Shown: piece by piece, positions 1-64,000 of the stretch
Layout: the number at the start of each line of letters is the position of its first letter
Position numbering within the stretch: the first letter of the stretch is position 1
From: Saxibacter everestensis
GTDB taxonomy: Bacteria > Actinomycetota > Actinomycetes > Actinomycetales > Brevibacteriaceae
NCBI RefSeq assembly: GCF_025787225.1
Contig: NZ_CP090958.1
Span: forward strand, 2,590,550 to 2,654,549
Length of the DNA: 64,000 bases
Direction of reading: 5' to 3'
The notes under the pieces: generated by a model
What the model was told of the DNA's origin: nothing
Database searches by the model: none
What the model saw: the letters and a program-made list of their open reading frames with translations, nothing else
Made by a program: the position numbers and the translations under genes

Positions 1-992
1 GCGCCGACGCCGATATTGATGCCGCCCAGCGGCGGCGCGGCCGGTGTGCCCTCGTCGACCGCCGGATAGGTGGTCCAGGCGATGTCGTCGAGGACCGACT
101 GGTCAAGCGCACCGGCATCAACTGAAGCCTTGGCTGCCGCGTAGACGAAGGGCCAGTTGACCATGAAGCCACCGGTATCACCCTGGAACCTGGTCAGTGC
201 GCCGTTCTCATCCTGCGTGGATAGCGTTGGCCCGCCAAGTCCTTCTTTTCCAATGGTCGAAACAATTTCGGCTGCCTTTTTGCCGGCCTCCGAATCCAGT
301 CCGAGCTGGATTTCCCGGGCAGAGGCTTCGGGATTCTCCACAATTTGCCCGCCAGCGGATTCGATCAGCGCGTTGAGCCACACCATATAGGCCTCGGCGC
401 GAATTCCCTGCGCGCCAATTTCCTTCTCCTGGCTTTTAGCTGCGTCGATCAACTGATCCCAGGTCACCGGCTTGGACATGTCCAACCCTGCGGCTTCGGC
501 CACCGACTTCCGGTACCAGAGCAGCTGGGTATTGGCCCAAAACGGCGTCGCGACCAGCTTGCCTTCCCAGGATGACGATTCGACCGAGCTCTCTATCGTG
601 TTCTCGGTCAGCGGTCCGGTCAGGTCGTCGGGCACCGGCACGATGTACTCGGCCTGAGCAAGTTCGGCCACGTAAACGGGATCGATGCTCATCAGGTCGA
701 TAGACGAGTCCTTCGAGGCCAGGCGACGAACCAGTTGCTCACGCTGACCGGCAGCGTCACGCGGAAGAATCGATGTCTGGATTTGGTAGGCACCGTTTGC
801 TTCCTCAGTGCATTGTTCGGCAATCAGCGTCTGCCCGCCGGCATCGGGATTGATGTACCACGTCAAGGTAGGTACCGAACTTTGCGGTCCGCAGGCGGCG
901 ACGGTAGTTGCGGCGAATACTCCGACCGCGGCGACTGCAAACATTTTTAGGGCCTTTTTCCTGCCGCGCCGAAATTGCGCCAAATGTTGCAT
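1..992 (-). CDS. LpqY-like sugar-binding lipoprotein, partial
   Basis: Extracellular solute-binding protein of an ABC sugar importer; its C-terminus lies beyond the left edge. The start at 992 gives a lipoprotein signal: basic residues (RRGRKK), a hydrophobic stretch, then the lipobox TVAAC at about residues 31-35, so the mature protein would be lipid-anchored at Cys35. The mature part has the family 1 solute-binding pattern. LLWYR, NWPFV and a GGINIGV segment resemble mycobacterial LpqY, the trehalose-recycling binding protein, so trehalose or a related disaccharide is the best guess (inference). It runs alone on the minus strand here; permease genes, if linked, would lie downstream outside the window. 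About 330 residues are visible. Confidence 0.85.
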   Translation of the reverse strand, partial: MQHLAQFRRGRKKALKMFAVAAVGVFAATTVAACGPQSSVPTLTWYINPDAGGQTLIAEQCTEEANGAYQIQTSILPRDAAGQREQLVRRLASKDSSIDLMSIDPVYVAELAQAEYIVPVPDDLTGPLTENTIESSVESSSWEGKLVATPFWANTQLLWYRKSVAEAAGLDMSKPVTWDQLIDAAKSQEKEIGAQGIRAEAYMVWLNALIESAGGQIVENPEASAREIQLGLDSEAGKKAAEIVSTIGKEGLGGPTLSTQDENGALTRFQGDTGGFMVNWPFVYAAAKASVDAGALDQSVLDDIAWTTYPAVDEGTPAAPPLGGINIGVG

Positions 993-1213
993 CAGACCAA
1001 CCACTCCTTCGAAGTTGCCGCCATACCTGAAAAGATCGCGTCGCATTCATATCTACATTGATTCACGACTTATTGCCAGTGCAGGCGAATAACATCCACG
1101 TAACTGTGACCTCGATTCAGACACCGCGTCGCCATCCGGCGCCGCTTTCCGTCTCCCGGTGCGGCTGAGTCAAGGGAAGGTCAAATAGCGTCGGAGCAAC
1201 ATCAGGGCAGCGA

Positions 1214-1243
1214 AAAGGCCCCGGGGAGAACCCCGGGGCCTTT
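1214..1243 (-). terminator. Intrinsic terminator of the str operon
   Basis: A perfect 13-bp stem (1214-1226 with 1231-1243) closes an AGAA loop and is followed, on the minus strand, by a short U-run. It lies 28 bp after the tuf stop and ends the rpsL-rpsG-fusA-tuf transcript. The stem is flanked by A/T on both sides, so it could also act on plus-strand transcripts. Confidence 0.85.
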
Positions 1244-1271
1244 ATCGTTCAAGATCGGTGAGGTTAAAAAC

Positions 1272-2465
1272 CTACTTGTTGATCTTGGTTACTCGACCGG
1301 CACCAACCGTGCGGCCACCCTCGCGGATAGCGAAACGCAGGCCTTCTTCCATGGCGATCGGCTGAATCAGCTGAACGCTCATGTCGGTGTTGTCGCCCGG
1401 CATGACCATCTCGGTGCCCTCTGGCAGCGTGATGACGCCGGTGACGTCCGTGGTACGGAAGTAGAACTGCGGACGGTAGTTCGAGTAGAACGGGTTGTGG
1501 CGTCCACCCTCGTCTTTGCTGAGGATGTAGACCTGGCCCTCGAACTCCGTGTGCGGGGTGATCGAGTTCGGCTTGACGATAACCTGTCCGCGCTCGACAT
1601 CTTCGCGCTTGGTGCCGCGGAGAAGCAGACCGACGTTCTCTCCTGCGCGAGCGTCAGGAAGGGTCTTGCGGAACATTTCGATAGCGGTAACCGTGGTCTT
1701 GGAGGAGTGCTCCTTGATACCGACGATTTCGATCTCTTCGTTAGGAAGCAGAACGCCGCGCTCGACACGACCGGTGACAACGGTTCCACGACCGGTAATC
1801 GTGAAGACGTCCTCAACCGGCATCAGGAATGGCTTGTCAACGTCGCGCTCAGGCTCAGGAACGCTGTCGTCCACTGCCTGCATGAGCTCGAGAACCGTCT
1901 TGCCCCACTCTTCGTCGCCCTCAAGAGCCTTAAGAGCCGACACGCGAACAACTGGAGCGTTGTCGCCATCGAATTCCTGGCTGCTGAGCAGATCGCGAAC
2001 CTCGAACTCGACGAGCTCGAGGAGCTCCTCGTCCTCGACCATGTCGGACTTGTTCAGAGCCACAACGATGTAAGGAACACCAACCTGACGGGCGAGCAGC
2101 ACGTGCTCACGCGTCTGAGGCATCGGGCCGTCGGTAGCGGCAACCACGAGGATCGCGCCATCCATCTGAGCGGCACCGGTGATCATGTTCTTGATGTAGT
2201 CGGCGTGACCTGGAGCGTCTACGTGTGCGTAGTGGCGCTTTTCGGTCTGGTACTCGACGTGCGAGATGTTGATGGTGATACCGCGCTGCTTTTCCTCAGG
2301 CGCGTTATCAATCTGGTCGAAAGCCGAAGCCTGGTTCAGCTCAGGGTATGCGTCGTGCAACACCTTGGTGATGGCAGCGGTCAGCGTCGTCTTTCCGTGA
2401 TCGACGTGACCAATCGTGCCGATGTTGACGTGTGGCTTAGTCCGTTCGAACTGCGCCTTTGCCAC
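1272..2465 (-). CDS. tuf: Elongation factor Tu
   Basis: GTPase that brings aminoacyl-tRNA to the ribosomal A site. 397 residues, full length for actinobacteria. G1 motif GHVDHGKT at residues 19-26, DAPGH near 81-85 and NKSD near 136 are intact, followed by the two beta-barrel domains ending in [11 protein letters not shown]. The GTG start at 2465 is preceded by a strong GAGGAGGA ribosome-binding site. It is the last gene of the str operon, 114 bp after fusA; that gap contains its own possible promoter. Confidence 0.98.
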
Positions 2466-2525
2466 TGGGGTCCTCCTCGTGGATGCCTTAGGACACTTGA
2501 TCGTGCCCTAATGGACTTGGGTTGA

Positions 2526-2552
2526 TTTATACAAATGCTCTCATGCGAGAGC
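2526..2552 (-). promoter_or_regulatory. fusA-tuf intergenic hairpin and possible tuf promoter
   Basis: A 6-bp hairpin (2537-2542 with 2547-2552, loop ATGC) sits between fusA and tuf. Just downstream on the minus strand is TATAAA (2531-2526), a good -10 box. No convincing -35 box is visible at 16-18 bp. A separate tuf promoter would give extra EF-Tu, as is common; this is inference. Confidence 0.35.
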
Positions 2553-2579
2553 ACCGATAGAGCAAATCGCTCGGCTTGG

Positions 2580-4682
<2,103 letters not shown>

Positions 4683-4758
4683 GGTGTCTCTCTCTCGCCT
4701 TGTTAGCGTTGCTGCGGGGCCGGCGACTGCATGCCGGCCCACCAAGCAACTTAAGTGA

Positions 4759-5229
4759 TTACCAGCGGTAGTGCGCGAAGGCCTTGTTGGACTCGGCCAT
4801 CTTGTGGGTGTCCTCGCGGCGCTTCACAGCGGCACCAAGACCGTTGCTTGCGTCCAGAATCTCATTCTGCAGACGCTCGGTCATCGTCTTCTCACGACGC
4901 TGACGTGAGTAACCGACCAACCAGCGCAGCGACAGAGTCGTGGCGCGGCCCGGCTTCACCTCAATTGGCACCTGGTAGGTTGCGCCGCCGACGCGACGGC
5001 TCTTGACCTCAAGAGTCGGCCGCACGTTGTCGAGCGCCTTCTTCAGCGCGACAACGGGGTCGCCGCCGCTCTTCTCGCGTGCACCTTCAAGCGCACCGTA
5101 GACGATGCGCTCCGCGGTCGAACGCTTTCCGTCGAGCAGGATCTTGTTGATCAGCTGCGTTACTAGCGGAGAGTTGTAAACCGGGTCAATGACGAGCGGC
5201 CGTTTCGGGGCCGGGCCTTTACGAGGCAT
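4759..5229 (-). CDS. rpsG: 30S ribosomal protein S7
   Basis: Primary 16S rRNA-binding protein that nucleates assembly of the small-subunit head. 156 residues, the standard length, from [10 protein letters not shown] to the C-terminal AHYRW. The ATG overlaps the rpsL stop by one base (TAATG), so the two are translationally coupled. It is the second gene of the str operon, 76 bp ahead of fusA. Confidence 0.98.
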
Positions 5230-5603
5230 TACTTCTTCTCCTTCTTCGCACCGTAGCGGCTACGGGCCTGCTGGCGTCCCTTGACACCCTGGGTGTCAAG
5301 CGAGCCGCGAACGATCTTGTAGCGCACACCGGGAAGGTCCTTCACACGTCCGCCGCGAACGAGCACAATCGAGTGCTCCTGCAGGTTGTGGCCTTCACCG
5401 GGAATGTAGGCGGTGACTTCAATCTGGCTGGAAAGCTTGACACGGGCTACCTTACGGAGCGCCGAGTTCGGCTTCTTCGGCGTCGTCGTGTACACACGGG
5501 TGCACACTCCACGACGCTGGGGGCTGCCCTTGAGGGCAGGGGTCTTCGACTTGTCGACCTTGTCCTGCCGGCCCTTGCGGACCAACTGCTGGATCGTTGG
5601 CAC
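5229..5603 (-). CDS. rpsL: 30S ribosomal protein S12
   Basis: Decoding-centre protein. The GTG at 5603 gives [12 protein letters not shown]... and 124 residues, the normal size; the longer open frame upstream has no S12 similarity. The streptomycin-determining loops [11 protein letters not shown] and [11 protein letters not shown] carry wild-type lysines, so the ribosome is predicted to be streptomycin-sensitive at this locus. First gene of the str operon, with its stop shared with the rpsG start. Confidence 0.97.
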
Positions 5604-5720
5604 TAATTGTCTCCATTTGCTTCTCGATGTTGCGATGGTCGAGGCGGCCGGATCGGCCGAACTCGTCCTCACCTTGCGGGCTACGGGTGAAGCGAACAAT
5701 TCCCGCAGCCATATTGAGTT

Positions 5721-5748
5721 GTGATACGTGTGTGACAGCCCTTCGCAA
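5721..5748 (-). promoter_or_regulatory. Possible str operon promoter
   Basis: On the minus strand TTGCGA (5748-5743) and TATCAC (5726-5721) are separated by 16 bp, about 120 bp before the rpsL start. They are a plausible -35/-10 pair for a strong ribosomal promoter, but the match is only moderate and other sites in the 600-bp upstream region cannot be excluded. Confidence 0.35.
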
Positions 5749-5914
5749 CCCGAGGTCGGGTGTGTCGTTTTCTACGAAAGCGGCACGCCGCTTGGCCTGC
5801 AAGTAGTTGTGGAGCCGCCACACGGCTTCGCCCGACGGCGTCTTCGTGACTTACAAGAACGCACGCGAACACACCCGAACAAAATTCAGGCACTGGACAA
5901 GGCTACCCGGTGCG

Positions 5915-6218
5915 TCATAGTCGGTCAAAATAGGCGGCAGCGCCGTCCGAGTCGGACCTGGCGTCACCGCCGTTCCGGGCTTCACCGCCCGGGACCTGGT
6001 CGGCATCCGGCACCTGGTCATCACTCCCCTGACTACCTCCCTGTCCGGGAACAGCCTGCCCGCCAGGGCCTCGCACTCGGCCGGGGCTCGCCATCGGGCT
6101 GTGGCGTCGCGCCGTTCGGCGGCGCCGCCTGGACCGGAATGCCTATCGTTTTCGACAGTCCAGTATCGAGTTCGCCGGTATCCGGTTGGCCTGTGTGAGT
6201 GAGCGCCGAAGTATTCAT
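5915..6218 (-). pseudogene. Possible frameshifted small gene upstream of rpsL
   Basis: The roughly 700 bases between rpsL and the DUF1707 gene hold no intact gene. On the minus strand an ATG at 6218, next to GGAGGG, opens a Gly/Pro/Thr-rich frame (MNTSALTHTGQPDTG...). That frame stops at about 6035. The adjacent frame then reads like a disordered acidic tail (GQGGSQGSDDQVPDADQVPG) ending AAYFDRL before a TGA at 5917-5915. A single frameshift near 6045-6060 would join them. No family is recognised. It may be a decayed or mis-sequenced low-complexity gene, or chance in GC-rich DNA. Confidence 0.25.
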
Positions 6219-6318
6219 CCCTCCACGGTCGTCACGGCTACTATGAAGGTCCTTTCGCAAAGCTATGTCCGGGCTGTGCGACTTCGCCTATTTGTGTTGC
6301 CGAAGGAATGACTCAAAC

Positions 6319-7029
6319 GTGAGTGATGAGAACCCCGACCGGTCGCCGTCCGAATCAGGACCCGACCCTGATCGCGACGTCACGCGCCCGCCGGATGTGT
6401 CGCGAGGAATTCGCGCGTCGGACGCGGACCGAGAGCGCATCGGCGACATCCTGCGCGAGGCATATGCCGCCGGCCGACTCGACCACGAAGAGCTGGAGGA
6501 GCGGACGGCTGCCCTCTGGCGGTGCAAGTACGTGGCGGAGCTCGGCCCGCTAGTCGACGATCTGCCCGCAGTCGGCACCGGACATCCGTCGACGAGCCCC
6601 GTGCCGGTGAACGACCGCGCACCCGCACAGCGCGAGGCGAGCGTTCTGCGTGAGCCCGGGGGCGCGCGTGAGCAGACGACTATCGCGGTCCTCGGTGGCG
6701 ACTACAAGGTCATCCGCCCGGGCGCCGGTATCGTGCGCTCGATCAATGTGATGGGCGGCGACGACATCGACCTGCTGGCAGCCCTCGCGCCGGGTGAATC
6801 CGTCGTGATCGAATCGATCAGCGTGATGGGCGGCGCGGACATCATCGTCCCGGAGGGGACCAGGGTCATCACCGAGACCTGGTCCTTCCTCGGCGGTGAC
6901 GAGGTCAAGGTTCACGGCGATGGCTCGGCCGGCACCTTGGTCCTGAAGGGCTTCAGCATGATGGGCGGGAACACTGTGCGGCGCGCCAAGCCGAAAGAGT
7001 TGCGCCAGACCGGCCGCGACAAGGGCTGA
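6319..7029 (+). CDS. DUF1707 and LiaF-like C-terminal domain protein
   Basis: Cytoplasmic protein of about 236 residues with no membrane segment. The N-terminal third carries the DUF1707 (SHOCT-like) signature: IRASDADRERIGDILREA, then AYAAGRLDHEELEERTAA and YVAELGPLVDDLP. The C-terminal half is a glycine-rich beta repeat (VLGGDYK, VMGGDDIDL, VMGGADIIVPEG, FLGGDEVKV, MMGGN) like the C-terminal domain of LiaF-type cell-envelope stress proteins. I chose GTG 6319, 11 bp after AAGGA at 6303, over an upstream start at 6265 because the upstream residues are atypical. It may sense or report envelope state, but the molecular role is unknown. Transcribed divergently from the str operon. Confidence 0.8.
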   Translation: MSDENPDRSPSESGPDPDRDVTRPPDVSRGIRASDADRERIGDILREAYAAGRLDHEELEERTAALWRCKYVAELGPLVDDLPAVGTGHPSTSPVPVNDRAPAQREASVLREPGGAREQTTIAVLGGDYKVIRPGAGIVRSINVMGGDDIDLLAALAPGESVVIESISVMGGADIIVPEGTRVITETWSFLGGDEVKVHGDGSAGTLVLKGFSMMGGNTVRRAKPKELRQTGRDKG

Positions 7030-7111
7030 ACCTTCCCGGCGCCATAGCCCGGCGCCTCGGCCTGGCGGCCGTACCGGTGGGCCCGGCGGTGGCCGGCCTG
7101 GCGGCTGTAGC

Positions 7112-7200
7112 GGTGCCCGGCGGCGGTGGGCTACCTTCCGTGCCCGGCCGGCGGTCGGCTACCTTCGGTGGGCCCGGCCGGCGGTCGGCTACCTTCCGTG
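7112..7200. repeat. About 30-bp tandem repeat overlapping the permease stop
   Basis: Three adjacent copies of a 29-30 bp GC-rich unit (7112-7140, 7141-7170, 7171-7200). The last two differ at only a couple of bases and the first is more diverged. Each contains GGCTACCTTC, which on the minus strand holds the TAG that ends the permease (7191-7189). It fills most of the gap between two convergent genes. Confidence 0.8.
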
Positions 7201-8622
7201 CTCGACTGGCTGCCGTCCGGCATCCTGGGCGTTCAGCGTTTCACCCCGGCGGCCAATCGTGAACCAGCCGATCGCGAGTATGATTCCGAAGCCCAGCGCC
7301 ACGTAGATGGCGACCCGGGTGGCTGCATCAAATGTCAGCAGCACGAAAACGAAGGCCAGGAAGGCCAGCACGATCCAGTTAGTGACCGGCGATCCGGGCA
7401 TTCTGAACTTCGATGCCTTCACCTTTCCGGCGGCTACCGCGCGACGGTAGCGCAGATGGCTGAATACGATAACGCCCCACACCCACAGGATGCCGACCGT
7501 CGCAACGGAGGTGATGTAGGTGAAGGCCTCCTCCGGAGCCAGCGCGTTGACGATGACCCCGATGCCCATGACACCGCCGGAGAGGAACAGTGCCCGGCTC
7601 GGCACCGCCTGCGAACTCAGCTTGGAGAAGACCTTAGGAGCTTCATGCTGGGTGGCCAACGTGCGAAGCATCCTGCTGGTGGAATAGAACCCGCCCGCAT
7701 TGCAGGATGACAGCGCCGATGTGAGCACGACGAAGTTGACGATCCCGGCGGCGGCAGGAATGCCGATCTTGGCGAAAGCAGCGACGAACGGGCTGGTGCC
7801 CTCTTCGAAGTCCACCCAGGAGACGACCGACAGGATCACGACGAGCGAAGCGATGTAGAAGATGACGATCCGCAGCGGGATGGTGTTGATCGCCTTCGGC
7901 AGCACCTTCTCGGGGTTCTTGCTTTCGCCCGCAGTTACTCCAATCAGTTCGACGCCGACGTAGGCGAACATCACGATCTGCATTGCCAGCAGTGTCTGAC
8001 CGATTCCATTGGGCGCGAAGCCGCCGTGGTTCCACAGGTTCGCAAAGCTGGCGGTGTCCGCGGCCGGGCTGCCGAACCCGAAGGTCAGCACGCCGAGGCC
8101 GATCACGATCATGCCGATGATGGCGAGGATCTTGATCCCGGCGAAGTAGAACTCGGCCTCGCCGAAGATCTTGACCGAGATGAGGTTCACGCCGAGCAGA
8201 ATCAGCAGGGCTACAAACGCCGTGACCCACTGCGGAATTTCCGGCCACCAGTAGTTGACGAACTTGCCGGCGGCGGTCAGTTCGGCCATTCCGGTGGTAA
8301 CCCAGACCGCCCAGTACGTCCAGCCGGTGACGAAGCCCGCCCAGGGCCCGATGAACTCGCGGGCGTAGGTGGCGAAGCTGCCGGCAACTGGTCGGTACAT
8401 CAGCAGTTCGCCGAGCGCCCGCATGATGAAGAAGATGACTATGCCAGCGACGGCATAGCAGAGAATGAGTGAGGGACCCGCCTTTGCGATAGCGGTGCCG
8501 GCACCGAGAAACAGACCCGTGCCGATCGCGCCGCCGATCGCCATCATCTGAATCTGACGGGCTCCGAGCCCGCGCTGGTAACCGTCGATGGTCTGTGAAA
8601 CGCCCGAATCAGACGTGCTCAT
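7189..8622 (-). CDS. Amino-acid permease, APC superfamily (CycA/GabP-like)
   Basis: Proton-coupled amino-acid importer in the cytoplasmic membrane, 477 residues with about 12 hydrophobic segments. Start ATG 8622 gives MSTSDSG...YQRGLGARQIQM. The family signature follows: MAIGGAIGTGLFLGAG for helix 1, PVAGSFATYA, GWTYWAVWV in helix 3, then VGVELIGVTAGESKNPEK and the SSCNAGGFYSTSRMLRTLA segment typical of the CycA/AnsP/GabP/ProY group. The substrate cannot be fixed from sequence; D-Ser/D-Ala/Gly or GABA are the usual choices in this branch. The frame stays open far upstream, but that stretch is the antisense of pfkA. It is divergent from pfkA. Confidence 0.9.
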   Translation of the reverse strand: MSTSDSGVSQTIDGYQRGLGARQIQMMAIGGAIGTGLFLGAGTAIAKAGPSLILCYAVAGIVIFFIMRALGELLMYRPVAGSFATYAREFIGPWAGFVTGWTYWAVWVTTGMAELTAAGKFVNYWWPEIPQWVTAFVALLILLGVNLISVKIFGEAEFYFAGIKILAIIGMIVIGLGVLTFGFGSPAADTASFANLWNHGGFAPNGIGQTLLAMQIVMFAYVGVELIGVTAGESKNPEKVLPKAINTIPLRIVIFYIASLVVILSVVSWVDFEEGTSPFVAAFAKIGIPAAAGIVNFVVLTSALSSCNAGGFYSTSRMLRTLATQHEAPKVFSKLSSQAVPSRALFLSGGVMGIGVIVNALAPEEAFTYITSVATVGILWVWGVIVFSHLRYRRAVAAGKVKASKFRMPGSPVTNWIVLAFLAFVFVLLTFDAATRVAIYVALGFGIILAIGWFTIGRRGETLNAQDAGRQPVEHGR

Positions 8623-8757
8623 GGTGCTCCCATAGTTCAACTGCGTCATGGCCTCATACAGGCTAAGGGCTGCCTGGCGCGGCGCATAATCCTTACCATT
8701 CACCCCCTGGCGGCGGGCGGCACCCTTATCCTTGACGTGGCATCTGTCATACCCGGC

Positions 8758-8823
8758 GTCTGCCCGGACTTGGCGTCTGTCTGGCGTCGCGTCTGCCCGG
8801 ACTTGGCGTCTGCCGGGCGTCGC
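8758..8823. repeat. Two tandem 33-bp repeats upstream of pfkA
   Basis: Two adjacent 33-bp units (8758-8790, 8791-8823) differ at two bases. They lie between the divergent permease and pfkA starts and end 42 bp before the pfkA start codon. In the pfkA frame each would encode an 11-residue unit (VCPDLASVWRR, VCPDLASAGRR), so the repeat is open in frame with the gene. Confidence 0.8.
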
Positions 8824-8865
8824 GTGCCATTGACGTTGCAACCTACGAGCGCGGAGAACATCACC

Positions 8866-9891
8866 TTGAGAATTGGAATCCTGACCAGCGGTGGAGATTG
8901 CCCCGGCCTGAATGCGGTAATCCGAGGGGCGGTGCTCAAGGGAGTCGCGATCTACGATCAGGAGTTCGTGGGCTTCAGGGATGGTTGGCGGGGCCTGGTC
9001 GAGGATGACGTCGTGCCGCTCACCAGGCACGACGTCCGTGGGTTGTCCAAGCAGGGCGGTACCATCCTGGGCACGTCGCGGACCAACCCGTTCGAGAACA
9101 ACGGCGGGCCGGACCGGGTCAAGTCGGTGATGGACAAGCGGAACGTCGACGCCGTCATCGCCATCGGCGGCGAGGGCACGCTTACTGCGGCCAAACGTCT
9201 TACCGATGCCGGGGTCAAGATCGTCGGGGTCCCGAAGACCATCGACAACGACCTTTCCGCCACCGACTACACCTTCGGCTTCGACACCGCGGTTGCGATT
9301 GCGACCGAGGCGATCGATCGTTTGCGGACCACCGCCGAATCCCATCACAGGTGCATGGTTGTCGAGGTGATGGGTCGGAACGTCGGCTGGATCGCACTGC
9401 ACTCCGGCATGGCGTCTGGAGCCCACGCAATCCTGATTCCGGAGAACAGCGTGAGCCTCGACCAGATCAACGAATGGGTGCGACTCGCATTCGACCGCGG
9501 CCGAGCGCCTATCGTCGTCGTCGCCGAAGGGTTCATGCCCGAAGGCATGGAGCACCCGCACACCGAACGCGGTCTGGATACATTCGGTCGGCCGCGGCTC
9601 GGCGGTATCGGTGAGCAGATCGCCCCGCAGATTGAGCTGGCCACCGGCATTGAGACCCGCTGCGCCACCCTGGGCCATCTGCAGCGCGGCGGCGTGCCGA
9701 CCGCCTACGACCGGGTGCTGGCGACCCGGTTAGGCATGGCCGCGATCGATTCCGTGGTCAACGGTACCTGGGGCACGATGGTGGCTCTGAACGGAACGGA
9801 GATCATCCACGTCGGCCTGGACGAGGCAACCATGGTGCTCAAAACCGTGCCGCAGCATCGATATGAGGAGGCTTCGATCCTCTTCGGCTAG
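8866..9891 (+). CDS. pfkA: 6-phosphofructokinase
   Basis: Phosphorylates fructose-6-phosphate in glycolysis. From the TTG at 8866 (GGAG at 8853-8856, 9 bp upstream) the protein is 341 residues and begins MRIGILTSGGDCPGLNAVIRG, the family N-terminus. An open frame upstream (GTG 8737) would add 43 residues encoded largely by the 33-bp repeats. The phosphate-donor loop reads GGEGT, with the Gly that marks ATP users; pyrophosphate enzymes have Asp there. The next motif is PKTIDNDL with the group III lysine. The catalytic Asp is in TIDND, and substrate motifs MGRNVGWIA and LGHLQRGGVPTAYDR are present. Confidence 0.93.
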   Translation: MRIGILTSGGDCPGLNAVIRGAVLKGVAIYDQEFVGFRDGWRGLVEDDVVPLTRHDVRGLSKQGGTILGTSRTNPFENNGGPDRVKSVMDKRNVDAVIAIGGEGTLTAAKRLTDAGVKIVGVPKTIDNDLSATDYTFGFDTAVAIATEAIDRLRTTAESHHRCMVVEVMGRNVGWIALHSGMASGAHAILIPENSVSLDQINEWVRLAFDRGRAPIVVVAEGFMPEGMEHPHTERGLDTFGRPRLGGIGEQIAPQIELATGIETRCATLGHLQRGGVPTAYDRVLATRLGMAAIDSVVNGTWGTMVALNGTEIIHVGLDEATMVLKTVPQHRYEEASILFG

Positions 9892-9903
9892 AACCGCTCC
9901 CAA

Positions 9904-9971
9904 GCGAAACGGTCCGGTAAGTGCTTAACCTCGGGGGCTAATACAAGCCACCCGAAGCAGAAACCGGACCG
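9904..9971. repeat. Palindromic repeat, left copy, at the 3' side of the DUF559 gene
   Basis: Arms CGGTCCGGT (9910-9918) and ACCGGACCG (9963-9971) are perfect inverted repeats enclosing 44 bp. The enclosed bases fold further: TGCTT with AAGCA, TCGGG with CCCGA, GGCT with AGCC around AATACA. The flanks CGAAACGGTCCGGT and AAACCGGACCG are shared with the copy at 11102-11173, but the loops differ. It lies 12 bp beyond the DUF559 stop and 12 bp after the pfkA stop, so it could also work as a terminator for both genes. Confidence 0.8.
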
Positions 9972-9983
9972 AGCTGGACGAAC

Positions 9984-11000
9984 TCACGCGATCCCGCGGG
10001 GTCGTGCTCGCTTACGCGCCATGACGATTCTGCGCTTAATCCCGACCGGATCCTTGAGATCGTCCCACGTGACCCGCACGATCTCCCATCCGACTTCCTG
10101 GATCGCGTTGTGCCGCCGTCGTTCCGCCTGCACAGTTCGGAACGGGTCGCTGGTGTACAGCTCCGTGTACTTCTGGTCGCCATCGATCTCGACAGCTACC
10201 CCATAGTCTTCGAAAACGAAGTCCGGGTAGAACGTGCCGATGCCCGTACGTACCGTGAACTGGGGCGTAGGCGCCGGAAGGCCGACGGCGCGAAATCCTA
10301 TCCGTGCCCTGGTCTCCGCAATCGACTCCGACCGGCCATCGCTGAACGCTATGGCCTTCCGCGCCTGGGTCGCTCCCCGGAGGCGACGCCGATCGAGCTC
10401 CGCGATCAGCATTTCTCGATGGGTCTCTTGCGCCAGCTTGCGATCGCCCGGCGCCACGCCTTGCTGGTCGAGCAGGAGTCTCAGCCCTGCATCCGCAACA
10501 GCTACTCCCGTCACAAACGAGTGAGCGCGACAGCAATCGATGATTGTCCGGGGCAGTGTCGTCACCGGAATTCCGTCGATCTCCGTCACGGCGTCGACCA
10601 GGAGGGAATGGTGCGTTCGCACGCCGACGGGATCCCGGCGGACTCGTCCTCCGGCGCTGGTCACATGGACCTCAACCTGCCTGCCGTACACCGGCAGTTC
10701 CCACAGCACCGCCGCGGATGCATGACTGATCGCCCGATGTCGGCTGCCGGATGGAATCCCGCGCAGGGCGACGGCGCGGACTTGGAGCTCATACCGTTCC
10801 CAAGGCTTCCGCCGGTCCCATTCCGATGGCAGGCAATAGATGCCCGGTCGTACCCGCAAGAGGCTTCGTGTTCGGCACCAGCGGCGGCGAGCCTTCGCAT
10901 CTACGCCGTACAGCTCCAGCTGTCCAGCTCGGACGAGTCCACCCTGCTCCGCGAACATCGCGGCCACGCCTTCTCCCAGGCTCGATTCTGTGCGGTCCAT
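9984..11000 (-). CDS. AbiEi-type wHTH plus DUF559 (Vsr-like nuclease fold) protein
   Basis: About 338 residues from ATG 11000 (ATG 11036 would add 12). The N-terminus (GGLVRAGQLELYGVDAKA, then RSLLRVRPGIYCLP) is the winged-helix domain annotated as the AbiEi antitoxin N-terminal domain. The middle resembles the same family (SHASAAVLWELPVYG, TTLPRTIIDCCRA). The C-terminus is DUF559, related to Vsr and PD-(D/E)XK nucleases: YPDFVFEDYGVAVEIDGDQK, then a basic helix and GWEIVRVTWDDL. Acidic residues in YPDF and EIDGD are candidate metal ligands. No cognate AbiEii toxin is adjacent. It is a lone gene bracketed by two copies of one palindrome. DNA binding and cleavage are inferred from fold only; the real role is unknown. 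Confidence 0.8.
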   Translation of the reverse strand: MDRTESSLGEGVAAMFAEQGGLVRAGQLELYGVDAKARRRWCRTRSLLRVRPGIYCLPSEWDRRKPWERYELQVRAVALRGIPSGSRHRAISHASAAVLWELPVYGRQVEVHVTSAGGRVRRDPVGVRTHHSLLVDAVTEIDGIPVTTLPRTIIDCCRAHSFVTGVAVADAGLRLLLDQQGVAPGDRKLAQETHREMLIAELDRRRLRGATQARKAIAFSDGRSESIAETRARIGFRAVGLPAPTPQFTVRTGIGTFYPDFVFEDYGVAVEIDGDQKYTELYTSDPFRTVQAERRRHNAIQEVGWEIVRVTWDDLKDPVGIKRRIVMARKRARPRGIA

Positions 11001-11101
11001 CCGCCCATAATCCAGGCGGCCGCAGCCGGTGGGCATAAAGCCGCCGAACTGTGGAAAGGCGGAGCGACCCCGTCAGCTGTGCCGGCAGGTTACCTCCGGG
11101 C

Positions 11102-11173
11102 CGAAACGGTCCGGTTTACGCCTGGCCATACCGGCATTTGCAGCCCACCTGGGCCACAAACCGGACCGTTTCG
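11102..11173. repeat. Palindromic repeat, right copy, at the 5' side of the DUF559 gene
   Basis: Perfect 16-bp arms CGAAACGGTCCGGTTT (11102-11117) and AAACCGGACCGTTTCG (11158-11173) enclose 40 bp. The loop contains CTGGCCA and TGGGCCA, which can pair in part. It is the same element as 9904-9971 and lies upstream of the DUF559 start, so the cassette is bounded on both sides. It also abuts the rpoC terminator. Confidence 0.85.
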
Positions 11174-11194
11174 CATCCGACTAGGGCTGGACGC

Positions 11195-11235
11195 ACAAGG
11201 GCCCCCGGACGCGTGATGCGTCCGAGGGCCCTTGT
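11195..11235 (-). terminator. rpoBC terminator
   Basis: An 18-bp stem with one mismatch (11195-11212 with 11218-11235, loop GTGAT) starts 9 bp after the rpoC stop. On the minus strand it is not followed by a long U-run, but the stem is very stable. Confidence 0.8.
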
Positions 11236-11244
11236 CATGCGCGA

Positions 11245-14200
11245 CTAACGGTAGTCGCCCAGGTCGTACTCTTCCAGCGGAATCGCCTGTCCGGCGTCCG
11301 GTCCACCGAGCGGCGAGTAACCGAAGTCAGCGTAGGCCGTGGAGTTGAACAACTCAGCCTTAGCTTCTTCGGTCGGCTCGACGACGATGTCACGGTAACG
11401 CGGCAGACCGGTTCCGGCCGGGATGAGCTTACCGAGGATGACGTTCTCCTTGAGGCCCAGCAGCGGATCGGACTTGCCTTCCATTGCCGCCTCGGTCAGA
11501 ACGCGGGTCGTCTCCTGGAACGACGCGGCCGACAGCCACGATTCAGTTGCAAGCGACGCCTTGGTAATACCCATCAGCTCGTCACGGCCTGATGCGGGCT
11601 GACCGCCCTCAGCCAGGACCCGACGGTTTTCGGCTTCGTAACGCGGACGCTCAGCGAGCTCACCCGGCAGCAGCTTGGTATCGCCGGAATCGATAACGGT
11701 GACCCGGCGAAGCATCTGACGAACGATGACCTCGATGTGCTTGTCGTGAATGCCCACGCCCTGGCTGCGGTACACGTGCTGTACCTCATCGACCAGGAAC
11801 TTCTGCACTGCACGACGGCTCAGGATACGCAGAACCTGCTTCGGATCCGCGGCTCCGTTCACCAGCTTGTCCCCGGCCTCTACGTGGTCGCCATCGGCAA
11901 CCACCAGACGGGAACGGCGTCCTACCGGGTGCGGGATCTCTTCGGAACCGTCGTCCGGGGTGACGATGATCTGCCGGACCTTGCCGGAATCATCGATCTT
12001 CACCCGGCCACGAGCCTCGGAAATCGGTGCGACACCCTTAGGCGTGCGTGCCTCGAACAGCTCGGTGACACGCGGCAGACCCTGGGTGATGTCTCCACCA
12101 TCCGAAGCCACACCACCGGTGTGGAAGGTACGCATGGTCAGCTGGGTTCCCGGCTCACCAATCGACTGGGCGGCGACCGTACCGATGGCCTCGCCGATGT
12201 CCACGAGCTTTCCGGTGGCCAGCGACCGGCCGTAGCACAGCGCGCAGGTTCCGACCTTAGAACCACAGGTCAGCACGGAGCGAACCTTAATGGTCTCAAC
12301 GCCGAGCTCGATCAGCTTGTCGATGAGCACGTCTCCGACGTCGTCGCCCGGACGGGCAACAACCTCGCCGTTGTGCTCGACATCGACGGCCAGGGTGCGG
12401 CCGTAGACACTGGACTCGACATTGTCGTCCCGGCGCAGCGAACCATCCGAGCCAACAGTGGCAATTGCCAACTCCAGACCGCGGCTGGTGGCACAGTCAC
12501 GTTCCCGCACGATGACGTCCTGCGAGACGTCCACCAGACGACGGGTCAGGTAACCCGAGTCGGCGGTACGCAGAGCGGTATCGGCAAGTCCCTTACGGGC
12601 ACCGTGGCTAGCGATGAAGTACTCAAGTACGGAAAGACCTTCACGGTAGTTCGACTTGATCGGACGCGGGATGATCTCACCCTTCGGGTTCGTCACCAGA
12701 CCACGCATACCGGCCAGCTGACGGACCTGCATCCAGTTACCGGATGCACCGGAGTTGACCAGACGCATAACCGAGTTGGATGCCGGGAAGTTGCCTTCCA
12801 TCTTCGAGGCAACCTCTTCGGTAGCGGCGGTCCAGAGCTTGATCAGCTCGGAACGACGCTCGTCATCGGTCACCGCACCCAGGTCGTACTGCGACTGGAT
12901 CTTCGCGGCCTTCTTCTCGTACTCGGCCATGATTTCCGGCTTCGAGGCCGGGCTCACGACATCCGACATGGCGATGGTGACACCTGAGCGGGTCGCCCAG
13001 TAGAAACCGGTCGCCTTGAAGTTGTCCAGGGTCGCGGCAACCTCAACCTTCGGGTACCGCTCGGCCAGGTCGTTGACGATGGCCGACAGCCGCTTCTTGT
13101 CAGTCGTCTCGTCGACGAATGAGTAGTCATCCGGAAGCGTCTCGTTGAAGATCGCGCGGCCAAGAGTGGTTTCGACCGTGACGGTCTGTCCCTCTTCCCA
13201 GCCTTCCGGTGCTTCCCAGTCGGCCGGCGGCACGAAACGGTCGATCCGGATCTTCACCTTGGCGTTGATCGAGATCTGTCCGCGGTCGAACGCCATGATC
13301 GCCTCAGCGACGGACGAGAAAGCCTCGCCCTCACCGGTGTCGCCATCGACAAGCGTGGTCAGGTGGTACAGACCGATGATCATGTCCTGCGAAGGCATGG
13401 TCACCGGACGACCGTCGGACGGCTTGAGAATGTTGTTCGACGACAGCATCAGGATTCGCGCCTCGGCCTGCGCCTCGGTGGACAGCGGCAGGTGTACTGC
13501 CATCTGATCTCCATCGAAGTCGGCGTTGAACGCCGAGCAGACCAGCGGGTGAATCTGAATTGCCTTACCTTCGACCAGCTGTGGCTCGAAAGCCTGAATA
13601 CCAAGCCGGTGCAGGGTAGGAGCACGGTTCAGCAGAACAGGGTGTTCCGTGATGACCTCTTCGAGGACATCCCAGACCTGTGGGCGCTGGCGTTCCACCA
13701 TTCGCTTGGCGCTCTTGATGTTCTGCGCGTGGTTGAGGTCGACCAGGCGCTTCATCACGAACGGCTTGAAGAGCTCCAGCGCCATCTGCTTCGGCAGACC
13801 ACACTGGTGCAGCTTCAGCTGCGGACCGACGACGATAACCGAACGGCCGGAGTAGTCGACGCGCTTACCGAGCAGGTTCTGGCGGAACCGGCCCTGCTTA
13901 CCCTTCAGCATGTCGGACAGCGACTTCAGCGGACGGTTACCCGGACCGGTGACCGGGCGGCCACGACGTCCGTTGTCGAAGAGCGAGTCAACAGCTTCCT
14001 GCAGCATGCGCTTTTCGTTGTTGACGATGATCTCCGGCGCGCCGAGATCAAGCAGACGCTTGAGCCGGTTGTTCCGGTTGATCACGCGACGGTACAGATC
14101 GTTCAGGTCCGAGGTGGCGAAGCGGCCACCATCGAGCTGGACCATCGGCCGCAGCTCCGGCGGGATCACCGGCACAGCGTCGAGAACCATACCCAGCGGG

Positions 14201-15123
14201 CTGTTTTTCGTCGTCAGGAATGCGTTGACGACCTTCAGCCGCTTCAGGGCACGGGTCTTCCGCTGGCCCTTACCGGTCGCAATCAGCTCGCGAAGCAGCT
14301 CGGACTCGGCCTGCAGGTCGAAGCTTGCAAGGCGCTTCTGGATTGCCTCGGCGCCCATCGAGCCTTCGAAGTACAGTCCGTAGCGGTCGACGAGTTCGCG
14401 GTACAGCGACTCATCGCCCTCCAGGTCGGATACCTTGAGCGACTTGAACCGGTCCCAGACCTGGTCAATGCGTTCGAGTTCTGCATCGGCACGCTTGCGC
14501 AGCCGATCCATTTCCTTCTCCGCGTCGTTCTTGACCTTCTTCTTGGCCGGGGCGTTGGCGCCGTCGGCTTCGAGCTGGGCGAGGTCCTCTTCGAGCTTGC
14601 GGGCCCGGTTCTCGATGTCGTTGTCACGACGATCGGCGAGTTCCTTCTTCTCCACATCGATCTGCGACTGCAGTGAAGGCAGATCGCGATGACGCGACTC
14701 CTCATCCACGGCCGTGATCATGTAGGCGGCGAAGTAGATGACCTTTTCGAGGTCCTTCGGCGCCAGGTCCAGCAGGTAGCCGAGGCGTGACGGCACGCCC
14801 TTGAAGTACCAGATGTGCGTGACCGGCGCGGCCAGCTCAATGTGGCCCATCCGCTCACGACGCACCTTGGCGCGGGTTACTTCCACACCGCAGCGTTCAC
14901 AGATGATGCCCTTGAACCGGACACGCTTGTACTTGCCGCAGTAGCATTCCCAGTCGCGGGTCGGGCCGAAGATCTTCTCGCAGAAGAGTCCGTCCTTTTC
15001 CGGCTTCAGGGTTCGGTAGTTGATGGTTTCGGGCTTCTTCACTTCGCCGTACGACCACTGACGGATCTCGTCTGCGGTCGCGAGGCCGATGCGCAACTCA
15101 TCAAAGAAGTTGACGTCGAGCAC
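11245..15123 (-). CDS. rpoC: RNA polymerase subunit beta'
   Basis: Catalytic subunit of RNA polymerase, 1292 residues, complete. The N-terminal zinc site is intact (Cys60, Cys62, Cys75, Cys78 in [19 protein letters not shown]). The absolutely conserved NADFDGDQ that holds the catalytic magnesium is present near residue 530, followed by the trigger-loop region and the second zinc cluster ([13 protein letters not shown]). A charged insert with coiled-coil character (about residues 150-215) is typical of actinobacteria. It follows rpoB by 78 bp and ends at a strong hairpin. Confidence 0.98.
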
Positions 15124-15201
15124 GTGAGTCCTTCTCTCCTTGGCGTATATGCCAGTTTGTAGCGTTTAAGTGTGCTTGGAGGCTGTCAGAGCGTTGTCGG
15201 C

Positions 15202-18681
<3,480 letters not shown>

Positions 18682-18856
18682 GAGAGTCCTTCCAGGGCTT
18701 AAGAACTTCATTTTGCTTCGGCCGAATTGTTGCCGCAAAGTAGGCGCAAAAAAGCGACGGCTGTGCGGTTATTAGGCCTGTACGTGTTCGCACGCGGCCC
18801 ATGACACTAAGCCCACCGCTATATGAAGGCTGGAAGTTATGGGAGCGCAAAGATTA

Positions 18857-18885
18857 AGACTACACCCTCATGCCGAGCCTGTCTA
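18857..18885 (-). promoter_or_regulatory. Probable rpoBC promoter
   Basis: On the minus strand TAGACA (18885-18880) and TAGTCT (18862-18857) are exactly 17 bp apart, a good housekeeping-sigma pair. A transcript from here would carry about 165 bases of leader before the rpoB TTG. The 18682-18963 gap contains no gene. Confidence 0.45.
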
Positions 18886-18963
18886 CTTTACACCATGACC
18901 GGGCAGATGTGTCATCGCCGACACACCTAGATTGTTTTTCTCACTCGCCGTCGCGTGCTCCAG

Positions 18964-20175
18964 CTACCCTCGGTAGGACTGCAGGCCCTCGATCAGGTCA
19001 CCGTCGATGGCGCCGAAGAGCGTCTTTCCCCAGACGGTTTTCTGCGACGCATACGGCTCGTCGCCATCGTAGAGCCAGTCGGGCTCCTGCCGTGACCTCA
19101 CCGCGCTTGCGCAGTCATTGCACGCCGGCAGGCTAACTTTGCGGCCGGAATCGAGGCGGTAGTCGGCCCGGGACTCTGCTTCGCGGTGCAAGGGGTTGAA
19201 GACGCAGAGCGCGAGCGGCCCCGGCCCGCTCTTCCGGCCGGCGATCTTGCGGCCCTTCTTCTGCCGCACCGACTGGGTTGCATCGTCCGCGGCCTGTTCG
19301 GCGGAGAACAGGTCGCGCTCAGCAACCCGGATCAGCACCAGGGCCCCGGCTAGGTCGACGGTTCTGCTCGCCGCGTCGTCGACGAGCCGCGAGGCGAGGC
19401 TGTACGCATCCAGGCCGTGCACGACGGTCTCCAGAGTGTCCTCGGAGAGCCCCTGGGTCTTGAGCGCCTCAAGTCGCGCGGCCACGTGCAGCGTGTTCTG
19501 CCCGACCTGTTCGCGCAGTTCCTTGCGTTGCAGCGAACGTACGCTCGTGACCAGGGCCGAAGGCAGCCGGTATCTGCGCTTGGCCCGGTTTCTGCGCAGC
19601 GCCGCAATGCCCATGCCCGCAGCGGCGACCACAATGGCGATGCCCAGTACCCCGAGCATGACCATGCCGGCATCTGAAATCACCGGTTCACTAGGGGAGG
19701 TTTCGGCGCGCGGCTGCACAACCCCTGGCTGCATACCGCCGTCACGAAGCGCCTGCGCCTCCTGCTCTGTCAAGGTTTTCGGGTTGTTCAGCTGCTCGAG
19801 AAGCAGATTCAGCTGTTTGGCCGGTGAGCTGTCCTGAAATCCGTCGTCCCGGGCGAGCAGGATCTGGTCGTAGATAACGGATGACGTTTCGTTGTCGGTT
19901 TCGACGGCGTATGTGTTGGACCTGCCGGGCTGCAGCAGAATGTAGAGGCCGTCCTGCTGCAGGTTCGCATGCACGAAGGTGAGCAGGTCTGCGCTGTCGG
20001 CGTCTGCATCGTTCAGCGCGACGACGTACACCGGGTAGTCCAGCGACTCGCTTTTCGACCGGGCCGAGGTCAGCGCTTTGGCACCGAATGTCTCTTCGGC
20101 CCCGGGGGCGAGGTAGAAGTTGTCCGTCTTCAGCGCCTGGGCTATCTGCGCGCCCTGTTCAAGGATGCTGCTCAT
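18964..20175 (-). CDS. Membrane protein with C-terminal CxFNPxH-CxxC motif (third gene of operon)
   Basis: 403 residues, no recognised family. The N-terminal 150 residues form an alpha/beta domain with a YPVYVVALNDAD strand and repeated acidic helices. One membrane segment follows (GMVMLGVLGIAIVVAAAGMG, about residues 168-187), then a basic RRNRAKRRYR that places the C-terminal half in the cytoplasm and the N-terminal half outside. The C-terminal half is helical and ends with CVFNPLH...CNDC, a likely zinc site. The first gene of this operon has the same motif (CFFDPRH...CRGC), so the two are diverged paralogues. Its ATG overlaps the preceding stop (ATGA). It lies just upstream of the rpoB promoter. 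Function unknown. Confidence 0.75.
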   Translation of the reverse strand: MSSILEQGAQIAQALKTDNFYLAPGAEETFGAKALTSARSKSESLDYPVYVVALNDADADSADLLTFVHANLQQDGLYILLQPGRSNTYAVETDNETSSVIYDQILLARDDGFQDSSPAKQLNLLLEQLNNPKTLTEQEAQALRDGGMQPGVVQPRAETSPSEPVISDAGMVMLGVLGIAIVVAAAGMGIAALRRNRAKRRYRLPSALVTSVRSLQRKELREQVGQNTLHVAARLEALKTQGLSEDTLETVVHGLDAYSLASRLVDDAASRTVDLAGALVLIRVAERDLFSAEQAADDATQSVRQKKGRKIAGRKSGPGPLALCVFNPLHREAESRADYRLDSGRKVSLPACNDCASAVRSRQEPDWLYDGDEPYASQKTVWGKTLFGAIDGDLIEGLQSYRG

Positions 20176-20933
20176 TCTTTGACCTGCTTTCTAAAACCTC
20201 GCACCACTCCGATAACCAGGCCGGCGGGGACAAGAGCGAACAGCACCCCGATCACAAAGTCGAGCACGACGGTTTTGATCGGATATCCGAATATCCGTGG
20301 TCCCGGGTCGTCCTCTTCATTAAGCGTTGGCTTGTCCGGGTTCGGGTTCGCGGGAACTCCCTCGCTCAGCGTCGCGTTCTCGATTGCATCGATGGTGAGG
20401 GCGAGCTTCCGATTGCCGTTTTCTGAATAGAAGTCGGTATCGCTCAGCTTCGCCTCGTCTCCTTCTCGATACTCGACGTCCAGCCCGCTCGCTTCGAAAC
20501 TGGTGTCCGAGGCGTTGTGCACGACAACGACAGCATCTTTGCCCAACTCGTAGCCGATCCGGCGGGCGAGCAAATCGTTGTCCCCCTCGGACTCGTCGTA
20601 GATTTCGGTGGGCACCACCGCGACATAGATCGGCGCGTCACCGCTCAGCAGTTGGTCGCTGAGGTCTGCTTCGCCGGCTTCGGTGAGCATGATCCGCTGG
20701 GTGGGATCCACGTAGACACGATCGTCTCTCAGCTCGTCGACGATCCTTTCGATCCGGGTGGTGTCGTACTCCGGCGGCCAGTCTTCCAGCAGCTCCTGCC
20801 GTTCCTCGAGGTACTCCTTCCTCGGGGTATCAGGAAAGGTCGTCAACAGATAGCCGCTAACGCCGGTGCCCACCCCGAGACCGACCAGGGTCCAGGCCGC
20901 AACCACGGCCACCTTGCCTCCTACGCCTTTCAT
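20172..20933 (-). CDS. Two-TM membrane protein with extracytoplasmic alpha/beta domain (second gene of operon)
   Basis: 253 residues from ATG 20933, which overlaps the preceding stop (ATGA). Longer open frame upstream is antisense-type sequence. An N-terminal membrane anchor (VAVVAAWTLVGLGVGTGVSG) is followed by about 180 residues with an APIYVAVVPTEIYDESEGD strand. That pattern resembles TPM-type domains and the N-domains of both neighbours. A second membrane helix lies near the C-terminus (VVLDFVIGVLFALVPAGLVI), and the tail RGFRKQVKE is basic. Both termini should be cytoplasmic, with the middle outside. It lacks the CxF motif of its neighbours. Function unknown; probable partner of the flanking proteins. 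Confidence 0.7.
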   Translation of the reverse strand: MKGVGGKVAVVAAWTLVGLGVGTGVSGYLLTTFPDTPRKEYLEERQELLEDWPPEYDTTRIERIVDELRDDRVYVDPTQRIMLTEAGEADLSDQLLSGDAPIYVAVVPTEIYDESEGDNDLLARRIGYELGKDAVVVVHNASDTSFEASGLDVEYREGDEAKLSDTDFYSENGNRKLALTIDAIENATLSEGVPANPNPDKPTLNEEDDPGPRIFGYPIKTVVLDFVIGVLFALVPAGLVIGVVRGFRKQVKE

Positions 20934-22207
20934 CGCGAAACCCTTGTCTGATCGAGGATCGCGTCCTCGAGCGGTCGCATGCTGCCAAAGCCACAGTCGG
21001 CGTAGACGTTTCCAGAGGCGGCGAAATATGGCTGGGAACGTCGTCGAGCGAACAGCGATCGCCTGGCAACCATGAGTGCGGCCGGCTCGCCGCCATTCCT
21101 CAGCGCTGTCCGGCAGCCGCGGCACACCGGAACCGTGAGCCGGGTTCGGCCCATCCGCCAGACGCCGTCGCCAGAGGAATCCGAGTGTCGAGGGTCGAAG
21201 AAGCATGACCGCGCCGGCTCGCCGGGTTTCGGGGCTTTCGTGCCTCGTCTACCCTTCCCGCTTGGGGCAATCACGGCGGCACGTCGCTGCAGCAGGGACA
21301 TGGCCAGGAGGTCGAGCGGGTCAGTTTCCGAATCGAACTCACCGCCGGCCCGGCGCAACACGACCTCGGCGGCACGGCCGATCCGATCGATGGTCTCGAC
21401 CTGGTCGTCGGACAAACTCTCTGGCCAGGGGCCATCCACGAGCGAGCGAAGCGCCGATTCCGCTGACCTGGCTTTACTGATCAACTCCGGCGTCACACTG
21501 ATCGGCGTCGCTGCCTTCGCTGCCTTATCGCGGCGAACGCAGACCCACACCAGGGCCGCACCGAAGGCAACCCCGGTCGTGATCACACCGGGCACACCAG
21601 GATCGCCGTCATCAGGTAGGTAATAATCCAGTTCATCCAGCCGGCCGGGTGTCTTCTCGTCCGCTGGCTTCCGGTCTTCATGCCGAGGTCGGGGCGGCGC
21701 ATCCTCGCCGCGCAGATATGCCAGAAGGGCGTCGGCAGCGTATGAGGTGGTCGCAGCGACGGAGTCGGTGTCCAGCTCGTCGCGGACGTCGGGCCCGGAG
21801 AGTTCGCCGCTCTCGCCGTCGGCGTCGACGACGAAAGCGACCGACCGCCAGTTGCCGAATCCGCTCTGTACCTCTGTGAAGATGTAGCTGACCGGGCCTT
21901 CTTCGACATCGAACATGTCGCGCACTGCCCCGGCCAGGATCTGTTCCCTGGCGGAATAGTTCAGGTGGGTCTCCCCGGTTCTGCCGGCAAGCTGCGGCAA
22001 AACCGCGACGTAGCAGCGCCTGCCTTCGCCAACGACACGGGCGATCGCCGCTATGATCCGGTCCTGCTGACCGTCGGTTATCGCACCGGCGACGTTCTGG
22101 TCGACGAAGAGCGGCGACTCTTGCCAGCCCGGTGCGATGAGGCTGCGCAGGGCACGGACAGCTCGCGCTCTGGTCTCGGGAGAGTTATCGGAATCGTCGG
22201 TGCTCAC
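20930..22207 (-). CDS. Membrane protein with C-terminal CxFDPxH-CxxC motif (first gene of operon)
   Basis: About 425 residues. I start at GTG 22207, preceded by GGAGAGAG; a TTG 12 bp upstream is the alternative. The N-terminal domain (about residues 1-190) has a CYVAVLPQLAGRTGE strand like those in the two downstream genes. A single membrane segment (PGVITTGVAFGAALVWVCV) precedes basic residues, predicting N-out/C-in topology without a signal peptide. The cytoplasmic part ends with CFFDPRH, about 20 residues, then CRGC, a probable zinc site shared with the third gene. It is separated from rplL by a terminator and probably has its own promoter. Function unknown. Confidence 0.75.
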   Translation of the reverse strand: MSTDDSDNSPETRARAVRALRSLIAPGWQESPLFVDQNVAGAITDGQQDRIIAAIARVVGEGRRCYVAVLPQLAGRTGETHLNYSAREQILAGAVRDMFDVEEGPVSYIFTEVQSGFGNWRSVAFVVDADGESGELSGPDVRDELDTDSVAATTSYAADALLAYLRGEDAPPRPRHEDRKPADEKTPGRLDELDYYLPDDGDPGVPGVITTGVAFGAALVWVCVRRDKAAKAATPISVTPELISKARSAESALRSLVDGPWPESLSDDQVETIDRIGRAAEVVLRRAGGEFDSETDPLDLLAMSLLQRRAAVIAPSGKGRRGTKAPKPGEPARSCFFDPRHSDSSGDGVWRMGRTRLTVPVCRGCRTALRNGGEPAALMVARRSLFARRRSQPYFAASGNVYADCGFGSMRPLEDAILDQTRVSR

Positions 22208-22330
22208 GGCTCTCTCCAAATGGAGGGTGACCGCAGGAGGTGCACGCGGAGAGGGGGAGCATGTCTACCTTGCCTGGGGACGGGTGCAGCAAGACTGCGA
22301 TTCGAGGAAGACTCTAGCAAATCGACACGC

Positions 22331-22365
22331 AAAAGGCCGATCCGCATGAAGCGGATCGGCCTTTT
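22331..22365 (-). terminator. rplJL terminator
   Basis: Perfect 15-bp stem (22331-22345 with 22351-22365, loop ATGAA) flanked by A4/T4, about 50 bp after the rplL stop. It separates rplJL from the unknown operon and from rpoBC. Confidence 0.85.
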
Positions 22366-22416
22366 GCCGGTCACCATCCCGGGATCCGGGATCCCAGAAG
22401 TGGCGACTTAAGGGAA

Positions 22417-22803
22417 CTACTTGAGGGTAACCGAAGCGCCGGCGCCTTCGAGCTGTGCCTTTGCCTTCTCGGCGGTGTCCTTGTCGACGCCTTCAAGAAC
22501 GGCCTTAGGAGCACCATCGACCAGGTCTTTGGCTTCCTTCAGACCCAGGGAGGTCAGCGCGCGAACTTCCTTAATAACCGGAACCTTCTTCTCGCCGGCT
22601 GCTTCGAGAACGACGTCGAATTCGGTCTTCTCTTCCTCAACAGCAGCTTCGCCGCCGCCTGCAGCGGCCGGACCGGCAACTGCGACAGGAGCAGCAGCGG
22701 TTACTTCGAAGACCTCTTCGAACTTCTTGACGAACTCGGAGAGCTCAATCAGGGAGAGTTCCTTGAAGCCGTCGAGCAGCTCGTCAGTTGTGAGCTTCGC
22801 CAT
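22417..22803 (-). CDS. rplL: 50S ribosomal protein L7/L12
   Basis: Stalk protein that recruits translation GTPases. 128 residues: N-terminal dimerisation helices ([16 protein letters not shown]), an Ala/Gly hinge, and the C-terminal factor-binding domain with [20 protein letters not shown]. It follows rplJ by 98 bp and ends in a strong terminator. Confidence 0.98.
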
Positions 22804-22901
22804 GGTGGCGTGTCCTTCCTTAAGTGGCTCGTTGAGCCAGGTGTCTTAAGCGGAGCGAATAACCCCGCAGTTTGTGTTTCGCAGATTGACCGGGTCGAGG
22901 G

Positions 22902-23513
22902 TTACGCCTCGGCCGGAGCCTCCGCTGGGGTTTCCGCAGCTTCGGCCGCAGGAGCGGCGTCGGCAGCCTCGGGCGAAGCCTCGGCAGCAGCGCCGCCGTC
23001 TTCTTCGACCTTGGCCCGCAGGGCGTCGACGGTACGAACCGCCTGCGCCATTGGGGCGGTGAACAAGTACGCGGCCTGGAACAGGCCGGCCTTGAATGCG
23101 CCAGCCAGCTTGGCAAGCAGCACCTCGCGCGACTCAAGGTCGGCGAGCTTGTTGATGTCCTCACCCGTAAGCGCGGCACCATCGAGGTAACCGGCCTTGA
23201 TCACGAGCTGAGGGTTGGCCTTGGCAAAGTCACGCAGTGCCTTCGCGGCGTCAACGGGGTCGCCGTCAACGAAAGCAATCGCAGTCGGGCCGGAGAGCTG
23301 GTCATCGAATGCGTCGATGTTTGCTTCTTTGGCCGCGATTGCGGTCAGCGTGTTCTTTACCACGGCGTAGGAGACGGACTCACCAAGTGAGCCGCGCAGC
23401 TGCTTGAGCTGAGCGACGGTGAGCCCGCGATACTCGGTCAGCACGACGGCGTTAGAGCTACGGAACTTGTCCGCGAGCTCTGCGACCGCGGCTGCCTTGT
23501 CAGGCCTCGCCAT
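22902..23513 (-). CDS. rplJ: 50S ribosomal protein L10
   Basis: Base of the L7/L12 stalk. The ATG at 23513 ([18 protein letters not shown]) follows GAAAGGA and gives 203 residues. The conserved [15 protein letters not shown] segment is present, and the Ala/Glu-rich C-terminal tail (about residues 170-203) is longer than in E. coli, as is common in actinobacteria. It is probably autoregulated through the leader at 23514-23640. Confidence 0.97.
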
Positions 23514-23563
23514 GGCATTCCTTTCGTAGTGTCGGCCTGCTTGTTCAGCTGACCCCCCAAACG

Positions 23564-23640
23564 AAAAAGGCGCTCCGCGCAGATGCACGAAGCGCACATG
23601 TCCTCGTTTCCTGATCGGAGATCAGGACGAAAGAATGCTG
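23564..23640 (-). promoter_or_regulatory. rplJ leader with attenuator-like terminator (L10 leader)
   Basis: Upstream of rplJ on the minus strand, an 11-bp hairpin (23585-23595 with 23570-23580, loop of four, two G-U pairs) is followed by C and a U5 run (23568-23564): a complete intrinsic terminator before the gene. A second hairpin lies upstream (CCTGAT 23610-23615 with ATCAGG 23621-23626). Together they look like a ribosomal-protein leader where L10 binding or leader refolding controls read-through. No other gene lies in 23514-23823. Confidence 0.55.
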
Positions 23641-23823
23641 CTTGGTATCACCTGCGCAGGTCACCCCGTGTTCTGGGGATATTCTGTTGCTGGGACTGGC
23701 TCGGTTGAGATTGGCTCGGGTGAGTCAGCGCCACAACAACGACCGACGGTCTTGGGCAGGCTTCAGCATACGGGCATCGGGCGATTGAATGCAAAACGGC
23801 GACGCTGCTTGTGTCCGGCTACG

Positions 23824-23888
23824 GCCGCCGACTGACAGCTTAGGTGTCATATTTCAGCTTCGGAACGCCCCTAGCCTGTCAGTCGGCG
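23824..23888. repeat. 14-bp palindrome at the end of the DUF559 remnant
   Basis: Perfect inverted repeats lie at 23825-23838 and 23875-23888 (CCGCCGACTGACAG with CTGTCAGTCGGCGG, coordinates good to about one base) around roughly 36 bp. The inner ends can also pair (TAGG with CCTA). The right arm overlaps the last codons of the DUF559 remnant. Layout and loop size match the palindromes beside the intact DUF559 gene, although the arm sequences differ. Confidence 0.75.
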
Positions 23889-24060
23889 GGATTCGAGGGA
23901 TCGCCGCACCCGGTCCACCAGCTGACCCGGCCGGCTCAGCTGTTGATTGGTGACCCGGTGCACGATCCAACCGGCATCCCGGAGTGCTTCATAACGCTGT
24001 AGATCGAGTTCCCATTGTCGCCTGTCGGTGCGATGCTGGTCGCCCTCGTACGGCGTCGAA
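23871..24060 (-). pseudogene. Truncated DUF559 protein, C-terminal remnant
   Basis: The minus-strand frame ending at 23871 encodes YEGDQHRTDRRQWELDLQRY, then EALRDAGWIVHRVTNQQL and a basic tail ending ESRRLTG. This is the C-terminal third of a DUF559 protein. The (E/D)GDQH motif, the Arg-rich helix and the GW-I-V-RVT strand all line up with the intact protein at 9984-11000. Everything N-terminal to the GDQH region is missing; the frame upstream runs into the 3' end of the GNAT gene. It is a decayed copy, not an expressed gene as far as can be seen. Confidence 0.7.
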
Positions 24061-24102
24061 GATGTGGATAACGACACCGCGCCGCTGAGCGCCCCTACTC
24101 TG

Positions 24103-25260
24103 TCACCCGCTCTCCTGCAGCCGCTTCTGCCATTCGCCTTCAACGTCCTCCGGCCGGTATCCCTGGTCCAGATTGACCCTGAGCATGTATGAATTCCCCG
24201 CCGCATTCCAGGTGTGGATCCGCTTCAGCCCCGGATTCTCGGTCAGCACTCGAGCCAGGTTGACCGCCTTGACCAATTGGCCGAGCTTGTTCCCACGATG
24301 CCCCTTGATCACAAGCGTGTCGCCCTGAAACGCGAACTCGGTGCTGCGTGCGACGGTCTCGATGGCAGTGAACGCAGCCAGGAGCCCGCTCTGAACATGC
24401 AGCGCCGCGGTGACATAGGAAGTTCGGCCGAAAGCGAGTGTCCTATCCTCTTCGTCCCGGATCCGGGCGCCATCCCAGTCCTCTTCCTCAATTTCCAATC
24501 CAGCCATCGGTGCATCCGTCGACATCTTTTGCCGCAGTTTGGCGAACTGCTCCAGCCACTCGTCGGGACAGCGATTCTTCCAGGTGACCAGTTGATAGGT
24601 CTCCGGAACGTTCGCGCGCTGCTCGGCAGCACTGAGCAGGGCGGAATTGTGCTCCGAGTCGATCGGCGCGGGCAGCACGCTGTGCCGGCCGACTTGCTCA
24701 AGCTGGAAGCCATTCCTGACCGCAAATCGGGTCGGCGCGTCATCCGGGGGCACCCCGCCGATGCCCGTAGGGGGGCGAAGGATAGCTTCCGCCTCGAGGC
24801 CAGAGTCATCGTCACCGCGTGTGCTCGGCGCATCCCTGTGATCGCTCCAGGCCAGAATCGTCGTCCGGCCAGCATCGCGTGCCAGCTCCTCCGCTGCCGA
24901 ATAGAGCGCGGTTCCCACACCACGGCCGCGGCACTCCGGGCGGACGGCGACGTGAACCTCGGCAAGATGCAGATTGTCGTGTCGTGGCAGGTCGATCGAC
25001 GCCCAACCAAGCACGTCCTCGCGGCGCGGCGCGCCGGCCAGGCCGGCGACCGCGGCAAGCCTGATCTTTTTGTAGTATTTCTGACTGCGCAGCGAGACCA
25101 GGACTTCCTCCGCGGAGGGGCAGAGGTCGGTGTACCCACGCTCCTGCTTCGCGATCGCGAACTCGACATCGACACCGCCGTGGAATAGCTCCGCCTCGGG
25201 TGAGTCCAGTGATTCGGGTGGGGATATCTCCAGCACGCGTATTTCGGTTTGGCTCGTCAT
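24103..25260 (-). CDS. GNAT-family N-acetyltransferase, probably two-domain
   Basis: 385 residues from ATG 25260. The N-terminal half has a clear acetyl-CoA loop: AEVHVAVRPECRGRGVGTAL (about residues 98-117) with the R-G-x-G-x-G/A pattern, preceded by GWASIDLP. The C-terminal half has a second, weaker GNAT fold with KGHRGNKLGQLVKAVNLARV and NAAGNSYMLRVNLDQGY, as in MshD-like and other double-GNAT actinobacterial proteins. Substrate unknown. It is a lone gene, divergent from the DedA gene. Confidence 0.85.
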   Translation of the reverse strand: MTSQTEIRVLEISPPESLDSPEAELFHGGVDVEFAIAKQERGYTDLCPSAEEVLVSLRSQKYYKKIRLAAVAGLAGAPRREDVLGWASIDLPRHDNLHLAEVHVAVRPECRGRGVGTALYSAAEELARDAGRTTILAWSDHRDAPSTRGDDDSGLEAEAILRPPTGIGGVPPDDAPTRFAVRNGFQLEQVGRHSVLPAPIDSEHNSALLSAAEQRANVPETYQLVTWKNRCPDEWLEQFAKLRQKMSTDAPMAGLEIEEEDWDGARIRDEEDRTLAFGRTSYVTAALHVQSGLLAAFTAIETVARSTEFAFQGDTLVIKGHRGNKLGQLVKAVNLARVLTENPGLKRIHTWNAAGNSYMLRVNLDQGYRPEDVEGEWQKRLQESG

Positions 25261-25350
25261 ATGCCAACAGTTGCAGTCCGCTAATCGCGCCGCAAGCGAA
25301 TTTCAGGCAGTCCGATCGCGCCGAGCCAGGCATCGGTCGTTGGGCTGTTC

Positions 25351-25385
25351 CGCCCGGCGCACGGCGGGGATAGCCGTGCCGGGCG
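25351..25385. other. Stable hairpin in the GNAT-DedA divergent region
   Basis: CGCCCGGCGCACGGC (25351-25365) pairs with GCCGTGCCGGGCG (25373-25385) with one bulged base and a 7-base loop. It lies 100 bp upstream of the DedA start and 90 bp before the GNAT start. No U-run follows, so it is more likely a 5' leader structure or protein-binding site than a terminator. No gene is seen in 25261-25484. Confidence 0.4.
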
Positions 25386-25484
25386 CGGGGTACGGCAAAC
25401 GGTCACCGGAGTATAGTCAGGTTGGTTGTCTGCGTGTGTTTCCCCGCCTCGGCAACGACGCTCCCGGGCAGGAAAGGCTGGTCA

Positions 25485-26114
25485 ATGCAAGCGCTCACAG
25501 ATGTGGTTCTTAATGCCGCCGATTCGCTGTGGGTCTATCCGCTCAGCCTGCTTTTCGTTACGGTCTCCGCTCTGATCCCGCCGGTACCCAGCACTTCTCT
25601 CTTCGTTGGACTTGGCGCATTGTCAGCCGCCGCCGACGTTCCGTCCGCCTGGCTCCTTGCTGTCACCATGGCAGCTGGTTCACTGCTCGGGGATGTCATC
25701 TCGTTCTATCTGGCAAGCCGGTACGATCCCTCCGCCTGGCGATTGCTCCGTGGCAGGCGTCGGCAGGAAGCACTGGACAAGGCCAAGGAGCAGCTTGCCG
25801 AGCGAGCTCCGACGTACATCATCTCCTCACGCTTCATCCCGCTCGGCCGGCTCACCGTAAACGTCACAGCCGCAATGAGCGACATGCGCCGGGAACGGTT
25901 CCTGTTCTACTCGGCAGTCGCCGCAGTGTTCTGGGCCACGTATTCGGTTGGAATCGGTTCATTGGCCGGCGTCTGGTTTAAGCGGTATCCGGCGTTCGGA
26001 GTGCTGATCGCCGTCGCGATCTCGATCGTGCTCGGCTATGGCATCGGCAAGGCAGTCAGCTGGTATCTCGACCGTCATCAGGCTCGGCAGGCCGAGCGAC
26101 GCTCGGCGGCCTAG
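25485..26114 (+). CDS. DedA-family membrane protein
   Basis: 209 residues from ATG 25485, with AGGAAAGG upstream. DedA/SNARE-associated family: two re-entrant hydrophobic halves (LSLLFVTVSALIPPVPSTSL and SAWLLAVTMAAGSLLGDVIS), then SSRFIPLGRLTVN, which is the conserved R-F-x-P-x-x-R motif, and two C-terminal helices. Family members transport or flip undecaprenyl phosphate or phospholipids and support membrane-potential homeostasis; the specific substrate here is unknown. Confidence 0.88.
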   Translation: MQALTDVVLNAADSLWVYPLSLLFVTVSALIPPVPSTSLFVGLGALSAAADVPSAWLLAVTMAAGSLLGDVISFYLASRYDPSAWRLLRGRRRQEALDKAKEQLAERAPTYIISSRFIPLGRLTVNVTAAMSDMRRERFLFYSAVAAVFWATYSVGIGSLAGVWFKRYPAFGVLIAVAISIVLGYGIGKAVSWYLDRHQARQAERRSAA

Positions 26115-26211
26115 AGGCACCCGGACGCTGCCCGGCAGGCCAGCTGCCCGGCTGGTCAGCTGCCCGGCTCACCAAACACAGCGGCCGGTCAGCTGCTGCG
26201 CCAAAGACAAA

Positions 26212-26242
26212 AGGCCCATTCCCGCAGTGCGGGAACGGGCCT
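26212..26242 (-). terminator. rplKA terminator
   Basis: 14-bp stem with one G-U pair (26212-26225 with 26229-26242, loop AGT), 16 bp after the rplA stop. Flanking A-rich sequence at 26206-26212 gives a U-run on the minus strand. Confidence 0.85.
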
Positions 26243-26257
26243 CTTGCATCAGGCTGA

Positions 26258-26953
26258 TTATGCCTTGGTGGCGTTCGGGTCGACCGGAATGCCTGGACCA
26301 TTTGTCGTCGTAATGGTCGCCTTCTCAACGTAACGTCCCTTGGACGACGAGGGCTTGAGCCGCAGAACTTCTTCGATCGCCGCGTTGTAGTTCTCGACCA
26401 GCTTATCGAAGCCGAAGGACACCTTGCCCACGATGAAGTGCAGGTTCGAGTGCTTGTCGACGCGGAACTCGATCTTTCCGCCCTTGATGTCTGTAACCGC
26501 CTTGGCAACGTCCATCGTGACGGTTCCGGTCTTCGGGTTAGGCATCAGGCCACGAGGACCAAGTACCTTACCGAGGCGACCGACCTTGCCCATCAGGTCA
26601 GGCGTTGCGACGGCGGCGTCGAAGTCGGTGAAGCCACCGGCCACCTTCTCCAGCAGGTCGTCGGAACCGACGAAATCGGCACCTGCTGCCAATGCTGCTT
26701 CCGCACGGTCACCGGTTGCGAAAACCAGGACCCGGGCCGTCTTACCGGTACCGTTCGGAAGGTTGACGGTGCCTCGCACCATCTGGTCAGCCTTACGGGG
26801 ATCAACGCCGAGTCGAAGTGCCACCTCTACGGTGGAGTCAAACTTCGAGACCGCGGTCTCCTTGGCGAGTGCGAGAGCATCGCCTGGACTGTAAAAAGTA
26901 TCTGCCGAAACCTTCTCGGCGGCGGCTTTGTAAGCCTTGCTGCGCTGTGCCAT
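26258..26953 (-). CDS. rplA: 50S ribosomal protein L1
   Basis: 231 residues; L1-stalk protein that also represses its own operon in bacteria. It shows the family core ([48 protein letters not shown]). It follows rplK after an unusual 250-bp spacer made mostly of an 86-bp tandem duplication. Confidence 0.97.
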
Positions 26954-27024
26954 CTGCTTCGTTCTCCTTTGAGCAGTTGTGGTGCGGGCCGCTGCTCAGC
27001 CCTGCCACGTGTGTATAAGTCCGA

Positions 27025-27209
27025 CGACTTCTTAGTCAGAACCTTCGCCCGACCAAGGGCGCCGTTTCAGACTCCGCGAGAGCTCGTACCTCGTCCTCAC
27101 TTCGCCTTCACGACTTCTTAGTCAGAACCTTCGCCCGACCAAGGGCGCCGTTTCAGACTCCGCGAGAACTCGTACCTCGTCCTCACTTCGCCTTCACGAC
27201 TTCTTAGTC
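27025..27209. repeat. 86-bp tandem duplication in the rplK-rplA spacer
   Basis: Copy 1 at 27025-27110 and copy 2 at 27111-27196 have an exact 86-bp period and only one mismatch. A third partial copy (27197-27209) is the 3' end of rplK itself, including its TAA (27206-27204). So the segment starting at the rplK stop region has been duplicated downstream of the gene. Each unit contains GACTTCTTAGTC, a small dyad around a stop codon. It contains no recognisable gene or terminator. Confidence 0.9.
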
Positions 27210-27632
27210 GGTTGTGATGCCCATCGAGCGGGCGGTGCCTGCGATGATCTTGGACGCTGCCTCGATGTCGTTGGCGTTCAGATCTTCCATTTTCACCTGG
27301 GCGATTTCGCGAACCTGGTCAGCCGACAGTTTGCCGACCTTCGTGGTGTGCGGAGTGCCCGAACCCTTGGCGACGCCGGCTGCCTTCTTGATCAGCTCGG
27401 CGGCTGGAGGGGTCTTCGTGATGAAGGTGAAGGAGCGGTCTTCATAGACCGTGATCTCCACAGGAACTACGTTGCCGCGCTGCGACTCGGTAGCGGCGTT
27501 GTACGCCTTGCAGAACTCCATGATGTTGACGCCGTGCTGGCCCAGCGCGGGGCCGATCGGCGGCGCCGGGTTGGCAGCACCAGCCTGAATCTGGAGCTTG
27601 ATAAGGCCAGAGACCTTTTTCTTTGGGGGCAT
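27204..27632 (-). CDS. rplK: 50S ribosomal protein L11
   Basis: 142 residues, complete. GTPase-associated-centre protein; the N-terminal proline-rich helix ([20 protein letters not shown]) and the C-terminal RNA-binding domain ([17 protein letters not shown]) are intact. ATG 27632 lies 6-10 bp after AAGTAAGGAC. It is upstream of rplA and has its own leader of about 250 bp after the nusG terminator. Confidence 0.98.
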
Positions 27633-27740
27633 TACGGGTCCTTACTTGACTAGGTAATTCCGTGGTTTCTTGCCCGGGCGCCACTATCGGCGGCGCTCCC
27701 CCACGGATGCTTTCCTTAAGCGTCGTAGTCTCAAGCAGCC

Positions 27741-27756
27741 ACCGGCGACGACCGGT
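27741..27756 (-). other. Hairpin in the rplK leader
   Basis: ACCGG and CCGGT (27741-27745, 27752-27756) can pair in the rplK leader. The 27633-27885 stretch contains no gene. It probably holds the rplK promoter (an AT-rich patch lies near 27800-27835) and possibly the L1-repression site, but I cannot assign either with confidence. Confidence 0.3.
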
Positions 27757-27885
27757 GCGAGCCTGCTCCTACGCTTTGAAGGCTGATCGCGCTTGGCAAA
27801 TCAACCAGCAAACTCAACTATTATTCCATGAATCCACGCCGGCCATGACCAACGCCCTCCTGCGTGACGTCAGCGCCGGCAAATG

Positions 27886-27920
27886 GCGACGCCGCAGACA
27901 GTGACTGCCTGCAGCGTCGC
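27886..27920 (-). terminator. Probable nusG terminator
   Basis: GCGACGCCGCAG (27886-27897) pairs with CTGCAGCGTCGC (27909-27920) with one mismatch, 24 bp after the nusG stop. The following U-run on the minus strand is weak (ATTTG). Confidence 0.6.
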
Positions 27921-27943
27921 ATCAGCGCGAATGACTTGTACTG

Positions 27944-28870
27944 CTAGATCTTTGAGACCTGGTTGAAGCCGAGTTCGACCGGAACGTCCCGCTCGAAGAT
28001 CGACAGCAAAACAACAAGTTTCTGTGTTTCGGCTTTGATCTCGGTGACTGTCGCTGGATGTCCTTCGAACGAGCCTTCCTTGACCAGCACCGATTCGCCA
28101 ACCTCGAACTCGACCTCGATGGCCTTGCCTGCGGTAGGGGTGCCTGCTTGCGCAGCAGCGGCCGCAGCCTTTTCTTCGAAGACCGGCGCCAGCATCGTGA
28201 ATACCTCATCGAGGCGCAGCGGTACCGGGTTGTAGGCATTGCCCACAAATCCTGTGACACCCGGCGTGTGCCGAACGGCGCCCCACGACTCATCGGTGAG
28301 GTCCATGCGAACCAGCACGTATCCCGGGATGCGAACCCTGCGGACCTGCTTGCGCTGGCCGTTCTTGATTTCCACGACGTCTTCCATCGGCACCTCGATC
28401 TGGAAGATGAAATCTTCCATGTTGAGGCTAACGACGCGATTCTCGAGGTTCGCCTTTACCCGGTTCTCGTAACCCGCGTAGGAGTGGATGACGTACCAGT
28501 CGCCCTCCTGCATCCGCAGCTCAGCCTTGAACTGTTCGGCGTCGTCGACCTCTTCACCATCGTCGCCTGCTGCCTCGGATTCATCGGCATCCGAAGCCTC
28601 GGATTCATCCGCTGCCTCAGTGTCGTCTGCCTCAGCGCTATCCGCTGCCTCAGCGTCGCCCGCCTCAGCGCTACCCGCTGCCTCAGCGTCGCCCGCTTCA
28701 GCGTCGTCGGCCGAGGTCTCGGCATCTGCCGATTCCTCGGTTGCCGCGACGGAAGCTACCACGTCATCGAGTTCAGCAGCGGCGGCATCGCCCTCGGTGC
28801 CAGCAGCATCGAACTCCTCGCCCGCGACCTGATCGCGGTTCTCGTTCGGATCGTGCGTTGGCTCCGACAC
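27944..28870 (-). CDS. nusG: Transcription antitermination factor NusG
   Basis: 308 residues, much longer than E. coli NusG (181). The extra length is an N-terminal acidic, Ala/Glu/Asp-rich, disordered tail of about 125 residues made of imperfect repeats ([20 protein letters not shown]). The conserved NGN domain follows ([20 protein letters not shown]), and the C-terminal KOW domain has [13 protein letters not shown]. Extended N-terminal tails are common in actinobacterial NusG, but this one is long. GTG start at 28870. secE lies just upstream, as usual. Confidence 0.95.
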
Positions 28871-28930
28871 GTGCTGTCCTGCTTTCTGTAGTGATTGGGT
28901 GGGCTGCGCCCATGGACGTTTAAGTCCGTA

Positions 28931-29221
28931 TTACCAGAGTGGCCACAGTGGTGTGCCGGCGAAGACAAACGCTGCCAGTTTGCCGAATACAAAGTCGAGC
29001 ACCGTCACGATCAGCATCATGATGATCACGAAACTCAGCACGACGAGCGTCATGTTGATGAGTTCCTTGCGGGTCGGCCGAACGACCTTCTTCAGCTCGC
29101 CAACCACCTCGCGCAGGAAGCGCAAGATACGCGCAAACACGTTGCGCTTCTTCGCAGCCGATTTTCTAGCGCCCGACTTACCGCCGGAGCTGTCAGCTGC
29201 CTTGGTTGGCGTATCTGCCAC
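28931..29221 (-). CDS. secE: Preprotein translocase subunit SecE
   Basis: 96 residues with a GTG start at 29221. A basic N-terminus, the amphipathic helix ILRFLREVVGELKKVVRPTR and one transmembrane helix (MTLVVLSFVIIMMLIVTVL) are the single-TM SecE form. It is co-oriented with tRNA-Trp upstream and nusG downstream, the conserved trnW-secE-nusG order. Confidence 0.96.
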   Translation of the reverse strand: MADTPTKAADSSGGKSGARKSAAKKRNVFARILRFLREVVGELKKVVRPTRKELINMTLVVLSFVIIMMLIVTVLDFVFGKLAAFVFAGTPLWPLW

Positions 29222-29323
29222 AAGTCCTCACTCGGTCATCGTTTGGTCATTGCCGTATTGATCGCACCAAAATAGCTATATGTGTTCTGCCGTATTGAAA
29301 TAGCGGCAACTCTTGCCTACGAG

Positions 29324-29396
29324 CAGGGTAGACAGGGCTCGAACCTGCAACCTGCGGTTTTGGAGACCGCTGCGCTACCAATTGCGCCACTACCCT
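29324..29396 (-). tRNA. tRNA-Trp (CCA)
   Basis: 73 nt, acceptor AGGGTAG paired with CTACCCT, discriminator G, T-loop GGTTCGAGCCC and anticodon loop CTCCAAA, giving anticodon CCA. The CCA tail is not encoded. It lies directly upstream of secE. Confidence 0.96.
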
Positions 29397-29520
29397 TCGA
29401 TGCTTCAACCCTACCGTGGCAACGGTACGTGTACCGCGTGCCACTGACAGTAAGGTTTTACCACCGACAGATGAGTCTACTGATCTTTGCCCTGCCAGTA
29501 AAACCAGCCCGAGCCGGTTC

Positions 29521-29585
29521 CGCTCCCCACCACGTAGTCAGGCATGGAAGAGGGCCGCTCCCCACCGCATAGTCAGGCATGGAAG
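29521..29585. repeat. Two 30-bp direct repeats next to the phosphoesterase 3' end
   Basis: 29521-29550 and 29556-29585 match at 28 of 30 bases, with a 35-bp period. The second copy ends 7 bp from the phosphoesterase stop codon. The stop region itself forms a GGCGGCGG/CCGCCGCC hairpin (about 29586-29605) that probably terminates that gene. Nothing else is seen in 29397-29592. Confidence 0.75.
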
Positions 29586-29592
29586 GCGGCGG

Positions 29593-31377
29593 CTATCCGC
29601 CGCCCTCAGGGCTGCCGGATTCCGGCATTGCACCCTCGACTTCGGCCGCCGATGGCTTTGGAATCGGCATCGGCGTCCATTGCCCGACTGTCACCTCCCG
29701 GTCCGGGGTGACTGTGACGATTTGGTAATCCACTGCCCGGCCAGTCTCGCTGTCGAAGCGGAACAGCGTCATTTCGGCATTCATCCGCAATGGTCCCGGC
29801 GTCAAGGCGTTGGCCAATGCCCCGCCTGTCGTCGAATTGACGTAGCGAATTCCCTGCCCGTACTGTTCCGGCCCCAACCGGCGGTGCCAGTGCCCGGATA
29901 TCTGCAACGGCGCGCACCCCCGGTCGAGCGTGTCCGCTCCGGCGACGGGATCGTGGATCAACAACAGGTCGATCGACTCGCGGGAATCGCATGCCGTGTC
30001 GGCCAGGCGCCGGCTGAGCGTGCCGACCGTTTCCTTGCCTGTCGGCTTCGACCCCTCACCGAATACGGTTCGGCGCGGATCGTCGTCGCCGAGGATCCGG
30101 ATTCCCTGCACTTCCACGGGCTCACCGTCGAGTACTGTGACTCCCTCGTCGGCTTCCTGTGCGACGGTCTCCGCGGAGTCATGATTGCCCTTCACGAATA
30201 CCTTGTCCACACCCTTTGGCAGCGCCGAGGTCATCGAGTCGACGCAGTACGCCTCCGCCGGGGTACCCGTCATCGTGACATCTCCGGCGTCGATCACAGC
30301 GTCGACCCTCCTCGCCTCGGCCACCTTGCCGATCACTCGCGACATGCCGACATTGCAGTGCACGTCTGACACGACCAGGAACGTGACCACCTTGGCCGGA
30401 TCGATCTGCAGCGGCTGGGAGCCCTCCAGCGAGGGTTCTGCCTCCGATTCCGACGGGTCCGGCTTGGCCGATTCAGAAGCCCGCGCCTCCGCCGACGCTG
30501 AGGCCGATGACGATGGGCCCTCCGGCGCGTCCGGATCGACGATGCTGACGCCATCGGGCAGGGCGAGCCTTCCGCTGGTCCCGGATTCGGCGCCAAGGAC
30601 CAGATTGAGGTTCTTCAGCGCATCGGAATAGAAGCTCTCGTTTTCTTTGTAGTAGTCGGCCACCAGGCCGCCTACCTGGTCGACGACGCTGCTGAGCCGA
30701 CCGGTCACCCGGGCGCCGGCGAGCGGGGTGCCGTCGAACAGCGGGTCGGCCTCAAACGACTCCGGTCGGGTCGGCGCGGCAACCGCCATCCCGATCAGCA
30801 GCGCCGATGCCAGCACTGTGGCACTGCCGGCGAACAGCACCGGGCGGGAACGGAAATATCCGACCAGTTCCGCCCTGCGCGAGCGACCCAGCGCAGCCCT
30901 TATCGCGATGATTACCGCGGCCAGCAATACGGTGCCGACGACAAGTCGTAGCAGGATATTCATCGTGAGCGCACGGGTTACCGCGTCGATCTGGGTTTGC
31001 GGTGAATTGAAGAATGTCGCATACGAGTCGACATCCCGCCCCAGATCGTCGATCGTGTTCGGCTTGCCGACCGCGGAGAGGCCGGCCGGGATTTCCTGCA
31101 CGTCGATCCGGACGCCGAGCGGGGCCGGGATCTGCTTCATCGGCATCTCAATCGAGCCAAGCGGACCGAGGTCGACCGTGAACAGTCCATCCGTGGTCAG
31201 CGAGTAGCTGGCGTCATGTGGCCCAAAATTCTCAGTCACCTTTGCCGATGTCACGGCCCATGGCGCGACAATCAGCGCAAGCACCAAAAGTGTCACCGTG
31301 ATGGTGGCGATGCGACGCGGCCGCAACCATGCCGCAATACGTTCACGCTTGAAAAAATCCGGCCCGGGCAGCTGCAT
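29593..31377 (-). CDS. Membrane-anchored metallophosphoesterase
   Basis: 594 residues from ATG 31377 (GGAG nearby). Three hydrophobic segments: IATITVTLLVLALIVAPWAV near the N-terminus, ILLRLVVGTVLLAAVIIAI, and VLFAGSATVLASALLIGMAV. A Ser/Glu-rich linker leads to a calcineurin-like domain with all metal motifs: VSDVHCN, DAGDVTMTG, KGNHDS, and SGHWHR. The catalytic domain should face outside the membrane after the third helix. Substrate unknown. Transcribed divergently from the adenosine deaminase gene. Confidence 0.88.
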   Translation of the reverse strand: MQLPGPDFFKRERIAAWLRPRRIATITVTLLVLALIVAPWAVTSAKVTENFGPHDASYSLTTDGLFTVDLGPLGSIEMPMKQIPAPLGVRIDVQEIPAGLSAVGKPNTIDDLGRDVDSYATFFNSPQTQIDAVTRALTMNILLRLVVGTVLLAAVIIAIRAALGRSRRAELVGYFRSRPVLFAGSATVLASALLIGMAVAAPTRPESFEADPLFDGTPLAGARVTGRLSSVVDQVGGLVADYYKENESFYSDALKNLNLVLGAESGTSGRLALPDGVSIVDPDAPEGPSSSASASAEARASESAKPDPSESEAEPSLEGSQPLQIDPAKVVTFLVVSDVHCNVGMSRVIGKVAEARRVDAVIDAGDVTMTGTPAEAYCVDSMTSALPKGVDKVFVKGNHDSAETVAQEADEGVTVLDGEPVEVQGIRILGDDDPRRTVFGEGSKPTGKETVGTLSRRLADTACDSRESIDLLLIHDPVAGADTLDRGCAPLQISGHWHRRLGPEQYGQGIRYVNSTTGGALANALTPGPLRMNAEMTLFRFDSETGRAVDYQIVTVTPDREVTVGQWTPMPIPKPSAAEVEGAMPESGSPEGGG

Positions 31378-31448
31378 TACTACATTCTCCACTCCGCGGC
31401 ACACGGCTCGTCAAACCGGCAGGCGACGGGGATGACAGACTTTTGGCT

Positions 31449-32477
31449 ATGTCAGCGGCAAACGGGCGCGATCTGCGCCTACTCCCCAAGGCTCACCTGC
31501 ACCTGCACTTCACCGGATCGATGCGGCTTGCGACCGTGCTCGATCTTGCAGAACGACACGGCATCAGGCTGCCGGGAAGTCTGCGCACGCAGCACATGCC
31601 GGATCTGTCCCCCGATGAACGCGGCTGGTTCAGATTCCAGCGGCTCTACGACGCGGCCCGATCCGTTGTGCGCGGCGAAAGCGATATGCGCCGGATCATT
31701 GCCGAGGCCGCCGAGGATGACCGCGCCGAGGGTTCCAGGTGGCTGGAGATCCAGATCGATCCGACCTCGTATGCGCCATTTGTCGGCGGAATCACTCCGG
31801 CTTTGGAGATAGTGCTGGACGAAGCGCGTCGGGCATCCGACGAAGCGTTCGGGGTCGGCGTCATCGTCGCGGCATCCCGCACCCGGCATCCCCTGGAAGC
31901 CCGGACCCTTGCGCGGCTGGCTGCGCGTAACGCGGGAACGGTACCCGGCACAGTGTTCGGCTTCGGGTTGAGCAACGACGAACGCCGCGGCGTCACGGCG
32001 GACTTCGGCCCCGCGTTCCGGATTGCCCGGGAGGCAGGTCTCGGTCTGATGCCGCACGGAGGCGAACTCCTCGGGCCGCATCATGTGCGTGAGGTAATCG
32101 AGGCGCTGCAACCGGATCGGCTCGGGCACGGTGTCCGGATAGCCGACGATGAGCGTCTGCTGTCCGAGGTGGCACGGAGCGGGATCGGCCTGGAGATCTG
32201 CCCCGGTTCGAACATCAGTCTCGGGGTTTTTGCCGAAGCAGAGCAGGTACCGCTTCGCCGGTTGCTGGATGCTGGTACCCGGATCGCCCTTGGCGCGGAC
32301 GACCCGTTGCTGTTCGGCAGCCGACTCGTCGACCAGTACTCGATGGCACGGTCAGCTTCGGGCCTCAGCGACCAGGAACTGGCACGGCTGGCTGAGATGT
32401 CGATAGATCTTTCCCGCGCGCCGGATCGGCTCAAATCAACGGCTAGGGCCGATATCGCGGCCTGGCTGGCGACCTAG
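31449..32477 (+). CDS. add: Adenosine deaminase family protein
   Basis: 342 residues from ATG 31449; no strong ribosome-binding site is seen. The amidohydrolase metal and catalytic motifs are HLHLHFTGS near residue 17, MPHGGE (usually HAGE), LGHG, and GADDP (usually NTDDP). It is predicted to deaminate adenosine or 2'-deoxyadenosine to inosine. The variant GADDP motif is common in actinobacterial members. The paralogous aminofutalosine deaminase function is unlikely because the window has classical Men genes. Its last bases overlap the murB stop. Confidence 0.85.
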   Translation: MSAANGRDLRLLPKAHLHLHFTGSMRLATVLDLAERHGIRLPGSLRTQHMPDLSPDERGWFRFQRLYDAARSVVRGESDMRRIIAEAAEDDRAEGSRWLEIQIDPTSYAPFVGGITPALEIVLDEARRASDEAFGVGVIVAASRTRHPLEARTLARLAARNAGTVPGTVFGFGLSNDERRGVTADFGPAFRIAREAGLGLMPHGGELLGPHHVREVIEALQPDRLGHGVRIADDERLLSEVARSGIGLEICPGSNISLGVFAEAEQVPLRRLLDAGTRIALGADDPLLFGSRLVDQYSMARSASGLSDQELARLAEMSIDLSRAPDRLKSTARADIAAWLAT

Positions 32478-33622
32478 GCGCCGAGCAGGCTCACGCCGAC
32501 CAGGTTCGGCTCGGCATGGAGTTCGATGCCGAAGCGTTCGATGACGCCGGCCCGAACCGTCCTGGCAAGCTCCACGATGTCTGCCGCCCGGGCGGTGCCG
32601 CGATTGGTCAGCGCGAGTGGATGCTTGGTGGACAGGGAGGCCCGGTCCGGCGCTATTCCAAACCCCTTGGAGAATCCAGCGTGGTCGATCAACCACGCCG
32701 CCGAGGTCTTGACAGATCCGTCCGGCAGTGGCCAGGCAGGCGCACCCTCGGGCAGTTGAGTTGCTCCGGGCAAGATCGGGTTCGTGAAGAACGATCCCGC
32801 ACTGTAGGTGTCCGGGTCGTCCGGGTCGAGCACCATGCCCTTGCCGGCTCTCAGGCGCAGCACTGCCTCGCGGACCTGATCGATCGGGGCTCGCTCCCCC
32901 AGCTCGACGCCGAGCGACCTGGCGAGCTCCGCATACCGTACTGGGGCACCGGCATCGCCCGAGTGCAAGATGAAGGTCACTCCGAGCACGATGTGACGAC
33001 CGCCGAAACTGTCGTAGCGGTTGCGCTTGAACAGCGAATCCCGGTAGCCGAACTCACAGTCGGCTCGGCCGAGCCGCAGTTCAGTCTTCGTTTGCCGGTC
33101 CCAGACGCGGACGCTGTCAATCAGGTTTCCGACTTCGGCGCCATACGCGCCCACATTTTGAATCGGGGTTGCACCGACGCTTCCGGGGATACCGGAAAGC
33201 GCCTCAAGCCCCGCGAGCCGATTGTGCACCGTGTGCGCAACGAACTCATCCCAGTTGACACCAGCCGCGGCGTCCACGCGAACGGCCGAGCCGGCCTCGT
33301 CCCGTGCCTGTCCGCTGCCCCTATCGCTGGTGCTGTCGCCGAAGGGAGCTGCCGTAATTCCTTCAGTCGCAACCTGCACGACCGTGCCGGGAAATCCCTG
33401 GTCGGAGACCAGAAGATTCGAGCCGCCGGCGACCAGCAGAATGGCCGCGCCCCGATCATCGTGCCCGGAGATCGTTTCGATCAGCCGTTCGTCGGTGTAT
33501 GCGCGCACAAAGGACTCGGCAGGGCCGCCGACCCGAAGAGTGGTGAGCTCGGCGAGCCGCACCGGATCGGTCCCGGATGCCGTCGCACGCTCGGTCTCGT
33601 TCGCTCCGCCGGAAAGACTCAC
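32474..33622 (-). CDS. murB: UDP-N-acetylenolpyruvoylglucosamine reductase
   Basis: NADPH-dependent FAD enzyme that makes UDP-MurNAc in peptidoglycan synthesis. 382 residues from GTG 33622, 3 bp after the upstream MaoC stop. FAD-binding motifs TTLRVGGPAESF and AGGSNLLVSD, the substrate loop SGIPGSVGATPIQNVGAYGAE and the catalytic Ser in YSAGSFFTNPIL are present. The C-terminal Glu region (HAEPNLVG) is intact. The insert DRGSGQARDEAGSAVR near residue 100 is not conserved in the family. Operon with two MaoC genes upstream. Confidence 0.95.
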   Translation of the reverse strand: MSLSGGANETERATASGTDPVRLAELTTLRVGGPAESFVRAYTDERLIETISGHDDRGAAILLVAGGSNLLVSDQGFPGTVVQVATEGITAAPFGDSTSDRGSGQARDEAGSAVRVDAAAGVNWDEFVAHTVHNRLAGLEALSGIPGSVGATPIQNVGAYGAEVGNLIDSVRVWDRQTKTELRLGRADCEFGYRDSLFKRNRYDSFGGRHIVLGVTFILHSGDAGAPVRYAELARSLGVELGERAPIDQVREAVLRLRAGKGMVLDPDDPDTYSAGSFFTNPILPGATQLPEGAPAWPLPDGSVKTSAAWLIDHAGFSKGFGIAPDRASLSTKHPLALTNRGTARAADIVELARTVRAGVIERFGIELHAEPNLVGVSLLGA

Positions 33623-33625
33623 GCC

Positions 33626-34069
33626 CTACAGCCGAACCTTCGCCTGGGACTTTGCCAGCACTGTTGCGCCGTCGACACTGACCCTGAGGTCGATTCGGGC
33701 CACCCTGTTCTCCTGATCGAGAGCGCCGACCTTCGCCTCGACATCGATGGTCGCAGTCGGTTGTTCCGGGGAGCCATTTGCGGCATCCGCAACAGGCACC
33801 GGGCGGGTAAAGCGAACCTGATAATCCACCACCCGGGCCGGGTCCTCGGCCCAGTCGACCACGACGTTGACCGCGGTGCCCATGGTGAACATGCCGTGAG
33901 CGATAACGCCATCGAGTCCGACCTCGCGGGCGAAACGCTCATTCCAGTGGATCGGGTTGAAATCCAGTGAGGCGCCCGCGTACCGGACCAGGTCGGCACG
34001 GGAGACCGTGTAGCTGCTGCTGGCGACGATCTCGCCGACCTCAAGCAAGCCGAAATCAGGGACAGTCAC
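33626..34069 (-). CDS. MaoC-like (R)-hydratase, HadB-type
   Basis: 147 residues, single hotdog fold with the hydratase-2 motif DFNPIHWNERFAREVGLDGV followed by IAHGM; catalytic Asp and His are present. With its upstream partner it matches the mycobacterial HadA/HadB pair, which dehydrates 3-hydroxyacyl-ACP in fatty-acid elongation. Its ATG overlaps the stop of the upstream gene, indicating a heterodimer made in equal amounts. The mycolate-specific role is an inference from homology only. Confidence 0.88.
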   Translation of the reverse strand: MTVPDFGLLEVGEIVASSSYTVSRADLVRYAGASLDFNPIHWNERFAREVGLDGVIAHGMFTMGTAVNVVVDWAEDPARVVDYQVRFTRPVPVADAANGSPEQPTATIDVEAKVGALDQENRVARIDLRVSVDGATVLAKSQAKVRL

Positions 34070-34518
34070 GCGTCATCACCTCGAACGACAAGGGCGGAGA
34101 TCGCGGTCACGACCTTTTCCTGGCTATCGGCGTCCATGATTTCCGAGCGGGTGGTCACCATCGCGTTGCCACCAACCAGGCGAATCGAGTCGACGTGCAG
34201 CTCGGCCACCAGTTTGTCGCCGGCGATGATCGGGCGGTGCGCGATGAATTGTTGCGAGCCGTGCACGACCCGGCTGAAATCAATGCCGGCTTCGGGATCC
34301 CGGACCAGCCGCGCGTCGGAACGTTGCGCAATGATTACCGCGAATGTGGGCGGAGCCAGCAGATCGTCGTAACCGAGTTCTCTCGCCGCCGCAACGTCGG
34401 TGTAGGCCGGGTGGGTTGCCTTCGTGGCCTCGGCAAAGTTTCGGATGACTTCACGGGAAACCGAGTAGGGTTCACCGGGTGGATAACTCCGACCCTGGAT
34501 GTCCGGATTGACCGCCAT
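34066..34518 (-). CDS. MaoC N-terminal-type protein, HadA-type
   Basis: 150 residues; FAS1-DH-type hotdog protein (YPPGEPYSVSREVIRNFAEA, LAPPTFAVIIAQR, VVHGSQQFIAHRPIIAGDKL) lacking the catalytic hydratase motif, as in the HadA stabilising subunit. It is translationally coupled to the HadB-type gene. rpmG, which usually precedes this pair in actinobacteria, is absent here; a terminator and two tRNA genes lie upstream instead. Confidence 0.87.
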   Translation of the reverse strand: MAVNPDIQGRSYPPGEPYSVSREVIRNFAEATKATHPAYTDVAAARELGYDDLLAPPTFAVIIAQRSDARLVRDPEAGIDFSRVVHGSQQFIAHRPIIAGDKLVAELHVDSIRLVGGNAMVTTRSEIMDADSQEKVVTAISALVVRGDDA

Positions 34519-34548
34519 CTTTCACCGCTTCCTCTTCAGTCAACGTAA

Positions 34549-34574
34549 AAAGGCCGCCAGCACGGGCGACCTTT
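34549..34574 (-). terminator. Terminator after tRNA-Met
   Basis: 10-bp stem (34565-34574 with 34549-34558, one G-U pair), followed on the minus strand by a U-run at 34551-34547. It ends the tRNA-Thr/tRNA-Met transcript 8 bp beyond tRNA-Met and separates it from the MaoC-murB operon. Confidence 0.8.
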
Positions 34575-34581
34575 ACTTACG

Positions 34582-34655
34582 TAGCGGGGGCGGGGCACGA
34601 TCCCGCGACCTCACGATTATGAGTCGTGCGCTCTAACCAACTGAGCTACCCCGCC
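34582..34655 (-). tRNA. tRNA-Met (CAT)
   Basis: 74 nt, acceptor GGCGGGG with CCCCGCT (first pair G-U), T-stem GCGGG/CCCGC, anticodon loop CTCATAA giving CAT. The first base pair and the T-arm fit an elongator tRNA-Met; initiator features are absent. Confidence 0.93.
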
Positions 34656-34691
34656 GCGTTGCGATCAGCTTATCTCAAGCTCTCGCACGAG

Positions 34692-34764
34692 AGCCCCGAA
34701 AGGGAATCGAACCCTTGACCTTCTCCTTACCATGGAGATGCTCTGCCGTCTGAGCTATCGGGGC
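34692..34764 (-). tRNA. tRNA-Thr (GGT)
   Basis: 73 nt, acceptor GCCCCGA with TCGGGGC, discriminator T, anticodon stem TCTCC/GGAGA around ATGGTAA, giving anticodon GGT. It is 36 bp upstream of tRNA-Met in the same direction. Confidence 0.95.
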
Positions 34765-34815
34765 AACGGGACAAAAGCCTATACGGTCAAAATCAATAAT
34801 GCCAATCGGGTCGCC

Positions 34816-35622
34816 CTACTCCTCCCCCTTACCGAATTTCGCCGCGATATAGCCCTGAAGCCGGCCAGGCTGGTTTGAGATGATGCCGTTGACACCGATT
34901 TCCATCAGCCGGTCCCAGTCCTCCGGCTTGTCCGCCGTCCAGACGAACATTCCGATGTCATGGGCGAGGATCTCGGCGGCGGTTTTCTGCCGCAGCATGA
35001 AGCCCCGGAGACCCGGGTTGTAGCAGATCGCGCCGAGCTCCTCGATCAGCTCGAGGTCCTCCAGCCGGGGCACGAACCGCAACAGGCCTCGGGGAAGGTC
35101 GGGAACGATGTCACGCATACTTCGGACTGTGTCGACGTTGAAACTCTGAATGATCACGTTCTCGGACAGCTCAGCTTCCCGGATCATTTCACCGACCGTG
35201 CCGACGCTGACCGGATCCCAGTAGTCCTTGAACTCCAGCAGCAACCGGCCGCCATGCGATTGAAAACCAGCCAGGACTTCGTCGAGCCGGGGAACTGTAA
35301 CGCCCGTATACCCAGGGCCCCGCCAGGAACCGGCATCGACATCGGCCAGCTGGGCGAACGTCTTCTTGTCGACATCGCCTTTGCCGTCCGTGGTCCGGTC
35401 GACGTCGTCATCATGAATGATGACCGGCACGCCATCGGACGTATTTGCGAGATCGATCTCGATGTAGTCGCAGCCGATGAGCCGCGCGGCCTCGATCGCC
35501 GGCAATGTGTTCTCGGGGGCTACTCCGGAATAGCCCCGATGGGCCATCACCCAGGGCGGGCCGCCCCGGCCGGGTTCGTCGATGGAGTGTTCAGCCAGAA
35601 ACGCGTGCCACAGCGACGTCAT
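34816..35622 (-). CDS. Glycerophosphodiester phosphodiesterase
   Basis: Hydrolyses glycerophosphodiesters to sn-glycerol-3-phosphate and alcohol. 268 residues from ATG 35622 (MTSLWHAFLAEHSID); GGTGAG lies upstream. Catalytic motifs AHRGYSGVAPENT, EIDL and HDDDVDRTTDG are intact, and the TIM-barrel continues with LLLEFKD and FVWTADKPEDWDRL. No signal peptide, so cytoplasmic. The 39 bp upstream run into the desaturase 3' end, so the two are probably cotranscribed. Confidence 0.92.
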   Translation of the reverse strand: MTSLWHAFLAEHSIDEPGRGGPPWVMAHRGYSGVAPENTLPAIEAARLIGCDYIEIDLANTSDGVPVIIHDDDVDRTTDGKGDVDKKTFAQLADVDAGSWRGPGYTGVTVPRLDEVLAGFQSHGGRLLLEFKDYWDPVSVGTVGEMIREAELSENVIIQSFNVDTVRSMRDIVPDLPRGLLRFVPRLEDLELIEELGAICYNPGLRGFMLRQKTAAEILAHDIGMFVWTADKPEDWDRLMEIGVNGIISNQPGRLQGYIAAKFGKGEE

Positions 35623-35660
35623 ATTTCTCACCCTAGCGCGAGCCCAGCGCGCGGAACTCG

Positions 35661-36743
35661 CTAGCTGCGCGGCCGAAGCGAGGCGATCATCGGGCACTCG
35701 AACGGATCGCGCTCACCGAGGCCCACCCGGTTCAGATAGCGCACGACCGCCGCGTACGACTGCAGCAGGCTGACCTCGGTGTACCTCACATCGCGCTGCT
35801 CGCAGAAGGCCTTGACGATCTTCTGGGTGGCGACCAGATTTGGCCGCGGCATGCTTGGGAACAGATGGTGTTCGACCTGGAAGTTCAGGCCACCCATCAG
35901 CCAGTTGTTGAACCAGTTGCTGTGGATGTTGCGGGAGGTGAGCACCTGACGCTGCAGGAAGTTCACGTTGTCCCGGGCCTCTAGCAGCGGCATTCCCTTG
36001 TGGTTCGGCGCAAAAGACGCCCCCATGTAGAGTCCGAACACCGCCAGATGCACGCCGAGGAAAGCGAAAGCGAGCCCAGGCGAAAGGAATACGAATGGGA
36101 TCGCGGTGACCGAGATCAGCCGGACAGCGAGAAAAGTGATCTCCAGCCGGCGCTGCTTCACGGTGTCGCCGGTAAACGCGGTGATCAGAGCGTCCTTGTG
36201 CAGATTGATGCCCTCGAGCAGCAGTAACGGGAAGAAGAAGTACCCTTGCTTGCCGGTCAGCCGGGCCGCGAGGCCGCTGCGTTGCTTCGCCTGCTCGGGC
36301 GTGAACGCGATGACCAGGTCCTCGATGTCGGGATCCTTGCCGATCTTGTTTGGATTCGCATGGTGCCGGCTGTGCTTGTTCATCCACCAGCCGTAGCTGA
36401 GGCCGACGAAGAGGTTGGCGAACACTATGCCGAACCAGTCGTTCACTTTCCCGGAGCGGAAAATCTGCCGGTGCGCTGCCTCGTGTCCGAGAAAGGCCAG
36501 CTGAGTGAACAGGATTCCAAGCGCGCCCGCGACTATGAGCTGATACCAGCTATCGCCGATCATCGCGAAAGCTACCCAGGCGAGGGCGAAAGCGCCGACA
36601 GTGCCGGCAATCTTCACGATGTAGTAGCTGTGCCGTCGCCGCAGCAGGCCCGCTTCCCGAACCTGATTCAGCAGTTCTGCGTAGTCGCTGGTTGCCCGTT
36701 TTGCCTGTGGGCGTCGTTCCAAAGTGGATACAGCAGTTGTCAA
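35661..36743 (-). CDS. Membrane fatty-acid desaturase
   Basis: 360 residues from a TTG at 36743, with GGAAGGA 7 bp upstream. Membrane di-iron desaturase with three histidine boxes: HEAAH, HSRHH and QVEHH, and hydrophobic pairs between them. The QVEHHLFP box and C-terminal layout match acyl-lipid or linoleoyl-CoA desaturase-type proteins (mycobacterial DesA3-like). It introduces a double bond into membrane acyl chains; position unknown. No adjacent oxidoreductase gene is seen, but the Fpr protein at 37937 could supply electrons. Confidence 0.9.
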   Translation of the reverse strand: MTTAVSTLERRPQAKRATSDYAELLNQVREAGLLRRRHSYYIVKIAGTVGAFALAWVAFAMIGDSWYQLIVAGALGILFTQLAFLGHEAAHRQIFRSGKVNDWFGIVFANLFVGLSYGWWMNKHSRHHANPNKIGKDPDIEDLVIAFTPEQAKQRSGLAARLTGKQGYFFFPLLLLEGINLHKDALITAFTGDTVKQRRLEITFLAVRLISVTAIPFVFLSPGLAFAFLGVHLAVFGLYMGASFAPNHKGMPLLEARDNVNFLQRQVLTSRNIHSNWFNNWLMGGLNFQVEHHLFPSMPRPNLVATQKIVKAFCEQRDVRYTEVSLLQSYAAVVRYLNRVGLGERDPFECPMIASLRPRS

Positions 36744-36904
36744 GGAAAGATCCTTCCGGTCGATGGACTACGACCGAGCCAGGATCGCGATACATATGTG
36801 GGTGTGCTGTTCTCGACTCTACGACACAACGACTGGCTGTTTGGCGTACTGCGCTGGGAGTCGACTGGCAATACACGGTGTCCCGTCGGTGAGGCTACTA
36901 AGAG

Positions 36905-36951
36905 AAGAGGCCTCCGAGTTGCGAACCAAATTCGCAACTCGGAGGCCTCTT
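36905..36951 (-). terminator. tRNA-Tyr terminator
   Basis: Perfect 21-bp inverted repeat (36905-36925 with 36931-36951, loop CCAAA) directly downstream of tRNA-Tyr. Palindromic enough to act in both directions. No other gene lies in 36744-36960. Confidence 0.85.
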
Positions 36952-36960
36952 CACACCCTG

Positions 36961-37042
36961 TGGCAGGTATAGGATTCGAACCTATGTAGGCAATGCCGGC
37001 TGATTTACAGTCAGCTCCCTTTGGCCGCTCGGGCAACCTGCC
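36961..37042 (-). tRNA. tRNA-Tyr (GTA)
   Basis: 82 nt class II tRNA with a long variable arm; acceptor GGCAGGT with ACCTGCC, discriminator A, anticodon loop CTGTAAA giving GTA. Confidence 0.95.
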
Positions 37043-37213
37043 GGGTCAGGCGCTAAACCATGTCACGTGGATCTGTGCGACGTGGTCCTAAAAGCACCTA
37101 GATGAGAATACTAGGCACTGGCCGAAACCGGAAATCGGCATGCCGGCCACCGCTCCCGGCCGCTGCCAGTATGGTTGAAAGCAAGTTCAATTCCCCTCAG
37201 TTAAGGAGCCCTC

Positions 37214-37705
37214 ATGGCCAGCGATTCTTCGTTCGACATTGTGAGCAAGGTTGACCGTCAGGAAGCCGACAACGCCTTGAACCAGGCCGCCAAGGAAATC
37301 TCGCAGCGCTACGACTTCCGCGGTACGGACGCATCGATTGAGTGGTCGGGCGAGAAAGTCATGATGAAGGCGATCAGCGAGGACCGGGTGAAGGCTGTAC
37401 TCGACGTCTTCCAGTCGAAGCTGGTCAAGCGCGGCATTTCGCTGAAGTCCCTCGAAGACGGCGAGCCGTATCCGTCCGGCAAGGAGTACCGGATCGAAGC
37501 GACCATCAAGGAAGGCCTCGATCAGGAGAACGCAAAGAAGGTCACGAAGATCATTCGGGACGAGGCCGCAAAGGGAGTCAAGACCCAGATTCAGGGCGAA
37601 GAAGTCCGGGTGACGTCAAAGAGCCGGGACGACCTGCAGGACATTATCGCCCTGCTCAAGGGCAAGGACCTTGAGGTAGACCTGCAGTTCGTGAACTACC
37701 GGTAG
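37214..37705 (+). CDS. yajQ: YajQ-family nucleotide-binding protein
   Basis: 163 residues from ATG 37214 with AAGGAG at 37203. UPF0234 family, two ferredoxin-like halves: [20 protein letters not shown] at the N-terminus, [20 protein letters not shown] and [20 protein letters not shown] in the second half, ending DLQFVNYR. Some relatives bind cyclic di-GMP; whether this one does cannot be read from sequence. Confidence 0.95.
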
Positions 37706-37750
37706 CACCCGCTAGATCACCGGGCAGCGAATCGGCCAGCGTCGGGAAGG

Positions 37751-37882
37751 TTGAAGAAGGTCACGCGGAACATCGTGGCGCATGGCGCTCAGGTGGACTA
37801 CCGGGTCATCTGGAATGCCCGCCAGCGCCGGCTTCCTGACGAGGTCGAACAGGTCCGTCGAATTCTCGCCGCCGACGACTGA
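37751..37882 (+). CDS. Possible 43-residue small protein
   Basis: A TTG at 37751, directly after GGGAAGG, opens a 43-residue frame (KKVTRNIVAHGAQVDYRVIW then NARQRRLPDEVEQVRRILAA) with strongly GC-rich third positions. It stops at 37882, where a hairpin begins. No family is recognised, and the ribosome-binding site is too close for a confident start (GTG 37776 is an alternative). It could be a small basic protein or chance. Confidence 0.3.
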   Translation: MKKVTRNIVAHGAQVDYRVIWNARQRRLPDEVEQVRRILAADD

Positions 37883-37910
37883 GGCGTCGTCCCTCGGGAG
37901 GAACGACGCC
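37883..37910. terminator. Hairpin between yajQ side and fpr
   Basis: GGCGTCGT (37883-37890) pairs with ACGACGCC (37903-37910); the inner CCT/AGG can add to the stem. It lies between convergent transcripts and can serve either the small plus-strand frame or fpr. No U-run is obvious. Confidence 0.5.
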
Positions 37911-37936
37911 CAGTGGACGGATGCGCGGAGCTGGTT

Positions 37937-39301
37937 TCAATTACGCCGGCGCGAAGCCTCCAGCATTCCGTCGCGGCTCGAGACCTTGATCCGCTCGCGG
38001 CCCTGCGGCTCGCCCAGCGACCGCTCGAAGTTGTCCAGCGCGTGCCAGCCGTCCCAATCGGTGTAGTCAACACCCTTGTCGGCCAGGAACTTTTCGATTG
38101 CCTCCGGCTCGGGCTTCTCCGCGGCGGGCAGGGAGTCCCGGTCCTTGATCAAATGTGAGATCGTTTCAAGCGCATCGCCCTTGGTGTGCCCGATCAGTCC
38201 AACCGGGCCGCGTTTGATCCAGCCGGTTGCGTATACCCCGGGAAGCTCGCTCGCGCCAGGCTCGGAAGATTCCAGAACCTTTCCACCGTCGTTAGGGATC
38301 ACGCCACGGGACGCATCGAAGGGAAGGTCGTTGAGAGGTGAGCCGAAGTACCCCACTGCGCGGTACACCGCCTGCACTGGCCAGTCGTGGTGCTCGCCGG
38401 TCCCCCGGACGCCCGCGTTCCCGTCGAGCTCCATCCGTTCCGTTCTGAGTCCCTCGACCTTGCCATCGCCGTATACCTCGACCGGCGCGTGCAGGAAGTG
38501 CAGGTGCAGGCGGCGCGAGGCGCCCGCCGGTTCCTTCAACGTCCAGTCAGTCAGCGTCTTGGTTACTTGCTTGGTTTGATTGTTCGAGTGGATCTGCTTC
38601 ATCGAAGCATCGTCGAACTCGAAATCCTCGGGATAAACGATGATGTCGACATCCGGGACGTGGCCGAGCTCACGGAGCTCCAACGGGGTGAATTTCACCT
38701 GGGCCGGACCACGGCGCCCGAAAACGTGCACATCGGTCACCGGCGAGTTCTTCAAGCCCTGATAGACGTGATCCGGGATCTCGGTGGGCAACAGATCATC
38801 GGCATGCTTGGACAGCATCCGAGCCACGTCGAGCGCCACGTTGCCATTTCCGATCACGGCGACCTGCCTGGCCTTCAGCGGCCAGGTCTGCGGGTAGTCC
38901 GGGTGCGCGTCGTACCAGTTCACGAAGTCCGCGGCGCCGTACGACCCGTTAAGGTCGATGCCGGGGATGTCCAGCGAGGAATCCCGCACGCAGCCGGTGG
39001 AGAAGATCACTGCGTCGTAGAAAGTCTGCAGCTGCTGGAGGTCGATGTCCGTGCCGAAATCGACATTTCCGAACACCCGGATGTCACCACGGTCGAGCAC
39101 CTTGATCAGCGCGTTGATAATCAGCTTGATACGCGGGTGGTCCGGCGCAACGCCATAACGCACGAGGCCGAAAGGCGCCGGAAGGCGTTCGAAAAGATCG
39201 ATGCTGAGCTCGAAATCCCGTTCAGCCTTCGTCAGCAGGTCCGCTGCGTAGATGCCGGCCGGGCCGGCACCGACGATGGCCACCCGAAGAGGGCGCGTCA
39301 T
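37937..39301 (-). CDS. fprA: Ferredoxin/adrenodoxin-type NADP reductase (FprA)
   Basis: 454 residues from ATG 39301 (GGAAGGA upstream). FAD- and NADP-binding flavoprotein of the adrenodoxin reductase family: FAD loop VAIVGAGPAGIYAAD at the N-terminus, LVRYGVAPDHP, then the NADP loop VAVIGNGNVALDVARML and the C-terminal YATGWIKRGPVGLIGHTKGD. Matches mycobacterial FprA. It transfers electrons between NADPH and ferredoxins and could supply the desaturase nearby. Confidence 0.94.
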   Translation of the reverse strand: MTRPLRVAIVGAGPAGIYAADLLTKAERDFELSIDLFERLPAPFGLVRYGVAPDHPRIKLIINALIKVLDRGDIRVFGNVDFGTDIDLQQLQTFYDAVIFSTGCVRDSSLDIPGIDLNGSYGAADFVNWYDAHPDYPQTWPLKARQVAVIGNGNVALDVARMLSKHADDLLPTEIPDHVYQGLKNSPVTDVHVFGRRGPAQVKFTPLELRELGHVPDVDIIVYPEDFEFDDASMKQIHSNNQTKQVTKTLTDWTLKEPAGASRRLHLHFLHAPVEVYGDGKVEGLRTERMELDGNAGVRGTGEHHDWPVQAVYRAVGYFGSPLNDLPFDASRGVIPNDGGKVLESSEPGASELPGVYATGWIKRGPVGLIGHTKGDALETISHLIKDRDSLPAAEKPEPEAIEKFLADKGVDYTDWDGWHALDNFERSLGEPQGRERIKVSSRDGMLEASRRRN

Positions 39302-39435
39302 ATTTGTCCTTCCTCACGGCGCCTTGGCACCGGTAGCGGTTTCACCGCTGAATCAATAGAGCACAGAAGTACATCCTAATTCAGACTAGCCGTGTAGCCC
39401 CCCGCGATGCGAAACCGAAGTGAGCAATCACACGT

Positions 39436-39447
39436 CCGGTCGACCGG
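39436..39447. other. 12-bp perfect palindrome between fprA and rarD
   Basis: CCGGTCGACCGG in the divergent intergenic region (39302-39511), 65 bp before the rarD start. Possible operator; no regulator is identified and nothing else is visible in this gap. Confidence 0.25.
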
Positions 39448-39511
39448 CTAGCGCAGGGCACGCGCGGCTCCCGACCCGCACCACTTCATAGCTCAGCGAT
39501 ACGCTTGGAAC

Positions 39512-40492
39512 GTGTCTGCCACCCCAAGCTCCAGCAACGACCCCGCGGCTGCCGCCGCCCCGACGTCGGGGACGGACGAGGCTCAGCGTCGTGAACGAAA
39601 GACCGGCCTGCTGCTTGGGATGACCAGCTATCTTTGCTGGGGCGTCATCCCGCTGTACTTCGCCTTGCTCGAACCAGCCGGGTCGATCGAGATCGTGGCC
39701 CAGCGGGTGGTCTGGTCACTGCTGCTCTGCGTCATTTTGCTATTCGTGGTCCGTGGTTTCCGACGGACGGCTGTAGTCCTTCGCAAGCCGAAACTCTTCG
39801 GTGTTCTCGCGGCCGCGTCGGCATTCGTCGCGATCAACTGGCTTGGTTTCATCTTCGGCGTGCAGACGCACCGGGTCGTCGAGGTCTCGCTGGGTTACTT
39901 CATCAACCCGCTCTTCACGGTCTTACTCGGTGTGGTCTTCCTGAAGGAAAAGCTCAACCGGCTCCAGTGGCTTGCCATGGCCATCGGCGCACTCGCGGTC
40001 TTGGTAATTGCGATCGGGTACGGCCGGGCGCCCTGGCTTTCGCTGCTTGTGGCCGGCAGCTTCGGTCTCTATGGCTTGATGAAGAACCGGGTCGGCCGGA
40101 CCGTTGACGCGGTAGCCGGGTTGAGCATCGAAACCATGATCCTGTCTCCGATCGCCCTCGGATACCTGATCTGGCTCGAGGCTTCAGGAAATGGAACCTT
40201 CACCTCGGTCAGCCCCGGGCATACTGCTCTCCTGATCGGACTCGGCGTCGTGACCGCCGTGCCGCTCCTGCTCTTCTCGGCGGCAGCACGGCGAGTGCCG
40301 CTGAGCTGGATCGGCATGTTGCAGTACATCGCCCCGGTCATGCAGTTCGTCTTCGGCATCACAGTTTTCGGCGAGCACATGCCGCTGGCTCGTTGGATCG
40401 GTTTCTGCCTGGTCTGGTCCGCGCTCGTCGTGCTCAGCATCGACATGATGACCAGATCCAGGCGACGACCACGCCCGGTGGCCCCGGCCTAG
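39512..40492 (+). CDS. rarD: RarD-type permease of the DMT/EamA superfamily
   Basis: 326 residues from GTG 39512 with about ten hydrophobic helices. RarD features: TSYLCWGVIPLYFALLEPAG, AQRVVWSLLL, FVAINWLGFIFGVQTHRVVE, and SLGYFINPLFTVLLGVVFLK. Substrate unknown. TACGCT lies at 39500-39505, only 6 bp from the GTG, so the message may be leaderless. Its stop overlaps that of the convergent prenyl synthase gene. Confidence 0.9.
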   Translation: MSATPSSSNDPAAAAAPTSGTDEAQRRERKTGLLLGMTSYLCWGVIPLYFALLEPAGSIEIVAQRVVWSLLLCVILLFVVRGFRRTAVVLRKPKLFGVLAAASAFVAINWLGFIFGVQTHRVVEVSLGYFINPLFTVLLGVVFLKEKLNRLQWLAMAIGALAVLVIAIGYGRAPWLSLLVAGSFGLYGLMKNRVGRTVDAVAGLSIETMILSPIALGYLIWLEASGNGTFTSVSPGHTALLIGLGVVTAVPLLLFSAAARRVPLSWIGMLQYIAPVMQFVFGITVFGEHMPLARWIGFCLVWSALVVLSIDMMTRSRRRPRPVAPA

Positions 40493-41535
40493 ACCTTTCG
40501 GGCCACGACCGTCTCGGCGAAGGTCACCAGCGAATCCTTGGCCACTCCGGCTGGAAGCGGCGCGAGGGCAGTAATCGCCTCGTCAGCCCAACGGTGCGCC
40601 TCCGCACTCGCCCGGGCCGTCGCCGGGTGCGCCACCAAGGCCTCTCGGGCGCGGGTCAGGTCTGCATCGTCTGTCAGGTCCGAATCCAGTAAACCGACGA
40701 GCTCCAGCGACTCCTGGTCCCCGTTCCTTGCGGCATCCTGCCTGGCATAGAGCGCGGGCAGCGTGGGCACATGTTCGCGCAGGTCGGTGCCGGGAGTCTT
40801 TCCAGAAACCGAGCCGTCACTGGTCAGGTCGATGACGTCATCGGCTAGCTGGAATGCGACGCCGACCTTCTCGCCGTACTCCGCAACCACGTCGAGGTAT
40901 TCCTCGGAGGCACCTGAATAGCGGGCACCGAAGCGTCCGGCGGTGGCGATGAGCGAGCCTGTCTTATCTGCAAGCACCTGGATGTAGTGCGCGACCGGGT
41001 CTTCGCCCTCCCGCGGTCCCAGGCTTTCGTTCAGCTGCCCGAGGCATAGCCGCTCGAAGGTGAGCGCCTGCAGCCGGACGGCGTCCGGTCCAAGTCCGGC
41101 GACCACGTTGGACGCACGGGCGAAGAGCAGATCGCCGGTCAGGATCGCGACGTTATTGCCCCACAGTTCGTGCGCCGCCGGAGCCCCGCGACGCATCGGC
41201 GCGGAGTCCATCACGTCGTCGTGATACAGGGTGGCCAGGTGCGTCAATTCAACGACAACGGCGGCGTCGATCACCTCGGGCCTGGTCGGGTCGCCAAGAT
41301 GCGCTGCCAGCAGCACCAGCATTGGCCGGACCCGCTTTCCGCCGGCCTCAATCAGATGCTTCGACGCGCGATCGGCGAACCGATCGGTCTGCGCGACGGC
41401 GTCGTAGAGCCGGCCCTCGATCTCCTCCAGGCTGTGCTGCATCCGTTCGGTGAACACCGTGTCCTGATGTGGCAGCGCGAAACCAGCGCCGAGACTTATC
41501 GGCGCGGTCTGCGGGTGAGCAGCACGTTCTGTCAT
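40489..41535 (-). CDS. Polyprenyl diphosphate synthase for the menaquinone tail
   Basis: 348 residues from ATG 41535. Trans-isoprenyl synthase with the first aspartate-rich motif as DDVMD (YHDDVMDSA) and the second as DDVID (QLADDVIDLTSD), plus GGKRVRPMLVLL near the N-terminus. Chain length cannot be read reliably, but its place next to menJ and menG, 12 bp after menJ, indicates that it makes the octa- or nonaprenyl tail of menaquinone. Confidence 0.92.
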   Translation of the reverse strand: MTERAAHPQTAPISLGAGFALPHQDTVFTERMQHSLEEIEGRLYDAVAQTDRFADRASKHLIEAGGKRVRPMLVLLAAHLGDPTRPEVIDAAVVVELTHLATLYHDDVMDSAPMRRGAPAAHELWGNNVAILTGDLLFARASNVVAGLGPDAVRLQALTFERLCLGQLNESLGPREGEDPVAHYIQVLADKTGSLIATAGRFGARYSGASEEYLDVVAEYGEKVGVAFQLADDVIDLTSDGSVSGKTPGTDLREHVPTLPALYARQDAARNGDQESLELVGLLDSDLTDDADLTRAREALVAHPATARASAEAHRWADEAITALAPLPAGVAKDSLVTFAETVVARKV

Positions 41536-41547
41536 GACTCCATCACA

Positions 41548-42870
41548 TCATTGATTGTCGGTGGCAGGCGTTAGGAAGGTCAGGGCGTGAATCACCCGAT
41601 CGTAGGCGTCACGATCAGGACGGCGTGGGTCCTCGGTCAGGTTCGCCAACAGCTTGACGATGAACCGCATTAACGTTGGCAACGCCATGCCGTACTTTAC
41701 GCCGATCTGCATCAGCGCCGGTCGGCCGATCACCGAGACAAAGCCCCGGCCAAGCGTGTAATAGCTGCCCAACTCGGCCTTCACCGCGCGCGGGTACTCA
41801 TTCAGCACCCGTTCCTTGTTCGCGACACCGCGTCGGGTGTGCGCCTGCGCGATGACGTCGGCTGCAATCCGGGCAGCCTGCATGGCATAGGCAATACCTT
41901 CACCGTTGAAAGGGTTCACCATTCCACCGGAGTCACCGGCCAGCATGATGCCGTCGCGGTAGTGCGGCGTGCGATTGAAAGCCATCGGCAACGCTGCGCC
42001 GCGGATCGGACCACGTTGGTGTTCCGGGTCGAACTGCCATTCGGCCGGCATCGACGCGGTCCAGTCGCGCAGTACCTGCCGGTAGTCGACTTTGCCGAAC
42101 TGTTTCGAGGAATTGAGGATGCCGAGGCCAACATTGGACGTGCCATCGCCGACACCGAAGACCCAGCCATAGCCCGGCAGCACACCGCCACGACTGCCGT
42201 CATCGGCATCCTTGGCGCGCAGCTCCACCCAGCTCTCCAGCCAATCATCGTCGTGCCGAGGCGACTCGAAGTAGGTTCGCACCGCCACGCCGAGCGGCCG
42301 GTCGTCACGCTTTTCGATGCCAAGCGCCAGAGCCATCCGGGCAGAAATGCCATCACAGGCAAGCACAAGCGGCGCGTAGACGGGCTGTTCCTCTCCGACC
42401 CGGCGCCCCTTGTCGTCAGCAGCGGCCGCCCGCACCCCGACGATCCGGCCGGAAACGTCGTCTACGATCGGCGCGGTCACATACGTGCGCTCCTGCAGCT
42501 TCGCGCCGGCAGCCTGCGCGTGTCGTGCCAGCGCCTCATCGAAGCCCTCGCGGGTGCGAACCAGTCCGTAATCGGGGAATGTGGAGAGCTCCGGCCAGGG
42601 CAGCTCAAGGCGGTGACCGCCGCCGATCAGCCGAAGCCCTTTGTTCTTTCGCCAGCCATCTTCCGGGCGGATCGGCAGGCCGAGCAACTCGAGCTCCCGC
42701 GCGGCACGCGGCGTCAGCCCGTCACCGCAGACCTTCTCCCGTGGGAAGGACGTCTTCTCCAACAGCAGCACATCGAGTCCTGCGAGCGCGAGGTAATAGG
42801 CTGCCGTCGAACCTGCCGGGCCGGCCCCTACGATGATGACGTCGGCGCTGTTGCTTGCCTGTGCAGCCAC
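41548..42870 (-). CDS. menJ: Menaquinone reductase (geranylgeranyl-reductase family)
   Basis: 440 residues with a GTG start sharing a base with the menG stop (TAGTG). FAD-binding GAGPAGSTAAYYLALAG, the PREKVCGDGLTPRA motif and LAGDSGGMVNPFNGEGIAYA identify the geranylgeranyl-reductase/MenJ family. Saturates one isoprene unit of the menaquinone tail (MK-n(H2)), as shown for mycobacterial MenJ. The adjacent menG and prenyl synthase genes support this over a lipid role. Confidence 0.88.
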   Translation of the reverse strand: MAAQASNSADVIIVGAGPAGSTAAYYLALAGLDVLLLEKTSFPREKVCGDGLTPRAARELELLGLPIRPEDGWRKNKGLRLIGGGHRLELPWPELSTFPDYGLVRTREGFDEALARHAQAAGAKLQERTYVTAPIVDDVSGRIVGVRAAAADDKGRRVGEEQPVYAPLVLACDGISARMALALGIEKRDDRPLGVAVRTYFESPRHDDDWLESWVELRAKDADDGSRGGVLPGYGWVFGVGDGTSNVGLGILNSSKQFGKVDYRQVLRDWTASMPAEWQFDPEHQRGPIRGAALPMAFNRTPHYRDGIMLAGDSGGMVNPFNGEGIAYAMQAARIAADVIAQAHTRRGVANKERVLNEYPRAVKAELGSYYTLGRGFVSVIGRPALMQIGVKYGMALPTLMRFIVKLLANLTEDPRRPDRDAYDRVIHALTFLTPATDNQ

Positions 42871-43574
42871 TAGGCGTTCTCCGCAGGCTTGACCGCGTGA
42901 TGGAGCGCGACGATTCCGCCGGACAGGTTCCTGAACTTCGCGTTGTTCCAGCCTGCGGCTGTGAGCCGCCGGGCCAGCGCCTCCTGGTCCGGCCAGTCCC
43001 TGATCGACTCGGCGAGGTACACATAAGCGTCCGGGTTCGAGCTGACCGTGCGGGCAACGGCGGGCAGCGCGCGCATCAGGTATTCAAGATAGACGACCCG
43101 GAATGGGGCGAATGTCGGGGTCGAGAACTCGCAGATCACCAGCCGGCCGCAGGGTTTGGTGACACGGAGCATTTCGGTGAGCGCCTTCTTCGTGTCTGCG
43201 ATGTTCCGCAGGCCGAAAGAGATGGTGACTGCGTCGAAAGTGTCGTCGTCAAAAGGCAGGTCTGTCGCGTCGGCATACCGGAAGTCGATGTCCGGCCGAC
43301 GGCGCCTGCCCTGCGCCAGCATGCCCTGGGAGATGTCGCCGGCGACCACGTCCGCACCGAGGTCTGCGAACGGCTCGCTGGACGTACCCGTGCCCGCGGC
43401 AAGATCGAGAATCTTCTCACCGCGCTGCGGCGCGACGGCGCGGACGACGTCATTGCGCCAGCGACGAGCCTGGCCAAGCGACAGCACGTCATTTGTGAGG
43501 TCGTAGCGCGCGGCAACGTCGTCGAACATCAAAGCAACCTCATGCGGCTGCTTATCCAGATGGGCACGGTTCAT
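42870..43574 (-). CDS. menG: Demethylmenaquinone methyltransferase
   Basis: 234 residues from ATG 43574. SAM-dependent UbiE/MenG family: [20 protein letters not shown] at the N-terminus, SAM motif [15 protein letters not shown], and the [17 protein letters not shown]-type post-motif, here [20 protein letters not shown]. Performs the last methylation of menaquinone. First gene of the minus-strand menG-menJ-prenyl synthase operon, divergent from menF. Confidence 0.95.
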
Positions 43575-43650
43575 GGGATCTATCGTCTCAGTTGGAACCG
43601 GTGGCCGCGAATCGGGCCTGATCTCTGCGCGGACTAGGCTTATGTTTCTT

Positions 43651-45006
43651 ATGACTGTCTCTGCTTCTGCGCCGTCCGCCACATTGCGGGCACATTCCTA
43701 CTTCGTCGATGGCCTTGCCCAGCACTCCGATTCACCGCTTGGCAGCGAGTTGCCGACCACCCCGGCTGACTTTCTCTCGCGCTTGGCCACCTCCGGGATC
43801 ACCGCCTGGGTCCGTGGGCATTCCGGCCTGGTCGGCTGGGGCGAATGCACCCGGATCGAGACAGCCGGACCGGACCGATTTGCCGCTGCCGACGCTGCCT
43901 GGCGCCAGCTCGTTGCCGCGGGTTCGGTCAGGGATGAGGTCAGATTGCCGGGCAGCGGAGCCATTGCCTTCGGCAGTTTCACCTTCGCCGACGATTCGGA
44001 ACAATCGTCGGTTCTGATCGTTCCGCGCCTCCTGCTCGGTCGATACCAGGGCCGGGTCTGGCTCACCGTCATGTCGCTGACCACCGATGAGGCCGCCGCG
44101 ACAGCGAATCCGCTCAATTCGCATCGGCCGCTGAGCCAGCACAACCCGCTTCGCAAACCGGAAGCCGTCACAGTGCGCACCGGCAGCCTGGACGAGGCCG
44201 GTTGGCAGGACGCCGTCGTCCGGGTTGTCGAACGGCTGCGTGCCGGTGACGCCGAGAAGGCGGTGCTGGCGCGCGACGTGTTCGCCCGGGCCGCGGAACC
44301 CATCGATGTCCGTTACGTTCTGGGCGTGCTCAACGCGACCTATCCGTCCTGCTGGACTTTTCACATCGACGGGCTGCTGGGCGCCACGCCCGAATTGCTG
44401 ATCAGCTCGCACCGTGGCGAGGTTCGGTCGCGGGTGCTGGCGGGAACGTACCGGACCACCGGAGATCGCGACGCGGACGTCGATGCCGCCCGGGTGGTGT
44501 TGTCCGCGCACAAAGACAGCTCGGAGCACCGCTACGCCATCGATTCACTTACCGCCGCCCTGCGGCCGCTGTGCTCGACTCTTGACGTCGATCCGGAACC
44601 GTTCATGCTCGAACTCGCCAATGTGATTCACCTGGCCAGCGACGCGCATGGCGAATTGACACAGGATGCCGACGGTAGCCGGCCGTCGTCGCTTGCAGTC
44701 GCTGCGACAGTGCATCCGACTGCCGCGGTTGGCGGCACGCCGACCGGGGACGCGGTACGAATCATTGCCGATGAGGAAGGCATGGACCGGGGGCGCTATT
44801 CCGGGCCGGTCGGCTGGATGGATGGCAATGGCGATGGCGAATGGGCCATCGCGTTGCGCTGCGGACAGTTCACCTCCGAAGCGCGGGACGAACTCAGACT
44901 GTTTGCGGGCTGCGGGATCGTTGCCGACTCCGAACCGGGGAGCGAACTCGAGGAGTCGACCGCGAAGCTCGCGCCGATGCTGAGCGGACTGGGCGTAGAG
45001 ATGTGA
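43651..45006 (+). CDS. menF: Isochorismate synthase
   Basis: 451 residues from ATG 43651 (ATG 43642 is an alternative). Chorismate-binding enzyme: N-terminal beta domain, then [58 protein letters not shown] and the C-terminal [20 protein letters not shown] with the metal-binding Glu. Converts chorismate to isochorismate, the first step of menaquinone synthesis. TAGGCT lies 10 bp before the ATG, so it may be read from a very short leader. Confidence 0.92.
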
Positions 45007-45098
45007 GCCGCTAAGCCGCAAAAGCCGTTCAGTCCCGAAAACGATTGCCCGACCAGACAGATCGTGGCCCTGGCTGCCCGATCAGCGGTTCGGCATCA

Positions 45099-45641
45099 CT
45101 ATCGTGAGTCGCCTCTGGTCAGGTCGACTCCGTCTGCAGATTTTCCGTCGTTTTCGTCGCGCAAGGTATGTTCCTGCGCGTACGTGTCCATGGTGACCCG
45201 CAGCTCCGTCAAGAACGACTCGAATTGGCCAAGCAGTTCCATTGGATATGCACCCATCATTGCGTTCAGACGTCCCGCCAGGGGCTCGAAGAACTCATCC
45301 GCGACTCCGTGCATGCCAGGAGTGGACTGGAGCGTGACAACGCGCCTGTCTGTGTGCACCCGGGTTCGGACAATGTGGCCGCTGGCCTCGAGTCGGTTGA
45401 GCAGAGACGACGTTGCGCCGGCAGTAAGCGCGATCCTTTCACTCAAGCGCGCCGGTGACAGGGGTGTGCCGCGTTCTTCCGCAGCGAGAATCTCGAGCAG
45501 TGCGGATGCATCGGTCGAGTGCAGCCCGAGACTGGCAGCAAACCGACGGCCGAGTTCGGCATAGGTTCTTCCATACGTCCGGAGCCCCTCCATCAACCGG
45601 TCGCGCTGGTCTCGGACCTCCTTATCGTCCTCAGTGTGCAT
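45099..45641 (-). CDS. MarR-family regulator
   Basis: 180 residues from ATG 45641. Winged-helix MarR fold: LHSTDASALLEILAAEERGT, then the recognition helix region RIALTAGATSSLLNRLEASG and the wing RTRVHTDRRVVTLQSTPG. Divergent from the EmrB-type exporter, so it is the likely repressor of that gene and of itself, binding the palindromes in the 99-bp gap. Confidence 0.92.
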   Translation of the reverse strand: MHTEDDKEVRDQRDRLMEGLRTYGRTYAELGRRFAASLGLHSTDASALLEILAAEERGTPLSPARLSERIALTAGATSSLLNRLEASGHIVRTRVHTDRRVVTLQSTPGMHGVADEFFEPLAGRLNAMMGAYPMELLGQFESFLTELRVTMDTYAQEHTLRDENDGKSADGVDLTRGDSR

Positions 45642-45685
45642 CTGCGCCCCTCTCTATGGTGTCACTTGCCAAACTATCAGACCGC

Positions 45686-45706
45686 AAAGTAACTTTACCA
45701 TGTAAC
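45686..45706. promoter_or_regulatory. Candidate MarR operator
   Basis: AAAGTAACTTT (45686-45696) is a perfect 11-bp palindrome and overlaps TTACCATGTAA (45696-45706), a second one. GTAAC occurs twice, 14 bp apart. The AT-rich patch lies between the divergent marR and exporter starts. Confidence 0.5.
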
Positions 45707-45740
45707 TATTTGTGCATGAAGATACTTCGGAGGTTTATGA

Positions 45741-47381
45741 ATGTCGGGCTTATCAGTCTCTGTTCGCCGCTGGTTGGGCTTAATGGCCATCGCCCTGGGA
45801 GTTGCACTGATCGTGGTCGACACCACCATCGTGAACGTAATCACACCATCGGTGATCGAAGATATCGGGATCGACTCGAGCCAGGCACAGTGGATCCAGG
45901 AATCTTACGCGATAATCTTTGCCGCGCTGCTTTTGCTCGTTGGCCGGATCTCTGATCTCCGCGGCGCTCGGCCGGTGTTCATCTTGGGCGTCGTCATCTT
46001 TGGTGTCACGAGCCTTATCGCCGGCGCAGCGCCGAACGGCGAGGTCCTGATCCTCGGACGTTTCCTCCAGGGTTTGGGGGCGGCCCTCATCCTTCCCACA
46101 TCGCTTTCGCTTCTCAACCGCATGTTCACGGGAAAGGCTCGCGGGCAGGCGTTTGCGATCTGGGGATCTACGATCGGAGCAGCCACCGCTCTCGGCCCGG
46201 TCCTCGGCGGATGGCTATCGGAGCACTCCTCGTGGCGGTGGGCATTCGGCATCAACATCCCACTCACAATCCTGATCCTGATCCTCGCCATGCTTTTCAT
46301 CACCCCAACACCTCGAACGAGAGGACGTGTCGACGGCATCAGCGCGAGCCTGTCCATTCTGGGCCTCGGGCTCTTGGCCTTCGGGTTGGTCGAGGGGCGC
46401 GTCTACGGGTGGGTCACGAGCCAACGTGCCTTCGAGCTATTCGGCGGCACCTGGGACTCTGGCCTCTCGCCAGCATTCATCGCTCTCGTGCTTGCCGTGA
46501 TCTTGCTGGTTGGGTTCGTCTGGCGGCAAATCATCGTCAGCCGTGGCACTGGTCGACACGAACCGCTGATGGACGTGAAGCTCTTCTCAATTGCTTCGTT
46601 CCGTAACGGAAACATCGCCACCTTGATCATCGGACTGGGCGAGTTCGGAATCATCGCCGTCATGCCGCTGTGGCTCCAGTTCACACTTGATTACACCCCG
46701 CTCCAAGCTGGTCTCGCCCTCGTGCCAATCGCAGTCGGAAGCTTCGTCGCCAGCGGAATCAGCTTCCCGCTCACCGCGAAGGTCTCGCCCCTCGGACTGG
46801 TTCGTCTCGGCCTCGCCCTCGAGGTTGTCGGCCTGGCCGGCCTCGGTATCGTCGCTGCAGCGTCCGATGCACAGTGGTGGCTCATCGCCCTGGTGCTGTT
46901 CTTCTATGGCATCGGCGTCGGCTTCGCAACCTCGCAGGTCACCAACGTGGTCCTTGCAGACGTCCCCGAGGAAGAAGGGGGTCAGAGTTCCGGCATCCAG
47001 AGCACCTTCCGTCAACTGGGCTCCGCCCTCGGAATCGCCGCACTCACCACCGTGTTTTTCTCAACTTTGAGCTCGAACCTACGGGACCGTCTGGCCAACG
47101 CCGGGCTTCCGGCGGATCAGGTAGCGAAGCTTAGTGAGGCGGTCTCCGACAGCGCCGGCGCCGTAATCGAGCCTCTCTCCAACAATCCTGCCACCGCATC
47201 CGTGGCCGACGCAGCACGAGAGGCAATGACGCAAGCACTCACTTTCGGATCGTACCTCGCCGCAGGATTCCTTGTCGTCGGTGTGATCGCCACCTTCCTC
47301 ATCCCGAACACACGCAAAGCAGAGTTACAAGCTGGCTCCGAGCCGGCGGTTGCTGACGAAATGAGCACCTCCCAGCCATAG
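45741..47381 (+). CDS. EmrB/QacA-type MFS drug exporter
   Basis: 546 residues, 14 predicted transmembrane helices (DHA2 family). Start ATG 45741 after CGGAGG. VVDTTIVNVI in helix 1, LLVGRISDLRGARPVFILGV for motif A, and the helix 5 motif C-like GSTIGAATALGPVLGGWLSE. Proton-driven export of hydrophobic drugs or metabolites; substrate unknown. Controlled, by inference, by the divergent MarR regulator. Confidence 0.92.
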   Translation: MSGLSVSVRRWLGLMAIALGVALIVVDTTIVNVITPSVIEDIGIDSSQAQWIQESYAIIFAALLLLVGRISDLRGARPVFILGVVIFGVTSLIAGAAPNGEVLILGRFLQGLGAALILPTSLSLLNRMFTGKARGQAFAIWGSTIGAATALGPVLGGWLSEHSSWRWAFGINIPLTILILILAMLFITPTPRTRGRVDGISASLSILGLGLLAFGLVEGRVYGWVTSQRAFELFGGTWDSGLSPAFIALVLAVILLVGFVWRQIIVSRGTGRHEPLMDVKLFSIASFRNGNIATLIIGLGEFGIIAVMPLWLQFTLDYTPLQAGLALVPIAVGSFVASGISFPLTAKVSPLGLVRLGLALEVVGLAGLGIVAAASDAQWWLIALVLFFYGIGVGFATSQVTNVVLADVPEEEGGQSSGIQSTFRQLGSALGIAALTTVFFSTLSSNLRDRLANAGLPADQVAKLSEAVSDSAGAVIEPLSNNPATASVADAAREAMTQALTFGSYLAAGFLVVGVIATFLIPNTRKAELQAGSEPAVADEMSTSQP

Positions 47382-47389
47382 GCGCCAAG

Positions 47390-47422
47390 CGAATGCCCGG
47401 CCTCCACACGGTCGGGCATTCG
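47390..47422 (+). terminator. Terminator of the EmrB-type gene
   Basis: 10-bp stem CGAATGCCCG (47390-47399) with CGGGCATTCG (47413-47422), 9 bp after the stop, between convergent exporter genes. No clear U-run. Confidence 0.65.
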
Positions 47423-47517
47423 TGGCAGAACCGTCTTTATTCTCGGCTTGGGCCCTCGACGGACAGTGCGTGGCTCGATCCGTCAAGGGATCTACGAGCA
47501 GACCCAGCTTGGTTCTC

Positions 47518-49002
47518 TCAGCGCCGGCGTAAGGGCGGCGCCTCCAGGGCGCAGTGCAGCTCGTGCGAGGCCGGACCCGGAGCGCCCCGGGATGGATTCC
47601 GAATTGTGATGGCTGCCAGCACGCCGCCGGCAACGCACAGACCGGCTGCGATCAGTACCGCGCTGCGGAAGCCTTCCAGCAAGGCCGAGGGATGCAGGTA
47701 AGCGTCCCCGGTGATCCCCGCCGCGACCGGGAGGACCGCCACGGCCAACAACCCTGCTGTTCGCGCCACCCCATTGTTGACTCCCGATGCGATGCCCGCG
47801 TGCTCCGCCGGAGCCGCCGCGAGCGCGGTCGAGGTCAACGGCGCCACGTTGATCGCCAGGCCGAGACCGAACACCAGGATGGCGGGCAGCACCTGGGTCA
47901 GGTAGTCCCCTGAGCCGTCGATTCGGACCAGCAGGGCCAGCCCTGCTGCGATCACGATTGGACCGAGCGACATCTGCAGCCGCGGACCGATCCGATCGGC
48001 GAGCGCTCCTGAACGTCCGGACAGAGCCAACATGATCACAGTGATTGGGAGTAAGGCCACCCCGGCAAAAAGCGGCGAATAGCCAACCGCCTGCTGCAAG
48101 ACAATCGGCAGCAGGAAAAGTCCTCCGCCCAAGGCGGCGTACACGACGAAGGTCACCGCGTTAGCGGCCGAGAACTGCACGGACCGGAAGATGCCGAGCG
48201 GCAGCATCGGATTCGTCGCATGCCGCTCCCAAACCAGGAACACGACCAGCAACGCCACTCCGGCCCCGAGCGATAGCACTACAAGTGGCGAGAGCCAGCC
48301 GTCGTTCGGGCCGGAGATCAGCCCGTAAGTCACGCCGATCAGGCCGGCGGTAATGCTCAACGCACCGACGATATCCAGCCGCTGCCGGCTTCTTTGCACC
48401 GGAGGTTGCGGAACGTGGCGGATGGCGATCAGGACGGCCGCCGCGGCGAGCGGGAGGTTGATCAGGAAGATGAGCCGCCAGGATACGGCTTCTATCAGCC
48501 ATCCCCCGAGGAACGGTCCGATGGCGCTGGCCACGCCTCCGAGCCCGGACCAGGCACCGATTGCCTTCGACCGATCAGCCGACACGAAGACCGACTGCAG
48601 GATCGCAAGACTGCCGGGAGTCAGCAATGCGCCACCGATCCCCTGCAAGCCGCGGGCAAAAATCAGGGTGATCGCGTTCGGGGCAAGGGCACAGGCCAAC
48701 GAGGCCAGCGCAAACCAGACCGTACCGAGGATGAAGAGCCGTCGCCTGCCGTAGCGGTCGCCCAGCGTTCCGCCGAGGAGCAGTAGGCCGGCAAGGGTGA
48801 GCGTGTACGCATTCACCACCCACTGCAGGCCTGCGACGCCGACGTCGTACTCCCGGCCAATTGTCGGAAGCGCGACGTTGACCACGGTGGCGTCCAGGCC
48901 CGCCATCCCCGAGCCGAGCACTGTCGCAGTAAGCACCCATCTGCCGGGGCCGGTCGCATAGCGAATGCCCTCGCTCTCGCCAACAGCACCTTCGCCAGTC
49001 AT
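47518..49002 (-). CDS. MFS multidrug transporter (DHA2 family)
   Basis: 494 residues from ATG 49002, 14 helices. ATVVNVALPTIGREY, LLGGTLGDRYGRRRLFILGT (motif A) and AWSGLGGVASAIGPFLGGWL (motif C) are clear. It is a second, distantly related exporter facing the first one. Substrate unknown; no regulator gene is adjacent. Confidence 0.92.
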   Translation of the reverse strand: MTGEGAVGESEGIRYATGPGRWVLTATVLGSGMAGLDATVVNVALPTIGREYDVGVAGLQWVVNAYTLTLAGLLLLGGTLGDRYGRRRLFILGTVWFALASLACALAPNAITLIFARGLQGIGGALLTPGSLAILQSVFVSADRSKAIGAWSGLGGVASAIGPFLGGWLIEAVSWRLIFLINLPLAAAAVLIAIRHVPQPPVQRSRQRLDIVGALSITAGLIGVTYGLISGPNDGWLSPLVVLSLGAGVALLVVFLVWERHATNPMLPLGIFRSVQFSAANAVTFVVYAALGGGLFLLPIVLQQAVGYSPLFAGVALLPITVIMLALSGRSGALADRIGPRLQMSLGPIVIAAGLALLVRIDGSGDYLTQVLPAILVFGLGLAINVAPLTSTALAAAPAEHAGIASGVNNGVARTAGLLAVAVLPVAAGITGDAYLHPSALLEGFRSAVLIAAGLCVAGGVLAAITIRNPSRGAPGPASHELHCALEAPPLRRR

Positions 49003-49051
49003 GATTTCAGCGTAGTCGCGAATACCGTGCCAGAGCCGGGTCAGGACCGTG

Positions 49052-50206
49052 CTAGAGCCGGGTCAGCACTTCCAGAATGAGCGCCAGTCGCTCGCCGAGC
49101 GCCGGCAGATGTATCTGCTCATGCTCAGCATGGGCGCCCTGCCCAAGGGGCCCGAAGCCATCAAGAGTAGGGATGCCGAGACCACCGGTGAAGTTCGTGT
49201 CCGCCGCGCCGCGGGCGGGCCGCGCATCGAGCGTCTGACCGATGTCACGTCCGACATCAAGCACGAGATTGGCCAGCCGGCGGTCCTGAGCTGACTCCTG
49301 CCACGCCGGCCTGGAGGTCACGACCTCGAACGCCACTTCAGCACCGGCATTCAGCGGCGCGATCTTCGCCAGCTCACCCAGCACTCCTGACTCACTTGCC
49401 CGCTCACGGAACCGGAAACCGATCTCGGCCGTGGCGGACGCGGGTACGACGTTCGTTTTTCCGCCGCCGCTGATTGTTCCGACGTTGCAGAGCATCCCAT
49501 CGTGATGCCGGTCAACCACTGCGCGCAGGGCCGTCAGTTGGTCGACAAGCTCATCGATCGCATTCACGCCCTTATCCGGGTCAAGAGCGGCGTGCGCTTC
49601 TTTGCCAGTCACCGTCACCCGAGCCCGGGTGCTCCCCCAGCGACCGAGTTTCAGGCTGCCATCCGGATGCGGCGCCTCGAATCCAAGGGCGCACACGGCC
49701 GCCTCGGCCGCCAGTTCAACGATCCGGCGCGACGTCGGCGAGCCAATCTCCTCGTCGGCATTGAACACCACGCGCAGCGGACGATGCGACGCCGCCTCAC
49801 CGGAAGGCTGCCGGAAGTTCAGCACGTCCAATGCCGTCATGATCAGCGCGAGTCCGCTCTTCATGTCGTAGACCCCGGGCCCGAACAATGTATCCCCGGC
49901 ACGCCTCAGCGGCATCGTCCCGGAAAGCGATCCAGCCGGATGAACCGTGTCATAGTGCCCGAGCAGCAGAATCGGCTCCAGTTCCGCTTTGGTGCCGCGA
50001 CCCGGGAAGTCAGCCACCAAATGATCACCGGTGGGTTCGGATTCGCGGCGGACCTTTCCGCCGAGGCCGGTGAGGTCGGCCTCGAGCTCATCAACAAATG
50101 CGCCGATCCGACTCGGATCGCCGGTGGGCGTCTCCAAAGATACGTAGCGAGCTACCAGCGATTCCAGCTCGGCAACTTGGCCTGAAAGATCAAACGTTGC
50201 TGTCAT
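49052..50206 (-). CDS. M20 peptidase, probable N-succinyl-L-amino-acid hydrolase
   Basis: 384 residues from ATG 50206; zinc aminoacylase/carboxypeptidase G2 type. Metal and catalytic motifs are present: LLGHYDTVHPAG (His, catalytic Asp), GPGVYDMKSGL (bridging Asp), FNADEEIGSP (general base Glu-Glu), GFEAPHPDG, and GQGAHAEHEQIHLP (last His). The insert dimerisation domain carries KEAHAALDPDKGVNAIDEL. It is divergent from the GNAT-SIS-NSAR operon and shares its promoter region, which suggests that it cleaves the N-succinyl-L-amino acid made by the racemase. Substrate is inference. Confidence 0.85.
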   Translation of the reverse strand: MTATFDLSGQVAELESLVARYVSLETPTGDPSRIGAFVDELEADLTGLGGKVRRESEPTGDHLVADFPGRGTKAELEPILLLGHYDTVHPAGSLSGTMPLRRAGDTLFGPGVYDMKSGLALIMTALDVLNFRQPSGEAASHRPLRVVFNADEEIGSPTSRRIVELAAEAAVCALGFEAPHPDGSLKLGRWGSTRARVTVTGKEAHAALDPDKGVNAIDELVDQLTALRAVVDRHHDGMLCNVGTISGGGKTNVVPASATAEIGFRFRERASESGVLGELAKIAPLNAGAEVAFEVVTSRPAWQESAQDRRLANLVLDVGRDIGQTLDARPARGAADTNFTGGLGIPTLDGFGPLGQGAHAEHEQIHLPALGERLALILEVLTRL

Positions 50207-50228
50207 GGTTACTCACAATCGAGAAGTT

Positions 50229-50307
50229 ACGTATCATAAACATTAGAACTTATCAGACTCCGCACCGTTGACACCGGGAAGCATCTGCTGCTATTCATAA
50301 GATACGT
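50229..50307. promoter_or_regulatory. Divergent promoter and inverted ACGTATC repeats
   Basis: Between the M20 and GNAT genes, TTGACA (50268-50273) and TATTCA (50292-50297) with an 18-bp spacer make a good plus-strand promoter about 100 bp before the GNAT start. TATGAT (50238-50233, minus) is a -10 candidate for the M20 gene. ACGTATC (50229-50235) and its exact complement GATACGT (50301-50307) flank the promoters and could be operator half-sites. Confidence 0.4.
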
Positions 50308-50404
50308 TCCGAATAGTCCGGCGCATCCATGCCGTACATCGCAAGGACATCCCGGGACGACATTGTCCAAACAACCCACCCGCGGTGAGCGGAATTGGAG
50401 AATC

Positions 50405-51235
50405 GTGATCTCGTCCCCGGTCGGGACTCCCCTGGTCCGCCTGCTGGAATCTGCCGAAGATCTTCAGGCCGCAGCCGGTCTGTACCGTGAAGTCTTTAAC
50501 TACAGCGATAGCGAAGCGGGTGTCAACCCCCGGCTGCTGAAATCCCTGCAGGAGAACGGCGGCTCGGTTGTCGGCGCAAAGGATCAGAACGGGAACGTCG
50601 TGGCATTCGCCTACGGCTTCGCGGCGATCGCCGACGGTACTGTTTTTCACTACTCGCAGGCCGCCGTTATCCGCCCCGACTATCAAGGCTTCGGCATCGG
50701 TCGGGCCCTGAAGCAGAAGCAGGCTGACGTCGCTCGGGCCACCGGCACCACCTTTATGCGCTGGGCCTTCGATCCGGCAATCGCACGGAATGCGCATTTC
50801 AACCTTGACACCCTCGGTGCGGTCGGCATCCGGTTCCGCCGGGACCTTTACGGCATCGGTGAGTCGGACCGGCTGATCGTGCAGTGGGATTTCGACTCCG
50901 CCGCCTCGGCTGCCAAGCCAGGCCTTTCCGGCACCAAGATGGGCGGTGCCGAGCGTGAGTCCATGGCGGACGAGGCTGATACCTCGCCAGCGGTCTGGGG
51001 CCGATTGACCGAGACAGCCGACCGTGCCTGGATCACCATCCCCTCCTCCATCGCGGACCTCGCCGCTTCCGACCCGGCAAGCGCTTCGACCGTGCGCTCT
51101 CGGCTGGCCGACAGCCTGGAAGCCGCACTCGGCCGCGGTTTACAGGTGGCCGGATGCCATAAGATCGGCCCCGGCACGGCGCGCTACGATCTCGTGCACC
51201 CACAGAGCCCCGCAACCACGGAGGACATCCAGTGA
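50405..51235 (+). CDS. GNAT acyltransferase (COG3375), probable D-amino-acid N-succinyltransferase
   Basis: 276 residues from GTG 50405, with GGAG 4 bp upstream; a TTG at 50363 would add 14 residues. GNAT fold with VIRPDYQGFGIGRALKQKQA as acyl-CoA loop, then FMRWAFDPAIARNAHFNLDT, LGAVGIRFRRDLYG and GESDRLIVQWDFD, the COG3375 hallmarks. Such proteins are operon partners of NSAR/OSBS racemases; in Geobacillus a GNAT enzyme succinylates D-amino acids in that pathway. Here it is first in an operon with the SIS and NSAR-like genes (GTGA overlap). Confidence 0.8.
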   Translation: MISSPVGTPLVRLLESAEDLQAAAGLYREVFNYSDSEAGVNPRLLKSLQENGGSVVGAKDQNGNVVAFAYGFAAIADGTVFHYSQAAVIRPDYQGFGIGRALKQKQADVARATGTTFMRWAFDPAIARNAHFNLDTLGAVGIRFRRDLYGIGESDRLIVQWDFDSAASAAKPGLSGTKMGGAERESMADEADTSPAVWGRLTETADRAWITIPSSIADLAASDPASASTVRSRLADSLEAALGRGLQVAGCHKIGPGTARYDLVHPQSPATTEDIQ

Positions 51236-51885
51236 CTGACAACCATGCAGCAAACCGCGCACTTGTCACCCCCGGCGACCGTTATGGCGCGCGAATCGCG
51301 CGTAACTCCTCCGCCGTCGCGTTGCAGGCACAGCTCATCGCCCAGGAAACCGCCAATCTGGCAGAGGCGTTCGAACATTTTGCCAATGATGGCGCCCCGG
51401 CCGCGGCAGCCGCGGCGACGGTCGCTGCCCGCCGTCGGTTTATCACTGGGGCCGGTAAATCGTTCGCCTACGCCTCCCTGCTTGCCACCGATCTCTCCGC
51501 CGGGCTCTCCCACGTCACCCTGGTCGATGGAGCAATAGTGCGCCCGCTCGACCTGCTCAGCGAATTGCGGCAGACAGATCTGCTGATCGCGTTCTCGTTC
51601 CGTCGATATCGCAGAGAGACCATCTCGGTGGCCACGGAATTCGCGCGGTCCGGCGGCACCGTCATCGCCATCACGGATGACGCTTCGGCACCGCTGGCAT
51701 CGATCGCCGACCAAACGATCGTCGTGCCGACCGATAGCGCCTCCTATGCCGATTCGCCGACAACCGTCGCGGCAACCATTCACCTGCTGTCCACGCTGAC
51801 CACCGCAAGCGCCAAGGGCGCCCGCCGCCGCCTGACCGAACGAGACAGAATCAGCGATGCGCTCGGCATCTACCAGGAGACATGA
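51232..51885 (+). CDS. SIS-domain protein, RpiR-like without the DNA-binding domain
   Basis: 217 residues from GTG 51232, overlapping the previous stop (GTGA). SIS phosphosugar-binding domain as in MurR/RpiR regulators: RRFITGAGKSFAYASLLATD, then TDLLIAFSFRRYRRETISVA and GGTVIAITDDASAPLASIAD. The N-terminal helix-turn-helix of RpiR proteins is missing. Ligand unknown. Its place between the acyltransferase and the racemase suggests a role in the same pathway as an enzyme or effector-binding subunit, not as a classic repressor. Confidence 0.75.
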   Translation: MTDNHAANRALVTPGDRYGARIARNSSAVALQAQLIAQETANLAEAFEHFANDGAPAAAAAATVAARRRFITGAGKSFAYASLLATDLSAGLSHVTLVDGAIVRPLDLLSELRQTDLLIAFSFRRYRRETISVATEFARSGGTVIAITDDASAPLASIADQTIVVPTDSASYADSPTTVAATIHLLSTLTTASAKGARRRLTERDRISDALGIYQET

Positions 51886-53015
51886 CCATGCGAGTCGTCG
51901 AAGCCAGTCTGCACCTCGTGCGGCTGCCGCTAGTGCACCAGTTTCAGACCAGCTCTCACCGCAAGGCCCACCTCGATCACATCCTGGTCCGGTTGGTCGA
52001 TGAGTCCGGCGTCGTTGGCTGGGGCGAGATCGCCTCACCCAGCGACCCGTTCTACTGCCCGGAGACCGTCGAAACGTGCTGGCTAATCGCCGAGAAGTAC
52101 CTGCTTCCGGCGGTGCTGGGTGCCGAATGGGAGCACCCTGCGGAAGTCCCGGCGCTGTGGCGGAAGGTCCGCGGCCACCGCTTTGCCGCTGCCGGCATCG
52201 ATGCCGCCGCCTGGACCCTGTTCGCCGAGGCACAAGAACTGCCGCTGAGCACGGTGCTCGGCGGAACCCGCACCTCGGTCACGGCTGGAGTGTCCTTGGG
52301 AATCGAGCCGACGATAGACGCCCTCCTCGGACAGGTGCAGATTCATGCCTCGGCCGGATACCAGCGGGTCAAGCTGAAGATCGCGCCGGGCTGGGATGTC
52401 GAGCCGGTCGCCGCGGTGCGGCAGGCATTCGGAGATGTCGACCTGCACGTTGACGCGAACGGAGCCTACCCGGCCACCGATGAGTCATTTGCCGTGATGC
52501 GGCAGCTCGACGCCCAGGGGCTGCGAATGATCGAACAGCCGTTTGCTCCGCGGGATTTCGTCTCCCACGGCAAGCTGCAGTCACAGATCGGCACCCCGAT
52601 CTGCCTGGACGAGTCGGTCGAAGACCTGGCCGACTTTCGCACCGCACTAGCGTTGGACGCCGGTCGCATCCTCAATATCAAGGTCTCCAGGATGGGTGGC
52701 CTCACCGCCGCTCGTGCCGCCCATGGGCTGGCCGCTGAGCATGGTGTCCCGGTGTGGTGTGGCGGTATGCACGAATTCGGCATCGGCCGCGCGGCAAATG
52801 TTGCACTCTCCTCGCTGCCGGGCTTCTCGCTCCCATCGGACGTTTCCGCTTCTGCGAAGTACTACGCACGCGATGTCATCGTCCCGGCTGTCGAGGCGGA
52901 GCAGGGTGAGGTTCTGGTTCCTGCGTCGCCGGGCCTGGGGTACGCCGTCGACGAGGACTTTGTCGCGCAGAACGAACTGCGAGTCGCTCGGCTCGGCGAA
53001 GAGACCAGCGGCTAA
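51882..53015 (+). CDS. NSAR/OSBS-family racemase, probable N-succinylamino-acid racemase
   Basis: 377 residues from ATG 51882, overlapping the SIS stop (ATGA); ATG 51888 is an alternative. Enolase superfamily, muconate-lactonising type: RVKLKIAPGWD with the catalytic Lys-x-Lys, metal ligands in HVDANGAY, IEQPF and CLDESV, and NIKVSRMGGL with the second catalytic Lys. WCGGMHEFGIGRAANVALSS is the NSAR/OSBS-group C-terminal barrel signature. A separate MenC is encoded at 59872, so this enzyme is not needed for menaquinone. With the GNAT and M20 genes it fits racemisation of N-succinyl-amino acids. Confidence 0.85.
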   Translation: MTMRVVEASLHLVRLPLVHQFQTSSHRKAHLDHILVRLVDESGVVGWGEIASPSDPFYCPETVETCWLIAEKYLLPAVLGAEWEHPAEVPALWRKVRGHRFAAAGIDAAAWTLFAEAQELPLSTVLGGTRTSVTAGVSLGIEPTIDALLGQVQIHASAGYQRVKLKIAPGWDVEPVAAVRQAFGDVDLHVDANGAYPATDESFAVMRQLDAQGLRMIEQPFAPRDFVSHGKLQSQIGTPICLDESVEDLADFRTALALDAGRILNIKVSRMGGLTAARAAHGLAAEHGVPVWCGGMHEFGIGRAANVALSSLPGFSLPSDVSASAKYYARDVIVPAVEAEQGEVLVPASPGLGYAVDEDFVAQNELRVARLGEETSG

Positions 53016-53050
53016 GAATCGTCTGGCGAGCAGCTCGGTCCGGCTACCCT

Positions 53051-53119
53051 CAGCCGGGTCAGTCGCTGGCCGCGCTCAGCCAGTCAGCCGCTGGCCGCGC
53101 TCAGCCGGTCAGTCGCTGT
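53051..53119. repeat. About 25-bp tandem repeat at the menD 3' end
   Basis: Three imperfect copies of a 25-26 bp unit (53051-53076, 53077-53101, 53102-53119) with the core CAGCCG..CAGTCGCTGG. The last copy contains the final codons and stop of menD. It fills most of the convergent gap between the NSAR gene and menD. Confidence 0.75.
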
Positions 53120-54894
53120 TCGACCGCGTCGCGGACCCGGGCGGCGAAGTCCCGATGGCTGTCCCGGTGAACCGCCACCTCAATGATCGAGCGTCCCTTT
53201 CTGGGCGCGTCCAGCACACGGTCCAGCTCTTCACGGGTCGTCGCACGAGCGTAATCCCAGCCGTACCCGGCGGCGATCTCCTCGAAGTTCCGCCCGTGAG
53301 GTGTGCCGAAGATCCGTTCGAAGACCCCCGCAAATCTTTGCTCGCCGTGCTCGAGGGTGGCGAAGATGCCGCCACCGTCATCGTTGACGACGACAACCTG
53401 CAGCTCAGGTTCCTGTTCAAGCGGCCCGATCAGCAGCGCGCCGATATCGTGCAGCAGGGTGAGGTCGCCGAGCAGCACCCGGACCGGGCTACTGGCCAAC
53501 GAGATTCCACTGGCCGTCGAGACAGTGCCGTCAATTCCGGATAGGCCACGGCCAGCCATCACTGTTGCCCGTGATTGTGACGTCATCGCCAGGTCGACAT
53601 CGCGCACCACGTTCGACGAGCCGAGGTAGACCTGCCCGGGTCTGCCGATCACGGCGTCGGCGACCGCAAAGTTGTTCAGGCTATCTCCGTCGCTCGCGGC
53701 GACCTTCCGCACGGCAGCGCTGGCCGCAGCGCCGGCCGCCAGCCAGTTCTCGCACCACTCCTCGTCGATGTCGGGGCCATGGTGCGCGGTTCTACCGGCC
53801 ACGGCGCCGGCGCCCGGGTCCGCGTCCGGGACTGCGACTGCGTCCGCCAATTGAACTGCCTGGACGATCGTCGCGTTTGGCACACCGGCGCCGAACCACT
53901 CCGGTTCCGGGCTGACAACAATGTGCTCGACGTCGCGTCGGGCCAGCAGTCTACTGACCGGGCGGCTCAGTGTTGGTCTGCCGAATGTCACGACCCGCTC
54001 GATTCCCTCGGACAGTGACGATCCGAGGATCAGCCGGTAGACCGGTATCGATGATGTGCTGCGGCATGCGCCCGAGGATGGCTCCGCCAGAAGGGGCCAC
54101 TTCGCGCGTTCAGCGAGTGCGGCAGCCGCCTTGCCGACCTCGGGGTCGACCGAGTCCCCGGCGAGCACGACGGTTCGCGGGCCAGGGGCCACCTGGTGCA
54201 CGGCAGCGGGCTCCGGGGTCCGTTCTTCCCCCGTCGGGTGGCCGGCCAGCTCGCTGGCGGCACGCGCCCAGTGTTCACCGGACGCCGAAGCCGACCCTGC
54301 GGCTGCCGGCCCTTCGGCGTCTGTTGAGTCCGGCACCAGCGGATCACGAAATGCCAGGTTGAGTTGCACCGGACCCGGACGCCGGCCGGCCTGCGATGTG
54401 GAACCCAGGCCCCGAGCGGCGGCGATGGCCGCACACAGCCCTTTGCTCCACTCGGCTAGTCGTTCCGGCGAATCCGGGGCCGGCAGGTCGGCAAGGAACC
54501 GCACTTCGCTACCGAACATCTCGTGCTGGGCGCGCATTGTCTGATTGGAGCCGGTGCCGCGCAGCTCGGCCGGGCGGTCCGCGCTCAGCACGATCATCGG
54601 CACCGAGCCGTAACTCGCTTCGAGCACCGCTGGGTGCAGGTTCGCCACGGCAGTTCCGGACGTCGTCACGACCGCAGCCGGGTAACGGCTTCCGCGGGCA
54701 AGCCCCAGCGCCGTGAAGCCCGCCACCCGCTCGTCAATCCGGACATGCAGGGTAAGTTCGCCAGCATCCGCGGCGGCGACCAGCGCATAGGCCAGCGGCG
54801 CGCTGCGCGATCCGGGCGCCAGCACAACATGGCGCACGCCGTGTGCAATCAGGCTTTGGACGACAAGCTGCGCTGATGCGGTGGAAGGGTTCAC
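53101..54894 (-). CDS. menD: SEPHCHC synthase
   Basis: Thiamine-diphosphate enzyme that joins isochorismate and 2-oxoglutarate. 597 residues from GTG 54894 (MNPSTASAQL). ThDP-family layout: GVRHVVLAPGSRSAPLAYAL and HVRIDERVAGFTALGLARGS at the N-terminus, the Glu of the pyrimidine domain, and the PP domain GLSGIDGTVSTASGISLA with the GDLTLLHDIGAL and NDDGGGIFA metal motifs. The middle domain has an Ala/Ser-rich insert near 185-230. It is a single gene here, separated from the other men genes on both sides. Confidence 0.93.
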   Translation of the reverse strand: MNPSTASAQLVVQSLIAHGVRHVVLAPGSRSAPLAYALVAAADAGELTLHVRIDERVAGFTALGLARGSRYPAAVVTTSGTAVANLHPAVLEASYGSVPMIVLSADRPAELRGTGSNQTMRAQHEMFGSEVRFLADLPAPDSPERLAEWSKGLCAAIAAARGLGSTSQAGRRPGPVQLNLAFRDPLVPDSTDAEGPAAAGSASASGEHWARAASELAGHPTGEERTPEPAAVHQVAPGPRTVVLAGDSVDPEVGKAAAALAERAKWPLLAEPSSGACRSTSSIPVYRLILGSSLSEGIERVVTFGRPTLSRPVSRLLARRDVEHIVVSPEPEWFGAGVPNATIVQAVQLADAVAVPDADPGAGAVAGRTAHHGPDIDEEWCENWLAAGAAASAAVRKVAASDGDSLNNFAVADAVIGRPGQVYLGSSNVVRDVDLAMTSQSRATVMAGRGLSGIDGTVSTASGISLASSPVRVLLGDLTLLHDIGALLIGPLEQEPELQVVVVNDDGGGIFATLEHGEQRFAGVFERIFGTPHGRNFEEIAAGYGWDYARATTREELDRVLDAPRKGRSIIEVAVHRDSHRDFAARVRDAVEQRLTG

Positions 54895-54960
54895 CCCTGC
54901 ATCTTCCCTCAAGTCCCAGACTGCCCGCCGCATGGGGCTCGCACCGGCGTCAGTGGAACG

Positions 54961-55347
54961 TCATGACCCCGCAATCTCGGAGTCGCTGCGCAAAATGCAG
55001 AACTCGTTGCCCTCTGGGTCGGCAATCACCATCCAACCGCCCTCAGTTGTCCGTCGGTCCTCCACTTCGACCCCACCGAGTGCCAGAACCCGCTCGATCT
55101 CCTCCGATTGTGTCCGGTCTATGGGCCTGAGATCCAGATGCAGCCGGTTCTTCGCCTGCTTACCCTCTGGAACTTCAATGAAAAGCAGGGGCATGGCGCT
55201 ATCCGAACCGAAGATCATGCATTCTTCATCGCCGGGTTCGTCAGGGTTCTCGGGATCCTGGGCATAGCCAAGGACAGCCGCCCAGAAGAGTGAGAGCTGA
55301 TAAGCGTTGGCACAATCGACAGTGGTGTGCGAGATTCTCGACGTCAT
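54961..55347 (-). CDS. VOC-family protein
   Basis: 128 residues from ATG 55347. Glyoxalase/bleomycin-resistance fold: TTVDCANAYQLSLFWAAVLG, then the RLHLDLRP strand and WMVIADPEGNEFCIL, the typical second-half ending. TATGCT (55360-55355) lies 7 bp before the ATG, so the message may be leaderless. Substrate unknown. Confidence 0.85.
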   Translation of the reverse strand: MTSRISHTTVDCANAYQLSLFWAAVLGYAQDPENPDEPGDEECMIFGSDSAMPLLFIEVPEGKQAKNRLHLDLRPIDRTQSEEIERVLALGGVEVEDRRTTEGGWMVIADPEGNEFCILRSDSEIAGS

Positions 55348-55530
55348 GTCCACCAGCATACGGTTGGACGCTCGTCAGGCACTGGGATTCAGCCGACCCG
55401 GCATGAACTGACGCCCGTCCCAGGCTTCGCCGATCGAACGCCCAGCCGATCGGGTGGCACCATTCAGCCGCATTACGCGCCCGCAAATCCGCGGGTTCCC
55501 ACTGTCGGTCCTTCCTGACACAATGATCGC

Positions 55531-56178
55531 GTGGAAAACCTCACCAATCAGCAGATCATTGACGCTCGCCTGGACGATTGGCGCAAGCTCGCCCAGGCCC
55601 TGCATGCCCGGTTCTTGACCGACGATTTCGTCACCGGCCTTCGCTTCGTCACGGTCGTAGCCGAGGCCGCCGAAGCTGCCGGCCACCATCCTGATGTGAC
55701 GCTGACCTACCCGTTGGTGGATCTGAAGCTGATCAGTCACGATGTCGGCTCGATCACCCAGCGAGACGTCGATCTCGCACGGCAGATCAGCGAAATCGCC
55801 CGCGAGCAGGGAATCTCTGCCGAACCGACCGCGGTGACCCAGTTCGAGTTAGCACTGGACACCGCAGATCTCGCCGACGTCGGGCCGTTCTGGGCCGCAG
55901 TGCTCACCGGGAGCGTCGACGCTCTGACCGCAGATGAGGTTCGCGACGCCACTGGAAGGGTCCCCTCTCTCTGGTTCCAGGGCACCGAAGCACACGAGAT
56001 CCCGCGCCAGCGTTTCCATGTCGATCTGTGGGTGCCGCACGACGTAGCCGATGAGCGAATTGCGGCCGCGGTTGCCGCCGGCGGCCGGGTGGTCGACGAC
56101 GAACAGGCACCGTCCTTCGTCGTCCTCGCCGACCCCGAGGGAAACAAAGTTTGTGTTTGCACGATTCTGGATCGTTAA
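55531..56178 (+). CDS. Pterin carbinolamine dehydratase fused to a VOC domain
   Basis: 215 residues from GTG 55531. The N-terminal 95 residues are a PCD/DCoH domain with the catalytic motif AGHHPDVTLTYPLVDLKLIS followed by HDVGSITQRDVDLARQI. The C-terminal 115 residues form a VOC domain (LALDTADLADVGPFWAAVLT, FHVDLWVPHDVADERIAAAV, FVVLADPEGNKVCVC). The neighbouring minus-strand gene is a separate VOC protein with a similar ending (DPEGN-x-x-C). No aromatic amino-acid hydroxylase is nearby, so the pterin role is unclear. Confidence 0.88.
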   Translation: MENLTNQQIIDARLDDWRKLAQALHARFLTDDFVTGLRFVTVVAEAAEAAGHHPDVTLTYPLVDLKLISHDVGSITQRDVDLARQISEIAREQGISAEPTAVTQFELALDTADLADVGPFWAAVLTGSVDALTADEVRDATGRVPSLWFQGTEAHEIPRQRFHVDLWVPHDVADERIAAAVAAGGRVVDDEQAPSFVVLADPEGNKVCVCTILDR

Positions 56179-56193
56179 GGCCGCGAGGCGGGC

Positions 56194-57129
56194 TCAAGCG
56201 TCGTGATTTCGCACCATCGCCTCTCGGATCGGCCTCATTTGATCCAGAGTGTCCGCTCGCACCACGAAAGCGGTTATGCCACGGTCTTTGGCCTGCCGCC
56301 GAAGATTGGTCACGATTTCTTCCGGGGTCCCGATTAACGCGTATGGCGAATCGAGGACTTGTTGTGGGGTCAGAGTTTCGGCCCCGAACTCCGAAATCAG
56401 CTGTGCGGCGACGGCTTCTGCGTCATCGGTTAACCGGACTGTCTGAACCAGCGCTTCGCGGATCGGCTGTCGACCTGCCGGCGTGGCATCGGTAATCAGC
56501 TCGACCCGCTCATCGATCTGGGCCGGTGTCCACTGCACCTGATGGGAATGGCCGTCTGCAAGGGTTCTACCCAAACCTGTCATGCCGATGATGTCGGCAT
56601 GACGAGCCGCGTAGCGAAGCAAGCGCCTGCCATTTCCGCCGATCAGAAGCGGCACGCGCGGTTGGCCATCCGCGATCTCGAGCCTGCCCTGGACTGTGAT
56701 GTGCTCACCGGCAAAGTCCACCGCCGCCCCGCTCAGCAGCTCCCGGACGACATCGGCAACCTCAAACAGCCGCGAGATGCGTGCATCCGCTGACGGGTAG
56801 TCGCGACCGATGTGCGCCCATTCGGCTGGCGTATGGCCGGCGCCGAGTCCCAGCACCGCGCGTCCGCCGGACAGCAGCTGCAGACTCGCCACGTCCGCGG
56901 CGATATCGAACGGTTCGTGGACGCCGGTATTCATTACCAGCGCGCCGACCGCCAGATCGGAAGTGACCGCGGCAGCAGAGGCCAGTGCGGGCACGGGCGA
57001 TACCGAAAGGCCGGGGTGGTCCGCGCCGTACAACCGCACATAACCGTCCTGTTCGGCCCGACGGGCAAGGCTGAGCCAGTCGGCCCTGGAAGTCGATTGT
57101 GCCTGAACGGAGAAATCAATTAAACCCAT
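56194..57129 (-). CDS. LLM-class flavin/F420-dependent oxidoreductase
   Basis: 311 residues from ATG 57129. Luciferase-like TIM barrel: DFSVQAQSTSRADWLSLARR at the start, RLYGADHP, GLGAGHTPAEWAHIGRDYPS, and VPLLIGGNGRRLLRYAARHA. Resembles the F420-dependent oxidoreductase subgroup common in actinobacteria. Substrate unknown. The gene 99 bp upstream is an NmrA-like reductase in the same direction. Confidence 0.85.
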   Translation of the reverse strand: MGLIDFSVQAQSTSRADWLSLARRAEQDGYVRLYGADHPGLSVSPVPALASAAAVTSDLAVGALVMNTGVHEPFDIAADVASLQLLSGGRAVLGLGAGHTPAEWAHIGRDYPSADARISRLFEVADVVRELLSGAAVDFAGEHITVQGRLEIADGQPRVPLLIGGNGRRLLRYAARHADIIGMTGLGRTLADGHSHQVQWTPAQIDERVELITDATPAGRQPIREALVQTVRLTDDAEAVAAQLISEFGAETLTPQQVLDSPYALIGTPEEIVTNLRRQAKDRGITAFVVRADTLDQMRPIREAMVRNHDA

Positions 57130-57228
57130 GTCGCCAAGTCTGTCGGCAAAGCGTTCGACTCAGAAGTTCAAACCGCCGCGCATTGTCTGCCCTGCGCAGA
57201 CTCGGCCGATAGTCCACGCGGATCGTGG

Positions 57229-58104
57229 CTAGCCGGAGATGACCGGGCGCAGGGTTTCGTACGCCCAGGAGCCGAGGGTGGTGGGCGTTGTCGAAGTGAT
57301 GTCGCGCGGGCTCTCCGGCACGTAACCGCCGCGAAGACCTCGAGACATCCCCACGATCGCCTCGACCTGGGCTTCACTGAGTCCGAAACCCCGAAGCGGT
57401 TCGGCGGCTTGCTCGTCGGTGATCTGGTCGGCCACGACATTGCGGCCAATGGCATTACCCACAATCTCGGCCACCTCAGCGAACGACAGATCCACTGGTC
57501 CGTAAACCCCCTGGGACACCCGGCCATGCCAGCCCTCGGAAAGGAGCCGGGCAGCAGCGACCGCCGCGATATCGCGTGGGGCCACCCACGGAATGCGCTG
57601 CTCGATTGGCAGCGTTGTGGTTAGGACGCCGTTGCGCAGACCGTCGATGTCCATCAGCAGATTTGTGAAGAAGTAACCACATCGAAGATGCGTCACCGAT
57701 GCAGGGGTGTCATCGAGAAGTTCCTCGGTGCGGGCAAGCCCATCGATCTCACCGAACCCGTGTCGCGCCTCCGCCCCGCCGCTGCTTTGGAAGACGACGC
57801 GGCCGATGCCGTTCTCCCGCACTGCGCGAGCCGCGCTTTCCCCCATCCGGGCGTGGCCGGCGATGGGGTCATCGTCATCGGTCGGCGGGTCGACCCAGAA
57901 CAATGCGTCCGCGCCTGCCGTTGCCCGGATCACACCATCGACGTCGCCCTGATCGACTTCTACAACATCACAGCTCTTCCGGACGTGATCGGAAAGTTTC
58001 GCGCTGTCGCGGACGAGCACGGTCGGAAGAGCGCCGGCCTGAACGAGCAACGGCACGACGTGTGAACCCACGTTTCCTGTCGGCGTGGTGACAACGATCT
58101 TCAT
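57229..58104 (-). CDS. NmrA-like NAD(P)-binding protein
   Basis: 291 residues from ATG 58104 with GGAGGTACC upstream. Atypical short-chain fold: IVVTTPTGNVGSHVVPLLVQ at the N-terminus, ADALFWVDPPTDDD, IGRVVFQSSGGAEAR, and RCGYFFTNLLMDIDGLRNG. Family members are NAD(P)H:quinone oxidoreductase-like or redox-sensing proteins. Probably the first gene of an operon with the LLM oxidoreductase, and likely controlled at the dyad upstream. Confidence 0.85.
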   Translation of the reverse strand: MKIVVTTPTGNVGSHVVPLLVQAGALPTVLVRDSAKLSDHVRKSCDVVEVDQGDVDGVIRATAGADALFWVDPPTDDDDPIAGHARMGESAARAVRENGIGRVVFQSSGGAEARHGFGEIDGLARTEELLDDTPASVTHLRCGYFFTNLLMDIDGLRNGVLTTTLPIEQRIPWVAPRDIAAVAAARLLSEGWHGRVSQGVYGPVDLSFAEVAEIVGNAIGRNVVADQITDEQAAEPLRGFGLSEAQVEAIVGMSRGLRGGYVPESPRDITSTTPTTLGSWAYETLRPVISG

Positions 58105-58128
58105 TGCGGTACCTCCATTGGCTTGAAT

Positions 58129-58140
58129 GAGAACGGTCTC
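58129..58140. promoter_or_regulatory. Dyad upstream of the NmrA-like gene
   Basis: GAGAACGGTCTC is a GAGA-N4-TCTC dyad set inside CTTGA...TCAAG (about 58122-58143), 25 bp before the NmrA-like start codon. It has the size of a TetR or HxlR-type operator, but no regulator gene is adjacent. Nothing else is visible in 58141-58291. Confidence 0.4.
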
Positions 58141-58291
58141 AAGCTAACCGTCAGCACCGACAACGCTGCTGGACGAACCGATGAGCCCGGGCGAACGGTG
58201 TTCGGCGGTGGTCGCGAGCGGAGCAGTTCGACATGGGGTGAATGCAACGGCCGTCGTGCAGGGCAGTCGATTATCGGGCCGCCCGTCCGTG

Positions 58292-58546
58292 CTATCCAGT
58301 AAAACTGATCGGCGGACCTGGTGTGCTGTATCCAGGAGAATCGAGGATTCTCATCAGGTCGTCTCGAACTTGGGTAAGCGATGTCGACTGCGACAACGCA
58401 GCAGCCGCAACCGAATCCGGGTCGCTCGTAATGGCCAGCATCATGTGCTCGACTCCGACGTAACCGTGACCACGACGGATGGCCTCCTCTTCCGCTGCCG
58501 CCAGCATCCGCCTGTATCGAGGGGTGGGCTCCATTTTCTCGTTCAT
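58292..58546 (-). CDS. Stand-alone Clp N-terminal domain protein
   Basis: 84 residues from ATG 58546. A single Clp-N repeat: PRYRRMLAAAEEEAIRRGHG, then YVGVEHMMLAITSDPDSVAA and LMRILDSPGY. ClpA/ClpC N-domains have two such repeats and an AAA+ body; none of that is here. It may bind clients or adaptors for Clp proteases. Divergent from the RES/Xre operon, 117 bp away. Confidence 0.75.
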   Translation of the reverse strand: MNEKMEPTPRYRRMLAAAEEEAIRRGHGYVGVEHMMLAITSDPDSVAAAALSQSTSLTQVRDDLMRILDSPGYSTPGPPISFTG

Positions 58547-58663
58547 GCACCCAAGTTAGCCCGGCCCTTCGCCGATCGCTCTGCCGCTCAGGCGCATGTC
58601 GGCGCACTCGCGTAGTGTAAAATGCGGATAGGGAAAGCGAGCAAGCTGAGAGAGGGGGCCACA

Positions 58664-59215
58664 ATGAGCACCGGCGTGCTGAATGAATTCACCCGTCGTG
58701 GTTTCAATACCACCGAAGAAGAGCTCGCTGCGGTCATTTCGTCCACTTTGGATCACTACGCCGCTCCCGGGTCAGCCATGCTGACTGAGCGCGAGAATAA
58801 CTTTCTGGACGTCGGTGGCCTGCCGTCTGCTGATGGAGACGTCAACGTCGTGGCGACGGTCGTGACCTCCTCGACTCGGATCATCTCCGAGTCCTACACG
58901 GCCGATCGGGTCGCCGAGCTCCTTGACGTCGACATCAGCCGAGTGCGGCATCGCGCCGCGGCCGGGTCGCTATACCAGATCTCCTTGGGCCGGCGCCGCT
59001 ACTTCCCGCGCTGGCAGTTCCAGGCCGGCGCCGTATTGCCAGGTTTAAGCGCCGTCTTGGCCGCGGCTCCGGACCCGGTGCATCCGCTGAGTCTGAGCGC
59101 ATTCATGACCGCTCCCAATCCCGACCTGGAAAATATGTCCCCGGCGAACTGGCTCGTCACCGGAGGGTCCGTCGAGCGGGTCGCTTTCGAGATCCGAGGC
59201 TTGGCTGCGTGGTGA
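58664..59215 (+). CDS. Xre-type antitoxin of a RES toxin-antitoxin pair
   Basis: 183 residues from ATG 58664, with AGAGGGGG upstream. The central part has a helix-turn-helix-like segment (SYTADRVAELLDVDISRVRH, then SLYQISLGRRRYFPRWQF). The C-terminal toxin-binding domain reads LSLSAFMTAPNPDLENMSPA followed by NWLVTGGSVERVAFEIRGLA. This is the antitoxin_Xre/MbcA-like C-domain found next to RES toxins. It likely represses its own operon. The stop overlaps the toxin start (GTGA). Confidence 0.85.
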   Translation: MSTGVLNEFTRRGFNTTEEELAAVISSTLDHYAAPGSAMLTERENNFLDVGGLPSADGDVNVVATVVTSSTRIISESYTADRVAELLDVDISRVRHRAAAGSLYQISLGRRRYFPRWQFQAGAVLPGLSAVLAAAPDPVHPLSLSAFMTAPNPDLENMSPANWLVTGGSVERVAFEIRGLAAW

Positions 59216-59829
59216 AGCTGCCGCGCGAACCGCGCGTTCCGCTCAGCCATGAACCAGCTGACCTGATCACCCTCGGCACCGACACGCTGCTGTGGAGGCT
59301 GCACGCCACCACCGGCACATACACGCTGCCGTGGGACCGACTGCGCTTCTACGGCCCCACTCCGTCCCGGTTCGACCCGCAACTCGAGCCGCCAGGACCG
59401 AGCGAACGCGGGGTAACCTACGCCAGCACCGAGATTGTCACCGTCCTGGCCGAGGCATTCCAGGCGACGCGGGCCATCGACGCCGTAACCGCTGGACCGC
59501 ACCTGACCGGGTGGTCGCCCGCCCGATCGCTGACCCTGCTGGACCTAACCGGCGACTGGCCGCTACGCCACGGCGCCTCTCAGGCCCTCACCAGCGGCAT
59601 CAAGTCATCATGCCGGGCGTGGGCCCGGGCCATCTACGACGCATTCCCCGAGATAGACGGACTGTGGTCACGCTCGTCGCTCCGGGACGGGACCGTCGTG
59701 GCGCTCTGGACCCCGGCGGCCGACTCCTTTCCGGCCGCGCCGACGTTTTCCCGGCCACTATCTGCTCCCGGACTCCGGGAGCGGATCTGGGCGTGCGCGA
59801 AGACGATCGGTTACGACGTTCTCGCCTGA
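59209..59829 (+). CDS. RES-domain toxin, NAD+ phosphorylase
   Basis: 206 residues from GTG 59209 (GTG 59212 also possible; it overlaps the antitoxin stop as GTGA). RES family: LLWRLHATTGTYTLPWDRLR, FYGPTPSRFDP, and VTYASTEIVTVLAEAFQATR, which hold the conserved Arg, Tyr and Glu. Characterised RES toxins (MbcT and related) degrade NAD+ by phosphorolysis. Toxicity and activity here are inferred from the family and from its position after the antitoxin. Confidence 0.85.
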   Translation: MVKLPREPRVPLSHEPADLITLGTDTLLWRLHATTGTYTLPWDRLRFYGPTPSRFDPQLEPPGPSERGVTYASTEIVTVLAEAFQATRAIDAVTAGPHLTGWSPARSLTLLDLTGDWPLRHGASQALTSGIKSSCRAWARAIYDAFPEIDGLWSRSSLRDGTVVALWTPAADSFPAAPTFSRPLSAPGLRERIWACAKTIGYDVLA

Positions 59830-59871
59830 GGCTATGGGCCGAACTGCTGCCCTGGCCGCGAGGACCGCGTG

Positions 59872-60918
59872 TCAGCCGGCCGCAAGAACTGCGTGGCAGC
59901 GCCGCAGCCTCTCCAGCCACCAACGCTGCCGATCGGGAGCTGCCGCAAACCGTTCCAGCAGGTCCTCTTTGACGCCAAGCTCCCCGACCGGAAGGGCGCC
60001 ATTCCGCACCACAAGCGAGGGGTCCGCAACATCGCCATCGAGCAGACTCACCGTACCCAGGCCACAGGCGTAATCCAGGTGCGGCAGCGCCGCGGCGAGC
60101 GCGATACCGGCCCTGATGCCGACGGAGGTGTCCAACGCCGATGAAACCACCGCGGGCAGCCCGCATTCCTCAGCGATTCGCAACGCATTGCGCACCCCGC
60201 CAAGCGGGGCGACCTTGATGATCACGATGTCGGCGGCCTCGAGTTCGGCGACCCTGAGCGGGTCATCTGCCTTGCGGATCGACTCATCGGCGGCAATCGG
60301 GAGATCGATCCCTCGTCTGACCAGTTCCCGGCGAACCCGGGCCAGCTCATCAACCGGCATAACCGGTTGCTCGGCGTATTCCAACCGATACGGCGCGAGC
60401 GCCACCAGGGCCTCGATCGCCTGGTCCATGTTCCAACCGCCGTTGGCGTCGACCCGCACCCCTGCGTCATCGCCGAGCACCTCACGAACCGCGGCAACCC
60501 GGTTCACGTCGTCCGACAGCCGCTGCCCACGCTCCGCGACCTTGACCTTGGCCGTCCGCGCACCGGGAAACCGGGCCAGGACCGCCGGCACCTGGTGCGC
60601 CGGGACCGCGGGCACTGTTGCGTTCACCGGAATGCTCTGCCGAAGCGGAACCGGCCAGCCGTGCCAGGATGCCTCGACCGCGGCGGAAAGCCAGCGGGAA
60701 GACTCGGCATCGTCGTACTCCAGGAACGGCGCGAACTCGCCCCAGCCGGCGGGCCCGCGGATCAGCAGTGCCTCCCGTTCGGTGATTCCCCGAAACCGCA
60801 TCCGCAGCGGCACGCTGACCACCGCGGCCGACGCTGCCAGTTCCTCGGCGGAGGGCAGGACGAAATCCTGCGAGCCTGCCATGGCCCCGCTGCGACTCGA
60901 TGGCGTGGGATTCGACAT
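59872..60918 (-). CDS. menC: o-Succinylbenzoate synthase
   Basis: Dehydrates SHCHC to o-succinylbenzoate. 348 residues from ATG 60918; ATG 60882 would give 336 and cannot be excluded, and neither has a clear ribosome-binding site. Actinobacterial OSBS group: MRFRGITEREALLIRGPAGW, GEFAPFLEYDD, AKVKVAE (catalytic Lys), DANGGWNMDQAIEAL, EYAEQPV, AADESI and VIIKVAPLGG (second Lys). Divergent from menB, with the gap inside the overlap region. It is a different subfamily from the NSAR-like gene at 51882. Confidence 0.92.
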   Translation of the reverse strand: MSNPTPSSRSGAMAGSQDFVLPSAEELAASAAVVSVPLRMRFRGITEREALLIRGPAGWGEFAPFLEYDDAESSRWLSAAVEASWHGWPVPLRQSIPVNATVPAVPAHQVPAVLARFPGARTAKVKVAERGQRLSDDVNRVAAVREVLGDDAGVRVDANGGWNMDQAIEALVALAPYRLEYAEQPVMPVDELARVRRELVRRGIDLPIAADESIRKADDPLRVAELEAADIVIIKVAPLGGVRNALRIAEECGLPAVVSSALDTSVGIRAGIALAAALPHLDYACGLGTVSLLDGDVADPSLVVRNGALPVGELGVKEDLLERFAAAPDRQRWWLERLRRCHAVLAAG

Positions 60919-60932
60919 GTCGTACAACACCT

Positions 60933-60938
60933 TATCCT
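60933..60938 (+). promoter_or_regulatory. Possible leaderless menB promoter
   Basis: TATCCT ends 8 bp before the menB ATG (60947), the distance expected of a -10 box when transcription starts at the start codon. No ribosome-binding site precedes menB, which fits a leaderless message. Confidence 0.4.
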
Positions 60939-60946
60939 TGGTTGTT

Positions 60947-61897
60947 ATGACAGCTGCCGATCGACCAGAGCGAGTATCCGAAATCTTCGATCCGGAGCGC
61001 TGGCGCGATGTACGCGGTTTCGACTTTACGGACATCACCTACCACCGGGCGGTCGAACGGCGTCCAGACGGTTCGTCTGCAGACCTCGGCACAGTTCGGA
61101 TCGCGTTCAACCGGCCGGAAATACGCAATGCCTTCCGGCCGCACACCGTTGACGAGCTGTACCGGGCGCTCGACCACGCCAGGCAGACCTCCGACGTCGG
61201 CGTCGTGCTGCTCACCGGCAATGGGCCGAGCGACCGCGATGGCGGTTGGGCGTTCTGTTCGGGCGGCGATCAGAGGATCCGCGGCCGTTCGGGTTACCAG
61301 TACGCCAATGGTGAGACAGCCGAAACCGTCGACCCAGCCCGAGCCGGCCGGCTGCACATTCTGGAAGTTCAGCGCCTGATCCGCACTATGCCGAAGATCG
61401 TGATTGCGGTCGTCTCCGGCTGGGCTGCCGGCGGCGGGCACAGCCTGCACGTCGTGTGTGACCTGACGATCGCCAGCCGCGAACATGGAAAGTTCAAACA
61501 GACCGATGCCGATGTCGGCTCGTTCGACGCCGGCTACGGCTCGGCGTACCTGGCAAAGATGGTGGGGCAGAAGTTCGCCCGGGAGATCTTCTTTCTCGGC
61601 CGCACCTACGATGCCGACACGATGCACCGGATGGGAGCCGTGAATGAGGTCGCGCAGCACGCAGAGCTGGAAGCAGTCGCCTGCGAATGGGCCGCCGAGA
61701 TCAACGGCAAGTCACCCACCGCCCAACGGATGCTCAAGTTCGCCTTCAACCTGACCGACGACGGCATGATGGGCCAGCAGGTTTTCGCCGGAGAGGCTAC
61801 CCGGCTGGCCTACATGACCGACGAGGCCGTTGAGGGCCGTGACTCATTCCTGCAGAAACGCGATCCCGACTGGTCGAGTTTCCCCTGGTACTACTGA
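60947..61897 (+). CDS. menB: 1,4-Dihydroxy-2-naphthoyl-CoA synthase
   Basis: 316 residues from ATG 60947. Crotonase fold closing the naphthoquinone ring: GTVRIAFNRPEIRNAFRPHT, GGWAFCSGGDQRIRG with the oxyanion-hole glycines, VVSGWAAGGGHSLHVVCDLT and VGSFDAGYGSAYLAKMVGQK, ending DWSSFPWYY. The C-terminal Tyr and the Asp of SFDAGYG are conserved MenB residues. First gene of menB-menE-menA; no ribosome-binding site is visible, so it may be leaderless. Confidence 0.95.
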   Translation: MTAADRPERVSEIFDPERWRDVRGFDFTDITYHRAVERRPDGSSADLGTVRIAFNRPEIRNAFRPHTVDELYRALDHARQTSDVGVVLLTGNGPSDRDGGWAFCSGGDQRIRGRSGYQYANGETAETVDPARAGRLHILEVQRLIRTMPKIVIAVVSGWAAGGGHSLHVVCDLTIASREHGKFKQTDADVGSFDAGYGSAYLAKMVGQKFAREIFFLGRTYDADTMHRMGAVNEVAQHAELEAVACEWAAEINGKSPTAQRMLKFAFNLTDDGMMGQQVFAGEATRLAYMTDEAVEGRDSFLQKRDPDWSSFPWYY

Positions 61898-61901
61898 TCC
61901 A

Positions 61902-63125
61902 ATGCGTGTACTGACCATAAACCCCAACGCGATTTCCGATCCGCTCGATCTGCTCGACCCCCTCTCCGAGGCACTCGACGGCAGCGGCCCGGCGGTGGAG
62001 ATTCAGCCCGCCGGGAGCGCAATCTCCGACAGCCCCTACGTCGATGTCCTACCCGAAGACACCGCACTGATCGTGCCGACATCCGGTTCGACCGGCGCAG
62101 CGAAAAAGGTGGTGCTGTCCCGGCGAGCGCTGATCGCCTCGGGCCGGGCGACGGCCGTCAGACTGGACGGCCCGGGCCATTGGCTCTTACCACTGTCCGT
62201 GGCGCATATCGCCGGCCTCCAGGTGCTGATCCGCTCGGTACTGGCAGGCACCTCGCCGACCACGCTGGACACATCGATTCCGTTTGACGCCGAGGGATTC
62301 GCGGAGGCGGTAGCCAGGATGCCGGCTGCGCCGACGCCGCGCTACACCTCACTGGTGCCGACCCAGCTGGCCCGGTTGCTGCACGAAACGGACTCAGGCT
62401 GCTCTGCCGCCATCCGCGCTGCCCGGTCGTTCGAGGCGATCCTGGTCGGCGGCGCAGCACTGTCGCCACGCCTCGCGGAGGAAGCGGCCGCCGCCGGGTT
62501 GCGGCTGGTGACCACTTATGGGATGAGCGAGACCTGCGGCGGTTGCGTCTACGACGGCGTGCCGCTGGACGGCGTGCAGGCACGTACCGACGCTGCCGGG
62601 CGGCTCTCCCTCGGCGGGGAGGTCGTCGCCTCCGGTTACCTGCTCGCCGACGCTAACGGCTCGGCAGGGGTTTCCAGCGCCGAAGGAGCCCGACTCGGTC
62701 AGCAGAGCTTCAGCACCGACCGGGCCGGCACCCGATGGTTTTCCACCAGCGACATGGGCACTGTGCACGACAGCCGGGTCACCGTGCAGGGTCGGGCGGA
62801 CGACGTCATCATCTCCGGCGGGATCAATGTCGCGCCGGCTGCGGTTGAGGACGTGATCGGTTCGATGCCCGGAGTAGCCGAGGTGCTGGTTACCAGCGTG
62901 CCGGACGACGAGTGGGGCCAGAAGGTCGTCGCGCTGCTGTGCACCGATTCACATCTGCCACCGATCTCACTGGCAGCTGTGCGCGATAGGGTCGGGCAGA
63001 CACTCGGTCGAGCCTCCGCTCCGCGGGAAATCATCACCGTACCGGCCATCCCATTGCGCGGCCTCGGTAAGCCCGACCGGGTCGCCGCCCGTGATCTCGC
63101 AGTCGACTACCTGCGGGTACGATAG
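61902..63125 (+). CDS. menE: o-Succinylbenzoate-CoA ligase
   Basis: 407 residues from ATG 61902, 4 bp after the menB stop. ANL-superfamily adenylate-forming enzyme, shorter than most (many MenE are 450-490 residues) and lacking much of the N-terminal region. Motifs VPTSGSTGAAKKVVLSRRAL (A3), TTYGMSETCGG (A5), RWFSTSDMGTV (A7) and the C-terminal GRADDVIISGGINVAPAAVE with the LGKPDR lysine are present. Short MenE forms are usual in actinobacteria. Confidence 0.93.
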   Translation: MRVLTINPNAISDPLDLLDPLSEALDGSGPAVEIQPAGSAISDSPYVDVLPEDTALIVPTSGSTGAAKKVVLSRRALIASGRATAVRLDGPGHWLLPLSVAHIAGLQVLIRSVLAGTSPTTLDTSIPFDAEGFAEAVARMPAAPTPRYTSLVPTQLARLLHETDSGCSAAIRAARSFEAILVGGAALSPRLAEEAAAAGLRLVTTYGMSETCGGCVYDGVPLDGVQARTDAAGRLSLGGEVVASGYLLADANGSAGVSSAEGARLGQQSFSTDRAGTRWFSTSDMGTVHDSRVTVQGRADDVIISGGINVAPAAVEDVIGSMPGVAEVLVTSVPDDEWGQKVVALLCTDSHLPPISLAAVRDRVGQTLGRASAPREIITVPAIPLRGLGKPDRVAARDLAVDYLRVR

Positions 63126-63181
63126 ATCGGCGGTCCACCTAGTCCAGGTACGCCACAACCCGTCACATGAAGGAACACCGT

Positions 63182-64000
63182 ATGGCCACCGCAGCTCAGT
63201 GGGTCGAAGGTGCACGCCTGAGAACACTGCCTCTTGCCGTTGCACCGGTCCTTATCGGCACCGGCGCAGCGATCGCCGAGGTCGGCGGACTGACAGATCA
63301 GTTCATTGGCTCAGTGGACGGCAGCGTCGCTCCCGGCAACAGCCTGTCTGTAGCAGCCTGGGTGCTGCATTTCGTGCTTGCACTCATCGTCGCCCTCGCA
63401 CTTCAGATCGGCACGAACTTCGCCAACGACTACTCCGACGGCGTGCGCGGCACTGACGACGTGCGGGTCGGCCCGCAGCGACTGACCGCGTCCGGCGTTG
63501 CCGCGCCATCCAGTGTGAAAAGGGCTGCATTCGCCAGCTTCGGTGTCGCCGGAATAGCCGGAATCACCCTCGTGCTCGTCTCACAAAGCTGGTGGTTCGT
63601 TCCGGTGGGTGTTCTGTGCGTGCTGGCCGCCTGGTATTACACCGGTGGCAAACACCCTTACGGTTATCTCGGCCTCGGCGAAGTCTTCGTCTTCATCTTC
63701 TTCGGGCTGGTCGCCACCCTGGGCACCACCTACACGCAGATCCACTCCCTATCGCCAAGTGCATGGGGAGGCGCCGTCGGCATCGGCCTGATCTCGTGTT
63801 CGCTGCTGATGGCCAACAACCTTCGCGACATCCCGACCGACCGTGAGGCAGGAAAAATCACCCTGGCGGTGCGGCTCGGCGAATCCCGGGCCCGGGTCGC
63901 CTACATGGCCGGCATGCTGCTGCCGTTTCTCTTGCTGCTGATCCCAATCCTGACCGGGCACCCGGCCGCGGTGCTTGCGCTACTGGCCCTGGTTATCGCC
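63182..64000 (+). CDS. menA: 1,4-Dihydroxy-2-naphthoate polyprenyltransferase, partial
   Basis: Membrane UbiA-family enzyme that attaches the prenyl tail to DHNA. The first 273 residues are in the window; the C-terminus runs off the right edge. ATG 63182 gives MATAAQWVEGARLRTLPLAV. The first aspartate motif is NFANDYSDGVRGTDD, and the second is NNLRDIPTDREAGK. Hydrophobic helices alternate with these loops. Last gene of menB-menE-menA in view. Confidence 0.94.
   Translation, partial: MATAAQWVEGARLRTLPLAVAPVLIGTGAAIAEVGGLTDQFIGSVDGSVAPGNSLSVAAWVLHFVLALIVALALQIGTNFANDYSDGVRGTDDVRVGPQRLTASGVAAPSSVKRAAFASFGVAGIAGITLVLVSQSWWFVPVGVLCVLAAWYYTGGKHPYGYLGLGEVFVFIFFGLVATLGTTYTQIHSLSPSAWGGAVGIGLISCSLLMANNLRDIPTDREAGKITLAVRLGESRARVAYMAGMLLPFLLLLIPILTGHPAAVLALLALVIA

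Follow-up and report, generated by a model that had tools for sequence, protein, structure and literature searches.

TPM-domain proteins turn up repeatedly at sites of membrane-complex construction or repair, and TLP18.3, Psb32 and PRSAF1 are established or proposed assembly or repair factors of such complexes. PRSAF1 is placed at the bc1/aa3 interface (PMC7719681), and cbb3 oxidase activity in Campylobacter is supported by a TPM protein (PMC8267372). Phosphatase or ATPase activity has been reported for some TPM proteins. A further report (PMC11237479) describes TPM proteins as partners of PspA and proposes for them a chaperone-like role in assembling membrane-linked complexes, their role being disputed. 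The same source covers YdjH, a membrane-associated TPM-domain protein of the Bacillus subtilis ydjFGHL operon.

The locus compared here with these systems is a gene trio found in the window, that is, the whole analyzed stretch of 64,000 nucleotides:

20930..22207, minus strand: gene A, open reading frame with GTG start and GGAGAG upstream, 425 aa
20172..20933, minus strand: gene B, open reading frame with ATGA overlap with A, 253 aa
18964..20175, minus strand: gene C, open reading frame with ATGA overlap with B, 403 aa
22417..22803, minus strand: rplL, upstream neighbor, longest open reading frame, searched across 60 genomes
15202..18738, minus strand: rpoB, downstream neighbor, longest open reading frame with provisional start codon, searched across 60 genomes
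22329..22367, minus strand: strong hairpin just 3' of rplL, 17-bp stem, fold z-score -6.5, terminator- or attenuator-like

The sequence-only reading had described three coupled genes between rplL and rpoB, and the open reading frames confirmed coordinates, strand and coupling, with ATGA at both the A/B and the B/C junction. Among the named loci, the 4-nt overlap is found at 15/22 A/B and 19/22 B/C junctions, and the third-position GC of the three genes (0.74–0.81) is normal for genes of this 63% GC window. A hairpin comparable to the one 3' of rplL was present in 22/22 named loci examined; it was missed by the terminator scan, as its T run is below the length set by the scan rule, and no promoter was found by a promoter scan.

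Within the Brevibacterium family, C is present in 49 of 60 genomes and lies between rplL and rpoB in 36 of these 49, supporting conservation of the trio at this position among relatives. In nine further family genomes, C is instead located 1.5–18.5 kb from rplL, indicating that the rplL-rpoB site is inessential. A role in translation or transcription deduced from the location was not adopted as the leading explanation: whether or not they carry the trio, family genomes have their rpoB match 1.1–9.1 kb from rplL, and the conserved rplL hairpin precedes the trio. Its placement is a local insertion behind this hairpin and does not argue for a ribosome or RNA polymerase role. In the tree, the A proteins group in one clade and the C proteins in another, both separate from the pspA-linked clade, and at three family loci (L045, L047, L048) A and B are fused in one open reading frame. 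The trio is broken or lost in part of the family: G034, G043, G024 and Brevibacterium iodinum (L117) retain remnants or damaged copies, and it is absent from several small family genomes. This pattern could be taken for a neutral or decaying family expansion merely tolerating its insertion site; we regard that explanation as highly improbable, because motifs, gene order and coupling are intact across three genera, which is hard to explain without selection.

The domains assigned to the three products map as follows:

21695..22156, minus strand: TPM-like domain of A, residues 18-171, from the family TPM-like profile (whose seed includes this domain itself) and a predicted model, best Z 9.6
20370..20768, minus strand: TPM-like domain of B, residues 56-188, from profile-profile match to C and A
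19765..20157, minus strand: TPM-like domain of C, residues 7-137, from comparison of a predicted model with TPM structures, the best Z being 11.1
21539..21595, minus strand: membrane helix of A, residues 205-223, from hydropathy and charge count, net -6 before and +3 after
19606..19662, minus strand: membrane helix of C, residues 172-190, from hydropathy and charge count, net -3 before and +7 after
21113..21205, minus strand: C-x3-P-x-H ... C-x2-C module of A, residues 335-365, kept in 22/22 A proteins
19111..19206, minus strand: C-x3-P-x-H ... C-x2-C module of C, residues 324-355, kept in 27/27 C proteins

According to the respective alignments, A is composed of a TPM-like domain, one membrane helix, a helical linker and a zinc-type module, and C of a TPM-like domain, one membrane helix, a three-helix domain and a zinc-type module. 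B carries its TPM-like domain between two membrane helices and is without a zinc-type module. Profile-profile comparison of the alpha/beta domain (A-C, 9.6e-12; B-C, 3.5e-13; B-A, 4.5e-9) confirms that one such domain is common to all three proteins, as had been proposed; their origin by duplication is also supported. On sequence comparison, which establishes the genes, their homology, conservation and coupling, the fusions and the constant domain inventory, the three genes are paralogues that have diverged.

The predicted model of C (mean pLDDT 73.5) best matched 2kpt (Z 11.1, rmsd 3.1, 114 aligned), with further matches to 5anp (Z 11.0), 2kw7 (10.7), 8c7i (Psb32; 10.0) and 3ptj (TLP18.3; 9.5); Foldseek's own best E-value was only 0.042. 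A separate prediction for A, of lower confidence, matched 3ptj (9.6), 5anp (9.6), 7tbr (8.6) and 8c7i (8.1), the same families thus topping the matches of both models. By structure prediction only, and for the two modeled proteins A and C, the outer domain is assigned a predicted TPM fold. Scanned against Pfam with E values of up to 10 allowed, the three proteins gave 0 families and hence no sequence match above the PF04536 gathering score; the best relative reached E 0.24 and 11.9 bits against PF04536, below the 22.1 cut-off, and searching PDB sequences with the C profile retrieved no TPM chain. While the predicted fold of the A and C outer domain resembles that of TPM-domain proteins (PF04536: TLP18.3, Psb32, BA41, Cg2496, PRSAF1), the three proteins differ from them in lying below the Pfam sequence thresholds, in combining three distinct TPM domains in one operon, and in the zinc-type module that follows the membrane helix in A and C.

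The C model also matched the mycobacterial respiratory supercomplex (6adq chain J, Z 8.8; 8hcr chain J, Z 8.6), both chains presumably being PRSAF1. Together with the PRSAF1 placement and the Campylobacter TPM protein cited above, these matches would suit an accessory or assembly factor of one membrane machine, e.g. a PRSAF1-like factor of the bcc:aa3 supercomplex, rather than of general envelope stress. We consider this unlikely, since fold likeness demonstrates no function and no respiratory genes were recognized beside the trio or its relatives at the listed loci.

The zinc-type module reads C335-F-F-D-P-R-H341 ... C362-x-x-C365 in A and C324-V-F-N-P-L-H330 ... C352-x-x-C355 in C, so that the Cx-F-(D/N)-P-x-H then CxxC motif ascribed to the first and third genes is present in both. 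It is also conserved in homologues at the counts given above, which refer to proteins from named loci, broken or partial loci being excluded (A and B of L105, L117 and L121-L125; C of L117 and L121); the sole exception seen is the C copy of G002, which lacks the three cysteines and retains PxH alone. In the predicted models, the A module folds as a beta hairpin followed by a helix and the C module as a hairpin (335-351) followed by a helix (353-360), an element order that in both is compatible with a treble clef, in which knuckle ligands and a beta hairpin precede a helix beginning with two further ligands, with moderate confidence for A and no fold match reaching the module. The candidate ligand residues suggest that the modules may bind zinc.

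The charge pattern around the membrane helices is consistent with TPM domains outside and zinc modules in the cytoplasm. The proposal that the alpha/beta domain lies opposite the zinc module across the membrane agrees with this pattern, but no signal peptide was detected in A (22/22) or in the trio C proteins of this lineage, so that the outer-side placement is putative. Export of the TPM domain of A and of trio C is unexplained and counts against the reading favored below.

An outer domain, one membrane helix and an inner zinc-type module would also make a plausible sensor layout, and the trio adjoins rpoB. Transmembrane signaling, with the TPM domains as sensors and the zinc modules as effectors of transcription, e.g. 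on the neighboring RNA polymerase, nevertheless appears very improbable to us: the C-x5-H ... C-x2-C motif of A and C differs from the zinc anti-sigma motif H-x3-C-x2-C, no rpoB was recognized beside the listed distant relatives, and rplL and rpoB are widely and variably spaced also in genomes that lack the trio.

The wider family shows a recurrent genomic link to pspA. In 8/24 distant genomes, the family hit is no more than 2 kb away from a PspA gene, three of these being Pfam-checked, and a weak A-profile match lies within 4 kb of pspA in 10/25 Brevibacterium family genomes with mapped pspA. Direct inspection of five further genomes added three more (G000, G001 and G008, among them the source genome of the window) and found no family member at the pspA loci of G002 and G003. 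Nine of 12 regions taken were PspA-centered, and at least four (G005, G009, G010, G024) were already known to carry a nearby family hit; the count is accordingly stated as 10/25. In the window's genome, a zinc-module paralogue is located 5.5 kb from pspA, where PspAA, PspAB and an M48 peptidase are encoded as well, and the trio lies ~2.1 Mb from pspA and hence not beside it. In five Streptomyces-like PspA loci examined, no family member was found. PspM (NF047839) was tried as an identity and rejected: the L145 paralogue scored 16.9 bits where the cut-off is 80, eight other pspA-linked paralogues were without a match, and A, B and C had no NCBIfam PspM match.

Compared with YdjH, as presented in PMC11237479, the trio shares the TPM domain, membrane association and, through the wider family, the genomic link to PspA. 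Zinc ribbons also occur in ydjFGHL, but on other proteins, whereas A and C carry TPM domain, membrane helix and zinc-type module in one chain; moreover, the trio is far from pspA. From this family context, PspA or another envelope-stress component would be the first candidate inner partner.

The order TPM domain, membrane helix, zinc module constitutes an unnamed actinobacterial architecture, whose scanned members carry no Pfam or NCBIfam name. The proteins, described before as unknown, can be placed in a wider family often found beside pspA, with an outer domain of predicted TPM fold. Single-gene members (L083, L085, L089 and others) share the TPM-like domain, membrane helix, helical linker and CFFDPxHG ... 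VPxC module and possess a signal peptide; they differ in being one gene rather than three, in a Gly-rich tail and in a last site that is mostly Cys-x-x-Asp instead of the Cys-x-x-Cys of A and C. Streptomyces-like operons (L081, L175-L179) have two genes, another domain order and a location other than rplL-rpoB, yet in 6/6 loci encode the same total as the trio, three TPM-like domains and two zinc-type modules. Pairing these domains one-to-one with A, B and C was abandoned (the first TPM domain of ORF1 scores highest with C and the remaining ones with B); since the scores are low, the inventory alone is claimed. The tree puts the zinc module of the Streptomyces ORF1 within the C clade, but on a long branch, and this placement was not used.

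Among the Streptomyces-like two-gene relatives, L175 has a WXG100 gene nearby and L176 a protein with a sub-threshold T7SS-signal match, sub-threshold SAF or RcpC matches occur near L175 and L177, and in the window's genome WXG100, SAF and T2SSE ATPase genes are present at pspA. The trio could accordingly serve type VII or pilus-type secretion, its TPM domains lining the export path and its zinc modules docking a cytoplasmic ATPase. This is distinctly unlikely in our view, as such genes were seen, among the neighbors searched, at only 2/5 two-gene loci with listed neighbors, and none were recognized at the trio.

Weighing these results, we favor, at a rough probability of 0.5, a model in which A, B and C form a heteromeric complex that spans the membrane and serves in envelope stress or in assembly. 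The earlier suggestion of a multisubunit envelope complex is indirectly strengthened by the gene fusions and the constant inventory of three TPM domains and two zinc modules; the complex itself, like its metal and function, is still inferred. Each protein would place a TPM-fold domain on the outer membrane face, and A and C would add a cytoplasmic treble-clef-like zinc module via one membrane helix and a helical linker. Similar to TLP18.3, Psb32 and PRSAF1, the TPM domains might bind or guide complexes of membrane or exported proteins that are being assembled or are damaged, while linker and zinc modules might recruit an inner partner, PspA or another envelope-stress component first. The operon would then be a dispensable, lineage-specific amplification of the often pspA-associated actinobacterial family, placed after the rplL hairpin. 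Against this model stand the distance of the trio from pspA, the examined PspA loci without a family member, the sub-threshold sequence matches to TPM, the missing signal peptides, the lost cysteines of the G002 C copy and the broken or lost copies of the trio.

More tentatively, and with somewhat less than even odds, Actinobacteria may possess an undescribed heteromeric membrane complex of fixed make-up, with three TPM domains on the outside and two zinc modules on the inside, encoded by a coupled trio in Brevibacteriaceae and by two genes in some Streptomyces, and acting as an outer-face chaperone linked to the cytoplasmic envelope-stress response. A TPM domain connected by a single membrane helix to an inner metal-type module, in a family frequently adjacent to pspA, would provide a direct physical link between outside and inside, and the coupled and fused gene forms predict complex composition. 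Literature searches on Brevibacterium rplL/rpoB contained no such trio among the matches listed, and those on a Brevibacterium TPM-domain envelope complex at rplL-rpoB yielded nothing, an absence claimed within the searches made.

In S. coelicolor, sco2168-2167 is listed as a sigmaE target (PMC6767563); sco2167 was considered as a candidate family member and set aside. Finally, C gave no match in a plasmid search, and a Streptomyces-type relative matched six plasmid records.

The window carries three minus-strand genes, A, B and C, between rplL and rpoB, joined by two ATGA overlaps (A/B and B/C) as the sequence-only reading had described, and their coding composition equals the window norm:

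20930-22207, minus strand, gene A, 425 aa
20172-20933, minus strand, gene B, 253 aa
18964-20175, minus strand, gene C, 403 aa
22417-22803, minus strand, rplL, one flank of the trio
15202-18738, minus strand, rpoB, the other flank

The Cys/His motif that had been attributed to the first and third genes was also recovered: A and C have in common C-x3-P-x-H followed by P-x-C-x2-C, the second half containing V-P-V-C in A and L-P-A-C in C, and the motif is missing from B. A Pfam scan of all three proteins at E up to 10 gave zero matches, and the NCBIfam scan gave only sub-threshold matches of C, which we take as chance. A strong hairpin after rplL (22329-22367), at the expected place of an rplL-rpoB attenuator, parts the trio from rplJL, and a strong hairpin occupies that place in 23/23 loci (the window and 22 named ones). 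Most Brevibacterium loci hold a GNAT gene between C and rpoB; the position of its relative in the window is a local rearrangement:

24103-25260, GNAT acetyltransferase gene, between rplJ and rplA

Using AlphaFold2 with 26 aligned sequences, we obtained a model of C (mean pLDDT 73.5) whose N-terminal domain aligned best with the TPM structures 2kpt, 5anp, 2kw7, 8c7i, 7tbr and 3ptj (Z 9.5-11.1 over 114-130 residues) and also matched chain J of the mycobacterial respiratory supercomplex (Z 8.8), with helical-bundle rows covering residues 216-312 interspersed among the structure matches. In a separate prediction for A (21 sequences, mean pLDDT 54.7), the first eight structure-match rows were TPM proteins, counting as such two rows of BA42, which we take to be one. 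Foldseek's own E-values were weak (best 0.042). Beyond the membrane helix, both models show helices and later two strands followed by one helix, with a Cys/His pair ahead of the strands and a Cys pair at the helix start, and from this treble-clef order of elements we infer that the modules of A and C bind zinc.

Hydropathy placed a single membrane helix in each of A and C, and one at either end of B in the window and most loci. Since the A/C helix has an acidic flank before it and a basic flank after it in the window and the trio loci, the TPM domain of these proteins should lie outside and the zinc-type module inside. This charge pattern fits the proposal of an alpha/beta domain on the opposite side of the membrane, although neither A nor C has a signal peptide, in the window or in the trio loci examined. 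A hydrophobic N-terminal segment is present in the longer ORFs of relative genome G002 and in most Streptomyces-like proteins.

That all three genes have the alpha/beta domain in common and arose by duplication was borne out by profile-profile comparison, which aligned A with C over their length (E 9.6e-12) and matched B to the outer domains of C (E 3.5e-13) and A (E 4.5e-9). In a 53-row maximum-likelihood tree built on the C-terminal part, A formed one clade (support 99/92), C another (77/97) and pspA-linked paralogues a third (100/100); the separate A and C clades indicate that the duplication happened before the genera of the family diverged. In G002, the C copy keeps its TPM domain and has lost its cysteines, and the TPM and zinc parts seem to be divided between genes:

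L031 (extracted G002 locus) 11122-11856, gene next to C, membrane helix and zinc-type module, no TPM domain

Together with 11843-12976, this makes two extra zinc-module genes adjoining the trio.

C was matched in 49/99 relatives searched, always within the window's own family, the Brevibacterium family as judged from 29 named loci. Mapping rplL and rpoB in 60 family genomes placed C in the intervening stretch and on their strand in 36, a count that takes in the broken copies of G034 and G043, and elsewhere, 1.5-18.5 kb from rplL, in nine; contig breaks hide its relative position in four, ten lack it, and G057 gave no match for rplL, rpoB or C. An A-profile match accompanies C in 47 of the 49 genomes, and in the other two (G014, G028) tblastn matched the zinc module of A to sequence lying upstream of C (L042, L041). 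Among the 11 C-less family genomes, seven had no A match and G024 retained the remnant of a broken A; G015, G052 and G057 had a weak zinc-module match only, adjoining pspA in the first two. A tracks C, so the parts of the trio rarely occur alone. The 4-nt overlap is kept at 15/22 A/B and 19/22 B/C junctions. Broken or remnant trios occur in Brevibacterium iodinum ATCC 49514 (L117), L040, L043 and L154, with A and C truncated or stop-interrupted, neighbours intact and intact copies in relatives; in the species that have lost the trio or carry it broken, it is therefore dispensable.

Across the phylum, the C profile matched 25/296 genomes, including the window's own. Among the distant members examined, most consist of one gene encoding, in order, a signal peptide, TPM-like domain, membrane helix, linker, CFFDPxHG ... 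VPxC module and Gly-rich tail, many with Asp in place of the last Cys. In 8/24 other genomes (G142, G174, G177, G209, G219, G261, G324, G346) the match lies <2 kb from a PspA gene, and several of the rest have short contigs; three of these neighbours were verified as PspA by Pfam. PspA was present in 25/25 Brevibacterium-family genomes searched, with a weak A-profile match <4 kb from pspA in ten. This paralogue, shorter (membrane helix, linker, zinc-type module, Gly-rich tail), was also found by inspection in G000, G001 and G008, and was not seen in the PspA loci of G002 and G003. The trio itself does not adjoin pspA. In the window's genome:

contig 1, 468000-486000, PspA locus (L145)
L145 2333-3220, pspA-linked paralogue, an unnamed zinc-module membrane protein, 5.5 kb from pspA

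L145 encodes PspAA, an M48 peptidase, PspAB, an HtrA-like protease and a WXG100 protein; GroEL is near in 8/11 extracted PspA loci. SAF and T2SSE genes also lie close to these L145 genes.

The trio is one branch, of three probable subunits, within a still unnamed TPM-membrane-zinc family. TPM proteins are described as PspA partners, for which a chaperone-like part in the assembly of membrane-linked complexes has been suggested (PMC11237479). In mycobacteria PRSAF1 lies where the bc1 and aa3 complexes meet (PMC7719681), and in Campylobacter a TPM protein supports cbb3 oxidase activity (PMC8267372). With the genomic context, these roles suggest that the trio forms an envelope-stress or assembly complex. 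Overall, the earlier observation is confirmed and its interpretation supported in part. For a multisubunit complex speak A + B fused as a single ORF in L045, L047 and L048, and a constant inventory. When the longer G265 protein was used as query, 22/61 Streptomyces-like genomes matched, mostly weakly and to the single-gene form; all six genomes with long matches (G265, G503, G496, G466, G479, G475) have two neighbouring genes that together encode three TPM-like domains plus two zinc-type modules, the second gene of G475 being read from a provisional start. This is the inventory of A + B + C, and its recurrence in two different gene architectures speaks for a fixed composition but does not prove it.

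Two of these two-gene relatives, in extracted loci L175 and L176, have a possible link to secretion:

L175 1270-1632, near a two-gene relative, WXG100 gene
L176 8763-10043, near a two-gene relative, protein with a sub-threshold T7SS-signal match
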